From Warburgia ugandensis (Eukaryota; Streptophyta; Magnoliopsida; Canellales; Canellaceae): 64,000 nt of DNA. The notes beneath the pieces were generated by a model. That model was not told the DNA's origin. It saw only the letters and a list, made by a program, of their open reading frames with translations, and searched no databases. Within the stretch, counting starts at the first letter, position 1, and each line of letters starts with the position of its first letter. Both the position numbers and the translations under genes were made by a program. This document shows positions 1 through 64,000 of this stretch, piece after piece. Location of the stretch: assembly GCA_035236585.1 (NCBI GenBank), contig CP141132.1:58005880-58069879 (forward strand). Reading direction: 5' to 3'.

Positions 1-300
1 CTAGATCAGAAGCACAGGGAAGTGGGTTTGAGGGGAGAGAAGGGGAGATGAGGATTGGACGGAATTTAGGGTTTGGGCAAAGAGAGGTAGGGGATTTGAA
101 GGAAGGAGCGGAGAGACGGAAAGTCAGTCACAGAAGACTTTTTAAGTCTTGCTGTTCTGAACGAACTTGAGACGGAGTGAGAAAGAGGTAATTAAGTGCT
201 GTCACGGGATCTTTCTGTCATTTACCATTTCCATTTCCATTTCGTGGGCAATGGGGGTTAGTAGTGGGCTGAAGAGTGTTGACTGGACCTAAATAAGCCC
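1..300 (-). promoter_or_regulatory. Probable promoter and 5' leader of a minus-strand housekeeping gene (gene body off left edge)
   Basis: Read on the minus strand this stretch is pyrimidine-rich, has no obvious ATG and looks like a plant 5' untranslated leader. A telo-box (AAACCCTAAA) lies at 65-74. TGGGCT/AGCCCA site-II-like motifs lie at 265-270 and 295-301. Telo-box plus site II is the known promoter pairing of plant ribosomal-protein and other growth genes. The GC content is higher than in the following kilobase, and there is no transposon similarity. The inference is that transcription runs leftward out of the window. The gene itself cannot be named. Confidence 0.5.
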
Positions 301-1074
301 ATAAGAAAAATAAGAATACTTGAGTACTACGCGTAGGACATTAATTAGGTTGCTATCTATATCCCCACTTTACCATGAATAGATGATTTTAACATGCAAA
401 ACCTGAGCTTCCATCTCGTTGATTTTGAACCGTTACACCATTTATATTTTTGTGACTAAAGGCACACTTTCAAATTCTAGACTAATCCAATCCTTTTAGG
501 AATAGCACTCATCCACAATTAAAGAAATGTAATGAATGGATCTAGTCAACCAAAGGTAGGCTCAATCTTGGTTAAGTGGAATTGCAACACCCTAATGTCT
601 ATCCTACGTGCAAGACTCAAGCATTCCTCTAGGAAAGTAGCACTAGCTGATGCAACATGCTATTTATGAATTATGACTAAAAATTACAATAGATAACTTA
701 ATTTCTTTTTTTCTTTTTTTGTTACACCTAAGAACTACAAAGTAAATCAAACACTCTCCTAAATATAATCCTTGGCCAAAGAAAAAAGAAAGCAATCCAA
801 AACTATGAGCAAGCTAATCCCAGGGAGGATGTTGAGTTGTCTATAACCAATTGCGCTAGACATTTGTTAGTAGATAACTTATTTTTCACACTATGCCAAA
901 GTGATCATTGTTGGACTAGCCCTTCAACTTGTACTTGAGATATAAGGATTTACCTCAAGACCATCACTCCAATCTCAAACAACTAGAAAACAGAAAAATG
1001 AAAAATCATCATTAAGTGAATACAATTGATATGGTGGATTATGACACCAAATTATACTATTTGGTGTTCAACCT
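301..1074. other. AT-rich intergenic DNA without recognisable features
   Basis: No coding frame, RNA gene or repeat with a partner elsewhere in the window was seen here. Confidence 0.5.
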
Positions 1075-1083
1075 ATGATGCAA

Positions 1084-1218
1084 AAATACGTCTTAGTTGT
1101 TAGAATATGTTTTCAGTTAAAGAGCAAAAAATACGGCTTCGTTGTTAGAATATGTTTTCAGTTAAAGAGCAAAAAATATGTCTTGGTTGTTAGAATATGT
1201 TTTCAATTAAAGACCACT
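1084..1218 (+). repeat. 45-bp tandem repeat, three copies, at the start of the copia-type LTR
   Basis: The phrase TTGTTAGAATATGTTTTCA recurs at 45-bp spacing (about 1099, 1144 and 1189), each time followed by a run of AAAGAGCAAAAAAT or a variant. The third copy merges into the LTR-like sequence that is also found at 24.2 kb, so this is a local amplification of the LTR's outer end. Confidence 0.8.
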
Positions 1219-1549
1219 TTTGGAATTTTAGGAGTTGTCTGTTTAACTCATTTATCATTATTAGTGGAAGTTACATCAATGAAGTCAAGGCATTGAATTT
1301 TTTTCATTGTAACAAATCTAGTTTTCTTACATTAATCAGTTTTTTAATAGTTTTGGATTTATTGTATTAGACATCATTTTGGTAATGCTTTTACTTAGGT
1401 ATTGTTTTTAACCATTATAAGAGTAACAATTTTTTGGTTTTATGGGGCAGCTACTCTTTATCCTCATATAAGAGGTGCTTCCTAAGTCTTTCTTGCACCA
1501 AATCACTTTCTCTCTTCTCTTAGAGTCTCTAGTCTGTGTTTTCTTTTAT

Positions 1550-1632
<83 letters not shown>

Positions 1633-2330
1633 GAATTTACCAATTTTGGCATTACTCTTCAAGAGGTCTTCCATTTGTGAAATTCTCCTTTCTAGAGTTC
1701 AAGCTAAGAAAGATCATATTTGAGAATCTCTTTTGAACACTGTGGTTCTAAAGTTACTCATCTTTTAAAATTCTTATTTTTACCAGTTTATCCAATCATA
1801 TTATGCTCATGTTATTTAGTTTCTCATTGAAAGTTTAGATTCCTAATCCTTGATATTGTTCCTAAGGCAATCTGAGTTTAGATTGTGTTTTTTCATAACA
1901 ATACTTGTGAGATATGGAGGTACAAGAAAGCAAGAGAGAAATTTCAATTGTGTTATCTAGATCAGCATATTATTGAGATATGAAGATACTTATCTTTTGG
2001 AGGTTTGTTACAAGAGAGAAATATTGATTGTAGTTCTTAGATTATCATACTATTTGAGATCTGAACTTAAAGGGATTTGAGATTTTCCTATTTTTCTAAA
2101 TGCATTCATAAATCAGAGACTAAACTAATAGCATGGTCTAATAGTGCAAATAAATAAAGGCAAAGTATTAAGTATGGCTTGGTTGAATCCCAAATATAAA
2201 GCTGCTGAAATTCCTTGCACATTTGGGAGGCACTAACTATCTTCAAAAAACGATATTTGTGTCATACCTCTAAGCTAGGTTTAGAGAATTCAATTTTTGC
2301 AAGTTAAATATTTTTCAATAATTTAAAGAT
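1188..2330 (+). mobile_element. Copia-type LTR copy (solo or stranded)
   Basis: This stretch aligns along its whole length with 24245-25310. Shared landmarks are the TTAGAATATGTTTT start, the AACTCATTTATCATTATT block, the TTGTAACAAAT-type block and the motif GAGATATGAA repeated several times. Both copies end near TTTGCAAGTTAAATATTT. The 24 kb copy follows a copia-like internal region, which identifies this one as an LTR. No coding region adjoins it, so it is a solo LTR or the end of an element cut by the neighbouring CACTA DNA. The two copies are diverged with many indels, so they are old. Confidence 0.6.
1552..1631. repeat. (CT)n microsatellite, about 80 bp, inside the LTR
   Basis: An uninterrupted CT dinucleotide run. 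The related LTR at 24.6 kb has only a few CT units at the same place, so the repeat expanded after the two copies separated. Confidence 0.98.
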
Positions 2331-2354
2331 ACTAACATTACCTCCATGAGCTTA

Positions 2355-5300
2355 CTAAACCCTAATATGTTGTCTAGGGTATTACACAACAAGGAAAATA
2401 AAAGGATCGGTAAATATCATTTATAATATTGTAAGTTTAATTAATTATAAAATAGAGTAATTAACTATTTTCTATACCTTGACAGTCTTCCAAGTGAGTT
2501 TCTATGGTTGCACAGTCTCGATCACATTAGCCCATGTTAACCATTCTCTACAAATTTAAATTTCAAATGCATTATAAAGGGATAAAAAAATTACTTATCT
2601 ACATGTAATACATGAAAAAGAATAAAAGCTTATTTATAATTTTTACAAGTCAGGATGGACATACGATCTACAAGAATAAAAAAGAAAGCATGCCCATTGT
2701 GCACATCTAAAACAAGTACTATCCAGTGAGCCCTATATACATGGCCATATGAATTTTAATTAAAATTGGTAATCCCTAAGTATAAAATAAGTTGGCAAGA
2801 AAATAAGAAAATTAAAACTTACTTGCCATTGTAGGGAATAATTAAGCCTATCCTTTGGAGCAGTAGAAGAACCCTAATAAAATATCATCAACATGCCTCT
2901 CTATCGGTCATTGCTTAGCCACTTCACAAATGATGCTGGAGTCAAGGAATTGTCAAATTATACCCTCAACTTCAAAAAGGCTCATTGCATCATTCAGAAA
3001 GATACATAAAAGAAATAATTATTACCTACCATGAAAATATAACATGTAATATCAAGTATTTTATAAGCAAATATTTGCATATATCTTATGTAAGAGACAA
3101 TGTGAGGGTGCTTGAGTTGATCCCATAGGCAAACTCATAATAGGTCTTTTGTCATAAGTGGCATTTCAATAAAATCATCAGTAAACACTCCCTCCTTGAT
3201 TTATACGGGGTTGATTGTCCTATCTTCATTGATAAGTGTATTGATTAACATTTGGGATTGAGAAGTGTTAGGTAAAACCTCCACGCGATCCTTAGATAGT
3301 TGTTGTAAAAGATGTAGAGATTTTTAGCCAATTAATATTGATCAATGAAAATGATGAAATTTATGATGAGAAAAAACAAACACAGATACAAGTGCCTGTT
3401 CGACTCGTAGTACAATATTTAATGGTACAACAATGTGCGACCTCAATGGAGCTTGCTGTTGCTAATTAACATTATAAAGTTAGAAAATAATTAAATTGAG
3501 GTCTCTATGTAGAAATTATTATTGAAAAAGGTAGTATGATAAGATTTATACCGTGGACTCCATGAGAATGAAAAGTGCCTCTGGGCAAGTGACTTGATAT
3601 GCAATTGCCTATCCAATTGTTATAATATTTTTCATTTCTAAAGGAAATGATAGGCTGGCTGGCATTTGCATCCAAAGCTATGGTAATGGACACCCACTTA
3701 GTATGTGGTAGCATACTAATTTCGTGCAAAATAGTTGATTCATGCTCGTAGCATGAACCAATTGCCACAATGTTTTAATAGGTCTCCAAAGCTAATAAGT
3801 ATTGACCCACTTGCAAATCAAATGTATATTAGAGAGGTTGAGATAGAGACTTACAAAAGGACAATGAATTTTTTTTGTGTCTAAGTATATATCTCATTGG
3901 TTGGAATTTCTCTTTCGAAGAGCGCAGGTTGTCCTTCATGAACTTCTTCGATAGGATAATTGTGACTAGCATTTGATGGAGGTACAAGCAAGGTGCAAGA
4001 ATCATGTACAAGGGATTGAGCAATTATCACCAAACCTCCTTCATGCAACTAGCTAAGTACATCCATTTTATCTTCTCACACAACTCATTGTATGCCTCTG
4101 GATCTTCCATTATATGTATTCTTTTACCAAAGAATTTGGAAGGAACAATACCATGCAACATGCCCCTTATTCATTGAGGGTGATCCTTCTTATTGCCCAT
4201 AACCCTACAAAGGTTATCATCATTGACAGCAGTGCTGCTTCGAGTTCCTGTACTTATGCTTTCTTGGGTAAGAATATCATACAAAATTCAATTAGAAGGA
4301 CATGATCAAGTCATTTAATTAATTATATAAAATAGAAATTAGTCATGGGTAGAAAGGTGAAACCACTTACAATGTGAGAAGCAACTTTTGCATAGCTTCA
4401 TATATGAAGGTTTAGCCAATACGGCCCACCAAATGGCCTTCTTTCAGAGGATGGCCCAATCAATGGGTTCCATAGTCTTATCCTTTTTTTTTGCTATCAA
4501 GAAAGACATTGTAGTTAATAATAGAATGCATATAACTATAGTATCATTTGAAAGGAATAAACTATAACAAATACGTACTTCACACTCTTTTAAATGGGCA
4601 TAGGCCAACCTAGAGCAATGGTACTGCATATTAGTTTATGCACCTTTCTTCCTCTTGCACTATTTGGTTGTACATTTGTACATATCTATTGAAGTGCAAT
4701 AATCAGATGTTATATGTAATTAATTAAATGAACATTGTTTTAGCACATACCTCAAATTCAATAGATGTGATGTTCTATACAAATGCATTCCATATGTCCT
4801 GGTCAATGAAGTCGGAATAAATGGATGGCACTGTGTAAATTGCAAACAAGGTAGTTCTTCCATTTTCTCCATTGCTAACGAGCTCCTTGCAAAGCATGCA
4901 TCTTCTTGTGCTTAGTTACCTCAAAGGAAGTATATAAAAGTACAGTGCACATGTCTTCTTATGCTTGGTTACCTCGAAGGTAGTTTGCAAATTATAAAGC
5001 ACATTACTATATTTGAAAATAAGAAGGTATAATAATACATGTTATTTTTGTCTACCTTCACCATCTCCCACATTGAATCTTTTAACAATTGTGGCACATT
5101 TCTCCTGTCATCAAATGTGATAGGAACCATACTTCTTACTATGGAGTAGAGAAAACTGCTATAAGAGGATGCACTCTCATTTATCTCTTGTCCCCTACTA
5201 TTGTATTTGATAGTTTCTTTAATTACCTTTAAATTTCTCTTGATAACTTTTTCCGTTGTTATTCAACCTCTGCGCTTTGTCTTTTGCATGATACTCATGT

Positions 5301-5460
5301 TGGCCTCTTGTTCATGCTCTTGATTTTTTTTATTCTTAATTTTGATGTTGTTCATGTTCCATCTTTACCGCAAACAAGAATATAATGATATCAAAATAAA
5401 AAAATAAAAAAACCATGTAATGTGTTTAAAGAAAACTAAAGTAGATCAAAACATATGAAA
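2355..5460 (-). mobile_element. CACTA transposon fragment A (second-gene region), degraded
   Basis: This is colinear with 7095-10210 at an offset of about 4.7 kb, and in part with 42650-44857. On the minus strand the 5' part (about 5400-5100) matches the segment that in copy B encodes the conserved VPITFEDW-type block of plant CACTA second proteins (PF03004-like). An 87-codon frame at 3505-3768 carries the GSCYEHES...VSITIALDAN block resembling DUF8039. The frame is interrupted between these blocks by introns or decay. TNP2 and terminal repeats are not attached to this copy, so it is a truncated element lying next to copy B. Confidence 0.65.
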
Positions 5461-5844
5461 CTTACTTTTTTGAGTGCAAAGGTGGTATTACATGATATAG
5501 ACATCGACCATTAACTTTGATTTTCTAATCTAAAATTAAAATGCTACTATTGGAAGAGAGAATTATTATTTTAAATTTTCCTTTATTATTTTCATGTTAT
5601 TGTATTGATTCAAAGATTAATTTCAATAAAATTTTATTTTTCCTTTAGTTTATCTAGAATGTTTAGAATGTTTTGTTATTTAGATCTCATTTTTGCATAT
5701 TACAATTCATGCTTTTGATTATAGCTTTTAGATGTGAATTTATGTTCATAATATTGTATTGGAACAAAAAATTATATAATCTCGTGTTTTTTCTTCAGAA
5801 TTGGAAACTTTTATACTCATGAATTCCATGGTATCAGGTTTGAT
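5461..5844. other. AT-rich spacer between CACTA fragments A and B
   Basis: No frame or repeat partner was recognised. Homology of A to B stops near 5450, and the subterminal repeats of B begin after 5880. Confidence 0.4.
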
Positions 5845-5879
5845 CATCATCAAACTTGGAAGATATCATTTCTAAAATT

Positions 5880-6150
5880 CTGGATAAATCAGTCCAAAAT
5901 TCTATCAAGTTGACTTGGAAAGTCAACAACTTTTAAAGTTCTTTAGATGAACAACTTTAAAAATCAAGGACCTTTAAAGTTGTTTGAACAAACAACTTCA
6001 AAAGTCTAAATTTTTTTAAAGCACTTTTGAAGTCACTTAGGCTAAACGAGCTCAAAAGTGAGAACTTTTGAAGTCGCTTATACCAAAGTAACTTCAAAAG
6101 TTAAAAACATTTAAAGTCACTTATACTTAAACGACTTCAAAAGTTTTTTT
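5880..6150. repeat. CACTA subterminal hairpin repeats (3' side of element B)
   Basis: Imperfect inverted units built from ACTTTTGAAGTC half-sites facing GACTTCAAAAGT half-sites across short loops occur at least four times (for example around 6020-6060 and 6065-6100). The array ends in a T-run at 6144-6166. In En/Spm-type elements such arrays are the binding sites of the element's second protein. Confidence 0.7.
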
Positions 6151-6166
6151 TTTTTTTTTTTTTTTT

Positions 6167-7079
6167 CAATTTTCTATTCGAGCACTACCACCTATATACA
6201 ATTGAATAACAAACACCCTATGTACACTTGATACTTCAAACAATCTTTATTAACATGCAAAACCTATTCCAATATAACATGTATCTATATCTTTCTTGAT
6301 ACAATATCACTTGTATACATTGAATAATAAACATCATATACACATGATATTTCAATCTCTATAAACATGAAAAACCAATATCCCATACAACATGCATCCA
6401 CTTCTTTCTTGATACATCGAATCATTCATATAATATAACACCTAATATATACATAATGTATACAAAAAATCCAAACTCATCATTATCCACCCACATCTAT
6501 CTTGAAAATATTTTATAAAAGAAACTAAACGCATGCATTCTTTATAACATCCACATTCACTTCATTTGTAAATCCATATACATTCGCATTTACTTTTACT
6601 CTCTAAGTAACCCTCTCATTCATCATCTCATAAAAGTTATATAATTCAATGAATATATTAAAAAGCAACTGCCACATATTCACTTTATCCATACTCACTT
6701 ATTCCCAAACTCCAAGTTTCCACTTATTCATCGGTTAAATAAATAAATAAATAAATATATATCAAAGAAAATAATAAAAACTAAAAGAACACACACAAGT
6801 GAAAGAAAAAATACTTTATTATGTATTTCAAGTTCATGTAGTTACTCCAAATGATATAATTGAAAATCATTACATACTCAACCCACTCACTTCATATTTC
6901 ATTGAGACTTACTTTGAAGTAACTCTTCTTATTTGCCCACTTAGAAAGCACTAGCTTGAAATATAGCATATTTAATTAAGCTCATATTTTTTTAACTAGA
7001 TCCATAAAATATAAAAAAAAAAATAAGATTATGAAAAGTAAAAAGTGTCCTACCTTTCTTAAATGGGAGATAGAAATAC
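6167..7079. other. AT-rich 3' untranslated part of CACTA B
   Basis: No frame is seen. The same order of hairpin array, AT-rich block with CAC-rich phrases, and then the second-gene region recurs at 41500-42650, which supports one element end. Confidence 0.5.
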
Positions 7080-8329
7080 TATCGAATATGAGGGTCATCA
7101 TGTATCTTAGAACATAGTAGCTACACTCCTAATCAGACTATTGTTTAGGGCACTGTACAACAAGGATAATAAAAAAGAACCCATAAATATCATTTAATAT
7201 TGTAAGTTTAACTAGTGATAACTTAGAGTAATTAACTATTTTTTATACCTTAGGCATTCTTCTACGTGACTTTTGATGGTTGTATAGTCTCGATCATATT
7301 ATCCATTCGAATCATACTCTATAAATTTAAATTTCAAATGCATTATAGATGAATAAAAAATTACTTATTTACACATAATGCATGAAAAAAATAAAATCTT
7401 ACTTATTTATAATTTTTATGAGGGCATGATCGATGTACGATCCACAATAATAAAAAAAGAAAGAATGCCTACGATGCACATCCAAAACGAGTAGCATCTA
7501 ATAAGACCTATATAGATAGTCATATGAATTGTAATGAAAGTTGACAATCGTATAGAATAAGTTAGCAAGAAAACAAGAAAATCAAAACTTACCTGCTATT
7601 GTAGGAAATAATTAAGCCTTGTCCTTGAGAGTAGCAAAAGAAGCCTGGTAAAATATTCTGAACATGCCTCTCTATCAGCCTTTGGATCGTTGCACGAGAA
7701 ATGATGCCAAGTTCAAAATTGGTAAAGTGTACCCTCATCCTCGAAAAGGCTAGTTGCATCATTCAAGATGCTACATAAAAATAATGATGATGACTTATAC
7801 CATGAAAATACAACCTGTAAATGTCAAATATTTTATAAGCAAGTATGTGCATATACCCCATATAGGATACAATGTGAGGGTGCTCAAGTTGATCCCATAG
7901 GCAAATTCATAATAGGTCCTCTGTGATAAGTGACACTTCAACAATGTTCTCTTCAATCACACCCTCCTTGATTCATATATGGCCAATTGTCATATCGTCA
8001 TTGATGAGACCATGTATTAACCTTAGAGATTGAGGCGTGTTAGGTGGGACTTTCACACACTGCTTAGACAGCTACTATAAAAGATGTAAAAACTTTCAGG
8101 TAAACAATATTAATCAATGAAGAGAACTTAATTTATGATGGAAAAAAACAAAGATATATACAAGTACCTATTCCATTGGGGTACCAGCAATAGGAGATAC
8201 TACAAAGGCAGTTGACCTTGGTGCCACATGTTGTTATTGATTAATCGTATAAAATTATTAAACAATTAACTGAGGCCTCTAGCTAAAAAGTATTGATGAG
8301 CAAGGTAGTAGGATAAAATACATACCATG

Positions 8330-10025
8330 GACTCTATGAGAATGGCTAGTGCTTCAGGCCAAATGACATGATATGCAACTGCCTACCCAATGGTTATAAT
8401 ATTTTCCATTTCTAATGGGAATGGTAGGCATGCATTAGCATTCAAAGCCATAGTAATAGACACCTTATTAGTATGTGGTGGCATACTAATTCTGTGCAAA
8501 ACATTTGATTTATACTCATAGCATGAACCAACTGTCATGATGTTTTGACGAAAATCCAAGGCCAATAAGCATTAACTCACCTGCAAATCAAATACACAAT
8601 AGAGAGGTTGAGATAGAGAATTATTATAAAAGGATAATAAAAAATTCCAGTTTTGGCTATATATACCACCTAGGGGTAATTTCCTTTTCGAGGTGCATCG
8701 AATGTCCTTCATTATCTTCTTTAGTTGGGGAATTATAGCTCCCATTTGATGGAGGTACATGGGTGCTGCTAGAATTATGTGCAAGGGATGGAATAACAAT
8801 CATCAAACCTCCCTCATGCAACTAACTAAATATATCAGTTTTTATTTTCTCAACAAGATCATTGTAGGCCTCCTCATCATCTTAAACTTTAGGTAAACAT
8901 CTTTTACCAAAGAATTTAAAAGGAACAATACCGTGACCCATGTCCCTTGCTGGACTAGGGTGCTCCTTCTTATTGCCCATAGCCCTATATAGGATGTCCC
9001 CGTTGGTAGCAGTGCTGCTTAGAGTTTCTGTAGTTGTGCTTTCTTTGGTAAGAATGTCCTACAAAATTTAATTAAAAAGACATGATCATGTCATTTGATT
9101 AATTGTATAAAATTTATAGGCAGGTGGAACCAATTATTTTTCGAGAAGCAATTTGTGCAGTACTTTCATCTAAGAACTTGCTGCTAGTACGACCCACCTA
9201 ATGTGCCATTTTCCCTAGGATGGAGCGATCAATGGGTTCCATAGTCCCCACTTTCTTTTGCTATCTAGTAAAGGCACTACAATTAGAGAACAACATGTAT
9301 ATAACTCTAGTAGCATTAAATTGAAAGGATAAATTGTCACAAGATGCTTATATTGTGCTCTTCTAAATGAGCATAGCCCAACCTGGATAGGTAGTGTTGC
9401 ATATTTGTTTCATGCACCTTTCTTCCTCTTGCACTCATCACTTGCACATTTGTACATGCGTGATCAAGTGCAATAATCATATGTTATATGTAATTCATTA
9501 AATGAAACATCTTTTTTGCATATACCTCAAATTCAACAGAAGTGCGATTTTGTACAAATGCATTCCAAACCTCCTAGTCAATGATGTCTAAGTAAATGAC
9601 AAGTACCGTATACAACCTCGATGGATCATTGACATATCGAGCTATGTAATTGCAAATAAGGTATCTCATTTTCTCCATTGCTCATTAGACCCTTGTAAAG
9701 CATGCATCTTCTTGTCATTAGGCACATCAAAGGCAGTCTACAAAGTACACAACAAATTATTTTATTTAAAAAATAAGATAAGTTATAGATTGTATAATAC
9801 ATGTACTTAATGTTTACTTGCCTTCCCCACTTCCCTATCAAATCTTTTGTCAAGGATGGCACAAATATCCAATCCTCAAATGTGATAGGAACTATACTTC
9901 TTATTATAGAGTAGAGGAAACTACTATAAGCAACTATACTCTCACCGATCTCTTGCCCTCTACTATTGTATTGGACAATTTCTTTAATTCTCTCAAACTT
10001 TCTCTTGATAACTTTTTCCATTATT
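8330..10025 (-). pseudogene. CACTA second-gene product (TNPA-like; PF03004-like/DUF8039-like), broken
   Basis: The minus-strand frame at 10021-9626 opens with a basic segment, then the VQYNSRGQEIGE block and a VPITFEDWIFVP block. This pattern is typical of the N-terminal conserved domain of the plant En/Spm companion protein. A second block at 8565-8383 (VGSCYEYKSN...HTNKVSITMALNANACLPFP) resembles DUF8039. Between them lie intron-like and diverged stretches. In-frame stops follow the second block, so the gene is dead. The protein is expected to bind the hairpin subterminal repeats found at both ends of this element. The domain names rest on memory of the family pattern, without a search. Confidence 0.55.
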
Positions 10026-10219
10026 GTTCGTCTCTGCCCTTTCTCTTTGGAGTAGTGCTCATGCAGGCCTCTTGTTCCTGCTCTTCATTGTGGCTATAAT
10101 CTTCAGTTTGATGTTCTTCTCATTCCATTGTTACTACAAAGAAGAACATACTAATATTATAACAATGTCATTAAAAAAAGGCCATATAATTCATTTAAAG
10201 AAAACCTATCGACATGACA

Positions 10220-12240
10220 TATGCAGCAAACAAACTGAAAGCAAATCAGATAAAACATGCATGAAAATAGAAACTTTTTAAAGTATAGATATTTCTATAA
10301 TTAAACTTTCCTAAAACTAAACTTAGAAACCAATTTGCATTTCTAAGTAAAGCAATGTTAACTTGCATGATTACAAGTAAATTAGGATACAAGTAAAGCA
10401 ATGTTAATTTGCATGATTCTAGCAATCACATAGCATATGTATATACACATTCATTTGCACATGACTGAAATAATTTAGCTTTATGTAAGCAACTACTACC
10501 ATTTGACAATCAAGAGATACATCTTAAAGCGTTTACAAGTAAGCTTACATGTATGTCTTGTTGCGTCTTGTTCATGCCTATTTCTAAAAATATGTTATAA
10601 GTCATTCTTATCAAAATGATCAAGCATGTACTAAGACCACATATTGATTGGTTATGGGAAACAAGTGTGTATTTGTTTCAATTTTAGTCCCTCTATATTC
10701 TTAAGAATTTAGTTACCACTTATCCTCAAGCACATACACACACCCATCTTTTGTTCTTAAGCACGGTTAGGTGAAATAGTGTTTAAAAAACTCAAGTGTT
10801 GTGTTTCTTTTCTAAAAATCAAGATTTTTAAAGAAATGAGCGCTACATTTCTTCCAAAAAAATAGCAGAGCCTCCTCTATTTTTTGGAGTTATGCATTTT
10901 ACGCATGCGATGCGATTTCCCTAATAAACACAGTTTGAGTACAAAATATATAATAAAGGAGACTCTATCTCCATCCATTCATATAAACATATAATATGTA
11001 ACATATGTGGCAAAGAAACTGCAAGCATAACAAATAAATGATGCATGAAAATATAAGCCTACTTAGTATAGATATTTGTAAAAGTGCTACAAATCCCATA
11101 AATCTTTCACTAGTCTTTAACTCCACTGCTTTGGGTTCACATCTCTTAATGGGAAAGATGTATCCCACACTGACTCTATGAACAGAGCTTGATAATGGTT
11201 ATTAATAAGATTTCTTAAGGGTTGAACTTCTTAATTCTAAATGACTTTATGCATTTGATTGATAGACGCTTCCAAAGTTTGCTTATGCCACAAAATATTG
11301 TAGAAACAGACTCCTATAGAACTATAGAAATGTGATAACGAAAGAAGTACTAAAACTATAGTAATAAAAGAATTTCCCTATCCATTTCAAGAGGTGGGAA
11401 GTGTGTGTGTAAGAGAGAGAGAGAGAGAGAGAGAGAATGGTTCTTAAATTAAGTATGTTGCCATCTTTCTCCTTAAATTTTCCTATCCATTTCATGCTTT
11501 TTTCCCAATCTCCCCCTTTCGTTTTTCATAAGCAACTTTGTGATTTCCATGCATGTTTATTGTTGCTTGATACTTGGATGATTGAAGATTAGATGTTGAT
11601 TTTGGGGATTGTAATTAGTTCAATGTAGGGTGTGCACACCTCTTGGAGGGAATGCATCACCCTTGTATTTTTATTCCTTCAATCAATGATGAATTGCCCA
11701 CTATTATGGTTCTTTTGTTTGTTTTTAATTTAGTTTTTCATGGTTGTTAGTTGTTCCTTTCATGCTTAATTACTTGTATTTTATCCTATGTTAGCTACAA
11801 TTGAACCTCGTACAAATTACGCAATTGAACCATGCGCACAAACCCATGGTTCATGTGCATTGTTTTGAAGTGTTTATCCTTAATATTTTAGTTTGTTTTG
11901 GTTAGTTGTCCATGCGTTCCATTCATATATTCTATCTAGGTTAGTTTGTAGCTTATTCCATGCTTTTAGAACTCATAATCATGTGCACAATGCTTTCCAT
12001 TCTTACTTGTAATTCATGCATTATTAATGTAATGAATCATTCACATTCCACTTCGGATTAGTATGCATTCCTCTTTAGCTAGTCCCTAATAAAACATGCA
12101 TCCCATCCTAACAAAATCATGTCTCATCTACTTAAATCATGTTCATATATCCAAACAAAATTAGAAGCATTCCAATCATACTCATCTATGCACAAATCCA
12201 TCAAAACCATGAACTAGATTTATATATCTACCTAGAAAAG
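10220..12240. other. AT-rich DNA inside the CACTA nest; possible LTR fragment near 11.6-12.1 kb
   Basis: No coding frame was recognised. The stretch around 11825-11900 (CCCATGGTTCATGTGCATTG followed by a TTTGTTTTGGTTAG-type phrase) resembles part of the Athila-like LTR at 45450-45560, suggesting a gypsy LTR scrap. A short (GT)n(GA)n tract lies at 11399-11436. Confidence 0.35.
11412..11436. repeat. (GA)n microsatellite, about 25 bp
   Basis: Uninterrupted GA repeat preceded by a short GT repeat. Confidence 0.95.
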
Positions 12241-12244
12241 CTTT

Positions 12245-12600
12245 ATTTTTACTTTCCTCATCTTTCTTCTCCCCTTACTTATGTCTAGGCACAGGTCTAG
12301 GCGACATCAGCAGCGGCCTAGTCGGCCCCTCTTTCTCCTCCTCTCTTCCTCTCCTTCTTCTTTTTCTTCTCCTCTTTCTTCTCCCCTTCTTCTCCCCCAT
12401 CTTCTCACTATCATTTTTTTCACACCTAGTTAGTGGTATGGGCATCGTCAGTGTCAAACAGCATCAGTGCCCTAGATCGGCTCCTCTTTCTCCTCCTCTC
12501 TTCTTCTCCTTCTCTCCCTTCTTCTTATTCCTCTTTCTTCTCCTCTTTCTTCTCCCCCTTCTTCTCACCGTAGGTTTTCCTTAGCTGTGTGTGTCGGTCT
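12245..12600. repeat. Duplicated pyrimidine-rich block (TCC/TTC-rich)
   Basis: Two copies of roughly 180 bp. Each begins with a GGCATCGTCAG- or GGCGACATCAGCAG-like phrase and a CGGCCCCTC/CGGCTCCTC phrase, followed by about 100 bp of CTCCTCTTTCTTCTCC-type sequence (about 12298-12405 and 12440-12570). The minus-strand frame over it is an Arg/Glu/Lys low-complexity artefact. Confidence 0.7.
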
Positions 12601-13473
12601 GGGCATCATCAATTGGGGTCGAAAGGCATCCAATGGAAATTGTCAATGTCTCCTAGGTATCGTTGATCAACCTCACCCCTCTCCCCTCTCTTCTCTCTCC
12701 TTTCTTCTCTCCAGACTAGCTCTACTAGGATTCTTCCTCTCCTGTCGGGTTTTTGAGAATAGACTTGGTCCTATTCTTTTTTCGTCGACTAAGAGTACAT
12801 AAGTGGGAGGGGTGCCATTATCAAAATGGCCCCTCCTTTATTTATTGAATAAATTTAATTGCGAAAAATTTTACACTTAAAAATTATATTGTTTATACTA
12901 CTTAATTATTTAGTTATATAATTACAAAAATAAATAAATGAGAGCTACTCAATTCTCAAATTTTTGCAAGTGGGCCTACTATGTGAAATTACCAAATTGC
13001 CCCTTTTAAGAAAATTAAAAATGTATTCGTCTAAATTTTCATTCCTAATTCCATCCTTTCTTGTCTTACCACTCATCCATATTAACATCCTCATTTCCAC
13101 AATGCTCATCCTATGAACATGATGTTCCTTAACTACCCAATACTTTAATCCATAGAACATGGCCAGCCTTATAGCCATCCTATAGAATTTTTCTTTTAGT
13201 TTGAGTGGCACATGCTGATCACACAAAACTCCAGATACACATATCCACTTGTTCCAACTCACTTGGATTCTTTGGATAACCTCTCTCTCTATCTCTGCAC
13301 TCTCATGAAACATTGATCTTAAGTACTAAAAGTGGTCTTTTACAGGGACTTCTTAGTTATCAATCTTAACTGGTGTTCCACTCCTACTCTCCTTGCTAAA
13401 ATTGCATTCCATATATTCTGTCTTAGTTTGGTTGATTTTAAATCCTTTAGATTCTAATGCTTCTCTTCGTAAC

Positions 13474-13896
13474 TCATAGTTTTATGTTTACACCCTCCAT
13501 TGTCTCATCAAATAGGACTATATCATTTGCAAATAGCATGCACCATAGAATCTCCTTGTTCAAATGTTTTGTTAACTCACCTATAACCAACGTGAAAAGG
13601 TATGGGCTCAATGCCGATCCTTGGTGCAATCCTACAGTGATAGGAAAATTACCGGTCTCGCTACTAGTAGTCTTAACATTTGTTACTGCTGCCTCATACA
13701 TATATTTCATTATGTTTATATATCCCCGTGAAATTCCTTTCTCGCCCAATATCCTCCATATTAACTCTTTAGGGATTCTATCATAAGCTTTTTCTAAGTC
13801 GATAAATACAATGTGGAGGTCTTTCCTCTTCTCCCTATATTTCCTTATCAATTGTCTTATTAAGAAAATAGCTTCCATGGTAGACCTCCTAGGCAT
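13474..13896 (-). pseudogene. RTE LINE reverse-transcriptase core, 140 codons, dead
   Basis: This is the best preserved part of the LINE. Palm motif A is present (FIDLEKAYDRIP, residues about 30-41). The GLHQGSALSPYLF motif lies at about 108-120 of the readable frame. Motif C is FAND at about residues 123-126 after LWCML, where FADD/YADD is required for metal binding. Such elements make one protein that nicks target DNA and copies its own RNA in place. The Asn substitution alone would abolish polymerisation. Confidence 0.85.
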
Positions 13897-15659
13897 GAAA
13901 CCAAATTAGTTCTCCAATACACTTGTCTCATATCATAGCCTCTTCTCAATCACTCTTTTAAAAAGTTTCATAGTGTGGCTCATAAGTTTGATCTCTTAAT
14001 AATTAGTGCAGCTTTGTATGTCTCTTTTATTCTTATAAATTGGTATAATAGAGCTTTTCCTCCATTCATCAAGCATTTTCTTTAATTTTATAATCTTGTT
14101 AAAAAACTTGGTCAACTAAACTACCCCAGTATCTCCCATATGCTTCCGAACCTCTATTGGTATACCATCGGGCCCTATGGCCTTTCTTAATTTTATCTTT
14201 TTCAAAGCCTCTTTCACTTTAGGTATTCTAATCCTACGTTCATATCTGTAATGTTCAATGTTTTAAGTTTATAGTATTTTCAATCCATATATTCTCAAAA
14301 CCATTGTCATTTAACAAAATTTGAAAGTAAGTTTTCCTTTTTGTTTAATCTCATCATCTGTGACTAGTACCCTTTAATTATCACTTTTAATGCACCTAAC
14401 ATGATCTAAGTCCTTAACATGATCTAAGCCCTTACCCTTCTGTTATCTTATTTTTACAAGTTTAAACACATCTTTCTCACCTTCTCTTGTTCGTAGTCTA
14501 TTATAAAGGTCATCATATGCCTTAAGTTTAACCTCACTTACTATTCTCTTAGTCACTTTTTTATCATTCTTATATTGTTCATAGTTTTCATTATTTTTAG
14601 TCTTTTTTCATGCTTTAAAATACATTTATTTTTCTTTAATAACTTTTTGCACTGTTTCACTCAGCCACCATATTTCCTTTACTAATTTCCTTTTACCTTT
14701 AAATACTCATAAGACATCTTTTGCCACTTTCTTAATGGACTCAGCTATATTAATACACATGATGTTTACTTTTGTTTCATAGTTCTAGTTTTCTTTTACC
14801 ATCAACTTATTTGTGAATGAGGTTATTTTCTTTCCTTTTAAATTGCACCACTTAGTTTTTGGATACCTATTAAGTTCATTTCTTTCTTCCATCTTTTAAT
14901 ATAGATATCCAAAACAATTAACCTATGTTCTGAGGTTAAACTCTCACTGGGCATCCCCTTACAATCCTTACACATTGATCTTTCAGTGTTCCTAAGCAAA
15001 AAAAGTCTATTTAGCTTTTATGAAGTCCACTTTTAAATGTTATTGAGTATTCAACCCTCTTCTTAAAGAGTGTATTTGCAATGGCTAGGTTATATGACAA
15101 AGCAAAATCAGGGATAGTTCCCCCATCTCATTTCGTTCTCTTATATCATACCCTCCATATATCTTATCATATACTTCCTTTTCTTTTCCTACATGGCCAT
15201 TTAAGTCTGTTCCTATAAATATCCCCTCAATGTTGGGAATTTCTTGTATGAATTCCTCCATATCTTCTCAAAAGTGTCTCTTCATTATATCTTCCAACCC
15301 TGCTTGTGGTGCATATGCACTTATAACATTTATGATCTGCTCTTCTAAAATAAGTTTTATTATTATAATTCTATCGGTGATTCTTTTAATGTCCACAACT
15401 TTATCCTTTAATTCTTTATCCACTATTATTCCTATGTCATTTCTTTTATTTTCATTTCCTATGTACTAGAGTTTATACCCATCGATTTCTCTAATTTTAG
15501 CCCCTTTCTACTTGGTTTCTTAGATATAAGCAATCTTGACTCTCATACGTTTCATCGTGTCTGCTAACTCCAAACTCTTACCTATCAATGTCCCCATATT
15601 CCATGTAGAGATACGAATCTTATGCTCTTGAGATATCCTATTTACCCATGCACTTCTTG

Positions 15660-15870
15660 AGCTCCATGGCATGAAACATGTCCACTTTTCACTGCACTTA
15701 AGTTCTAATGCAGTGGGGAGGGAACGCTCTAGCAGCCCTTGCCCATTTTCCACTACATCTAGGATCTGATGTAGTGCTTCGCTTCTAAGGGAACACCCTA
15801 TTAGCCCTTATCCATTTTTCACCACATCCAAGTTCAAATGTAGCACGTCACTTATGAGGAACGCCCTAAC
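15660..15870 (-). repeat. Tandem 5' leader repeats of the RTE LINE (about 85-90 bp, three degenerate copies)
   Basis: On the minus strand the pattern CTAGATGTAGTGGAAAATGG recurs in degenerate form, followed by a GGGCT(A/G)CTAG phrase and GTTCCCT, at about 15835-15800, 15770-15735 and 15710-15675. The last copy merges into the endonuclease leader. The same leader sequence precedes the endonuclease of the second LINE at 63.58 kb. Confidence 0.6.
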
Positions 15871-16009
15871 TTGAGCAAATGTTAGTTTTTAATTCATGTC
15901 ATGTTAAAGTTGCCATACTTTTAAGAAGCTGGAGATGATTTTCATTTCTTACTTACAAACTAATATACAATTTGCATATTCATTTATAAGGAGGAAAGAA
16001 ATAACAAAA

Positions 16010-18300
16010 TAATCTTCAACTTCTTCCTTGTCAGCTTGCACCTAACGCAAGACCCTCCTCCTTGCTTACGTACATACCCTTTTAAAATTTTCATCTACCT
16101 CTTAAAAGGGTACATCCATCATAAGTAAATTGTCCCATAGAGTCTGACCTCATCAATGAGGTGCATTGTTAAGTGTTTCATAATGTCAAAGAAGGATGGT
16201 GGGATGATTATCTCAAGCTCACATAAAGGTGTCAGTAGATGACCTTGAATTTCTTATAATTTTAAATCACCAATTTCTTGCATATAACATTAAAGAAGTA
16301 GTAGAATTTTGTAATAGCTCCCCTAACTTTGTCCAGTAACACCAAATTTATTATTACGGGCATGAATTGTTGCATCAATGCATGGTAATAATGGGACTTC
16401 ATCCCCAATAATTTCTGCTCATCCATGGAGACAAAGTTTTTAAAGTTTGAATAATAGCCATCTGTGACTTGAGGTTGAATAGGGTTTTACACAATATACT
16501 CCTCTCCTTTCTATCAAGCTTAGAATTTGCCTTAGGCAGGTATGTTCCTCAATTGCCCCTATCTTCTAGATGCAACCGCCTCTTCAAACCCATTTTCATA
16601 AGTTTCATTAGAGCTGTAAGTCCATCCTTTGTTTTTCTTGGGATATTAAGCAAGGTCTTTCACACACATTTCGCTTAATATGCATGACATTAAGCACATG
16701 GTGTAGAAGCAATGATTTCCAGTATGCCATGCAAAAGAATATTGATTTCTTCTTCCAACAACTTCTATAATTACTTTCACCTAAATGTTTACTTGATTTC
16801 TTCTTTTCCCACAAGGCATTAATGTTTTTAACCTGCTTCAATACTTGTTGTCCTATCAAAATCTTTGGATATGTCCTTATCTCTACACTACCGTTAAATT
16901 CTCCCTTCTTAAAATGATATGGATGGTCTCTGTGAAACCATCTTTTGTGCCTAAGGAATGCCATTTTCCTATCATGTTTAAGTCATACAGCACATGTTTG
17001 ATCACTACCGATAGGATAAACATTATATCCCTTCATGATGCATCTAAACAAATTACCATACACAAGGAAGTCACTTATTGTACACAATAGTATAGCCTTT
17101 AAGGTGAACGACTATTTTCTATATGCACTGTATACTTCAATGCATATGTCCCATAATGTCTCAAGATCATCGATCAAGGGAGACAAGTACACAGTAATGT
17201 CATTTTCTAGCTGCTTTGGACCCAATATCAACATAGTTAACATCATGAACTTCCTCTTCATGCATAAAGATGGTGGGAGGTTGTAACAAACTAATATAAC
17301 AAGTCAACAACTATACTTGCTGCTCATAGAACCATGAGGATTAATCTCATCTACAAATAATACAATTCATAAGTTTCTCTGTTCTCCACCAAAATTAGGC
17401 TACATGAAGTCTATGAGCTTTCATGATGGGCTATCTATTAAATATTGTGAAAAGCTATCAGCTACTCTATCTTGGCATGCCATACTAATTTCTTTGATTT
17501 TTCCATTATACAAAACATTCTTTTGAAGCTTGAAATAAAAGGGAAGTACCATATAACCTTTGCAGGAACATTTGTAATTGTCTTAGTTGAACTCTTCTTT
17601 AACTTCCATCTTGACTATCCACAAGTTGAGTATATAGTTTTATCCTTGTGCTCCTTCCTATATAAGATGCAAAATTGGGACACACATGTATTATCTCATA
17701 CTTCAACTCTAGTGCAGCCAGGGTTTCCTTTGCCTCTCATGTGGACGTTGCCAATTTATTATGTGTCAGTAGCATCTTACCACTACTTTTAAGACTTTTG
17801 TAAAACCATGATTTGAAAAACTAAATCTTGATTTCATGTTATAAAGTTTTACCATTATAGATAGCTTGGTATAATCTTTACACTCAGGGTACAACAACTC
17901 ATCAGCTTCCTCCAATGTAGTATGAAATTGTTTAGGGTCATCTTGGAAGTCATCATATGCATCTCGAAACATCAACACAGTTGTATTGTCTCCAACACTT
18001 CCTATAGTATCTTGATGATATCTTCTAGGCCTTTTTAAGGGCCTATGCAGAATTTCTTCTCCATGCCAAATCTATGGGTGGTAGCTTTCATCGATTCCAT
18101 TGAAGCACAAGTGTTCTCTCAATACCCTTATAGTTACTTTTTTTCAAGATTTTACATTTTGAGCATGGACAATGCTCGCAATTATGATTAACACCTACCC
18201 TAAGTGCAAACTCAATGAAATTTTTTGTTCCCTCCTCATATTCTTTTAATTTTCGTGTCGCAGTCATCCAAGCATATTTGTCCTTTATTTTAAGAAATTA
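16010..18300 (-). pseudogene. CACTA TNP2-type transposase, broken
   Basis: The N-terminal transposase-associated domain is read at 18285-18130: a DKYAWMT start, an EFALR motif and a C-C-x2-C-like set (NCEHCPCSKCK). Then follows the segment at 17978-17766 with ELLYPECKDYTKLSIMVKLYNMKS, the usual TNP2 entry pattern (here split as LLYPECKDYTKLS and KLYNMKSRFSFS). A middle block lies around 17130-16990, and the 16964-16608 frame has MAFLRHKRWFHRDHPYHF and LLHHVLNVMHIKRNVCE, the hallmark of TNP2 (PF02992). The C-terminal block (KSHYYHALMQQFMPV, then a WVHPFKRQMKILKGYV-like stretch) runs to about 16050. TNP2 cuts the element at its CACTA ends. Several stops separate the blocks, so it is inactive. 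Confidence 0.85.
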
Positions 18301-18689
18301 AAGCATATCTCTGTGGAGACTTGTTAGACTCAAACAGATTAGGTTAGGCATTTTACCAAACATTATGTATACAAGAATTAGAAGTATTTGAAACAATTAC
18401 ATTTCATGGAAAGTTTCAACTAACAATGAAAGAAGTAAAATATGACAGCACATTCAAGAAGAAAATTAACTTTAGAAAGGAAAATTTCTATCCCATAGCC
18501 TTGTAAAAATTCTTCACATATGCATAATATATATGACACAAACAAAGAGATACTAGCCAACATTCAAAAATCAATATCGACCCTGAATTTATGAATGTAG
18601 TTCCAATTCATAGGTAGATTTGGTTGAGGGTAGTCAAACAAAAATCCAAGTTAGTTTTTGAACTCATTCCAAAAAAGCACGACGAAATA

Positions 18690-20063
18690 ACTCTTAAAAT
18701 AGATTTATAAAATTGAAGTCGTTTATTGTAAATGACTTTAAAAGTGCAGAATTTTAAAGTCATTTAGCTGTAAACGACTTTAAAAATTTTTAAATTTTCA
18801 CTTTAAATATACATTTATTTGATTTTTATACATTACAATATCTTACATAAATACATAATGAAACCGATTTTATACACACAAACATATATAATATATATAC
18901 ATAAATAAACACGTGAACAAGAAAATCAAATTATCTTTTGATTACATCCAATGTTACATATAATTAGATCTTATTAATATAAGATCAAAGAGCAAATATG
19001 CTCTTTTTCATCAAAATTTGGCCTCTTAGTATTCAGGTGAAACTCATTCTATGGAGAGAGAGTGTGTCCTGCAATTTTCTCAACCAAAAGTTGATAGTAT
19101 AACGACCACTCTTCATCAAACCCTAATTTTGGATGAGAACCATAAATTGGAATGTTCTCCCTTTCTCCAATAGTGAGGGTTAGAGGGAGTAGTTGTCATT
19201 TGCAATGAAATCATACAATTTTTTGAAATCAGGATGATCTAACACACTTCTTAACCCCATCATCTATAGTGAGAAAACCCACATAATCTACAAAATGAAA
19301 ATAGAGAGAGTTAGTAACAAGAAAGCAATTTGTGATCAAAAGAAGTTACAGTTTACTTATAGTTTTTTTCATGACACAAATAATCAAAATATCCAAAATG
19401 GAAAGTAAGAGGGGGAAAAAAGGGAAGCATAAGGACCAAAGGAGGAAGCCATTATGCCACCTGTGAGAAGAAGTGGATATAGGAAAAAATAATATGTGGT
19501 CAACTATTTATAAATAAACAAGGACTTTAGAAGGCATTTAGTACCAAACAACTTCAAAAGTATATGTGGGAATGGACTTTTAAAGTCGTTTGACTCAAGC
19601 AACTTCAAAAAGTAATTGAATTTTAAAGTCATTTATGACTAAATGACTTCAAAAGTTATGAATATTTGAAGTCGTGTAGAGTTAAACAACTTTAAAAGTC
19701 CATTCCCGTGTAAAATAATTTTCAGCCAAATTTATTGGTATGCTTTTGAAGTCACTTAGCCTAAACGACTTCAAAAGTTATGGACTTTTAAAGTCGCTTA
19801 GCCTAAATGACTTAAAAGCTTTTTACTTTAAAGTCATTTAGAGCTAAATGACCTTAAAAGTCAACAACTTTTGAAGTTGTTTAGAAATAAATGACTTTAA
19901 AAGTCATTCTCGTGAAAATTTTCCTCTTCACAGTAGACTTTTAAAGTCATTTACAATTAAACAACTTCTTAAGTCTACATTTTTAAAGTCATTTATTTCT
20001 AACTGACTTGTAAAATATTTACAAAATCGGTGCCCAATATAACAACTTCTTCATGCCTACTTT
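18690..20063 (-). repeat. CACTA B 5' leader and dense subterminal hairpin array
   Basis: A first small hairpin group lies at 18700-18790, an AT-rich leader at 18790-19500, and then a dense array at 19505-20060. The array carries at least eight ACTTTTAAAGTC / GACTTCAAAAGT pairs with the spacer GTTTAG..TAAAC. The leader (for example TAGTGAGGGTTAGAGGGAG and GATCTAACACACTTCTTAAC) is repeated in diverged form at 21870-22010. Confidence 0.75.
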
Positions 20064-20082
20064 AAAAGTCTTATGTGGAGTG
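20064..20082 (-). repeat. CACTA-type terminal inverted repeat (5' end of element B)
   Basis: The minus strand reads CACTCCACATAAGACTTTT. Allowing two single-base gaps, it matches CACTACTACATAGGAAGATT at 41495, the opposite end of a sister element. The hairpin array stops exactly here, which fixes the boundary. Confidence 0.55.
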
Positions 20083-20709
20083 AGCCTACTTCTTTGCATG
20101 CATAACACTTGTTGGAATCAAAGTTTTTTGGAGTTTCTTCATAACATCTTCATTGTTATCAAGCTTGACATTGGGTTTGAATTTTAGTCAATCATTTTGT
20201 GAGTTTCACACTTTTAAATTGACATTGCCAAATATCTATTTATTCTATGGTATAAGTTTAGACTTTAATGAGGTCCTAAGAGGGGTGAATAGGGCATAAA
20301 TAAGTTTTTCAAATTTTTTACATTAAAAGATAATGATACTTTATTTTTGGAAAACAACTAATGGCACATATACAACAATAAACAGTAAGGGTTATAGAGG
20401 TTTAGCTAGCCAGCCAAACTAGCTTTAAGTCACTTAATGTTATCTGCACCTGAGGTTTCAATAAATCTTTGCAAAATTTGTACACTACTAATTGATATAG
20501 TGCCGATCATTATTTTTGAAACCACCATATGATAAATGTCAACTAATTATTTTTCAGGCATACATTTATAACAAACTCTCACTTGTTACAACATAACAAA
20601 AATACATAAAAACAATTCAAACAAACATCACTATTAAAACAAAACAAAAACTTGCACGAATAGTAGAGAAATAGTAATAAGAGAGTGACATTATGAACGT
20701 AAAGACAAA
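20083..20709. other. AT-rich DNA between two CACTA pieces
   Basis: No frame or repeat was recognised. Confidence 0.4.
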
Positions 20710-21130
20710 CATTCGCATGTAATTCGATCGTCGTAGTAGGGGGATTGGCATAGGGAGTCGGGGGTTTCGATCATCACTGTAGGGAGGAGGTAGAGGGTGG
20801 GGGTTTTGATCATTGGTGCAAGAAGTAGGGGGTCAGGGTTTTAGTTGTCGACACGGGGAGGAGTTAGGGGGTTCAGTCATCATCATAAGGAGCAAGGTGG
20901 GGTTTTGGTTGTTGATGCGGTGAGGAGTGGGGGAGTAATCATCGGTGTAGGGAAGAGGTGGTTGGGAGGGGCGGGGGGTGTTTGTTGTTGTTTTAGTCAT
21001 CATTATAGGGAGGAGGTAATGGGAGGGGGAAGAGGAAGGGAAGGGGTGGGGTGGGGTGGGGGGTGGATTGTTGTTTTAGTCATCATTGTATAGTCGTCAT
21101 CACAGGGAGGAGGTAGGGGCTTTGATGGTT
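20710..21130. repeat. G-rich degenerate tandem array
   Basis: Units of about 40-60 bp contain GATCATC(A/G)xTGTAGGG, AGGAGGTAG and GGGGGTTTTGATC-type phrases. They repeat about seven times, with very strong strand asymmetry (G far exceeds C on the plus strand). The 82-codon Gly/Val-rich frame at 20845 is a product of this composition. The array sits just inside the hairpin repeats of the adjacent CACTA piece. Confidence 0.75.
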
Positions 21131-21309
21131 GCCACACGGAGGTCTATTGACGCCAGAAGGGTAGAGGGAAAGAGGCAAGGAGAAGAGGATGTACCTTACA
21201 CTGGTGTGAAGTTTTTTGACGGGGCATAGCACGGTCAATCGGTGGAGAGACTACAAAGGGCACAACTATAGATGACAGAGATTGAGAAGCAAATGGTAGA
21301 ATGAACATA

Positions 21310-22260
21310 ATTTGATCCTATATATACTTTGGACTTTTGAAGTCATTTTAAAAAAAATGACTTAAAATTCACTGTTTTTGAAGTCATTTTTTTTTTTAAA
21401 CGACTCTAAAAATCATTAATTTTAAAGTTATTTTTTTCAAATGACTTTAAAAACTAATATTAAAGTCAATTTTTAGAATTTAAATTATTTCTATATTTTT
21501 CACTTCAAATATATTTTATTTCACTTTATAATCTCTTACATGATGAAACTATTTTTTTATTATAGTCAACATTGATTCACTCATAGGCAAACAAAAGAAT
21601 AAGAAAATTCAAGTATTTTTTGAATAAATCCTCATTTATCATCCTTTTATTATATATCAAATATTACATATTATTACATCCTATTAATACAACGTAGTAC
21701 ATGATAAAAAATCTAATCTAGAACTATTTCATCAAGATCTGCCCTCGTGATATTCAGCTCAAGGCACTCTCACTTTAACGGAGATGGATGATAGAGCTTT
21801 GAAGATTGACATCCTCATTAATATGATGAAAACATATATATTTCTGATCATTAAACCCTAATGTTGGGGGAGAACTTCCTGAGGTTCTCTCTTCTCTCTA
21901 ATATTGAGGGTTAAATTGAGAAGTAGTTGTTGTTTGCAAGGAAATCCTATGATTTTAGCTAGAATCATGATGATCTGACCAAGATCTTAACCCCATAATC
22001 TACAATGACAAAACCCACTTCATTTACAATATGCAAACATAAAGTTACTAACAAGAAAAGTCATGAGATGACAACATTCAAAATCTCCAAAATGGATGGC
22101 AACATGGGAATAGAAAGCAGAGGAGGAGACTGTCATCCCCCCTACAAGATGAAGAACATTGATAGGTGTAGGAAAAAATGAGACAACTTTGATCTTTTTA
22201 TATAGCAAAAATGATTTTTAAAGTTAAATTTCAGTAAACGACTTTAAAAACACTATTATC
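21310..22260 (-). mobile_element. 5' end fragment of another CACTA copy
   Basis: Hairpin repeats of the AGTCATTTT..AAAATGACTT type lie at 21325-21480. The leader at 21480-22200 aligns with 18790-19420 (shared landmarks ATTGAGGGTTAAATTGAGA, GATGATCTGACC, CTTAACCCCAT and the CTCCAAAATGGA phrase). A truncated second hairpin group lies at 22215-22256. It stops at the copia-like sequence beginning near 22262, so the terminus is missing. Confidence 0.7.
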
Positions 22261-22261
22261 A

Positions 22262-25200
22262 TAAACAATGGGGGTTGTTTGAAGTGTTCCTGGGGAATAT
22301 GTGATATCAACCCAAAGACTTACTTATGGTAATATTGTGACATCGAAAACATGTTGCATGCACCAGATTTAGATGAGAATCTTGTATCGAGACTTATGTT
22401 AGTTAAGTATGAGATAAAATTAGTATTTTATGAGTTTAGACAGTGATATCTATAAGATGGTAAGTACGTAAACTCAATATGGAAAAGCTACATGAAATAA
22501 ATGTGACTCACATATGAATGAAGGTTTAGATCACTTGAAAGCTTATCAAGCAAAAGTTGAGAAAATGCAAATACTAAAATGCTAAGGTCTAATCGAAGAG
22601 GTGTGTATACTTCCATATTGTGAAGTAAATGGTATTCTAGATATTTAAGTGGTTATTATACTTCTTAGCAAATTGATGTTCCATGAAAGAACCAAACATT
22701 AGTTAAAATGATCATTTCATGCTCACTAGTTTAGGGTTATATCAAAACTATTAGGAGAAGCATTGTTCTCTCCATGTAACATTCTAACAACTTGAGATTA
22801 CTCAATATAAATTATAGAAAGAGAAAACCCAACTTTATTCATTAGAAGGTGTGGGTGCTTAGCATATGTTATGTTTCATGAACCTAAAGAGTCTAAAGTC
22901 AGATATTAGGGAACCAATTGTGCTTTCATTAGTTATTTTGTAACAAGCAAGGTGTATAGATTCTGAAACTCAAAAACTCCTCATCAACACACAAATGTGG
23001 AATTTCAGCTAAGTATAAAACAATTGAAGAGATGAATCCTAGAAAGCTTTATGAGACTAATGTAGTGTTTTATGAAAACTTTACACCACTAATTGTGTAA
23101 TGAGTGATATTCCACTGTAGTTATGGACTACGGTAATGCAACTTGGGACTTAGATGCAAATGAGCAAAATTTAATCAAAGCATAAATTTACACAATCATG
23201 TTGAGTAACTAAATAGTTTTACCTGACTAGGGCTAAAGCTATTTCGTGGCAATCTAAGAAATGAACATGTGTTATACATTTTTTTTTAATATAGGATTAA
23301 GGTATAGCTTTGGCTTTTACCGAGAGGAATAGTGACTGACAAGGTGTAAAGTGGCTAAGAAACCTTATTGGTAGACATAGTAATTAGGTTGAAGCTAATG
23401 AAAGCCATAGTTATCTATTTTGATTGTGATAATAACATGTTGAGATACAAGTGTATAATGTGAATTGTAATGAGATTTTGGACAATCATTCTAAAGCGTA
23501 GTAGAGAAAATTTTAATAAATGAGATATTTGACCTAAAATAGTGCATTGTGAAGTCAAAGCACTAAAAACTCTGCCCTTTCTCCATGGCGCTAGGACAAG
23601 AGCATATCACTAAACATTAAGGGGAATGTGGTTAACAACCCAAACAAATTGAAAATAGTAGCAACCTTGCCCAATGTCACTCACCAAGCTCAAAGGAGAA
23701 AACAAGAAGCTATTTTCCAATTGCGAGAAGTATTATAATTTGATGAATTTATTTTCTTCATCCATTCCTATGATATATTTAGTATATCTTGTACATAGTT
23801 AGGCTGATGTTTTTCTATCTTAATGAATCTATAGATGTTTTGAATTGTAGTGTATATAGGGCCACTACTTATATATTCAGCTATTTTAAGTTTGGAAGTG
23901 AGGCAACTTCCCATGTGATTAATGGTTGGTCCTTATTGCACTCGAAAAATTAGGAGTTATGTGCATGTTCTAGTATAAAGCACAAAGCTTAAAGTACATC
24001 TGTCTCCATAAAGTGAATTGTGTGCTACAATTTTAGCTCATCATAAAGGGAAGTAGTTCAAGACTTTGTTCACTATATTCCTTGATATTTATTGAGCTGT
24101 ATACACTAAGAGAAAGTTCAAGTCCATAAGCACTTTTTTTTATTTACTCATATTAAAGAATGCTAACCTTTTTTAACTTGTTTTAATTTGAAATAAGTCG
24201 AGGAATGCTCTTTTAGTTGTTCTAACCTAAAACAATCATGGGACCATTAGAATATGTTTTAAATTAAAGGGCATTTTGAAATTTTATGAGATTCCTATTT
24301 AACTCATTTATCATTATTTGTGGAAGTTACAATGAATTTTTTTTCAATGTAACAAATTTTGTTTTATTGCATTAACCATTTCTTTTGTAATGGTTTTGGA
24401 CTTATTACATTAACCTTTATATTTGTAATGGTTTTATGTACTTAGTATTTTAACCATTATAAGAGTAACAGTTTTTTATTTATTTATGAGGCAGCTAACT
24501 TAATTCATATAGGGCACATTCCCTAAGTCATTTTTGTATCAAATCACTTTTTCTCTTTAAAAAAACATCTCTACTCTTTGTTTTTTGTTATCTATTCTCT
24601 CTCTTGAAGAATTTGCCAATTTTGTGCATCACTCTATTCTCTCCCCCTCTCTTTTGACATCACTCTTCAAAAGTTCTTTCAATTATGAAGTTGTATGGTT
24701 TTAGAGGTCAAGTTAAGAAAGATACGACATAAGAGTATCTCTTTCTAACACTAGTTCTAGAGTTACTGGCCTTGTGAAGTTCCTATTATTTATATGAGTT
24801 TACGCCCACATGGTATGCTCTTGTTATTTATTTCTTATTGAAGCTTTAGATTCTTGATCATTGATGTTGTTTCTAAGGTGATATGAGTCTTAATTTTGTT
24901 TTCCAAGTCATCATACTTTTGATATATGAAGGTATGAGAAATCAAGAGAGAAATTCTAATTGTTTTATTTTGGTCATCATACTTTTGAGATATGAAAGGT
25001 ACTTATCTTGTGGAGACTGTTACGAGGAAGAAATACCGATTGTCTTTTCCAGATCATCATACGTTTTGAGATATGAAATTATTATAAATAAAAAAAAGGA
25101 GAGATTTAAAGGCATTCATAAATTGGACACTAAAGTTCTAGCCTTAGTATGATAGTGCAAATCAATAAAGGCAAAAGATTGAGTTTGGTTTAGTTGAATA

Positions 25201-25310
25201 CGAGCAATAGAGCTGATGAGATCCCTTATACATTTGGGAGTGTGTCTCTAAGATAGGTTCAAATAATTCAATTTGTGCAAGTTAAATATTTCTATAACAT
25301 TAGTAAGAAT
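22262..25310 (+). mobile_element. Ty1/copia remnant: partial internal region plus 3' LTR
   Basis: The internal region (22262-24240) holds short, scattered similarity to copia gag and to the C-terminal part of copia integrase (a GEAL..PCN pattern and a RRCGCLAYV pattern near 22750-22870). The 3' LTR (about 24245-25310) pairs with the copy at 1188-2330. No protease or intact reverse transcriptase was recognised and no 5' LTR adjoins. It is broken by many (well over ten) interruptions and is old. Confidence 0.6.
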
Positions 25311-25518
25311 GATAAATTTTTCTTATCATACTAATATCATAGTTTAAAGTTCTTCTAATTTAAATCCATGAAGATCATCAGTGGCAAAGTTTGTAAGCTC
25401 ATATAATTGTAGAGTGAGGTGCAAATTTAGCAAACTAGGAAAATTAATACATAAATATAATGTTCACATGTTATTATTTTTTCTTTTTGCTTTTATACTC
25501 TGTGTCCATTTATTTATT

Positions 25519-26095
<577 letters not shown>

Positions 26096-26099
26096 GTGT

Positions 26100-26240
26100 T
26101 CTCAAAGGCCTTTTAGCATAGTGGCAAATGAAGGAGCCTCTCTTATGGTAGGTCATGACTTCGAGGCTGCACATGGTTTAAATATGTCCAACATTTAACA
26201 CAAAAAGATGTCTTTTTAGTAGGTTAATCATCTGTTAGAC
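26100..26240 (+). mobile_element. SINE-like tRNA-derived unit
   Basis: A good RNA polymerase III A-box (TAGCATAGTGG) lies at 26114-26124. A degenerate B-box (GACTTCGAGGC) lies at 26157-26167, at normal spacing. The position and spacing fit a plant SINE head. The tail and target duplication are unclear. Confidence 0.4.
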
Positions 26241-26359
26241 GATTATATGCACGCATCTTTTAAAAGAAAGAGACAAAATCTATTTTGTTGTCATTGGTCT
26301 TATGTTATTTGGTCTTTATAGCAAGTAATTATCATTTAGTGAAAGTTTAGTTGGTTGTA

Positions 26360-26480
26360 TCACTTAAAGAAATAGAATATACCCAAAACCCCAGTAGCCT
26401 GGTTGTTTCGTGGAATGAGTTGCCTCTCTCGCTAACACTAGGTTGCCGGTTTGAGGTCGGGAGATGAATAGATCTAGCAA
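26360..26480 (+). mobile_element. Second SINE-like unit (weak)
   Basis: A B-box-like GGTTTGAGGTC lies at 26448-26458, preceded by a GTAGCCTGGTTGTTTCGTGG stretch in A-box position (about 26395). An imperfect pol III promoter is the only evidence. Confidence 0.3.
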
Positions 26481-26639
26481 AGCAAGTGAGTATCTTCCTT
26501 TGTTATTGTAACAAAAAGTAGAAATAAAATAAAATAAATACTCACAAATGAGTGATTTCCTTTGTACTTCTTTGCTTGGTATAAAAAACAATATATTAAA
26601 AAAGTAGGAAATAATTGCATAAAAGAGCACATCCTATTA

Positions 26640-27350
26640 TCATCGTCCTAACTAGGTTAATAGCAATCGAACATATAAGCTTTGTGAAGGGAAAGTAAAA
26701 ATAGTCCCATTCAGAAAAAGTAAAACGAGTCGAAGTTTGTGGCCTTAATTTCAAATGCTACGATTGTTTGGTGTGCAACCAAGTAACCTAATGCATCAGA
26801 AGATTTAGTGATCTTGAATCCTCATTATCCAGACATGTCCTTTGTAGAACCAAATGTTGACTATTTAGATTTCCTTCCTCTTGTTTGGAGTACTTAGATT
26901 TGTTCAATACAAAAAATCATGATAGTTGGATGATTTGAGCTATGCCATTTTGGGTTTTAGAATTGTGACTATTGAATTAAAAAGAAGAAGAAGACTTGTA
27001 GCTAAAAGTATGCAATCAACATAAATTTTTTTAGATAAGTCGAAATGGGAGAGGTTGAACAAAATAAATAGATCAAATTATCCAAAGGTGGAGCCTAACT
27101 AGATTGAATTCCTCCAGCATTTCTCCTCCAAACCATCTATGTGCTATGTCATGCACTAGAACCCTTTCTATTCTTAGGCTTCTGACTTGCAAGCCTTAAA
27201 TCAAGTGGTCAGAAAAAGAAGAAAACAAACAAAGGCAATGGACGACCATTCATCAACAAACCTCCACATTTCAGGTGGCTTAATGATTCATCAGTGGCAC
27301 TCTGTATCAGATCAATGATTTGGATCTTTAATTTAAAAGAATTAGCCCAA
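26640..27350. other. Intergenic DNA, nothing recognised
   Basis: No frame, repeat or RNA gene is supported. It lies 3' of the orphan exon at 27354. Confidence 0.4.
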
Positions 27351-27353
27351 CTT

Positions 27354-27500
27354 TTACTTTAGCCACTCATAGTTGCCAAGTGAAAAATACGCGTCTCGAC
27401 CATATGACAGCTCATCTATGGTGCCATGAAGGCGACCAGGAAGGGCTGTTCCTACTTTATGGTGCATGCCCTGAATGCTCCCTCCTGGCAGAAAGTACAG
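27354..27500 (-). CDS. Putative last exon of an unidentified protein gene (48 codons plus stop)
   Basis: On the minus strand a canonical acceptor (TTACTCACAG) at 27510-27501 opens a 147-nt frame. It encodes LYFLPGGSIQGMHHKVG, then TALPGRLHGTIDELSYGRD and AYFSLGNYEWLK, and ends in TAA. The mixed, low-bias amino-acid composition, the balanced GC and the splice site look like real protein. This is unlike the lysine/leucine-rich spurious frames around it. I do not recognise the family and cannot find convincing upstream exons at 27.5-28.5 kb. It could be the remaining 3' exon of a gene fragment carried or left by transposons. Confidence 0.4.
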   Translation of the reverse strand: MYFLPGGSIQGMHHKVGTALPGRLHGTIDELSYGRDAYFSLGNYEWLK

Positions 27501-27519
27501 CTGTGAGTAACTCATTTGT

Positions 27520-28165
27520 CCTTTGATGTCAAAAACAATATTTTCTTTACATAGTTGTCCAAGTAAATAATCTATGCCCTTTCCAAAAGTTCCCCAGGAT
27601 GACTGTGGTTGATTTTGTGGACATTATCCAATGAATTGTAGAAAAACGTAGACAAAAGGCCTCCGTTCATTAAGACAAGCCATGGCGAGATGGTCGGCAC
27701 ATATTACCACTACAAAAAAAAAAGAATGGTTAGTACTCAACGCCATAAAAAATATGAACCCACCATATATTCCCTTAAAATATACTGTTATGCGTCATAA
27801 ACAACTGCATGTATAAAATGAAACGAACAAATGTGCAAAACAGTCAAGCCCCATATTGACCTCTTTGAGTGGATGCAAGAAAGATTGGAAAAAAGTCTAA
27901 GGTTAGACCATACGTTTGTGATAGAGTTTGTCCCCAAGTAGGCTATGGTGAAAATCACGCCCACAAGGATCCAAAGTCTTTAGGAGTCAGGATTTTTTGA
28001 GTCCTCGAATGGGACATCATTGGACCTAAAAAATAGCACTATTTCCATTATTATTATTTTTGGTTGGAAAAATTGTCCTAATTCCATCTTGAACAGATAT
28101 CAAATTATCTATATTAGTTTGCTATTAGTATGATCATTGTAGAGTTATACATAGCAATATTACTT
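27520..28165. other. Intergenic or intronic DNA with one CACTA-like end
   Basis: CACTACAAAAAAAAAAAGAA-like sequence at 27711 resembles the end of many plant CACTA elements. Nothing else is supported. Confidence 0.3.
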
Positions 28166-28169
28166 CATG

Positions 28170-28310
28170 GGCTTTTCCAAGACTTCAAATTACAGCCACT
28201 TATCTGTTAATGCTATGCTTCTCATTTTTCAGAATGGTGAGCGGATTCTGAACCTATAACCTCCCGATTAGATAAATGCTGCACCAAGTATCTCACACAA
28301 GCGTTTTAGC
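28170..28310 (-). mobile_element. SINE-like unit (weak)
   Basis: On the minus strand an A-box-like TACTTGGTGCAGC lies at 28290-28278 and a B-box GGTTCAGAATCC at 28255-28244. The spacing suits a tRNA-type promoter. No poly-A or oligo-T tail was verified. Confidence 0.35.
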
Positions 28311-28499
28311 TAGAACATTAGTGGATGGCAGATAATTTTAAGGATCATGGCACTAGAAAACGAGCGTCTTGGATCATAACATATACTTCAAATAACGTCT
28401 GGAATCTTTTTCCTATTTTTTCTCTCAAAGCCGGTAAAAATCCTTCACACTATATAAATGCTGCCTATACCATTTCTTAATTAAAGAGCCCAATAAATA

Positions 28500-29600
28500 C
28501 TAGCGTTAGTATATATCTCAAATCCTGTGAATCCGAATTATGAAATACACATATTAGTGTCTAATCTATGGGTTTGCTGGGTCATCCTCGTAAAGCCCAC
28601 ACACAAGCGCAAACACGAGGAGAAGGGAAAATGAAAGCCATTGGCTTCAGCAAGCCCATTATTGGTGAATTACCAAGGCTGAGCAGGAGATCCGAGGAAA
28701 TATTGGCTTAGAAGGTGGATTAAAGTCTTGGAAGGATTTTCAGTGAAAAAACAGAAAACAGTTCTGGAAGGATTTACGCGTCTAGAAGGAAAATTCACGT
28801 CGCGTTCATGCCTATGAGTCAGCGATAAGAAGTCACGTGATCTGCCCTCTCCTCCTCCCTTTTATCCTTTGCCACTTTGCTTCTTCTGCAACAAACCTTC
28901 CTTAGACTTTTTTCTCTCATGCCACATGAAGAAAACGCCTTCTGTTAGTCAGAGAAAATGTTAAACATGCATGCTGTTTGCTTCTTTTAGACATAACGCC
29001 TTGTTTCAAGATCTGCGAACCTTTACTTGCAATTTATACAAGTGCCCGATTGAATTTAAAAGCTGTTAACAGCCAATGGGATCAGAGTTCAGTTGAATCA
29101 GGAAAGAGAACAAAAGAAGCAATACATGCATCACTTTCTTGTAATCGAAGTGTTTTTACATGTTCTTTGAGTGGATGCCTAGTCCGGGTGATAAAATTAC
29201 AAGGGTGGCACAGCTTTTAAGGATTCCTACTAAGTCATCTTTTGAGCTAAGTTTGTTACATAGCCATGCACTAAAGTTTACTGGAAGATCCTGGCTTTTA
29301 TCATCCTCAACTTTAAGTGTAAAATGGACAGCTCAAAATGTTCAAATAAATGGGGTAAGAATTTCTTTTCTTTCTTTCTTTTTTTTGGACAAAAGATGTA
29401 AATATATTGATCAAAGACTTAGGTAGGAGCCAACAAACCTCGGTTCGAAGATAGCTTGACATCTCTCATAAAATACTCTTGCTCACAAATTCAAGCTGCT
29501 GCATTTCCCTTTATCGAAGATTGCATAAGGGGAGTGGTGTCGTTTGTTGTGTAATTATTGGCTTCTATTGGAAAAGAAAAAAAAAAGGTACGAAATAAAG
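28500..29600 (+). other. Possible promoter or 5' gene remnant, unassigned
   Basis: The base composition is more balanced than in the flanks. A G-box (TCACGTGA, 28831-28839 region) lies upstream of a CT-rich stretch at 28842-28920 that resembles a plant leader. It is followed by frames of 80 and 88 codons at 28978 and 29160 that overlap and match no family I know. This could be the 5' end of a decayed gene or a gene with exons I cannot join. Confidence 0.25.
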
Positions 29601-29609
29601 ACATACATA

Positions 29610-29746
29610 TTTATTGCAGGTGTAAGGAGTAATTGATATTTGATTGGCTGAGAAAAAATAAAAAATAGCAAAACTTAGAGGAAATGGTAGTTAGAAACTT
29701 TTCTCCAAGCAATCAAAAGTCTCCTGCACTTTACACTTGCAATAAA
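29610..29746. mobile_element. Short MITE, 137 bp
   Basis: Terminal inverted repeats read TTTATTGCAGGTGTAAGGAG on the left and TTTATTGCAAGTGTAAAGTG on the reverse complement of the right end. Further complementarity extends through TTTGATTG on both arms. There is no coding capacity. The target duplication is not clear. Confidence 0.65.
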
Positions 29747-29833
29747 CAACTGAAATTACTGCTCTCCTATAAGGACTGTATCCACGTCATTATTGGCTGA
29801 TGTTGAAAATGGCATCAAAATGGTGGGACGACA

Positions 29834-30045
29834 CGAGGCTTTTGAGATAAGTCATCCAAGACTGACTCTAAAGATGAATGGTTTGAATGCCTTAAATCTG
29901 GGTCCCGCTAGAACTAAAGCCTTTAGCGTAGCAAGGACATGAAACTTTTGAGATAAGTCATTCAAGACTGACTCTAAAGATGAATGGTTTGAATGTCTTA
30001 AATCTGGGTCCCGCTAGTACCAAAGCCTTTAGCGTAGCAAGCATG
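29834..30045. repeat. 106-bp tandem duplication
   Basis: CTTTTGAGATAAGTCATCCA begins at 29839 and recurs with one change at 29945. The two copies run in parallel through GGGTCCCGCTAG and CTTTAGCGTAGCAAG with only a few differences, so the duplication is fairly recent. Confidence 0.92.
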
Positions 30046-30049
30046 TTTT

Positions 30050-30955
30050 GTTTTGGAAAGGTGAGTCCCATATATTATATAGGAAACTCCACAGATGAAA
30101 TGAATCGGGTACTCGGAGTGAAAAGTGTTAGAGGCTCTCACCTTTAAAGGTAATGCACAGATGCATGATGGATGTATGTGTTCCCATAGGAAATTGCAAT
30201 CCAAAGTATTGATTTACTAGGCCTTGCCACGAGTAACTTGTATATTGAAATCCTCCCTATGCCAATTCTAAGTATTTTGATCTCTGGTTTCTTGGTTGAT
30301 TCATCTTAATTGATATATCTCCATTTCCTAATCGATGACTGTTATGCCAGGAATTAGTGACTTGTGATAGTTAGAATTAAATTATGTTTAGCGCCCATCC
30401 ATGATATAGTCTAGCAGACAAAATTTGTTTACAGCATTGACAATGTGGGTCCCATTTTACTCATCTCATACTCTTCCAAAGGAAAATATTCACATGCACC
30501 CACGCCATAGAGTACCTGCCCAGTTACACAGAAGAAAGGCGTCTATCACCTCATTAATTCTCCCATTAACATTCATTTGTCAAAAGATATCCTTTTTCTT
30601 GTAAAGGAAATAAAGACATAGACAAAGGAATAACTACAAACCCAAATTATAATTTCTAAGGAGATAGGGGAACTTTGAGCCAGGCTACCAACCAATTTTC
30701 AAATAAATTACAGAGGGGCTGCGGAAGCGTCTGGAGATCAAGTATTTCTTTAATCTGGGGGAGACCAAGTAGCTTTTTGCCTTTGTGTTAGGCCTAAGGT
30801 TTTGTCCTGTGGCCACGTCTAGGGACAGGAAGTCATGCCCATCTCCATTATGGAGTTTGAAACAGAGAAAATTATGATTTGTTAAGGAAAAAATCAGAGC
30901 TTGGTAGGTAGACATAGTCAACTAGGATTTATGACTTGTATATTTATTTTAGATC
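30050..30955. other. Intergenic DNA, nothing recognised
   Basis: Minus-strand frames of 68 and 78 codons (29998 and 30685) show no domain. No repeats were seen. Confidence 0.35.
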
Positions 30956-30959
30956 AAGT

Positions 30960-31565
30960 GTTAGAGCATATACTTTACAAGGTGCTAGTAGTGCTTGAGA
31001 TGAGATAATCTTGACTCGAGATGAGATGATATGGGCCATATCACTGTTAGAGGTGCTTGAGCTGAAACGAGATGAAATGATATCTCCTCTTCTCACTCTT
31101 AGTTCCCAGCTCACTATAAATGGTGCAAGAGGTGAGGTGAGACCAAGTTACTGTTAGTTGTGATTGAGATGAGATGAGAAATTCCAATCACATTTCAGCT
31201 CACTGTCAACGATTTGAAAATCAGTTTCATCTCAAGCCATCTCATCTAATTCTTACACTTGAGAGTAATTTCTTCTCATAAGCCCAACCCATGCATTTTT
31301 GCATAAGATGGAAGTGAGCATTATCATGCCATCTCAACCATCTCCTCCAACTCATCTCAACCCATCCAAACCATCCCTCCAACTCATCACGACCCCCTTC
31401 TCCAACTCATATTAACCTAGCTTAAGTGATATTTTGAGTCACCTCACTTCATCTCATGCCAAATTTAGTTCATTTTAACCTAGCTCAATCCCTACCACAC
31501 TTGTTATCATCTCATATTATCTTAAGTGAGGTTATCTAATCTCAAGTACAACACCATGTTAGATA
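30960..31565. mobile_element. Fold-back element rich in GAGATGAGATG / CATCTCATCTC
   Basis: The left arm (30975-31190) carries repeated GAGATGAGAT phrases. The right arm (31200-31550) carries their complements. The ends also pair: GTGCTTGAGATGAGATAA on the left against the complement of TTATCTAATCTCAAGTACAA on the right. This is a MITE or fold-back element of about 600 bp without coding frames. Confidence 0.6.
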
Positions 31566-31569
31566 AGTA

Positions 31570-33125
31570 CTTAAATAAATGATATAAATGTAGATGCTAT
31601 TTAGTAGTGTCATCACAGATGGTGTGTGTCTTCTCATGAATTGATTAAATGATTAGAATTGTCATTATTGTGCACGTTTATATCCAATAATTAAGTCTAA
31701 AGAAAGTGCACGATCCAAGGGCATCCGATCTCATTTAGACAGGCCATGACCCAAAGATTTAATGTATCCAACAATTCTAATCCTCAAAGTGGTCATTACC
31801 ATTGTTTTAGCCGTTGTGTTGTGCTGTCCATTTTACACCACAAAATGATTATGGTTGGATATTAGAGTCACCCTAATGGATATTCTTTGTTGTGCTTAGT
31901 CTATCCAATATGAGCTCCGAGTGATGAACGGTTGGGATAGAAAAATGTTTCGGCTCACATGCAATATTAGCGGCTGTAAATTTCTAATGCCATACTAAAC
32001 CTTCGTTGTTAGATGGATCCTTTTGTGGAGGAATGCTAATACAGTAGGACGGGAAGGCATGGTGAGGTCCCGTGTAATGCTATGATGGGCCCATGCTTTT
32101 GCTCATCGCGTCCCTTCAAATTGAATTTCTTTGCTTTGGATATCTTTGTTGCCAAAATTTACAACCATTGAACAATCTTAGCATCCAAAAATATCTAGTT
32201 TTGGCTGTTGAGTATGGATTGCTGTTTATACAATGTTTCTAACCATCCATTCCCTGGTGATCCAAAGTAAATTGTTTCATATGCTCGAATCATCCAATCT
32301 ACGCGGGCTTTGAATTGTAGATGGTCAAACTACTCAAGAGTCTTTCACCTGGCCGACTGGTGTTTGAGGCTATGCGTCGTGGGGGTGCTTGTCTAACTTT
32401 CAAGACAAGAAACAAGATTTTCACGAATACGTAACAGTGCATACAATTATGCAAGCACTCTAAAATCCTACTAAATAGTATTAAGAATATATAATTTAGC
32501 AATTAGCTAAAACTAGCATACATTATCTATAAAATAAGAAAATTATAAATTTTCCTTTATGTTCAGTAGTATCCAATTGCCATGCTGGACACACCAGCCC
32601 GCTTTTTCCTTCTTAAAAAAGGGCCTTCATGCGACCTAATAATCAAATTATAGTTGGAGCAATGAAAAAAGGGCCTTATGCTCACAAAAAGAGAACTTAA
32701 GTATCCACGTTAATTATATGAAAAATGTTTTAACTATAAGAGAAAAATTGTACATACCTCACTACTTAAATATCCAATATTCACATTATGCAGTACAGGA
32801 ATAAATATTTACACCAAGAAAGCATGAGGGCCATTTTCCCCTAAAGAAAGAGGCTTAATTTTGTATTTCACTATATTAAGTGATGTGAGTACATTTCTCC
32901 ATTTTTTTTAAAATATAGTACAATAAACAAAGAAAAATTGCTTTTATATTAGCCAAACATTTGCCTTCGACTCCATGGTCTTTGTAGGTGTGGTTCTAAC
33001 TTTGGTTCAAAACTTGTCTGAGTAAGTTTTATATTACAATTGGTTGCTAGCATGTCCTTTGAAGTGTTTCTTAGACTTAAAGAGAGTGTGTGGCCTTTGG
33101 CACCTCTCTATTTTGTTTTTTGTTT
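31570..33125. other. Intergenic DNA with possible MITE scraps
   Basis: GAGGAATGCTAATAC at 32029 matches the end of the MITE at 36837 but no partner end was found. No coding frame is supported. A 67-codon minus frame at 32299 shows no domain. Confidence 0.35.
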
Positions 33126-33129
33126 TTTT

Positions 33130-33365
33130 TGAACTGGTACCTCACACACCACTAGGTCTTTTAGATATACACCCTTTCCATATGCATCCTTAGGGCACAA
33201 CCGGCGAACATACACACTTGAAAATGTATCCCTAAGACACCCCCCTCAATGTACAAGCTCCCGACATCCCCTAAAGGAATGCAATGTACTACCTCAAACA
33301 AGTGACATACTCACGAGAAAGATGCCTCGGCCTAACCACTGAACTATACTGGCTTATGTGCTTGG
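33130..33365 (-). mobile_element. SINE-like unit
   Basis: On the minus strand TAGTTCAGTGGTTAGGCC (33346-33329) is a strong tRNA-type A-box. CTTGTTTGAGG (33302-33292) lies in B-box position, followed by about 160 bp of body. No clear tail was seen. Confidence 0.4.
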
Positions 33366-33649
33366 AGCCTCTCTGTTTATTGTTAAATATAACATTGACA
33401 CATTCTCTTTTTTATCATGTAGGCATAAGTAGCTTCGTCTTATCCTCAAGCGTATGGAAATATCTCTTTTGTGTAATTGTAGGAGATGCAGTGGCATTGG
33501 ACATAGATTTTACATTCCTTTAGCTGTCTAATGTTAGATGAGGAGACATGTATGTTGCTAGCAGAACTCTGTCATTGTCACAACATATCTTTTACAAACA
33601 TAATCTAATTATGAAATGATTTTGTATGATTAGAGTGCTCATTTGTTTA

Positions 33650-33990
33650 TGGTTCTTTAAGCTAATGGCACCCACTTAGCTGGAACTTTCATTATTTTGG
33701 GATTTTATCTCGACAAGACCCACTTAGTTAGAGTCCTCCCCTTTTGGGACTCCTTAGGTCGATAGAACTTATCTAGCTAGAGTCTTTGATTTGTGGGAGT
33801 CATTGAGTCAAGGGGACTTATTTGGCTAAAGTCCTTGATTTTTTAGTTGATGGTACCTATTTCTCTAGATACTTTGATTTATGAGATTCTTTAAGTTGAT
33901 GAGACCCATTTGGTTACAAGCCTTGATTTGTGGGACTCATGTATTTGGTAGAGTCCACATGACTAGAGTCCTTAATTTTTGGGAGTTTCG
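33650..33990. repeat. Degenerate tandem array, unit about 55-60 bp
   Basis: The phrases (T/A)GATGGxACC(C/T)A-TT, TTGGCTAGAGTCC-like and TTGATTTGTGGGACTC-like recur about six times. Confidence 0.75.
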
Positions 33991-33999
33991 TTTATGACT

Positions 34000-34830
34000 T
34001 TGATTTTTCCTTTTTCCCCTTAAGAACTCTTAGTTCTTAGGACTTCTATTCATCTAGGTAATCTTAAAGCCTTAAAATTTTATTTGTTCGAGGACTCTTA
34101 GGTCTTAGGCATAGTTAATTTTATTTTAATGTATGTTTCAATCTAGGCTTGGAAGTTGAAATTTCAATTTCAATTTTGATATGGATCAACATTTCATTAA
34201 TAAATTTTTAAATGTAATATATTTTGTATGAAAAAGAAGTTATTTAAATATAAGCAAAATTATTGGAGGCTTGTAGGAGAAAATGAAAAAAATATGACAA
34301 TCTTGTAATTTTCCTATAAAAATAGGGCAATACAAGGAAGATAATAAAGAATAGATGGTGTCATTAGTATGTACAGATGTTGGATAGTTGACCAGAAGTA
34401 CTTTATCTATGTTAAAAGTTATAATAACAGGGAAAGATATGACCAAGAGAAATGGAAAAACTAAGGAAGTGGCAAACATTTCGATCGAAATTTATCTTGA
34501 AAAATCATATCAATAGAAAATGCTATCAAAATGTTGGGATTGATTGATATTTGAACAAAACCAACATTAACTATTTTTCAATGTGTTTTTCACCAAAAAT
34601 AAAATTTTAGGGGTATACAAAACAAAACTAGTAATTGTGTTCTTAAGATTTTTACTCAACCAAGGATTGTAAGGTATTTAGAACTTCATTTATTCAAGGA
34701 CTCTTAGGTCTTAGGATTTTTATTCCTCCAAGGAGTTTAAGGTCTTTAAATTCTAGTTATTCAAGGACTCTAAAGTCTTTGGAGTTTTATTCATCTGATG
34801 GTTGTAGGACTTTCATTTAATTAAGGGTTC
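34000..34830. repeat. Minisatellite (unit about 42-45 bp), interrupted by about 540 bp
   Basis: AAGGACTCTTAGGTCTTAGG and ATTTTATTCATC-type phrases repeat at 34020-34110 and again at 34665-34840. The unrelated AT-rich sequence between (34115-34655) contains no frame with a domain and may be an insertion. Confidence 0.75.
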
Positions 34831-34849
34831 TTTATGTTTTAGTCCAACT

Positions 34850-35661
<812 letters not shown>

Positions 35662-35830
35662 GAAAGTGGAAAGGAGAGGGAGTTGTGGTGAAGTGGGAGT
35701 CTAAGAAGAGATATGGGCAAGAGTCAGAGAGAGTGGGAGATGGAGAGGAGAAGAAAACATGGGAGATGGGAGGGAGAAAGAATTATGGTCTAGTGGATGT
35801 CTAAGATTGAGGGAAAGAAAGAAGAAAACT

Positions 35831-35831
<1 letters not shown>

Positions 35832-35919
<88 letters not shown>
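35832..35919. repeat. (GA)n microsatellite, about 88 bp
   Basis: Uninterrupted GA repeat. With its upstream flank it forms a degenerate tandem copy of the preceding repeat block. Confidence 0.98.
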
Positions 35920-35921
<2 letters not shown>

Positions 35922-36836
35922 CTATAGTTAGTATTCTCTTAGGAATTAGGAGGTAGTTGGATAGTGGTGGACACTAATTAGTGGAACCGACCATCCTATA
36001 CTACTTTGTTATGAGGAGTCCAAATCATAAAGAAACTAGGTAGCCCCTTAGGCTAAGAAATTGTAACTTTCAAGAGAGAAGGAGAGAGAAAGAGGGAGAA
36101 GGTTAGCACTCCTAAGAGCAGGGCAACCTTCCTACTTCTCTTTTTGCAAGAGAGTTGGATTCAAAAGTAAGATCTACTCTTTTATGTGGGCAACCCTAGG
36201 TCTTATGAGAAGGAGAGAGAAAGTTGAAAAATATGAGACTCATAGTGGGTCCATTTTACTCTTATTTTCTCTCCATTCAAAATAGAGTTATAGAAGGAAC
36301 TAAAAAGAAAAATAAGGCCCCTTTTTGGATAAGAACCCCTTGATTTTAGAAGGAGAGAGAGTTTTGAAGGATGGTGGGATCCCTTAGCAAAAATAGATCT
36401 AACTTTCATTCACCTCTCTATTCAATAATTTTTATTTCATTCTCTACCTAAAGAGGGGCCCGATATAGGCTATCTAACATCCTTAGTTAGGCAACTTAGC
36501 TACAGAGGTTAAAGCTTGTAAGATATCTCTAGCATTTCAAAAGAGTCCTTTAGAGTGAAAATGTTCCAACAAAGTTCAAACTCTTATCGGGAAAGTTCTA
36601 AACCACTCTGGACATAAAGAAGCTTTTATTTGGGGAAGGGGGAATTTGACAAAAATATCCCTCAAACAATCTTTCTCCCTCATATAGCCATGTTGTAACA
36701 AATTGGCATCATTCTACGAAAAGATAAAGTCATATTATTATACATCGAAGACATAATATGAGAAATGTAGACAAAAACTAAGTGACAAGACATTTAACGG
36801 GGTTGTGTATTTTGCATTTGTTAGCTAATGGATGAA
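35920..36836. other. AG-rich intergenic DNA
   Basis: Further short GAGAGA clusters (36075-36095, 36210-36220, 36350-36362) but no gene or element boundary. Confidence 0.4.
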
Positions 36837-37251
36837 GAGGAATGATAGTCTAGCGAAACAGGGCGTAAGTTTTCATGCAACTCCTCACTTTTATTATGTT
36901 CAAACTCATCTTTAGTTGATCAGACCCATTCATCCTATTTCTCTAATTGTCATTATCTTGTATACTAAACACTAACATGATTGGATGATTTGACCATCCA
37001 AAAAAAATGTGCATATAATTGATTTTAGACTATTCTTTATATACTATTTTTGGCTATTCATGCTACTATTAGCAAAAGCATTTCTAGATTTTAAACTCAA
37101 TTAATTTTTACTATTCTAAGACTACTAGTCATCCATAGTCATAGAAATTAGATGAATGGGTCTAATCAAATAGACGTGGGCCCTACCGTGGTAAAAGTGA
37201 GGTCCTACATGACAACTTGTGTCATGTCTTGCATCTAGCCTAGCATTCCTC
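36837..37251. mobile_element. Mutator-like MITE, about 415 bp
   Basis: Terminal inverted repeats GAGGAATGATAGTCTAGC and GAGGAATGCTAGGCTAGA (right end, complement). The arms also pair further in, through CCTCACTTTTA and TGATCAGACCCATTCATC. The 9-bp flanks ATGGATGAA and ATAGATGAA are a target duplication with one mismatch, the size expected of Mutator-type insertion. There are no coding frames. Confidence 0.75.
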
Positions 37252-37299
37252 ATAGATGAAAGTAATACTTGAAATTAGATTTTCAGGGTTGGGCACTAG

Positions 37300-37600
37300 G
37301 AATTTCCTCAAAGATGAAAGAGAGTATAGAGTGCGCTCTTTTTGCATGATGGGTCCCACCTATGGCTGATTGGATTGATCCATTTGATTTCTCCCAATTG
37401 ACATATCTTGTGTCCAAAATATCAAAGCAATTGGTGATGATCTTAACATCCAAAAGGGTACTTCTTAGATTGGCAAGTCTGATCAACCATAGGTGGGCTC
37501 CTAATGCAAAAGTAGGGTGCACTGCAACAACATGCTATAGGGTGCACTGCAACAACATGCTATAGTGTGCACACTATAGTATCATTCCTCATCCTAAAAG
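37300..37600. mobile_element. Second fold-back MITE with internal 26-bp tandem repeat
   Basis: TTTTTGCATGATGGGTCCCA on the left pairs with the complement of CTCCTAATGCAAAAGTA on the right, and CACCTATGGCTGATT pairs with the complement of GATCAACCATAGGTG. The phrase GGGTGCACTGCAACAACATG is duplicated at 37515-37565. It lies only about 50 bp from the Mutator-like MITE. Confidence 0.6.
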
Positions 37601-37812
37601 GTCAATCGATTGGATTGAATTGAGTACATAGCTTTCATTGAAAATCTAATTTCAGGCATTCATTACTTTCATTGATTAGGTAATAAGTGTAACATAGTAC
37701 TAGGTTTCCAATCAACATTTACTTATTCTTACCAAAAAGTAGCATATAAGTAGATTTCATCATCCTCTTCCTTTGTAGAAGTAGAATTAATCTCACCTAA
37801 TACTTCTTCTTC

Positions 37813-37814
<2 letters not shown>

Positions 37815-37897
<83 letters not shown>
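37815..37897. repeat. (GA)n microsatellite, about 83 bp
   Basis: Uninterrupted GA repeat. Confidence 0.98.
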
Positions 37898-37899
<2 letters not shown>

Positions 37900-37900
<1 letters not shown>

Positions 37901-38710
37901 GGGTAGTTTAAAGCTGATTTTGATTTTGGCGCTTTTGGACTTTTGGGAGAAAATTGTATGTTTTGTCTTCCCCACTAAATAGGTTAAAAAGTCCAATTTC
38001 CTTTTCTAGCTTATGAGCAACAACAATATGTTGAGTTTATCTTGTATCTTATATAACTTGAACAAAAAAATTCACTCTTTCCTAAACTATAGTTAAATGA
38101 AAAATAATAGAATATTATAGTCTGATTATCTAATTCCCAATTCTTCTAGCACAAAATTAGAACTAGACCAAATTTAATTTAGTTCCATTGGGAAAGAATT
38201 AGAACTCTAAAATCGATTCCAAATGAAGGACCATAATTGAACATTTTGGTTTGGATCTAATATGTTCTTTAGTCTCCATTGACATCCTAATTCTAGTGTT
38301 AATGAGTTGATTCTAGCATTCCATAATTTCTTTTGCTGGTTAGTTCATAACTTCTTTAAGTTAAGTAGAGCATGGAGCATTTAGGTTTTTTTTCAATTCT
38401 TTTCCTTGACTTAGTTTGGCAACCTAGAACTTGAAATGGAGACCTTGTCTCACATATAGAAAAAGGGATAGACCAACCGTTCCTTGACCTAGACATTAGA
38501 AAAAATGCTACTTGGTGTTCCCAAACCTTATAACCAAAATCTTCTTTTATGTTGAGGTTCCTTCACCCAAGTTATCATTAGGCTTTGGATTGGAGCAATG
38601 AACCTATTTGTAGTGGCTCATTTTAGTTTCTCCTTTTCTTTTGGAATCCCTCAAAGGAAGGATGCTAAATGAACCATTCAATAATTTGAGTCTAAACATT
38701 CGGACCTGTG
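37900..38710. other. AT-rich intergenic DNA, nothing recognised
   Basis: No frame over 60 codons and no repeat partner. Confidence 0.4.
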
Positions 38711-38712
38711 CA

Positions 38713-39125
38713 ATTTGGATTCATAGTTGACTATCTTCACTATTTCTACCTCTCCTTTCTTGAGTTAACTTCTTTCCAAGATTAGGAGGAACTCACTAGA
38801 GGAGGGCACCATCTAACTAGTTAGTTGGTGTAATAGCTTAGGGAGGAATATAATAGAATATTCATATTGTCCCTTAACAATATTTAAAAAAATTTAATTT
38901 AAATAAAAATTATTTAGAACCATAGTTGACTACCTTTACTCTCTTCACTACTTCTATCTCTCCTTTCTAGAGTTGAGTTAACTTCTTTCCAAGAGTAGGA
39001 GGAACTCACTAGAGGAGGGCCCCATCTAATTAGTTAGTTCGTGTAATAACTTAGGGAGCAATATAATAGAATATTCATATTATCCCTTAACAATATAAAA
39101 CAAAAATATAATAAAAATAAAAATG
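38713..39125. repeat. Tandem duplication, period about 205 bp
   Basis: CTAGAGGAGGGCACCATCTA (38794) recurs as CTAGAGGAGGGCCCCATCTA near 39011. The copies stay parallel from the TTCACTATTTCTACCTCTCC phrase through AGAATATTCATATT and CCCTTAACAATAT, each followed by an A/T-rich tail. Confidence 0.88.
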
Positions 39126-39129
39126 ATTT

Positions 39130-39697
39130 AGATTCAACCTTACTTTCCCACTCTTCTACTTTAATTGCATATTTTGGATAAGGAAAATGTATAGAATCCC
39201 TTGAACTTCCACTATATCAAAGACTAATCACTCCTGATTTTAAGTTGACAGTAGTGGTACCAAAACTACTAGCCAAGGTACACAATGGCTACTTTAATTA
39301 AGATTTTACTAGATTTTATTAACAAGAACCCTTTTTAGGCCCACTTATGAATAGTTTATTATTTTGATTATATTTTTATTTTTAAAAGAAAATTTTAAAA
39401 GCAAGAAAAGAAAATAGAAGAAATGAAATAAACTCATAGCTGCTTGATCAAACAAAATCTCAATAATAATTCTAATAGTAGCATCTTATGAGCAAATTCC
39501 ACAAACAAGAATATTAGTATACAAGAAATTGAATAAAACCACAACCAAGTTTTAAATCCAATCAAACCCACACAACCAGTAAACAAACTAAATTTAAATC
39601 ACAAAACCAAATGAAAAATAGATTTCACAACTTTTTAGTTGGATTGAGGCCAAACTTTTTCTAGCCAAATTTGCAATGGCAATATCAGTGGTAACAC

Positions 39698-39744
<47 letters not shown>

Positions 39745-40685
39745 GAGAGAGAGAGAGAGACAGAGTTTCTTAATACAAACCTTTGTCTGGATCTCACAAT
39801 GTTCTGGGTGATCCATTACACTTTGAGCGGTAAGATAGTCTTCATTATTGACGTAAGAAAACATCTAAAGAAAAGTCCAAGAAAGAGTAAAATAATTCCT
39901 CACCTAATATTTTGTTACATTTTTCCAATTATAGCCTGTGTATAGGAAAGGGGATTATAGCAATCCCTTTTCTCCCTCTTTCTATGCTTGATGGTTGGTG
40001 CAAAGAGAAACATGGAAGCAAATAAATAGGGTTTCATTCTAAGGTCTTTCACTTGTAAGATTTTCAATTGAATTGAAATATGGTTATATTAAGGAAAACC
40101 CAAGTGAAAGAAAATGCAGTCTTTAAGAAGGGGATTAAGAAGAAATGTTAATAGTATGTCCTTAAGACAAGTTTGCACCAAAAACCGCCAATTTCCAAGT
40201 TTGAAGGACCCAAATTGATAAGAGAGAATTGAGAAAGCAATCACTCTTCACAAGCTTTTTGATGGTTTTATCTCAATGAAGAAATTTAACTCAAAGCCAT
40301 TGATGGTTTTATCTTAATGGAGAAATTTCATGTTGATTGGGGTGCTTTATTTTGGATATTATTTCTTTTTTCTTTCTAGTTTTTGATACCTCAATGGAGA
40401 AATTTCATGTTGATTTGTTTGGTCATGGAGCTTATAGACCAAGATAGTCCCTATGTAATACCAACGATAGAGCTAAGGATATTAGAGGCAAATAAAGCTT
40501 ACAAGTATTATGGTCATATAGAGTCAAACCATCACTCTGACACTCTCTTGAGATATAATAGGTTTGCACCCAATTTTTCAAGTGCTCTACTAGTTAAGCT
40601 AATTGGGAACAACTTTGGTAATGTCAAACTATTACATAAAAACTCACCACTTCTAAAATTAGTGCTATTAAAGACTACAAAAAGA
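39130..40685. other. AT-rich intergenic DNA with short tandem phrases
   Basis: A CTCAATG/CTTAATGGAGAAATTTCATG phrase is repeated three times at 40270-40415. Frames of 89 and 109 codons (39676 and 40383) have no recognisable domain. Confidence 0.4.
39700..39764. repeat. Compound (GA)n(CAGA)n(GA)n microsatellite
   Basis: GA repeat with a four-unit ACAG interruption in its centre. Confidence 0.97.
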
Positions 40686-40689
40686 AGGT

Positions 40690-40870
40690 TTTCAACTAGC
40701 AATCTTCTTTAAAATTGTCTTTAAAAAATCATACTTAAGAAGACGCTTCTCTAAGAACCATCTTAAAAAGTTTTGTGAGAAGAACTTAAGAAGATGGTTC
40801 TAACCATCTTCAAAAATTATTGTTAAGAAGATCGTTATGGATAAGTATCTTTAAAAATCCTACATATAAA
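40690..40870. repeat. Hairpin repeats resembling CACTA subterminal repeats (different motif)
   Basis: AAGAAGATGGTTCTAACCAT paired with its complement, plus several AGAACCATCTT, AAGAAGA and TCTTAA half-sites in both orientations within 180 bp. This is the same design as the 6.0 and 19.8 kb arrays but with another half-site, so it may mark the end of a different CACTA family. Confidence 0.45.
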
Positions 40871-41494
40871 AACTTGCTTATAAAACGCATTGTCTGAAAG
40901 CTATCCTTTTTTCTTGTCTTCATGTAGTAGCATATCAGACTAAGTACATATATAGCTTCAAACTCATCTAGGTGCATTTACGCTTTTGCTAGCTTCAACT
41001 AAAACACTACAATCAAATTAGAATTGCATACAATTTTGTCTTCCAACAATACTATCTCGATCGATATTGAGTAGAGTGGGCATGTCTTTTTTGTTTGTCA
41101 TGTTTTATATATATCTACATGATTATGGTTCGAAGATTCTTCTTTTAAAGTTCTTCCTTCCTATATATGGATATTTCATATTTGCATCAATCACGATGTT
41201 AGTTGGAAATCTCCATATGCATGCATATAGTTTAGTTTTTTACAATGTTAAATTTGTTTGCACACCTAGTGTTTGGTAAAATGCCTAATCATGTTCATTA
41301 ATCTTTTCATGTCTGAAAAGTCTTTGCACACATTGGAGCTTCAAATTTTTAAAAAAATGGACAGGCATGTTTAGATGATTGTGGTAAGTCAATAAATAGA
41401 ATATGAGATAGAAAAGAAAAGTTCATGGAGTTCACACTTAGGATGGGGTGATTATAATAGCATGAGTTGTCATGATTGAGATGTGGAAATGTGA
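40871..41494. other. AT-rich spacer, nothing recognised
   Basis: A 70-codon frame at 41067 has no recognisable domain. Confidence 0.4.
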
Positions 41495-42198
41495 CACTAC
41501 TACATAGGAAGATTTTAAAGTTGGTTAAAGAAACTAATGGAAGTCGGTTATCAAAATAACTTCTATTGATCCAACTTGGAAAGTTGATAAGAAGAGAGAT
41601 TGGGAAAAAAAAAAAAAAAAAACTATGACATTTAATGGAATACAACTTTAAAGTTCCCAGACTTTTGAAGTTGGTTTATAGTTTTTGACTTGAAAAGTCC
41701 TTAATTGTGGATATTATTTCAAGTCGGAATTAAATAACTGACTTTAAAAGCCAAAATTTTGGAAGAATTCAGGAACTTTTAAAGTTGGAATTCTAGTTGA
41801 AGTTCCAAATTTTGACTTTAAAACTTACTTTTAAAGTTGAAATTCTAGAATTTGACTTTAAAGTCAAAATTTCAAATTCCGATCTTAAAAGTTTCTCAAA
41901 TTTTTTTTCTTTTCTTTACACTGCAATCACTAACTACATTTTTGCTTACATTCAATGTACCACGTACTACATTGTTCTTGCAATATTTAAACACATGAAA
42001 AAGAAATATACATTCACCTTCACATTCGATAAAGTATCCAAATTCACCATCCACCCACATCTATATAAGAAATATGTGACCTTTTCCTATCTTGAAAAGA
42101 CTTGATAAATGAAACCATAGCACATTCACTTCATTTACAAGTCAATACACATATACCCATTTACTTCCACACTCCAAGTTCCCCTCACTCATCCCATA

Positions 42199-42280
<82 letters not shown>

Positions 42281-44857
42281 CAATGAAAATATTAAAATCA
42301 TAATAACTCATGCATATCAATGAAAATGATACTTTATTAGTAGATAAGATAATTTACATTGATGTAGTTACTGAAATTATTCTAATTGAAACTCATTACA
42401 TACCCATTTGCTTCATATTTCATTAAGGTTTGCTTTGGAGCAACTCTTCTTTTTTGCCCACTCAAAAAATACAACAGTTTGCAATACAATATATTTAATT
42501 CAGTTAAAGCATTTTTTTTAGTAGGAATCCATAAAAATTTGTGTAAAAAATGTAAGATTGTGACATATAAAAGTTATCTTACCCTTTTCAATTGCGAGAT
42601 ACCAACACCATCGAGACTAAGGTTCTCATGTATCTCAACATATGGTACTCACACTCTCAATCATATTATTGTTTAGAGTAGTGTGCAACAAGAAAAATAG
42701 AAAGGATCAATAGTGACATTTGTAATATTGTAAGTCTAGTTTATAAAATAGAGTAATTAACTTTTTTCTATACCTTGACATTCTTCTAAGCAAGTTTAAG
42801 TGGTTGCACAGTCTCAGTTACATTAGGCACTACAAATTTATATTTCAAATAAATTAGATGTGGATAAAAAATTACTTATCAATACATAATGCATGAAAAA
42901 TTAAAAGCTTACTTATCTATGATTTTCATGAGGGCAGAATGGATGTGTAATCCATAAGAATAAAAAAATAAAGCATGTTCAGCATGCACATCCAAAACAA
43001 TTTGCATCAAATGAGACCTATATATACAATAATATGAATTACAATTAAATTTTATAATCCTTATGTGTACAACATAAATTGGTAAGAAAAAATTAAAATT
43101 AAAACTTACCCACTATTGTAGGGAATCACTAAGCCATACCCCTTGGAGCACCAAAAACTGCAGGTAACATATTATAAACTTGCCTCTCCATCGGCTATCG
43201 CTTTGCCGCTCCACAAATGATGTCTACGTCAATGAATTGGTAAGGTATATCCTTGACCTCAAAAAGGTTCATTATATCTTTCAGGAAGCAACATAAATGA
43301 AATAATTATTACCTATCATGAAAAAATAGTATTTAATGTCAAGTATTATAGAAGTAAATATTTGCATATATCCCATGTAGGAGACAATGTGTGAGTGCTC
43401 GAGTTGATCCCATTGACAAACTCATAATAGGTCCTATGCCATAAGTGACACTTTAGCAATGACTTTAGCAAGCACTTCAGCCTTGATCCTTACCAGGTTG
43501 ATTGCCCTATCTTTGCTGATGAGTCCATGGAGTAACCTCAGGGATTGAGGTGTATTAGGTGAGACTTCCACGTGATCCTTAAATGGTTGCTGTAAAACTT
43601 GTAGAGATTTGTAATTAATATTGATTATTGAAGATATTTAATTTTATGGTGAAAAATAAACATAAATATTAGTATTTATTTCATAGGTACAATGGTAGCT
43701 GATGGTGCAATGGTGGCAACCTTGATGACACTTTCTACTATTGATTAACCTTAGATACAATTAATAAACAATTAAGGTGAGCTCTCTAAAATGTTGTTGA
43801 GGATGGTAGTATAAAAAGATATATACCATGGAATCTATGGGAATGACAAATTCCTCTAGCCAAGTGACATGATATGCAATAGCCTACCCAACGGCTACAA
43901 TATTTTCCATTTTTAAAGGAAACGGTAGGTAGGCATTTGCATTTAAAGACACAGTAATAGACACATGCTCAGTGTGCGGAGGCAAGCTAATTTTGTACAT
44001 ACTATTGGATTCATTGATTCAAACTCATAGCATGAACCAACTGTGATGATGTTTTGATAGGTATCCAAGGCTATTAGGTATTGACCCTCTTTCAAATCAG
44101 AAATACATAAAAGGACAATGAAAAAAATTTCAGAGTCTACGCATATGCCTCCTTGGCTGAAATTTCTCTTTATAAGGGCACAAGTTGTCCTTCATGAACT
44201 TCTTTTGTAGGAGAATTGCAACTAATATTTGATGGAGGTACATGGGGGTATGAGAATAAGGTTTAAGGGTATGAGAAACTATCTACAAACATCCTTCACC
44301 ACCCACCTAAGTACATCCATCTTTAGTTTTCACACATATCCTTGTTGGCCTCCTCATGTTCAAGTGCAAGTATTTCTTAACCAAAGAATTTGGAAGGAAT
44401 AATACCCAGCCCTATGCTCCTTACTCAACCAGGGTGGTCCTTCTTGTTGCCCATAGCCTTGTACAGGATGTCATTATTGACAATAGTGTTGCTTAGAATT
44501 CTTATACTTGTGCTTTCTTGGGTAATTATGTCCTACAATTTAATTAAAAGGATATGATTGGTTCAATTAATCAATTTTATAAAGGTGAAGGTAGTCAAGG
44601 GTAGACAGGTTGAATCGCTTACAATGAGAGAAACAACTTCTATAATAGCTTTGTCTGTGAAGGTTTGGGCATTATGACCCACCGAATGTGCCATCTTTTA
44701 GAGGAGGGCATGATCAATGGGATTTGTATTCCTAGCTTTCTTTTACTATTAAGAAATAGGTGATGAAATGTATATAACTGTAGTATAATTTGAAAGGGAT
44801 AAACTGTCATGGATACTTATTTTACATTCTTCGTTCTTCCAAACAAAGTAGCCCAAC
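41495..44857 (-). mobile_element. CACTA transposon C: intact 3' terminus, hairpin array and second-gene 3' part
   Basis: The plus strand begins with CACTACTACATAGGAAGAT (41495-41513), the clearest CACTA terminus in the window. It is followed by hairpin half-sites (TTTTAAAGTTGG, ACTTTTAAAGT, TTTGACTTTAAA) to about 41890, the AT-rich 3' segment, then DNA colinear with 2355-4600 and 7095-9380. The minus-strand DUF8039-like region (about 44060-43830) is recognisable but has stops. Homology ends abruptly at 44857, where an Athila-like gag fragment begins, so the 5' half with TNP2 is missing. Confidence 0.75.
42200..42278. repeat. (CA)n microsatellite, about 79 bp
   Basis: Uninterrupted CA repeat inside CACTA C. 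The corresponding part of CACTA B (about 6730) has only a short AAATAAAT run and an ACACACAC. Confidence 0.98.
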
Positions 44858-45345
44858 CCACCATTTGATTCTGAGATTGAATGTACCCATAGGCAAGGGA
44901 TAAGAAATCAAATTGCTAACCCATGGTAAACCCACCAAATGTAGTTGACCACAAGGTCATAAGAGATTTCTTTGCACCATTTTAGTTAAATACTCCATTA
45001 TGCATCGCCTTACCACCTGCCAATGTAGATTGCTTTGAACTTAAACCTGGAGTTGTCCAGTTACTCTCAACATTTTATGGTTGCTAAAGGGTGAATCCTT
45101 ACCTTCATATCAATGAATATCTTGATATTTTCACTATATTCAAATTCTAAAATGTTTTAGATGATTCTATTATACTTAGGTTATTTCCCTTATCATTAAA
45201 AGATAAGGCCAAATCATGGCGGAATTCTTCAGGGGCTAGTTCCATTACCACCTGGGACCAGTTGTGTAAAAAGTTTTTGAATAAATTCTTCCCCATCCAT
45301 AAGATTATGCCTTCATAGAGAAATTATCAATTTGTAGCAAAGTGA
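44858..45345 (+). mobile_element. Stray gag-region fragment of the Athila-like family
   Basis: This aligns with 47250-47735, the leader and gag start of the neighbouring Athila-like element, beginning at the CATTTGATTCTGAGATTG phrase. It lies between the cut end of CACTA C and the 5' LTR of the element. It is broken and has no LTR of its own. Confidence 0.75.
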
Positions 45346-45370
45346 TAACAAATAGCATTATGAACACTAG

Positions 45371-45997
45371 TGATATGTGTTTAATTTTGTATAAAAAGTA
45401 CCCAATTAGTAGTGCTTGCATTTTGGCCATAATTTCACTCCATGCACAATGTGTACAACTCCATGGCTCATGTGCATGGTGATTTGATGATTTTCCTTAA
45501 AGCAGTTAGTTGTTTCCTTGTTTCATGATAGTTTAGCATTATTTGGTTAGTTATTTGCATTGTAGTTTAGCATTAAAAAGTTTCTTCGTTTAGTTTTAGA
45601 AACTTTTATTTTTAGACAATTTTATGATTAGGAAAGTGTTAGTCTAAGAAACTTTCATTTTTAGCAAGTTTCCTTAAGTAAAGATTCATAGATTCATGTT
45701 TTGCATTAGTTTCCTTTATTGAATGCATGTTAGTTAGGAAAGTTTCTAATTCCATTAAAAATCTTTATTTTTAAAAAGTTTCCTTTAGTTCATGTTTATA
45801 ATTTTGTGCATGTTTCCTGTTCCATATTGCTTAAATTCCTAGTTTAATAAAAAAAACATCTCTCTTTGCCTAGGCTAAGTAATCTAAATAATCCACCCTA
45901 TTTTCAAATCTATGAGATTCCTCATGGGATTGATCTCTTTAGCATGCCAATTACTACAGTAATTCATGCACTTGAGAGTAATTTTAAAGCTACACCA
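45371..45997 (+). repeat. 5' LTR of the Athila-like element
   Basis: It starts TGATATGTGTTTAATTTTG and ends at CTACACCA. Its partner is 55650-57458, which shares the start, the AAAAGTACCCAAT(T/A)AGTAGT phrase and the last 350 bp, but is about three times longer. The LTRs differ by large indels and many substitutions, so the insertion is old. Confidence 0.75.
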
Positions 45998-46002
45998 AGT
46001 TT

Positions 46003-46020
46003 TTGGTGCCGTTACTAAGA
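46003..46020 (+). promoter_or_regulatory. Primer-binding-site region of the Athila-like element
   Basis: TTGGTGCCGTTACTAAG directly follows the 5' LTR. It matches the TGGCGCCGTTGCCGGGG-type sequence known at this position in Athila/Tat elements, with a few changes. Confidence 0.6.
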
Positions 46021-47985
46021 AATCGTAATGGATTTGTGATTGGATCTTTGTTTAGATTATTTATCTCTAATTATAGTTTTAGGTTGCATTAGATAGGGTT
46101 TTTATGTCATTTTTACATATTTTTCTAATTCTTCACAAATTGACCATCTTTCTTAATTTTTGTACGAGGAGAATTTGGTAAAAGGAGTAGTGGCAATCCT
46201 GTGGGCCAAAGCTTCATCAACTTAATTATAATTTCCTTGCTTTCTTATATTAGGTTTCTGAATGAACTTGTAGTGAGGCGCCATTTTAATTTGTACTTTA
46301 TTATTTAATTTTAAATGAGTTGTAATAATACAGGGCAAGTTTGGGGTATGGTAGCCCACACTTGATCTTCATTAGAAACCTCATTGTATGTTTTCCTCCC
46401 CTCTTTTATTTTCTTTGTGTAGTTGCATCTATTATAATTTGCATTATTGGATGGTAGTGTACTTCATATAATTTAGTCATTTATTATACTTTTTGCATCT
46501 TGTTTAGTGTTGTTGTATTAGATTGCACCTATTTAAGAGAGGTTAGCTGAGCTCAGCTGTAACCAAGGCATAGGCTATCTAATTATAATGTCTTGTCTGT
46601 TAGGGTGTGGACCCTTTGTAGATCGAATATAGGTAGGAATTAGTTTCTCTTTCCTTATGCTGCATTGCACATCTTCTTTATGGTGGACGAAACACATTGA
46701 TAGTAAGGGCCCTAGAAGAACCCTCATAAGATAAGGAGTGAATTTCATTACCAGATCCTTGGCCCACCTAGGTAATCAAATCAATTCCTTGTATGTTCGC
46801 AATCCTAGCCCTCAAAAACTTAATTTAAAAATAAGTAGCAAGAGACTTAGGGTAACGAGGTGTAGCACCCTTTTAGAAGGAGGATATATATTGTCACTCA
46901 ACTAGCTTTTGAGCATTGTGGTTTTAGTGGGCATCCAAAATCCAATCAATTTTTCCACCCCTTCCATTGATGGTTGTTCAGGTCTAAATGCTTCCTTCTA
47001 TGAGAATTGTATTAACTACTTTAGAGTAGAACCTAACTGGTAAGCAGTAGTCAAGCATGGATAAAAGGAGCAACTGTCTAGATCTATGTCTAAAAGCTAC
47101 CGTCTAGCACTTTAGAGCAGAACCATTAAGATTGATTATGCATCATATAGCGTTAAGAGTCACATCTAAAGTTAGGTTGCATCATTTAGATAGGTTTTCA
47201 TTGTAGTGCATGCAAGGTTGTAGACCTTAGAACACATAACTAGTACCATTTGATCTTGAGATTGAATGAACCCATGGACAAGGGGTAAGAAAAAAAAATC
47301 CTAACCCTATGGTAGACCCACTAGTAGTAGTTGAGAATAAGGCTATTAGAGATTTCTATACACCACTCCAACTAAATACTCCATTATGCATCACCTTACC
47401 ACCCACCAATACAGACCACTTTGAACTTAAACCTAGAATCAAACAGTTACTTCTAACATTTTATGGTCAAGAGAGAGAGAGAGAGGGTCCATGCCTACAT
47501 ATCAAGGAATTCTTTGATATTTCTACTATATTCAAATTTCAGAATATCTCAAATGATTCTATTAGACTTAAGTTGTTCCCCTTCTCATTGAAAGATAAGG
47601 CCAAATTATGGTTGAATTCTTTAGAGGTTGGTTCTATTGCCACATGAGACCAATTTTCTAAAAAGTTTTTAAATGAAATTTTCCCCATCCATAAGACTAA
47701 TGCCCTTCACAGGAACATTATCAATTTCCTACAAAGAGATGATGAACAATACTACGAATGATAGGAAAGGTAGAATGAATTACTACAAAATTGTCGCCAT
47801 CATGGTTTTGAGAAATGGAAACAAGTCCAGTACTTTTATGGGGCACTTACACCTCCAAATTGGTGAATGGTTGATGCAGCTAGTGGATGGACCCTCATAT
47901 TAAAAAAAATGAGATAGAGGCCTGGGAGCTTCTTTTTTTTCCATACTTTAGCTAAAAATTATTAGCAATGGGATTATTCTAAGAG

Positions 47986-47988
<3 letters not shown>

Positions 47989-48054
<66 letters not shown>
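47989..48054. repeat. (GA)n microsatellite, about 66 bp
   Basis: Uninterrupted GA repeat inside the Athila-like element, downstream of gag. A shorter one lies at 47469-47485. Confidence 0.98.
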
Positions 48055-48058
<4 letters not shown>

Positions 48059-51000
48059 CTCAACCTCAAAATAAAGGAGGCATGTGTGAAATAGGAGTGA
48101 CCACAGATATGTCTTATAAATTTGATTCCTTAGTAGGATGAGTGGACAAGGTAAAAAATATGTTGTAGAAAATTGATGCCAAACTTAATGCCTTCATGGC
48201 AAGAAGTGCCTCGAGGAAACCTCCATAAGAGGTTTGTGCTATTTATTCTAGCCTTGACACATTTAACCATGACTTGTCCATCTTGTCATTGTTAAAGAAC
48301 AATTACCAGGGAGGTCCATCTATGAACCCCAAGAACCACCTCCCGCCCCCCCCACCCAAACCCTCACACAAAACTTTCTTAAAAGCTTCAGTTCCTCTAT
48401 AGCCACCTAGTTTTCAACTTCCTCAACAACCACAGAAACCATCAGTTGAGGACAATATAGAGTTGCTCCTTAAGAATCAAGAGAAGACTAATAAAGCCTT
48501 ACACAATATCCAAAATGAGAGTAAATAGAGATCAACTGTAAATTCCCAAGCTATTGCCAAATTAGATATGCAAATGAGCTAGTTTTCTGCTGCTTTGAAT
48601 GAGAGAGGAAAGGGATAGTTTCTAATTCAGCCAATTCTAAACCTTGAGGGATAGTTGAAATAGGGTCCATTTCACATACTCAAAGGCCCTATGAGCAAGT
48701 AAAGTCTATCACTACCCTTGGGAGTTATTGTCAGGTTGATAACAAAGTAAGACAGATTAAGAAAACTATAAAGGAGAATGAATTAGTTAAAACATGGAAA
48801 AAGAGAAGAGATAGAAATCTCCAACTCCATCTAGGCCTATAGTGGAGGCACCTTATGTGCTTAAAGCCCCATTCCCTCAGTTACTAAACAAGGCAAAGAA
48901 AGGAACCAATTTCAATGAGATAATGGATGTATTTAAGCATGTTCAAATAAATATCCCATTACTCAATATTATTAAAGATATCCCTGCTTATGCCAAATTT
49001 CTTAAAGAGCTTTGCACAAAAAACTGCAAGCTTAATATGTAAAAGAAAGCCTTTCTCATCGAGTTGGTGAGCTCTTTGATCCAACACCAAACCCTCTTAA
49101 GTTTAGAGATCCAAGTTGTCATATTATCTCTTGCGTTATTGGGAACCATGTCATTGATAAGGCACTACTAGATTTAGGGGCCAATGTAAACCTGTTGCCA
49201 TATTCTGTCTATGAGCAACTAGAGCTTGGTGATCTTAAGCCAACTAATACCATTTTGTAGTTAGTAAATAGATCAATAAAGATTCCATGAGGTATGGTTG
49301 AAGATGTTTTAATATAGGTGGACCAGTTTTACTTATTATAGAGTTTATTGTCCTTGATACCCAGCCTATGTCAGACTCTAGTAGTCACATCCTAGTAATT
49401 CTTGGACATCCATTCTTGGCCACGTCCAATGCCATCATCAACAATAGAAATGGTGTGATGAAGTTGTCTTTCGGCAATATGAAAATAAAGCTCAGTGTTT
49501 TTAATGCTGATTAGTAGTATGTAGACATAGATGATTCTTGTGTAGTAAATTTAATTGAAGATATACTTCAAGGTGCTAATACACCATCGTCTATCTTAGA
49601 CCCACTTGAGGCATGTCTAGCACACTTTAATTGTGATTTTTTTATAGACAAATCCATTGAATAGGTACATAATCTTTTAGATGATGCACCTATAATGGAT
49701 ACCTCCAAATGAGGGGAACTACCTCTTCCTCCATCAAATTATGTCCCTGTGCCTTTTGGAGAAAAACCACCTACCTTGGTCCTTAAGACACTTCCTAAAA
49801 ATCTAAAATATTCTTACTTAGGATAAGATAAATCCTTTCCTGTAATCATAGCCTCATATCTTAATAAAGAATAGGAAGGTAAGCTTTTTGATGTTCTCAA
49901 AGAACATAAATAGCTTTAGGGTGGGCCATAGCTAACATCAAAGGGATTATCTCTGCTATGTATGCACAGAATTCACCTAGAAGAAAATGTTAAACTATCT
50001 AGGAAAACACAAAGGAGATTAAGCCCCAATATGAAAGAGGTAGTGAGAGAAGAAATGTTTAAAGTCTTAGATGTTGGTATCATATATCCTATATTTGACA
50101 ACACTTGGGTTAGTCCAGTTTAGGTTGTCTCCAAGAAGTCCAGAGTCACAGTAATCTGAAATGAGGATAATGAGTTAGTTCTCACTCACATGACCACCAA
50201 GTAGAGAGTTTGTATAGATTACTAAAAACTGAACTTGGTCACTAGAAAAAATCACTTTCATCTTCCATTTATTAACCAAATGCTAGAAAGGTTAGCCAAT
50301 TATAGTCATTACTTCTTTTTTTATAGATACTTTGGCTATAACCAAATCCCCATAGCACTTGAGGAGCAAGAGAATACTACCTTCACTTGCCCTTTTAGGA
50401 CCTTCACTTACCATCATATGCCTTTTGGACTTTGTAATGCTCCAGCTACTTTTCAAAGGTGTATATTGAGCATATGTTCTGATATGGTGAAGAGGTTTTT
50501 AGAAGTGTTTATGGACATTTCTCAGTATTTGGATTTTTACTTGATGAATGCCTGCACCATTTAAAACTTGTCCTAGCTAAGTGTTAAGAAAAGAATTTAG
50601 TGTTAAACTGGGAGAAAAGTATTTTTATGGTATAAAATGGCATTGTTTCAAGTCACATTATATCACATAATGGCAAAAAAGTAAACAAAGCCAAAGTAGA
50701 TTTAACCTCTAGCCTTCCTCCTCCAAGGATGGTGAGGAGATCCACTCATTTTTAGGCCATGCTAGTTTCTATAAAAGATTTGTCAAGGAATTTAGTACAA
50801 TTGTTAAGCCCCTATGTAATTTACTCACGAATGAGGCAACTTTTGACTTTGATGATGATTGTATGAAAGTATTTGAGCACCTAAAGGCTAAATTAACTTC
50901 GAAGCCTATTATTCAACAACTAGATTAGAGTGCACCATTGGATATAATGTGTGATGCTTTAGACTACAAAATCGGGGTTGTGTTGGGGCAGCATATTGAC

Positions 51001-53931
51001 AAAATTCTCCATGTGATATACTATGTTAGTAAGACACTCAATGATGCCCAACTTAATTATTTCACTACAGAAAAAGAGTTGCTGGTAGTTGTTTTTGCCC
51101 TAAATAAGTTTAGCTCTTACTTATTAGGATCTAAGATCATTGTCTATTTGGACTATACATCTTTAAAATATCATCTTTTAAAGAAGGATGCCAAAGCTAG
51201 GCTAATTTGATAGATGTTATTGCTACAAGAGTTTGATATGTAAGATTGGGATAAGAAAGTTTCCGAAAATGTTATAGCAGACCACTTATTCAGATTAGTT
51301 ATGGATTCTACTAGGAAGAATGTGCCTATAATAGAAACCTTTCAAGATGAACAATTATTGCCTATTTTTTAGTTGCCTTGGTATGTAAATATAGTCAATT
51401 ATCATATCACTGGTCAAATGCCTAATCACTAGTCTAAACAATAGAGGAAAAGATTTAGTGCTGAGGTTAGATACTTTAAAACATTTGTTTAAGTACTGTC
51501 CTGATCAGGTCATAAGAAGATGCATACCAGATAATGAAAATCATAAAATCATTTCCTTTTGTCATGACCACGGACGTAGGAACCATTTCAGTTCTAGAAA
51601 GCTAGTTGCAAAGATTTTGTAGTGTGATTTTACTAGCCCACCATTTTCAAGGATTCACATGCTTACTACATAACATGTGCTAGATGTCAACGGTTAGGGA
51701 GTATAGGAAAAACAAATATGATCACCTTAAACCCCATTCTTATCATTGATCCTTTTGATGTTTGGGGCATTGATTTTATGAGACATTTTTCTCACTCTTT
51801 TGGTTATCTGTACATCCTTGTGGGAGTGGACTATATGTCTAAGTGGGTAGATGCCATACAGTGTAAAATCAATGACCATAAGAGGGTGGTCAAGTTCTTA
51901 AAGGAAAATATATTTGTGCACTTTCATACTCCTAGGGCCATAATTAGTGATGGGGGAAAATACTTTTACAATAGTATTTGAGACCTTAATAAAGAAATAT
52001 GGTGTTACCCATAAAATTATAACCCCTTATCATCCTCAGACTAGTGGATAGTTAGAAGTGTCAAATAGGGAGATAAAGTGAATTTTAGAAAATATAGTTA
52101 ATTCAAATCAGACAAACTGTTATTTGAGACATAGTGACGCTTTATGAGCCTATCATACTGTATACAGGACCCCTATAGCCATGTCCCCCTATTGCTTAGT
52201 ATATGGAAAGGCCTGCCACCTTCTAGTAGAACTTGAGCATAAAGCACATTGGGTTATTAAGAAGCTTAATTTTGACTTAGATACTACTGGAACCAATAGA
52301 AAATTCCAACTCAATGAGTTGGATGAGCTTAGGAAAGATGCATATGAGTCAGCCAAGATATACAAAGACTACATGCAAATCAATCACGATAGACACGTCA
52401 CGCGAGTCCTTCACCCATGACAAAAGGTTCTTTTGTATAATTCTAGATTGCATTTATTTCTTAGAAAACTTCAATCTTAATTGGCTGGACCCTACATAGT
52501 ATGTACTGATTGCTCTCATGGGGCCATCGAGATAGAAAAGGATGGAGAGATATTCAGAGTAAATGAGCAAAGGTTGAAACCTTATCTAGTGTTAATAAAC
52601 ACTAAAGTAGAGGAGATATTGTTAGAAGAACTTGTATACCATGACCCACCTTAACATGTCTCATGGAACCTACATCAATCATAAGATCTACATTCATCAT
52701 TGCATTTTATCAAGGCATCGTACACCTGGCTGAAGATGTTAAACTTATCCCTCATTGGGAGGCAACCAATGGTTTTTAAAGTCTCATTGTTTTACATTAC
52801 CCATTTATCATATAGGAGTCATATGTTTCAAAACATAGGAGGCAATGCCCAGTTCAGGTTGGGGTTATAGTTATGCATGAGATTTCTGAGTTTTCTTCTA
52901 TTTTTTAAAAGAAAAAAGGTTTTAAGGTCAAATTTCCTTTACTATGATGAGAATAGGATTTTTAGAATCTTCATATTTCTCCTAATTTAAACTTCTTAAT
53001 AGACATGCATATGGTTAAATCTACATTTTATTCATGTCCTAAAGTATTTTATGAAAGTTAAAATCTCAACAAATAATTACATATAGTACAATCTAGACTA
53101 ATAGATGGTTATGACTTAGTGACCCTGAGATAAATCAATGGAGACTTATATACGCAAGTGAGTTTTGGAGACTATCATCTTTTTTAGGGTTATAAATAAT
53201 TTCATATTTTCTTCAGCGTACATTAACTTTGAAAGATCTTAATATCTTTGTTTTGTTTTGAACATTTATTGAATCAAATAGGCCTTAAGAAACCTAAGAA
53301 ATGATATAGGCCATCCTTGTTCTAGGCCAGAGACATAAAGCTTATCTAGTATATTATACCTCTAGTGAGACCTTTTAAATCTCTTGGTAAGCCTTTTTTT
53401 TTTTTTTCAAAACCCAATTTACTTCAACCTAGAAGCTTAGTTAAATATCCATTACCTATCATTAAAAAATGAGTAGAAATGGAAGAAAAAGTTCAAAAAG
53501 GGCAAAAGTTTAAGAAATGAAAAATATCAAAGTATTTATAATAAAAAAATCCTTCAAAGAAATACAAAGAAAGTAAAAGATAAATATATAAAAAAGTGAA
53601 GAGAAAGGAAAAATAGAAAAGATATTCATTTCAGTACATTCAAAAGTAAAGTTGTCCAACATTCAATTTAGACCTCTATTCAAATTTGAAACTTTGAATC
53701 CCATTACCTTTTCTTGCAAAACCATTCCCAAGACTACATTTCATCCTATCTAAAGACTTGTTGATCTTAAGGTGGAAGGTAGCCTTAATGCGGATATAAA
53801 TATTTAGGAATTAAGGTGAACTACCCTTGTTGGTCTTGGTAATAGCATCTATTCTTAGGGACCATAGTTTTTTGTCTCATCTATGCTTAAAAAAATATGT
53901 GAACCATTAGTATCTTTGGATTCAGTCACAT

Positions 53932-54204
53932 TGACACACCCCACCCACCGTGGGGTCCACAGTAACAATATTGTCCGCTTTGGGCCCACTGGGCCCGCAC
54001 GGCTTTGTTCTCACCCCGGCTTCCCAGGGTAAAAGGCCTTGTTACTGTGAGGAGTGTTCCCACTCCTTATCAACCAGCCCAGCTCCCCTCTCCAGGCGGT
54101 ATGGGACTAACTCTCAACCGTCACCCCCCTCGACCTTCGCCGCTTCGCTGCTTCGCCGCCCCCCTTGAGGTCACGGTGCCTCACAGTACCTCACGATACC
54201 TCAG
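53932..54204 (-). repeat. Left TRIM: downstream LTR copy
   Basis: This is near-identical to 54314-54586 at an offset of 382 bp. In its own (minus) orientation it starts TGAGGTA and ends GGGGTGTGTCA. Confidence 0.9.
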
Positions 54205-54313
54205 CCGGCAAGGGCTAGATCTCTCCCCCTTAGGGGACACACGCCCTCGTGTGCCGAGGCACGCATGCGGTTAGCCACCCATCCCCACGAGGAGACTGGC
54301 TCTGATACCAAAT
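54205..54313 (-). promoter_or_regulatory. Left TRIM internal region with initiator-Met primer site
   Basis: Only 109 bp. On the minus strand TGGTATCAGAGCC (54310-54298) is the primer site, followed by GGGTGGCTAACCGCA and, before the downstream LTR, a purine tract AAGGGGGAGAGA. The first part is shared with the right TRIM. Confidence 0.8.
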
Positions 54314-54586
54314 TGACACACCCCACCCACCGTGGGGTCCACAGTAACAATATTGTCCGCTTTGGGCCCACTGGGCCCGCACGGCTTTGTTCTCACCCCG
54401 GCTTCCCAGGGTAAAAGGCCTTGTTACTGTGAGGAGTGTTCCCACTCCTTATCAACCAGCCCAGCTCCCCTCTCCAGGCGGTATGGGACTAACTCTCAAC
54501 CGTCACCCCCCTCGACCTTCGCCGCTTCGCTGCTTCGCCGCCCCCCTTGAGGTCACGGTGCCTCACAGTACCTCACGGTACCTCAG
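54314..54586 (-). repeat. Left TRIM: upstream LTR copy
   Basis: Partner of 53932-54204. Its outer end lies within three to four bases of the right TRIM's first repeat. Confidence 0.9.
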
Positions 54587-54589
54587 CCG

Positions 54590-54841
54590 TAGGCGGGAGA
54601 TGGCTACCGTGCCAAGATGGCCTGAGGGTTGGCCTTGTGAGGGGACCCAAGATGGTCTGAGGGCGGGACGCAGGAGAGTTAGTCCCACATCGGCTAGGGG
54701 GGTTGATGGGCCTGGGTTATAAGGGGGTGTTCTCCCTTCACTGCATAGACGCGTTTTCCCCTGGACGCGGGGGAAGGACCAAAACCCGTGCGCGTGCGCA
54801 CGGGACAATATCTATGCTGGGGGCCCGACGGGGCTGTGACA
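54590..54841 (+). repeat. Right TRIM: upstream LTR copy
   Basis: This is near-identical to 54931-55182 at an offset of 341 bp and ends CTGTGACA. Unlike the left TRIM it does not start with a clear TG. It begins TAGGCGGGAGATGG, which resembles a purine tract. Confidence 0.85.
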
Positions 54842-54930
54842 GACTGGTATCAGAGCCAAACCCCGACCCCGAGGGTGGGTGGCTAGCCGCACCGTCGCTC
54901 GTGTGGTGACACACGGGGGCGTGTGTCCCG
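54842..54930 (+). promoter_or_regulatory. Right TRIM internal region with initiator-Met primer site
   Basis: About 89 bp. TGGTATCAGAGCC lies at 54845-54857, followed by GGGTGGCTAGCCGCA and GGGCGTGTGTCCC, both with counterparts in the left TRIM. Confidence 0.8.
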
Positions 54931-55182
54931 TAGGCGGGAGATGGCTACCGTGCCAAGATGGCCTGAGGGTTGGCCTTGTGAGGGGACCCAAGATGGTCTG
55001 AGGGCGGGACGCAGGAGAGTTAGTCCCACATCGGCTAGGGGGGGTGATGGGCCTGGGTTATAAGGGGGTGTTCTCCCTTCACAGCATAGACGCGTTTTCC
55101 CCTGGACGCGGGGGAAGGACCAAAACCCGTGCGCGTGCGCACGGGACAATATCTATGCTGGGGGCCCGACGGGGCTGTGACA
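54931..55182 (+). repeat. Right TRIM: downstream LTR copy
   Basis: Partner of 54590-54841. It ends CTGTGACA immediately before the CACAT target duplication. Confidence 0.85.
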
Positions 55183-55649
55183 CACATAAAGAGAGAATTT
55201 TGTTTGATCCCTTTTTCTCTAAGAGCTTTATTTCTGAGTGTATTCTAGCAACAAATTGAGGTCAAAACATCATTCCAATGGAGTATAAGCATGTCTGTTT
55301 AGAAGTCTAGATTATATAGTCTATACTCACACTGCACTCTGAGATATAACTTAATAAAATAATTTTGGTATATGGGTAACTTGTGGAATTTCTCATTTAT
55401 CTTTATTAAGTTGTTAAAGCTAGTAGAGTACTAATGGATGATAATTCTCTAAGATAAAACAAAGGACTTAAACTTAATAAATTTTGTGTATATAGTAATT
55501 ACAAACCGTCATGAGTAACTTCGGGGGTTTAAGGGCATGTTGCATATGCTAAATGCAATCATGAGTACTTATGAGAAATGACAACCACTTTTGTTTTCAT
55601 GATTTTTTGCATATTTTTCTTAGGACTAACAAAATGCTAATTGGGGGTA

Positions 55650-57458
55650 TGATAATGTTCAATTTATACAAAAAGTACCCAATAAGTAGTCCATATATTA
55701 TAAATTATATGCGTTATTCTAGGATTTTTTTTTTGAAAATTCATAACATGTGCATTTTTGACCTAATAATTCAAAAGTTTGATATTTGGCAGGTTCACGA
55801 TCTAATTCAGAGTAAGTACATAAATAATCATAATTTTGCAGGAGTTAATTAGCATTTTTATTGTTTGTAGGTTTTGATAAGATGATCTAACGACAGAGAT
55901 CAAGTAAGATAAGATTTGAAGATCAAGATCAAAAGAGGGATAAAGATTTAAATTTCATCATTCCAAAGCTCAATCAAGTTTCACGATCATCTTAAAGCAA
56001 GCAAGAAGGCAATGAGAAGAACTAAAGGTGAATAAAATGGTCTATGAAAAAAAGCCATAAAATTTCATCACTTTTATATGAGAATTGGAGTTATGCATGA
56101 AGTTTTCCTATCTATCAAAGAAACTTAAGCTAAGTCATTCAAGACTTGAAGCCAAGGGACTTAGCCATTTGAGCCATCAAAGTGAGCCACTAAGCCACAT
56201 GAGAGCCATGCCACATGGAGTCACATGAATGGACAATATTTAGAAGCAATTATCCTATGCTAAATATAGAATTTCAAGGGATAATTAGAAAGTAATTTCG
56301 GTGATAATCTATATGGTAAGATATGCATGCATAGGTGGACCAATAAAGAGAGAAAATAAATCAAATTTTCATATCTTTCCATCTCTTTTTTCCCTTCTTT
56401 CTCTCTCTTTCCTATCCACCATATCACATACTTAGAAGGGAAGGAGTTCCATACCACCTTCCTTGAAAAGTGGTGCCTCCCCCTTCTAAATCCATCCACT
56501 CCACCAACTCCACCTTATAATTCCTTTCTTCACTCAACTACCTCACCTTCCTATCTCTTTCCTCCATCGTTCCTATCTTCTTCTTTTTTTTTACTTTCTT
56601 CCCATCACATCATGTGATATACCTTAAGGAAAGGGATTCCATGTCTAATCCCTTGAAAGGTGGCACATCTCCCTTTGCTCATAGTTAGAAAGTCCACCTC
56701 ACCTCACTTTCTAATCTTTTATCTCCATTCAACCGCCTAGCTTTCCTACATAGACTTCTACCTCTAATTCTCATTTTTCTTCCTAGGATAGGATCATATC
56801 AAATTAGAAAGCCAAAACTCTATATAATCCCATAGAATTCCGCTCCTAATTCAAGTAGAGGGGTTGCTTCTAACTCCTTGAAATCAAGCACATCTACTTG
56901 GACATACTCATAGAGTTTTGGACTTCAACATCTTAGCTGTTGCTCCTTGGTGAAATGGCAAAATCCATAAAATTCTTCAATAGGCTCTAGAAGGAATTCC
57001 ACGGGGTCCCCATAAGAATTTGGAAGTCCACTTCTTTTGATAGAACAAAGGATTCTGAATGGAACAATTTTGAACAAAGGATTCTACTCTCCTAGCTTTG
57101 GACTTCAACATCTTAGCTGTTGTTCCTTAAGTAAAGTTTCCTAGATTTATTCATTTTAGTTTTGCATTAGTTTCTTTTATTGAGTGCATGTTAGTTAAGA
57201 GAGTTTTGAATTTCCTCGAAAATCTTTATTTCTAAAAAGTTTTCTTTAGTTCATGTTTCTAATTTTATACATGTTTCTCATTCCATCTTGTTTAACTTCC
57301 TAGTTTAATTAAAACCATTCCTTTTTGGCTAGGCTAAGTAATATAAATAAAATCCACCCAATATCCAAATCTATGAGATTCCTCATGGGATCAACCTCTC
57401 TTGCGTGCAAATTATTAAATTGATTCATGTGCTTGCAAGTAATTTTAAAGCTACACCA
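55650..57458 (+). repeat. 3' LTR of the Athila-like element
   Basis: It follows the purine-rich TTGGGGGTA and starts TGATAATGTTC. Its last 350 bp (from TTTTGCATTAGTTTCTTTTA) pair with the 5' LTR. About 1.2 kb in the middle (55900-57110), with CT-rich phrases and no frame of interest, has no counterpart in the 5' LTR. Confidence 0.7.
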
Positions 57459-60041
57459 ATAATAAATAAGATCATTGTGAAAATATAGGTTTCATATTCC
57501 TTGTTTAGATGAGAAGTTGGACAGACTAGATCATGCACAAGTGTTCTAAAAAATTGATTTGTTATAAGTGGTGATCACCAAATCAGAAAAACCCAAGAGG
57601 TGAGTGAAAAACTACATTCAAAATTAAAGGCTTGTGTGAGTGACTAGTTATGCCATTTAGTCTTTCTAATATAGTGATAATTTTATGTGCTTTATGACCT
57701 ATGAACTGAAGCCACTAATTGGAAAATGTGTTCTTGCATATTTTGAATACATATACATCTTTAGTAGATTCATATCTGCCCACTTTGCCAATTTACACAC
57801 TACCTTCACCATTATGCATGAGCATAAGTTCTATGCAAACTTGAAAAGTGCATTTTTTCTACAAATCAGCTGGTAGTCTTCGGTTACATGGTTAGCCTTG
57901 GGGGTATCAAGGTTAACAAAGAGAAGATAAAAGGTATATGTGAATGGGCTACTCCAAAAAACATTACTAAAATGAGGCCGTTTCATGTTTTAGCCACATT
58001 CTATCATCAATTTCAGCACCATAGTTAGTCCTATGACTAACTCTTTGAAGAAAGTCACATTTTTGTGGATTCCAGAGGCACAAAAGATTTTTAGATCATT
58101 AAGGATGGACTCACTACCGCTCCAGTTCTTGCCATTCCAAGCTTTGATAACTTATTTGAAGTGGAGTGTGATGCTTCTTGCATTGGTATCGAAGCCATAC
58201 TTTCTCAAAATAGTTGACCATTTGCATTTTATAGTGACCAACTTAGTGATGCTCACAAGAAATGGTCCATTTATGTTCAGGAGTTGTATGTTGTGGTGTA
58301 GGCATTGAAATACATGAATAGTCTAGCAAATTCTTATTGTATGCTTAGTAGTTGGGTTACTTTCCTATGGGAATTCATGTTTCTCGTCAAGCATAAGATA
58401 GGTAAGTTGAATTAGGTAGCCAATGCCTTGAGTAGGCAAGCTACTTGGCTAAAAACTTTAACTGTTAAAGTTATCGATTTTAAATGCTTGAAAGAACTAT
58501 ATGCCACAGATGCCCATCTTGGATGAGATAAGACCATAGAGATGACTAAGAAGCATTATTTTTGCCACACCTAGTGTGATGTAGGCAAATTTTTACAATG
58601 TTGTGCTACTTGTCAGGCATTAAAAGGGCATGCGCAAAACGTTGCTTTGTATATGCTATTACTGGTTCTTGATGGTCCTTGAGAAGATTTGTCCATGGAC
58701 TTCATTTTGTGGTTTCCTTGCACCCAAAGCTAGCATGATTCAGTTTTCGAACTGGCGGATAATTTTTGGATGGTGGCACACTTCATACCATGCCATAAGA
58801 CTGCTGATGCGACTTTTTTTACCAATCTTTTCTTTAGAGAAAGAGTTTGTTTACATGGGATTTTAAAGTTGATTACATCTGATCGTAGCTCTAGTTTTCG
58901 AGTCATATCTGGGAACTTTATGGAGTTATTTCAAGTCAAAACTCAAGTTTAGCAATATTTGTCATCTATAGATAGAGGTTGTCAATCACACATTTGGCAA
59001 CATGTTGCATAGTTTGTCTACTCTTTTGCCTAAACACTGGGATGTTGCAATGGCACAAGTTGAGTTTGCCTACAAAAACATATAAAACTGCTCCATAGGC
59101 AAGACTCCTTTTGAGGTAGTTTATGGAATGCCTATAAAGAACACTCTTAACCTTGTTCCCTTTCCTTCCATTTGTGGTTACAATGATGCAGCAAAGCAAT
59201 TTGCTGATTTTATTATCTCTGCTCATGTGGAGGTCAAGAAACATTTGGAGTCGTCTAATGCAAAGTATAAGGCAGTAGCAGATCAAAATCGTGGGTCATT
59301 AGAGGTTTTTATGAAGTGATGGTATTTTTGTAAAAAGTGTTTTCCAAATGGTAGATACAATAAGTTGAAACTGAAGAAGATTGGACCACATCACATCATG
59401 AAAAAGATCAACAACACTGCTTATATTATCAACATTCCAGAATCAATGGGGATTTCCAAAACTTTTACCATGGCAAATTTGTTTGAGTACCATCCCATAC
59501 TCTGACACCAGCAAACTGGGGAAGAGTTCTCTCTAAGTGGAGGGGACTGATGTAGAGGAACATGGGTACACGAACCTTGAGGGCATTCATCTTACCAAAT
59601 AGACAAAGAAAGAGCATATTTTCAAGCCTAGAAGCACTTAGGAGCAGCTAGCATCTTTTACCATAGTCCAAGTATCATTGATGTCTATTTTGTTGTTTAT
59701 TTTATATTTAAGTTGTTAGGACTATTATACCCAATTAAGCAACTTTAGGTGACAGTATTTATATTTTCATTATATTTTGGGTTTTAAGTAGTGGGACTAC
59801 ATATAAAAATGTGATTTTACATCTTATTAAAAGAAAAAGGCTTCTCTTGAGATATTTAGTGCTTTTCTAAAGTTTCTCCCTAAGGCTTTGCTTTGTTCTT
59901 TTGAGATTTCAACTTGGTAAATCTCTGCATGATCAAAATCGCTCCACAATTATTTTATCTTTGGGAAATAAATTCTCCCCTCTCACTATGATATGATGGT
60001 TCAAGAGTAAGTCTGTGCTCCTTCATTGCTAATACCTAACA
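57459..60041 (+). mobile_element. Chromovirus-type Ty3/gypsy remnant, 3' part only, broken
   Basis: Parts in order: end of reverse transcriptase (about 57640-57900), RNase H (about 58020-58400), integrase (about 58480-59320, with the MVAHFIPCHKTADATFF pattern), a C-terminal tail, polypurine tract AGTGGAGGGGAC (59536-59547) and 3' LTR (59548-60041). The 5' LTR, gag and protease are absent. It abuts the Athila 3' LTR without a visible target duplication. It carries roughly ten or more breaks and is old. Confidence 0.8.
59548..60041 (+). repeat. 3' LTR of the chromovirus remnant
   Basis: It begins TGATGTAGAGG right after the purine tract and ends near CCTAACA, about 494 bp. No partner LTR lies in the window. 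Confidence 0.65.
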
Positions 60042-60344
60042 GGCTTTTGGGTGTTTTAGCAGGAAAAAAGAACTAGTACATTTGTTATGCAATGCATGGA
60101 GTCATGTGTTTTTTATCCAAACCACTAATTCAAATGGAGTTGACTTCTTTAAAAAATAAGCTTTGATTCAACTAGTCTACTTCTTTAAAAAGATGTGTGA
60201 GTTTAAGGTGTTCTCTTAAAACACATTACATCTAGAAAGATAAATGCATTCATATAGAGATTTTAAGATGGATGGATGGATAGATAGATTGCCTAAAGTC
60301 TTATTCTTTAGCAAACGTATAGGACAAAATGACTCTTGAAAAGG

Positions 60345-60584
60345 CCTGTTTTTTTCAAATATAGGCCTACTTCCAATCAGCATAAGTTTTTAGGTCTAAT
60401 AGTAATGTAACATGGTATCAGAGCTTTAGTGACCAAGAGGTCATGAATTTGAATCCTGAGACTTTCTATTTATCAAATCCACATGTAAGACCCCAAAAAT
60501 GGCCTTCCAATGAGGGAGTGTGTTAGATATATAAATGTTGTTGGCCCACTTCCTTAAGTTTTTAGGTGGAATGGTAATTCAACA
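60345..60584 (+). mobile_element. Very small TRIM (LTRs about 64 bp)
   Basis: The right LTR (60521-60584) starts TGTTAGATATATAAATG and ends AATTCAACA. The left LTR (about 60345-60412) shares CTTCC, AAGTTTTTAGGT, ATGGTAAT-like and the final ACA. TGGTATCAGAGC (60413-60424) is the initiator-Met primer site. A GAGGGAG purine tract (60513-60518 region) precedes the right LTR. It is non-coding. The two LTRs are well diverged, so it is older than the pair at 54 kb. Confidence 0.7.
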
Positions 60585-60589
60585 AGATG

Positions 60590-61156
60590 CATGCAATCCA
60601 ATTAATATTAAACCAGTTTCAATACTTTCTAAGAGGATTGCTGATATTCTCCTTTCCCAACACTAATAACAGGCATTGGGTGTATGTATTTATAGTTATC
60701 TCATAAAACTTGTTTGTTACTCGTCTATAAACAATTCACTCGAATTCACCACCATTGATACTAGACAGTGATGCAAGACATCTGCATGCTCATTCTCAAG
60801 TAACGTGAAAAGCTTTCTTCACAAGCACGATCCAAATGAGATAAATGTAATATACACAGATACATAATTTTAGGGGGTGATAACCAGACTACTGGTACAA
60901 CATTAACTTTTAACATTTACTTCTATCTAACATCGAAAACATATCAAGACGTTGTCCAGAGTACAAAATGTTTTAGGCCAGTAGCACGTCCGTGACACCA
61001 CTTCCTCCAAATGCCGTGACCAGAAATCACTACTCCACAAAGTACTCATATATACACAAAAAAATGGTTCTTGGCAATACGATAATAGAAAATATTTTCA
61101 TCTTAGCTGAAATTCATATTCACCGCATAGATGACAATAATAATGGAGATAAAAGA
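60590..61156. other. Downstream flank and probable 3' untranslated region of the kinase gene
   Basis: Lies 3' of the kinase stop codon on the minus strand. No other feature was seen. Confidence 0.45.
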
Positions 61157-62131
61157 TCAGGGACGGGGACGACAGAAACTTTGAACCTCCCACTCCGTGG
61201 ATCTCACAAGTAATAGCGAAAGGCAGAGGACTACCTTAGACATGTCTGGACGCTGAGTTTGGTTGTCCTTCACGCATTCCTTGGATAAGAGAGCCATCTA
61301 CCAGAAAATATTCAATTTAGAAAGAGTACAACTCAGAAAGTCATCTCTGCATATATAGATACTATCAAGTACTATTTAGATGCTCTAGAAAAATGTTTCT
61401 TGCACCTATACAGATGTCATGGTAATACTCTTGGACCAGCTCAGCTTCTACTTTTGGTTTGCAACGTGTGTTTCATGCTTCTGACACATCATGTGTAAGT
61501 AATAGATTATTCGAAAGTTAATTGCACAATCAGCACCTTGAAATTGCAAGCCACAAGTCTAGCCGGTGCTCACTAGTATTGTCCATTACCCTAGAGAACT
61601 AGAGATGTTGATTAATATAATCATTGTTTTTTCCACGGATTCTAAATCTGGACTTGCATGAAAAAGACCAATGCAGTCGGTAACAAATACTGCCTAAATA
61701 ATAAGAGGAAAGCCTATAATCTCTTTCAGAACATTGATTTCTAGCAAAAATATACTCCTAATACTGGGAAATGTCAATTGGTGCCAACACAAAGATAACT
61801 CACTAAAAATAGTAAACTGAAATTATGAACTAACTCCTGTAGAGGACTGTTGCTAAAATTAATAAACCGCCTATATAATCCATACTTCAAGCCTACAGAC
61901 GTACAATCTTTTGGTGATCAGATCCTTGAATTGGTCCCAGCTAACTTTAGTGTAACATATGATGTAATCAGTTTGACAAATTTTCAGGCCCATTACATCA
62001 TTGCCTGATGAATTTGCAGACGGCCTGAACAATTGGTTTGGGTTGACAGAAACACTGACCTATTAGAATTACATCACTTTTTTCAGGGAAAGACTCTTCC
62101 TAAAGATCATGTCTTTATGTACTTCAACAGC

Positions 62132-62188
<57 letters not shown>

Positions 62189-63130
62189 AGAACATCAAAT
62201 ACCTGAAGGAGAGACTCTTTGTGGTAGTGTATGAGATTTGGATCAACACACTGCGTCAACTGGTCCATTAGATCTTGGTCATCTTCTAATGCTGATAACA
62301 TCTATAGCAGAAGTTGGATTCAGTAAACAATGATGACAGTAAATATATTTATTGCAGAGCTAGCACTAAATCAATAAAATGTGGACCTTAATAGGGTTAA
62401 AACTTAAACCTTGACTTGTAATTAATGAGAAACTGAATGGTGTGTGCTTAATAAATTAACTGAGGGCATGATTAAGCATTTTGAGTTCAGCAAGTAATCT
62501 GATTTTGAGCTTTTAAATTCCTGACTAAACTTTTGGGTACATGGTCAAGTAATCTTGGGTGAGAAAACTGAGTTGGTCCATAACAAATTCAGGCTGATTG
62601 GACTTTCTGACTATCAATCAGGTCAACCAGCAGACTCAAAATTAAACTGGATGGGGATAATAATTTTGTTAACCACAATGAATTTTTTTTGTCTACTGAG
62701 CAAATGTAGCAGGAGAGAGACTGAGTAGGTGACTTTTCTGTGACTGAGAATTAGAGACTCTAAAGAACTGTACGCACTTACAAAGTCCACAAGGGATCTA
62801 TGCTCGATGTATTGAGCATTTTCAGTACTGGTATTTCTGCTAAGTGCTGGCTTTCCTGTAATTAGTTCCATAAGAACGACACCAAAGGCATAGACATCAC
62901 TCTTTGGAGTCACAGATCCATCTCGAGCATACCTGATTGCGAAGGTAAATTGTTAAACCTGTAAACCCAGGAAGCCAGCTATCCAGTGTAATGGAGATAA
63001 ATAAAATCATTTGGTAGAAAGGATAATTAACCCACTCTGGAGCAAGATAACCAAATGTTCCAACGATTTTAGAGATTGCAGTTCCATCTGGAGAATGCTC
63101 AAAAAGTTTGACCAGTCCAAAATCTGCAAC
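61157..63130 (-). CDS. Receptor-like protein kinase, LysM-RLK type, C-terminal four exons
   Basis: Exons on the minus strand: 63130-63036, 62932-62782, 62301-62203 and 61297-61157 (TGA). All joins are GT-AG and keep frame. The second exon completes the PE|Y codon split after CCAGA. The 161 readable residues are the kinase C-lobe: [16 protein letters not shown] (DFG, magnesium binding), [10 protein letters not shown] (APE), [20 protein letters not shown] (subdomain IX), [24 protein letters not shown] and [13 protein letters not shown] (subdomain XI Arg), then a short tail. This matches plant plasma-membrane RLKs. The [10 protein letters not shown] and LSKEC..QRPDM pattern points to LysM-RLKs of the LYK3 kind, which sense chitin-like glycans. 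The ectodomain, membrane segment and N-lobe lie beyond the right edge. No stop or shift is seen, so it looks functional as far as visible. Confidence 0.85.
62133..62185. repeat. (GA)n microsatellite in a kinase intron, about 53 bp
   Basis: Uninterrupted GA repeat only 17 bp beyond the splice donor of the 62203-62301 exon, on the intron side. In the transcript it is a long CU run. Confidence 0.97.
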
Positions 63131-63312
63131 CTACAGACGAGTGGATACTAATAGTAATACTTCACTGCATGTTCAAATAACTAGCTAGTATAACAAAGCA
63201 GGATTAAGATCTTTGTTCAAAATCTGCAACTTACAGACAAATAATTTTAGATATTAATAATATTAGTCTTCAATATTCAAATACTAATTAGCTAGCAAAA
63301 GAAGGATTAATA
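63119..63312. repeat. 100-bp tandem duplication spanning a kinase splice acceptor
   Basis: AAAATCTGCAACCTACAGAC (63119) recurs as AAAATCTGCAACTTACAGAC at 63219. The following 80 bp are parallel but diverged (TAGCTAGTATAACAAAGCAG against TAGCTAGCAAAAGAAGGATT). The copy carries the first bases of the exon and an acceptor-like site. Confidence 0.75.
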
Positions 63313-63544
63313 TAATTCTAAGGTTAACCTATTTCTACATCTTGAAAGTTTCAGAAATTAAACATCAAGACCTGCTAAACATTTTTGTGAGCCTTAGGTG
63401 GTGTAGAAACACAAAAGAACAAGTTTATCCCATAAAGAATGAAAAGACCAGTTTTAGCAAGGAATAGCGTACAGGAAATAGATTTTAAGCAAATAGTTAA
63501 CTTTTTGAACTGGCAATTGAAAAGAAAAAGGAAAAAAACAGAGA

Positions 63545-64000
63545 TGCAGAACAAGAGTAGTGTCGTTTATATCAGATGCACTGCATCAGAACTCAAGTGC
63601 CGTGGAAAGTAGGCACACATCATGGGGGTCAAGAAGTGCAGTGGTAAATAGGCTAGCTCAAGAGCATAAGATTTGTATCGCCACATGGAATATAAACACA
63701 TTGACTGGTAAGAGTCTAGAGTTAGCAGATACGATACATAGGAGACTCAACATCACTTGTATCCAAGAAACCAAGTGGAAAGGGGCTAAAACTAGAGAAA
63801 TCAATGGTTATAAGCTCTGGTATGTAGGAAAGAATAATAACAAAAATGTCGTAGGGATAGTGGTGGATAACGAATTAAAGGATAAAGTTGTAGACGTTAA
63901 AAGAACTAGTGATAAAATTATAATAATAAAACTTGTTCCAAGAGAGAAGATCATAAACGTTATAAGTGCATGCACACCACAAGTAGGGTTAGAAGGTATA
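63545..64000 (+). mobile_element. RTE-clade LINE, 5' part, open frame running off the window
   Basis: The leader and endonuclease match the LINE at 15.8 kb but here the frame is unbroken from about 63560 to 64000. It reads RLAQEHKICIATWNINTLTG (catalytic Asn in TWN), then LNITCIQETKWKGAKTREI (catalytic Glu in QETK), then VVGIVVDNELKDKVVDVKR and INVISACTPQVGLEG. This is the N-terminal half of an apurinic-type endonuclease that nicks target DNA. It is antisense to the kinase, and probably lies in the intron upstream of the 63036-63130 exon. The 5' boundary is approximate. The copy may be recent. Confidence 0.85.

Follow-up and report, generated by a model that had tools for sequence, protein, structure and literature searches.

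The locus described here raises the question of how two short LTR elements of opposite orientation came to lie within a single target-site duplication (TSD). It lies in the window, i.e., the whole stretch of 64,000 nucleotides of Warburgia ugandensis DNA that was analysed, and consists of TRIM-like element A (53932-54589, minus strand) and TRIM-like element B (54587-55182, plus strand), each about 0.6 kb, which abut U3 side to U3 side with both U5 ends facing outward and together span 1251 bp (Table 1). A sequence-only reading had placed the halves within about three bases of each other; they do adjoin, with no gap and instead a CCG common to both. The near-identical LTRs that it reported in each half, less than 1% apart, were borne out by differences at 1 of 276 aligned bases for A and 2 of 255 for B, as was a separate primer-binding site (PBS) in each half, 14 nt long, of initiator-Met type and 3 bases from the LTR end, which we take to be a tRNA-iMet site. 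The inverted pair noted at the outer ends is present and corresponds simply to the two U5 ends of the LTRs. As also reported, a perfect CACAT duplication brackets the pair and neither half alone, a perfect match of 5 bp at a given position having a probability of about 1/1024. LTR starts were deduced from joints in other copies (TCTAGCCC... for A and TGGCTACC... for B), and it is by these starts that the A 5' LTR of the window appears short of U3 and the B 5' LTR appears to carry 14 extra bases on the side of the polypurine tract (PPT). The USE consensus behind the putative pol III-like promoter in the B LTR was taken from a passage of PMC11961915.

Table 1. Features of the A+B composite (positions in the window).
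Feature	Position	Strand	Remark
Left TSD copy, CACAT	53927-53931	none	paired with right copy; empty site matches
A 3' LTR	53932-54219	-	U5 end, TGACACACCCC (as read on +), bounds the composite on the left
A putative PPT, AAGGGGGAGAGA	54220-54231	-	upstream of U3
A internal region	54232-54313	-	PBS TGGTATCAGAGCCA 54297-54310; 3-nt spacer 54311-54313
A 5' LTR	54314-54589	-	about 12 bases missing at U3 end
U3-U3 junction, CCG	54587-54589	none	common to A and B (3-bp microhomology)
B 5' LTR	54587-54841	+	extra PPT-side sequence 54587-54600; LTR proper 54601-54841
B internal region	54842-54932	+	3-nt spacer 54842-54844; PBS TGGTATCAGAGCCA 54845-54858
B putative PPT, GGCGGGAGA	54933-54941	+	
B 3' LTR	54942-55182	+	U5 end, GGGGCTGTGACA, bounds the composite on the right
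B LTR promoter-like motifs	54683-54757	+	USE TCCCACATCG 54683-54692; 25 bases; TATAAG 54718-54723; TTTT 54754-54757
Right TSD copy, CACAT	55183-55187	none	

Like TRIMs, both A and B have short LTRs in direct orientation on either side of a short internal region, a PBS beside the 5' LTR and a PPT-like tract before the 3' LTR. No ORF of at least 150 aa was present in this stretch. A TSD around a single element or solo LTR was not seen above chance level in 63 loci, the duplication flanking the composite instead, and the elements are therefore called TRIM-like rather than ordinary TRIMs. Two opposite elements inside one TSD, the trait of inverted TA-TRIMs, were found in the window and in 40 other loci of the 60 described below. 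Retrozyme and Cassandra identities were rejected, since no hammerhead ribozyme or 5S rRNA (the latter carried by Cassandra; PMC4717578) matched positions 53700-55400 up to E 10 and the four Rfam matches were to unrelated families and far below gathering scores.

Related loci were sought in part of the same assembly, the only genome used. The sample of 60 comprised the 39 best-scored loci, a choice that favoured arrays, 20 clusters from a list of exact U5 ends, which were not chosen by score, and the window; the overlapping copies L001-L008 were kept outside it. At 41 of the 60 loci two U5 ends facing outward were enclosed by an exact 5-bp TSD, and at three more by a 4-of-5 match, counts which, being made around U5 ends, do not by themselves exclude the use of other ends. 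When flanks were re-paired at random among the 54 loci with a U5 end on each side, only about 0.8 (0.77) exact TSDs were expected. The remaining 16 loci were cut at the edge, ambiguous or without TSD (no TSD at L029, L044 and L056); 8 of the 60 reached the edge of the sequence read, L057 and L062 before any second end, and the left end of L040 was odd. At L065 a single LTR of ordinary polarity had integrated via an internal TGACACACGG resembling the U5 end of A, with a TSD, CTATA, assigned by eye.

The composites spanned 115-4027 bp, frequently with tandem arms, and 20 of the 41 with exact TSDs were longer than 1,500 bp, the TRIM criterion of Gao et al. (2016), below which both the window composite and its halves fall. 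Strand switches within the 60 loci were outward in 58 cases and inward in 6, three of the latter inside arrays (L017, L030 and L045). Among the first 100 of 728 U5 sites, adjacent pairs no more than 5 kb apart were minus-plus in 28 cases, plus-minus in one and same-strand in 24, whereas in a gypsy-family control (first 100 of 200 U5 sites) all 13 pairs within 10 kb were same-strand.

Paralogous empty sites were found for the window composite and, within the sequence read, for 8 of the 41 exact-TSD composites, those 8 at 75-97% identity. For the window, the joined flanks ran uninterrupted through the site in 39 of 40 scored matches at 81-84% identity. Thus the single TSD, the uninterrupted empty-site matches and the similarly built loci with 5-bp flanks of their own (the 40 others and, outside the 60, L069 with AGGTT) upheld the proposal that the pair had integrated as one unit. 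A single inverted molecule may have existed before integration, as was further proposed, or the U3 sides may have been linked only once both U5 ends were in place.

Ordinary insertions were looked for by comparing each outward U5 end with all U3 boundaries on the same strand up to 2.5 kb away, allowing shifts of up to 10 bases, in 63 loci, i.e., the 60 and L069-L071, which were added once the 60 had been counted and enter no other tally. These three were A-type places in a search for a gypsy-type U5+PBS pattern (409 sites, of which the first 100 listed were copies of A or B and other families); L070 and L071 also reached the edge of the sequence read. No excess of U3-plus-U5 insertions with a TSD was detected by this comparison (12 exact 5-mers as opposed to 15.2 by chance). 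The U3 end would thus seem not to be used by the borrowed integrase, although for B, whose U3 begins with TG, this is read only from the absence of such insertions. Since most of the relatives read share the mirror-pair build, the results suggest that, of its two ends, the family can use just one for insertion.

The junctions indicated that the pairs do not descend from one another. The 28-base junction of the window had a single match in the genome at up to 3 mismatches, and among the 49 of 58 junctions that were compared, whose arms lay no more than 25 bases apart, none matched another with up to 6 mismatches and four pairs matched at 7-8. Thus the pairs appear to be made afresh, and the idea of a fixed 1251-bp composite that propagates had to be given up. 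Between the arms lay 1-25 unassigned bases at 28 of the 58 junctions and more at 9; overlaps of at least 3 bases were present in 10 of the 21 seamless junctions, compared with 5.5% by chance, a comparison in which BLAST ends may overstate microhomology. Several joints were at PPT-adjacent U3 ends, in L009 for both arms. Some arrays held at least three joined pieces (e.g., L026, L028 and L041).

These findings are best accounted for, with a probability of roughly 0.7, by a non-autonomous TRIM-like family whose U3-joined reverse transcripts are integrated through two U5 ends. Judging from the PBS, PPT and LTRs, family RNA would be reverse-transcribed as usual from the tRNA-iMet site, giving a cDNA with an integrase site on its U5 end (TGACACACCCC or TGTCACAGCCCC in the outside-to-inside direction) and a PPT-made U3 end presumably without one (TCTAGCCC in A, which has no TG/CA, and TGGCTACC in B), so that just one end of a single cDNA would be usable. 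At least two transcripts, whether or not from one subfamily, would then be joined U3 to U3, probably through error-prone end joining that involves short homologies or filler, and the resulting molecule, with U5 at both ends, would be inserted by the integrase of an autonomous LTR element, giving the usual 5-bp duplication. Of the two possible orders we lean towards joining first and integration second, since some arrays consist of at least three pieces. On the stronger proposition, that the family has no working U3 integration site, depends on U5-U5 insertion and forms each copy as a fresh mirror molecule joined by the host, the odds appear even. The putative autonomous partner would be expected to match TGACACAC/TGTCACAG at both LTR ends. 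At L018, where A is joined to a gypsy-like fragment, that gypsy was considered as the partner and rejected: no far end was found by a search for the U5-end and TSD pattern nearby or among the U5 sites listed, and BLAST against A and B matched the PBS only.

Alternatively, one integrase complex might insert the U5 ends of two separate cDNAs, whose free U3 ends are then joined to close the chromosome. Such co-integration would likewise account for the TSDs, the outward order and the variation among U3 junctions, and needs only an integrase able to use two separate ends, as occurs in concerted integration in vitro. It is rated a possible but unlikely route, since it requires a transient double-strand break every time and arrays of at least three pieces are more easily made beforehand; its odds, and those of the explanation considered next, overlap the main reading and do not sum with it to one.

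Mirror molecules could also arise during reverse transcription, if the growing strand switched to an opposite-sense cDNA by snap-back or between molecules. The short overlaps at junctions fit such a switch, as do 4 of the 73 B-LTR junction ends, which fall at positions 167-170, close to where the RNA presumably starts. This origin is nevertheless doubtful because several junctions are at complete PPT-side U3 ends, as in finished molecules, and filler between arms is not readily explained; in the window, moreover, A is paired with B, for which simple snap-back fails.

Units of only 115-128 bp (L048-L050) and single arms as short as 26-30 bp (L049-L051) would suit a cut-and-paste or MITE-like DNA transposon with the U5 ends as terminal inverted repeats and a 5-bp TSD. 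We consider this very improbable, since PBS, PPT and LTR pairs are present and a copied interior would have given the same junction with different TSDs, which was seen in 0 of 49 junctions, all of them different. Separate insertions of the two halves, or a false join in the assembly, are finally excluded for practical purposes by the exact TSDs around pairs in 41 of 60 loci, the lack of TSD excess around single copies, the empty sites and the direct order of the gypsy control.

If the preferred reading of U3-joined transcripts is correct, a retroelement with one dead end persists because the cell welds its cDNAs together, host end-joining repair is a required part of its transposition cycle and each insertion records one joining event. 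The family would then also be a source of genomic palindromes and explain inverted TRIM pairs such as the maize example cited below. It would provide, in addition, a natural collection of integrase ends, in which arms of about 26 bp were still integrated.

A functional likeness is to retroviruses with one defective end, in which integrase acts on the competent end and host repair completes the other; those are laboratory mutants, whereas here a whole natural family is concerned. A family inserting almost exclusively as inverted pairs was not found in the open-licence PMC literature; in a paper on tandem LTR elements (PMC11899658) the word "inverted" occurs in the reference list only. Cassandra TRIM arrays likewise comprise tandem LTR-internal units, with a pol III promoter in the LTR, and the passages cited describe tandem, concatenated arrays, inverted pairs not being among them (PMC7215508). 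According to the passages cited on Wukong, this TRIM also forms tandem multi-LTR elements, with LTRs usually in the same orientation, for which its authors invoke recombination between elements (PMC4528315). The architecture itself, which the sequence-only reading had thought undescribed, has a precedent in print: the legend of Figure 2 in Gao et al. (2016; PMC4717578) gives one inverted maize TRIM pair with the TSD CTTCA, from a set that the authors state was checked by PCR and sequencing. The TA-TRIMs of that paper resemble the present loci in being small LTR elements, in forming arrays of several LTRs and in having one 5-bp TSD; in the parts cited, however, they are typically LTR-internal-LTR with the inverted pair as one named example, whereas the present family is as a rule inverted outward and yielded no ordinary insertion.

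The composite in the window consisted of two different elements, A and B, that were joined by their U3 sides and were alignable across the LTR and internal region. Each carried the PBS TGGTATCAGAGCCA 3 bases off the LTR end, and the finding of CACAT on both sides of the pair, with neither element flanked alone, confirmed an observation of the sequence-only reading, that of paired TRIMs inside a single duplication. The insertion looks young, judging from LTR pairs that differed by only 1/276 and 2/255 bases. At E 0.001, no further A or B fragments were noted elsewhere in the window. Long, perfect runs of dinucleotides were numerous in this stretch; most were of AG/GA/CT, and one was of AC.

Coordinates of features in the window and in loci fetched from the same genome (L numbers)
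Feature	Position	Strand	Remark
A element	within window 53927-55187	minus	LTR element; U3 side abuts that of B
B element	within window 53927-55187	plus	LTR element; U3 side abuts that of A
Plant snRNA upstream element, TATAAG, TTTT	window 54683-54757 and 55024-55098		B LTRs
Dinucleotide runs	window 1552-1631, 25544-25637, 34853-34948, 37815-37897, 42201-42278, 47988-48054, 62133-62185		
Composites with uninterrupted target paralogue	L009, L011, L022, L027, L034, L036, L037, L043		
Duplication of about 10 bases in long LTR variants	B 166-175, A 168-177		
A arm joined to gypsy-like piece	L018:2086-4801; L068		
Minisatellite in gypsy LTR	L068 ~519-1130		

A search of the assembly (1.12 Gb in 14 contigs) yielded 2147 candidate places; 40 were scored (326 matches), and the 39 scored loci besides the window were fetched and annotated with A and B parts. 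Nearly all were arrays in which the left-hand copies were minus and the right-hand copies plus, and LTR-internal-LTR tandems were present in many arms. In a second listing, meant to escape scoring bias, the last 22 bases of the U5 end of B matched 728 genome sites at no more than 2 mismatches; the 100 sites listed were all exact and grouped into 47 clusters. Sequence was read for 31 clusters (11 already among the 39 and 20 newly fetched), while the other 16, known by strand order only, were minus to plus in every case. Strand switches in the resulting 60 loci, window included, were outward in 58 instances and inward in 6. The outward composite architecture is a family-wide habit.

An exact 5-bp duplication around the outermost outward U5 ends was found at 41 of the 60 loci, in composites of 115 to 4027 bp, and a 4/5-base duplication at 3 more; pairing left flanks with right flanks at random gave 0.77 matches of 54. 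Among the remaining 16 loci, eight ran past the limits of the fetched stretch (L053, L054, L055, L057, L059, L061, L062 and L063), L017 was broken up by a later insertion, L018 linked an A arm with a fragment of gypsy-like sequence, the left end of L040 was odd, L045 and L065 each had a cryptic U5-like end at one side, with exact TSDs (CCAGG and CTATA) that were read visually, and L029, L044 and L056 were without a TSD. Of three A-type places outside the 60, L069 was an exact-TSD composite and L070 and L071 were cut by the fetched stretch. The earlier proposal that the pair was integrated as one unit was right in its main point and too narrow in scope, the interest lying in a family-wide rule.

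The flanks of the window composite, joined with a single CACAT and used as an empty-site query, matched a dispersed repeat; of the best 40 scored matches, 39 crossed the site uninterrupted at 81-84% identity and one was the window's own right flank. This repeat, within which the insertion lies, gave 3984 first-look candidates in the genome. Within the DNA fetched, 8 of the 41 exact-TSD composites had an uninterrupted target paralogue at 75-97% identity, as in the match of the L009 target to L017 (91% over 158 bases).

Ordinary insertion was examined by comparing each outward U5 end with all U3 boundaries on the same strand up to 2.5 kb away, with shifts of up to 10 bases, in the 60 loci and L069-L071 (744 pairs, 15,548 comparisons). 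In total, 12 exact 5-mers were found versus 15.2 expected by chance, several of them PBS-adjacent bases of inner LTRs; therefore, normal U3-plus-U5 insertion was without sign in the loci read. For the gypsy family adjoining L018, listed in the same way as a control (100 of its 200 U5 sites), pairs within 10 kb were same-strand in 13 of 13 cases among the sites listed. The corresponding pairs within 5 kb among the TRIM-like sites listed were 28 minus-plus, 1 plus-minus and 24 same-strand, the last of which fit tandem units.

The window junction occurred once in the genome and, of 49 junctions compared, none agreed at 6 or fewer mismatches and four pairs agreed at 7 or 8, which argues that each composite was made anew. 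The joined end at several junctions was the U3 end beside the PPT, and in L009 the ATCTAGCCC end of A was joined to the ATGGCTACC end of B; at others the arms were trimmed, as far as 26-30 bases of U5 (L049-L051). Of the 58 outward junctions, 18 had overlapping arms and 3 were blunt; the arms were separated by 1-25 bases in 28 and by a longer stretch in 9. Overlaps of at least 3 bases were seen at 10 of 21 seamless junctions versus 5.5% by chance, although BLAST may stretch overlaps.

The U3 end of A was without the terminal TG/CA of LTRs, and that of B had TG and was otherwise unlike U5. A telling case for integrase end choice was L065, with one LTR in ordinary polarity and a left end at TGACACACGG, a sequence of the internal region similar to the U5 end of A. 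From these termini we infer that integrase recognizes ends of the TGACACAC/TGTCACAG type and leaves the normal U3 end unused. A single cDNA would then have one usable end, two cDNAs welded at their U3 sides would have two good ends, and the integrase would have to come from elsewhere. We lean toward welding before integration because some arrays hold multiple pieces.

Pol III promoters have a USE-TATA spacing of about 25. The B LTRs of the window and of L001-L071 carried TCCCACATCG, the plant snRNA upstream element, followed after 22-26 bases by TATAAG (24 or 25 bases in 138 of the 175 cases, counting overlapping loci) and, 30 bases past TATAAG, by TTTT; A had a degenerate version of this arrangement. 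The portion of PMC11961915 consulted names this spacing among the main determinants of recognition by pol III. The RNA of this family may be transcribed by pol III.

Long LTR variants (L021, L022, L024, L026, L037-L039, L053 and L054) consisted of U3-R, a stretch of approximately 150-360 bases made up of U5-like repeats that contain CAAGATGGGTTGAGGG motifs, and then R-U5; their short duplication may mark a very short R. In L018 and L068 an A arm within a copia-like reading frame was joined with a truncated, gypsy-like piece of integrase; an LTR of approximately 3.3 kb and a gag-like ORF came next (all labelled by eye). L018 is possibly a TRIM-gypsy composite, the far end of which was looked for and not found. 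The gypsy LTR of L068 had a CCCAAGATGGTAAACCCTGAGGG minisatellite similar to a motif shared by the TRIM U3 and the long variants; by BLAST, the gypsy sequence had no homology with A and B except the PBS.

The label TRIM-like is used because single copies gave no sign of a TSD of their own in the loci read. No account of a family inserting almost only as inverted composites was found in searches of the open-access literature. The architecture itself has a precedent: the consulted text of Gao et al. (2016; PMC4717578) records TA-TRIMs for 35 out of 43 genomes and, in a figure with arrays checked by PCR and sequencing, names one inverted pair from maize (TSD CTTCA). In the corresponding excerpts, the LTRs of Wukong are mostly in the same orientation (PMC4528315) and the arrays of Cassandra are described as tandem (PMC7215508). 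The present composites fit the inverted form of TA-TRIM.
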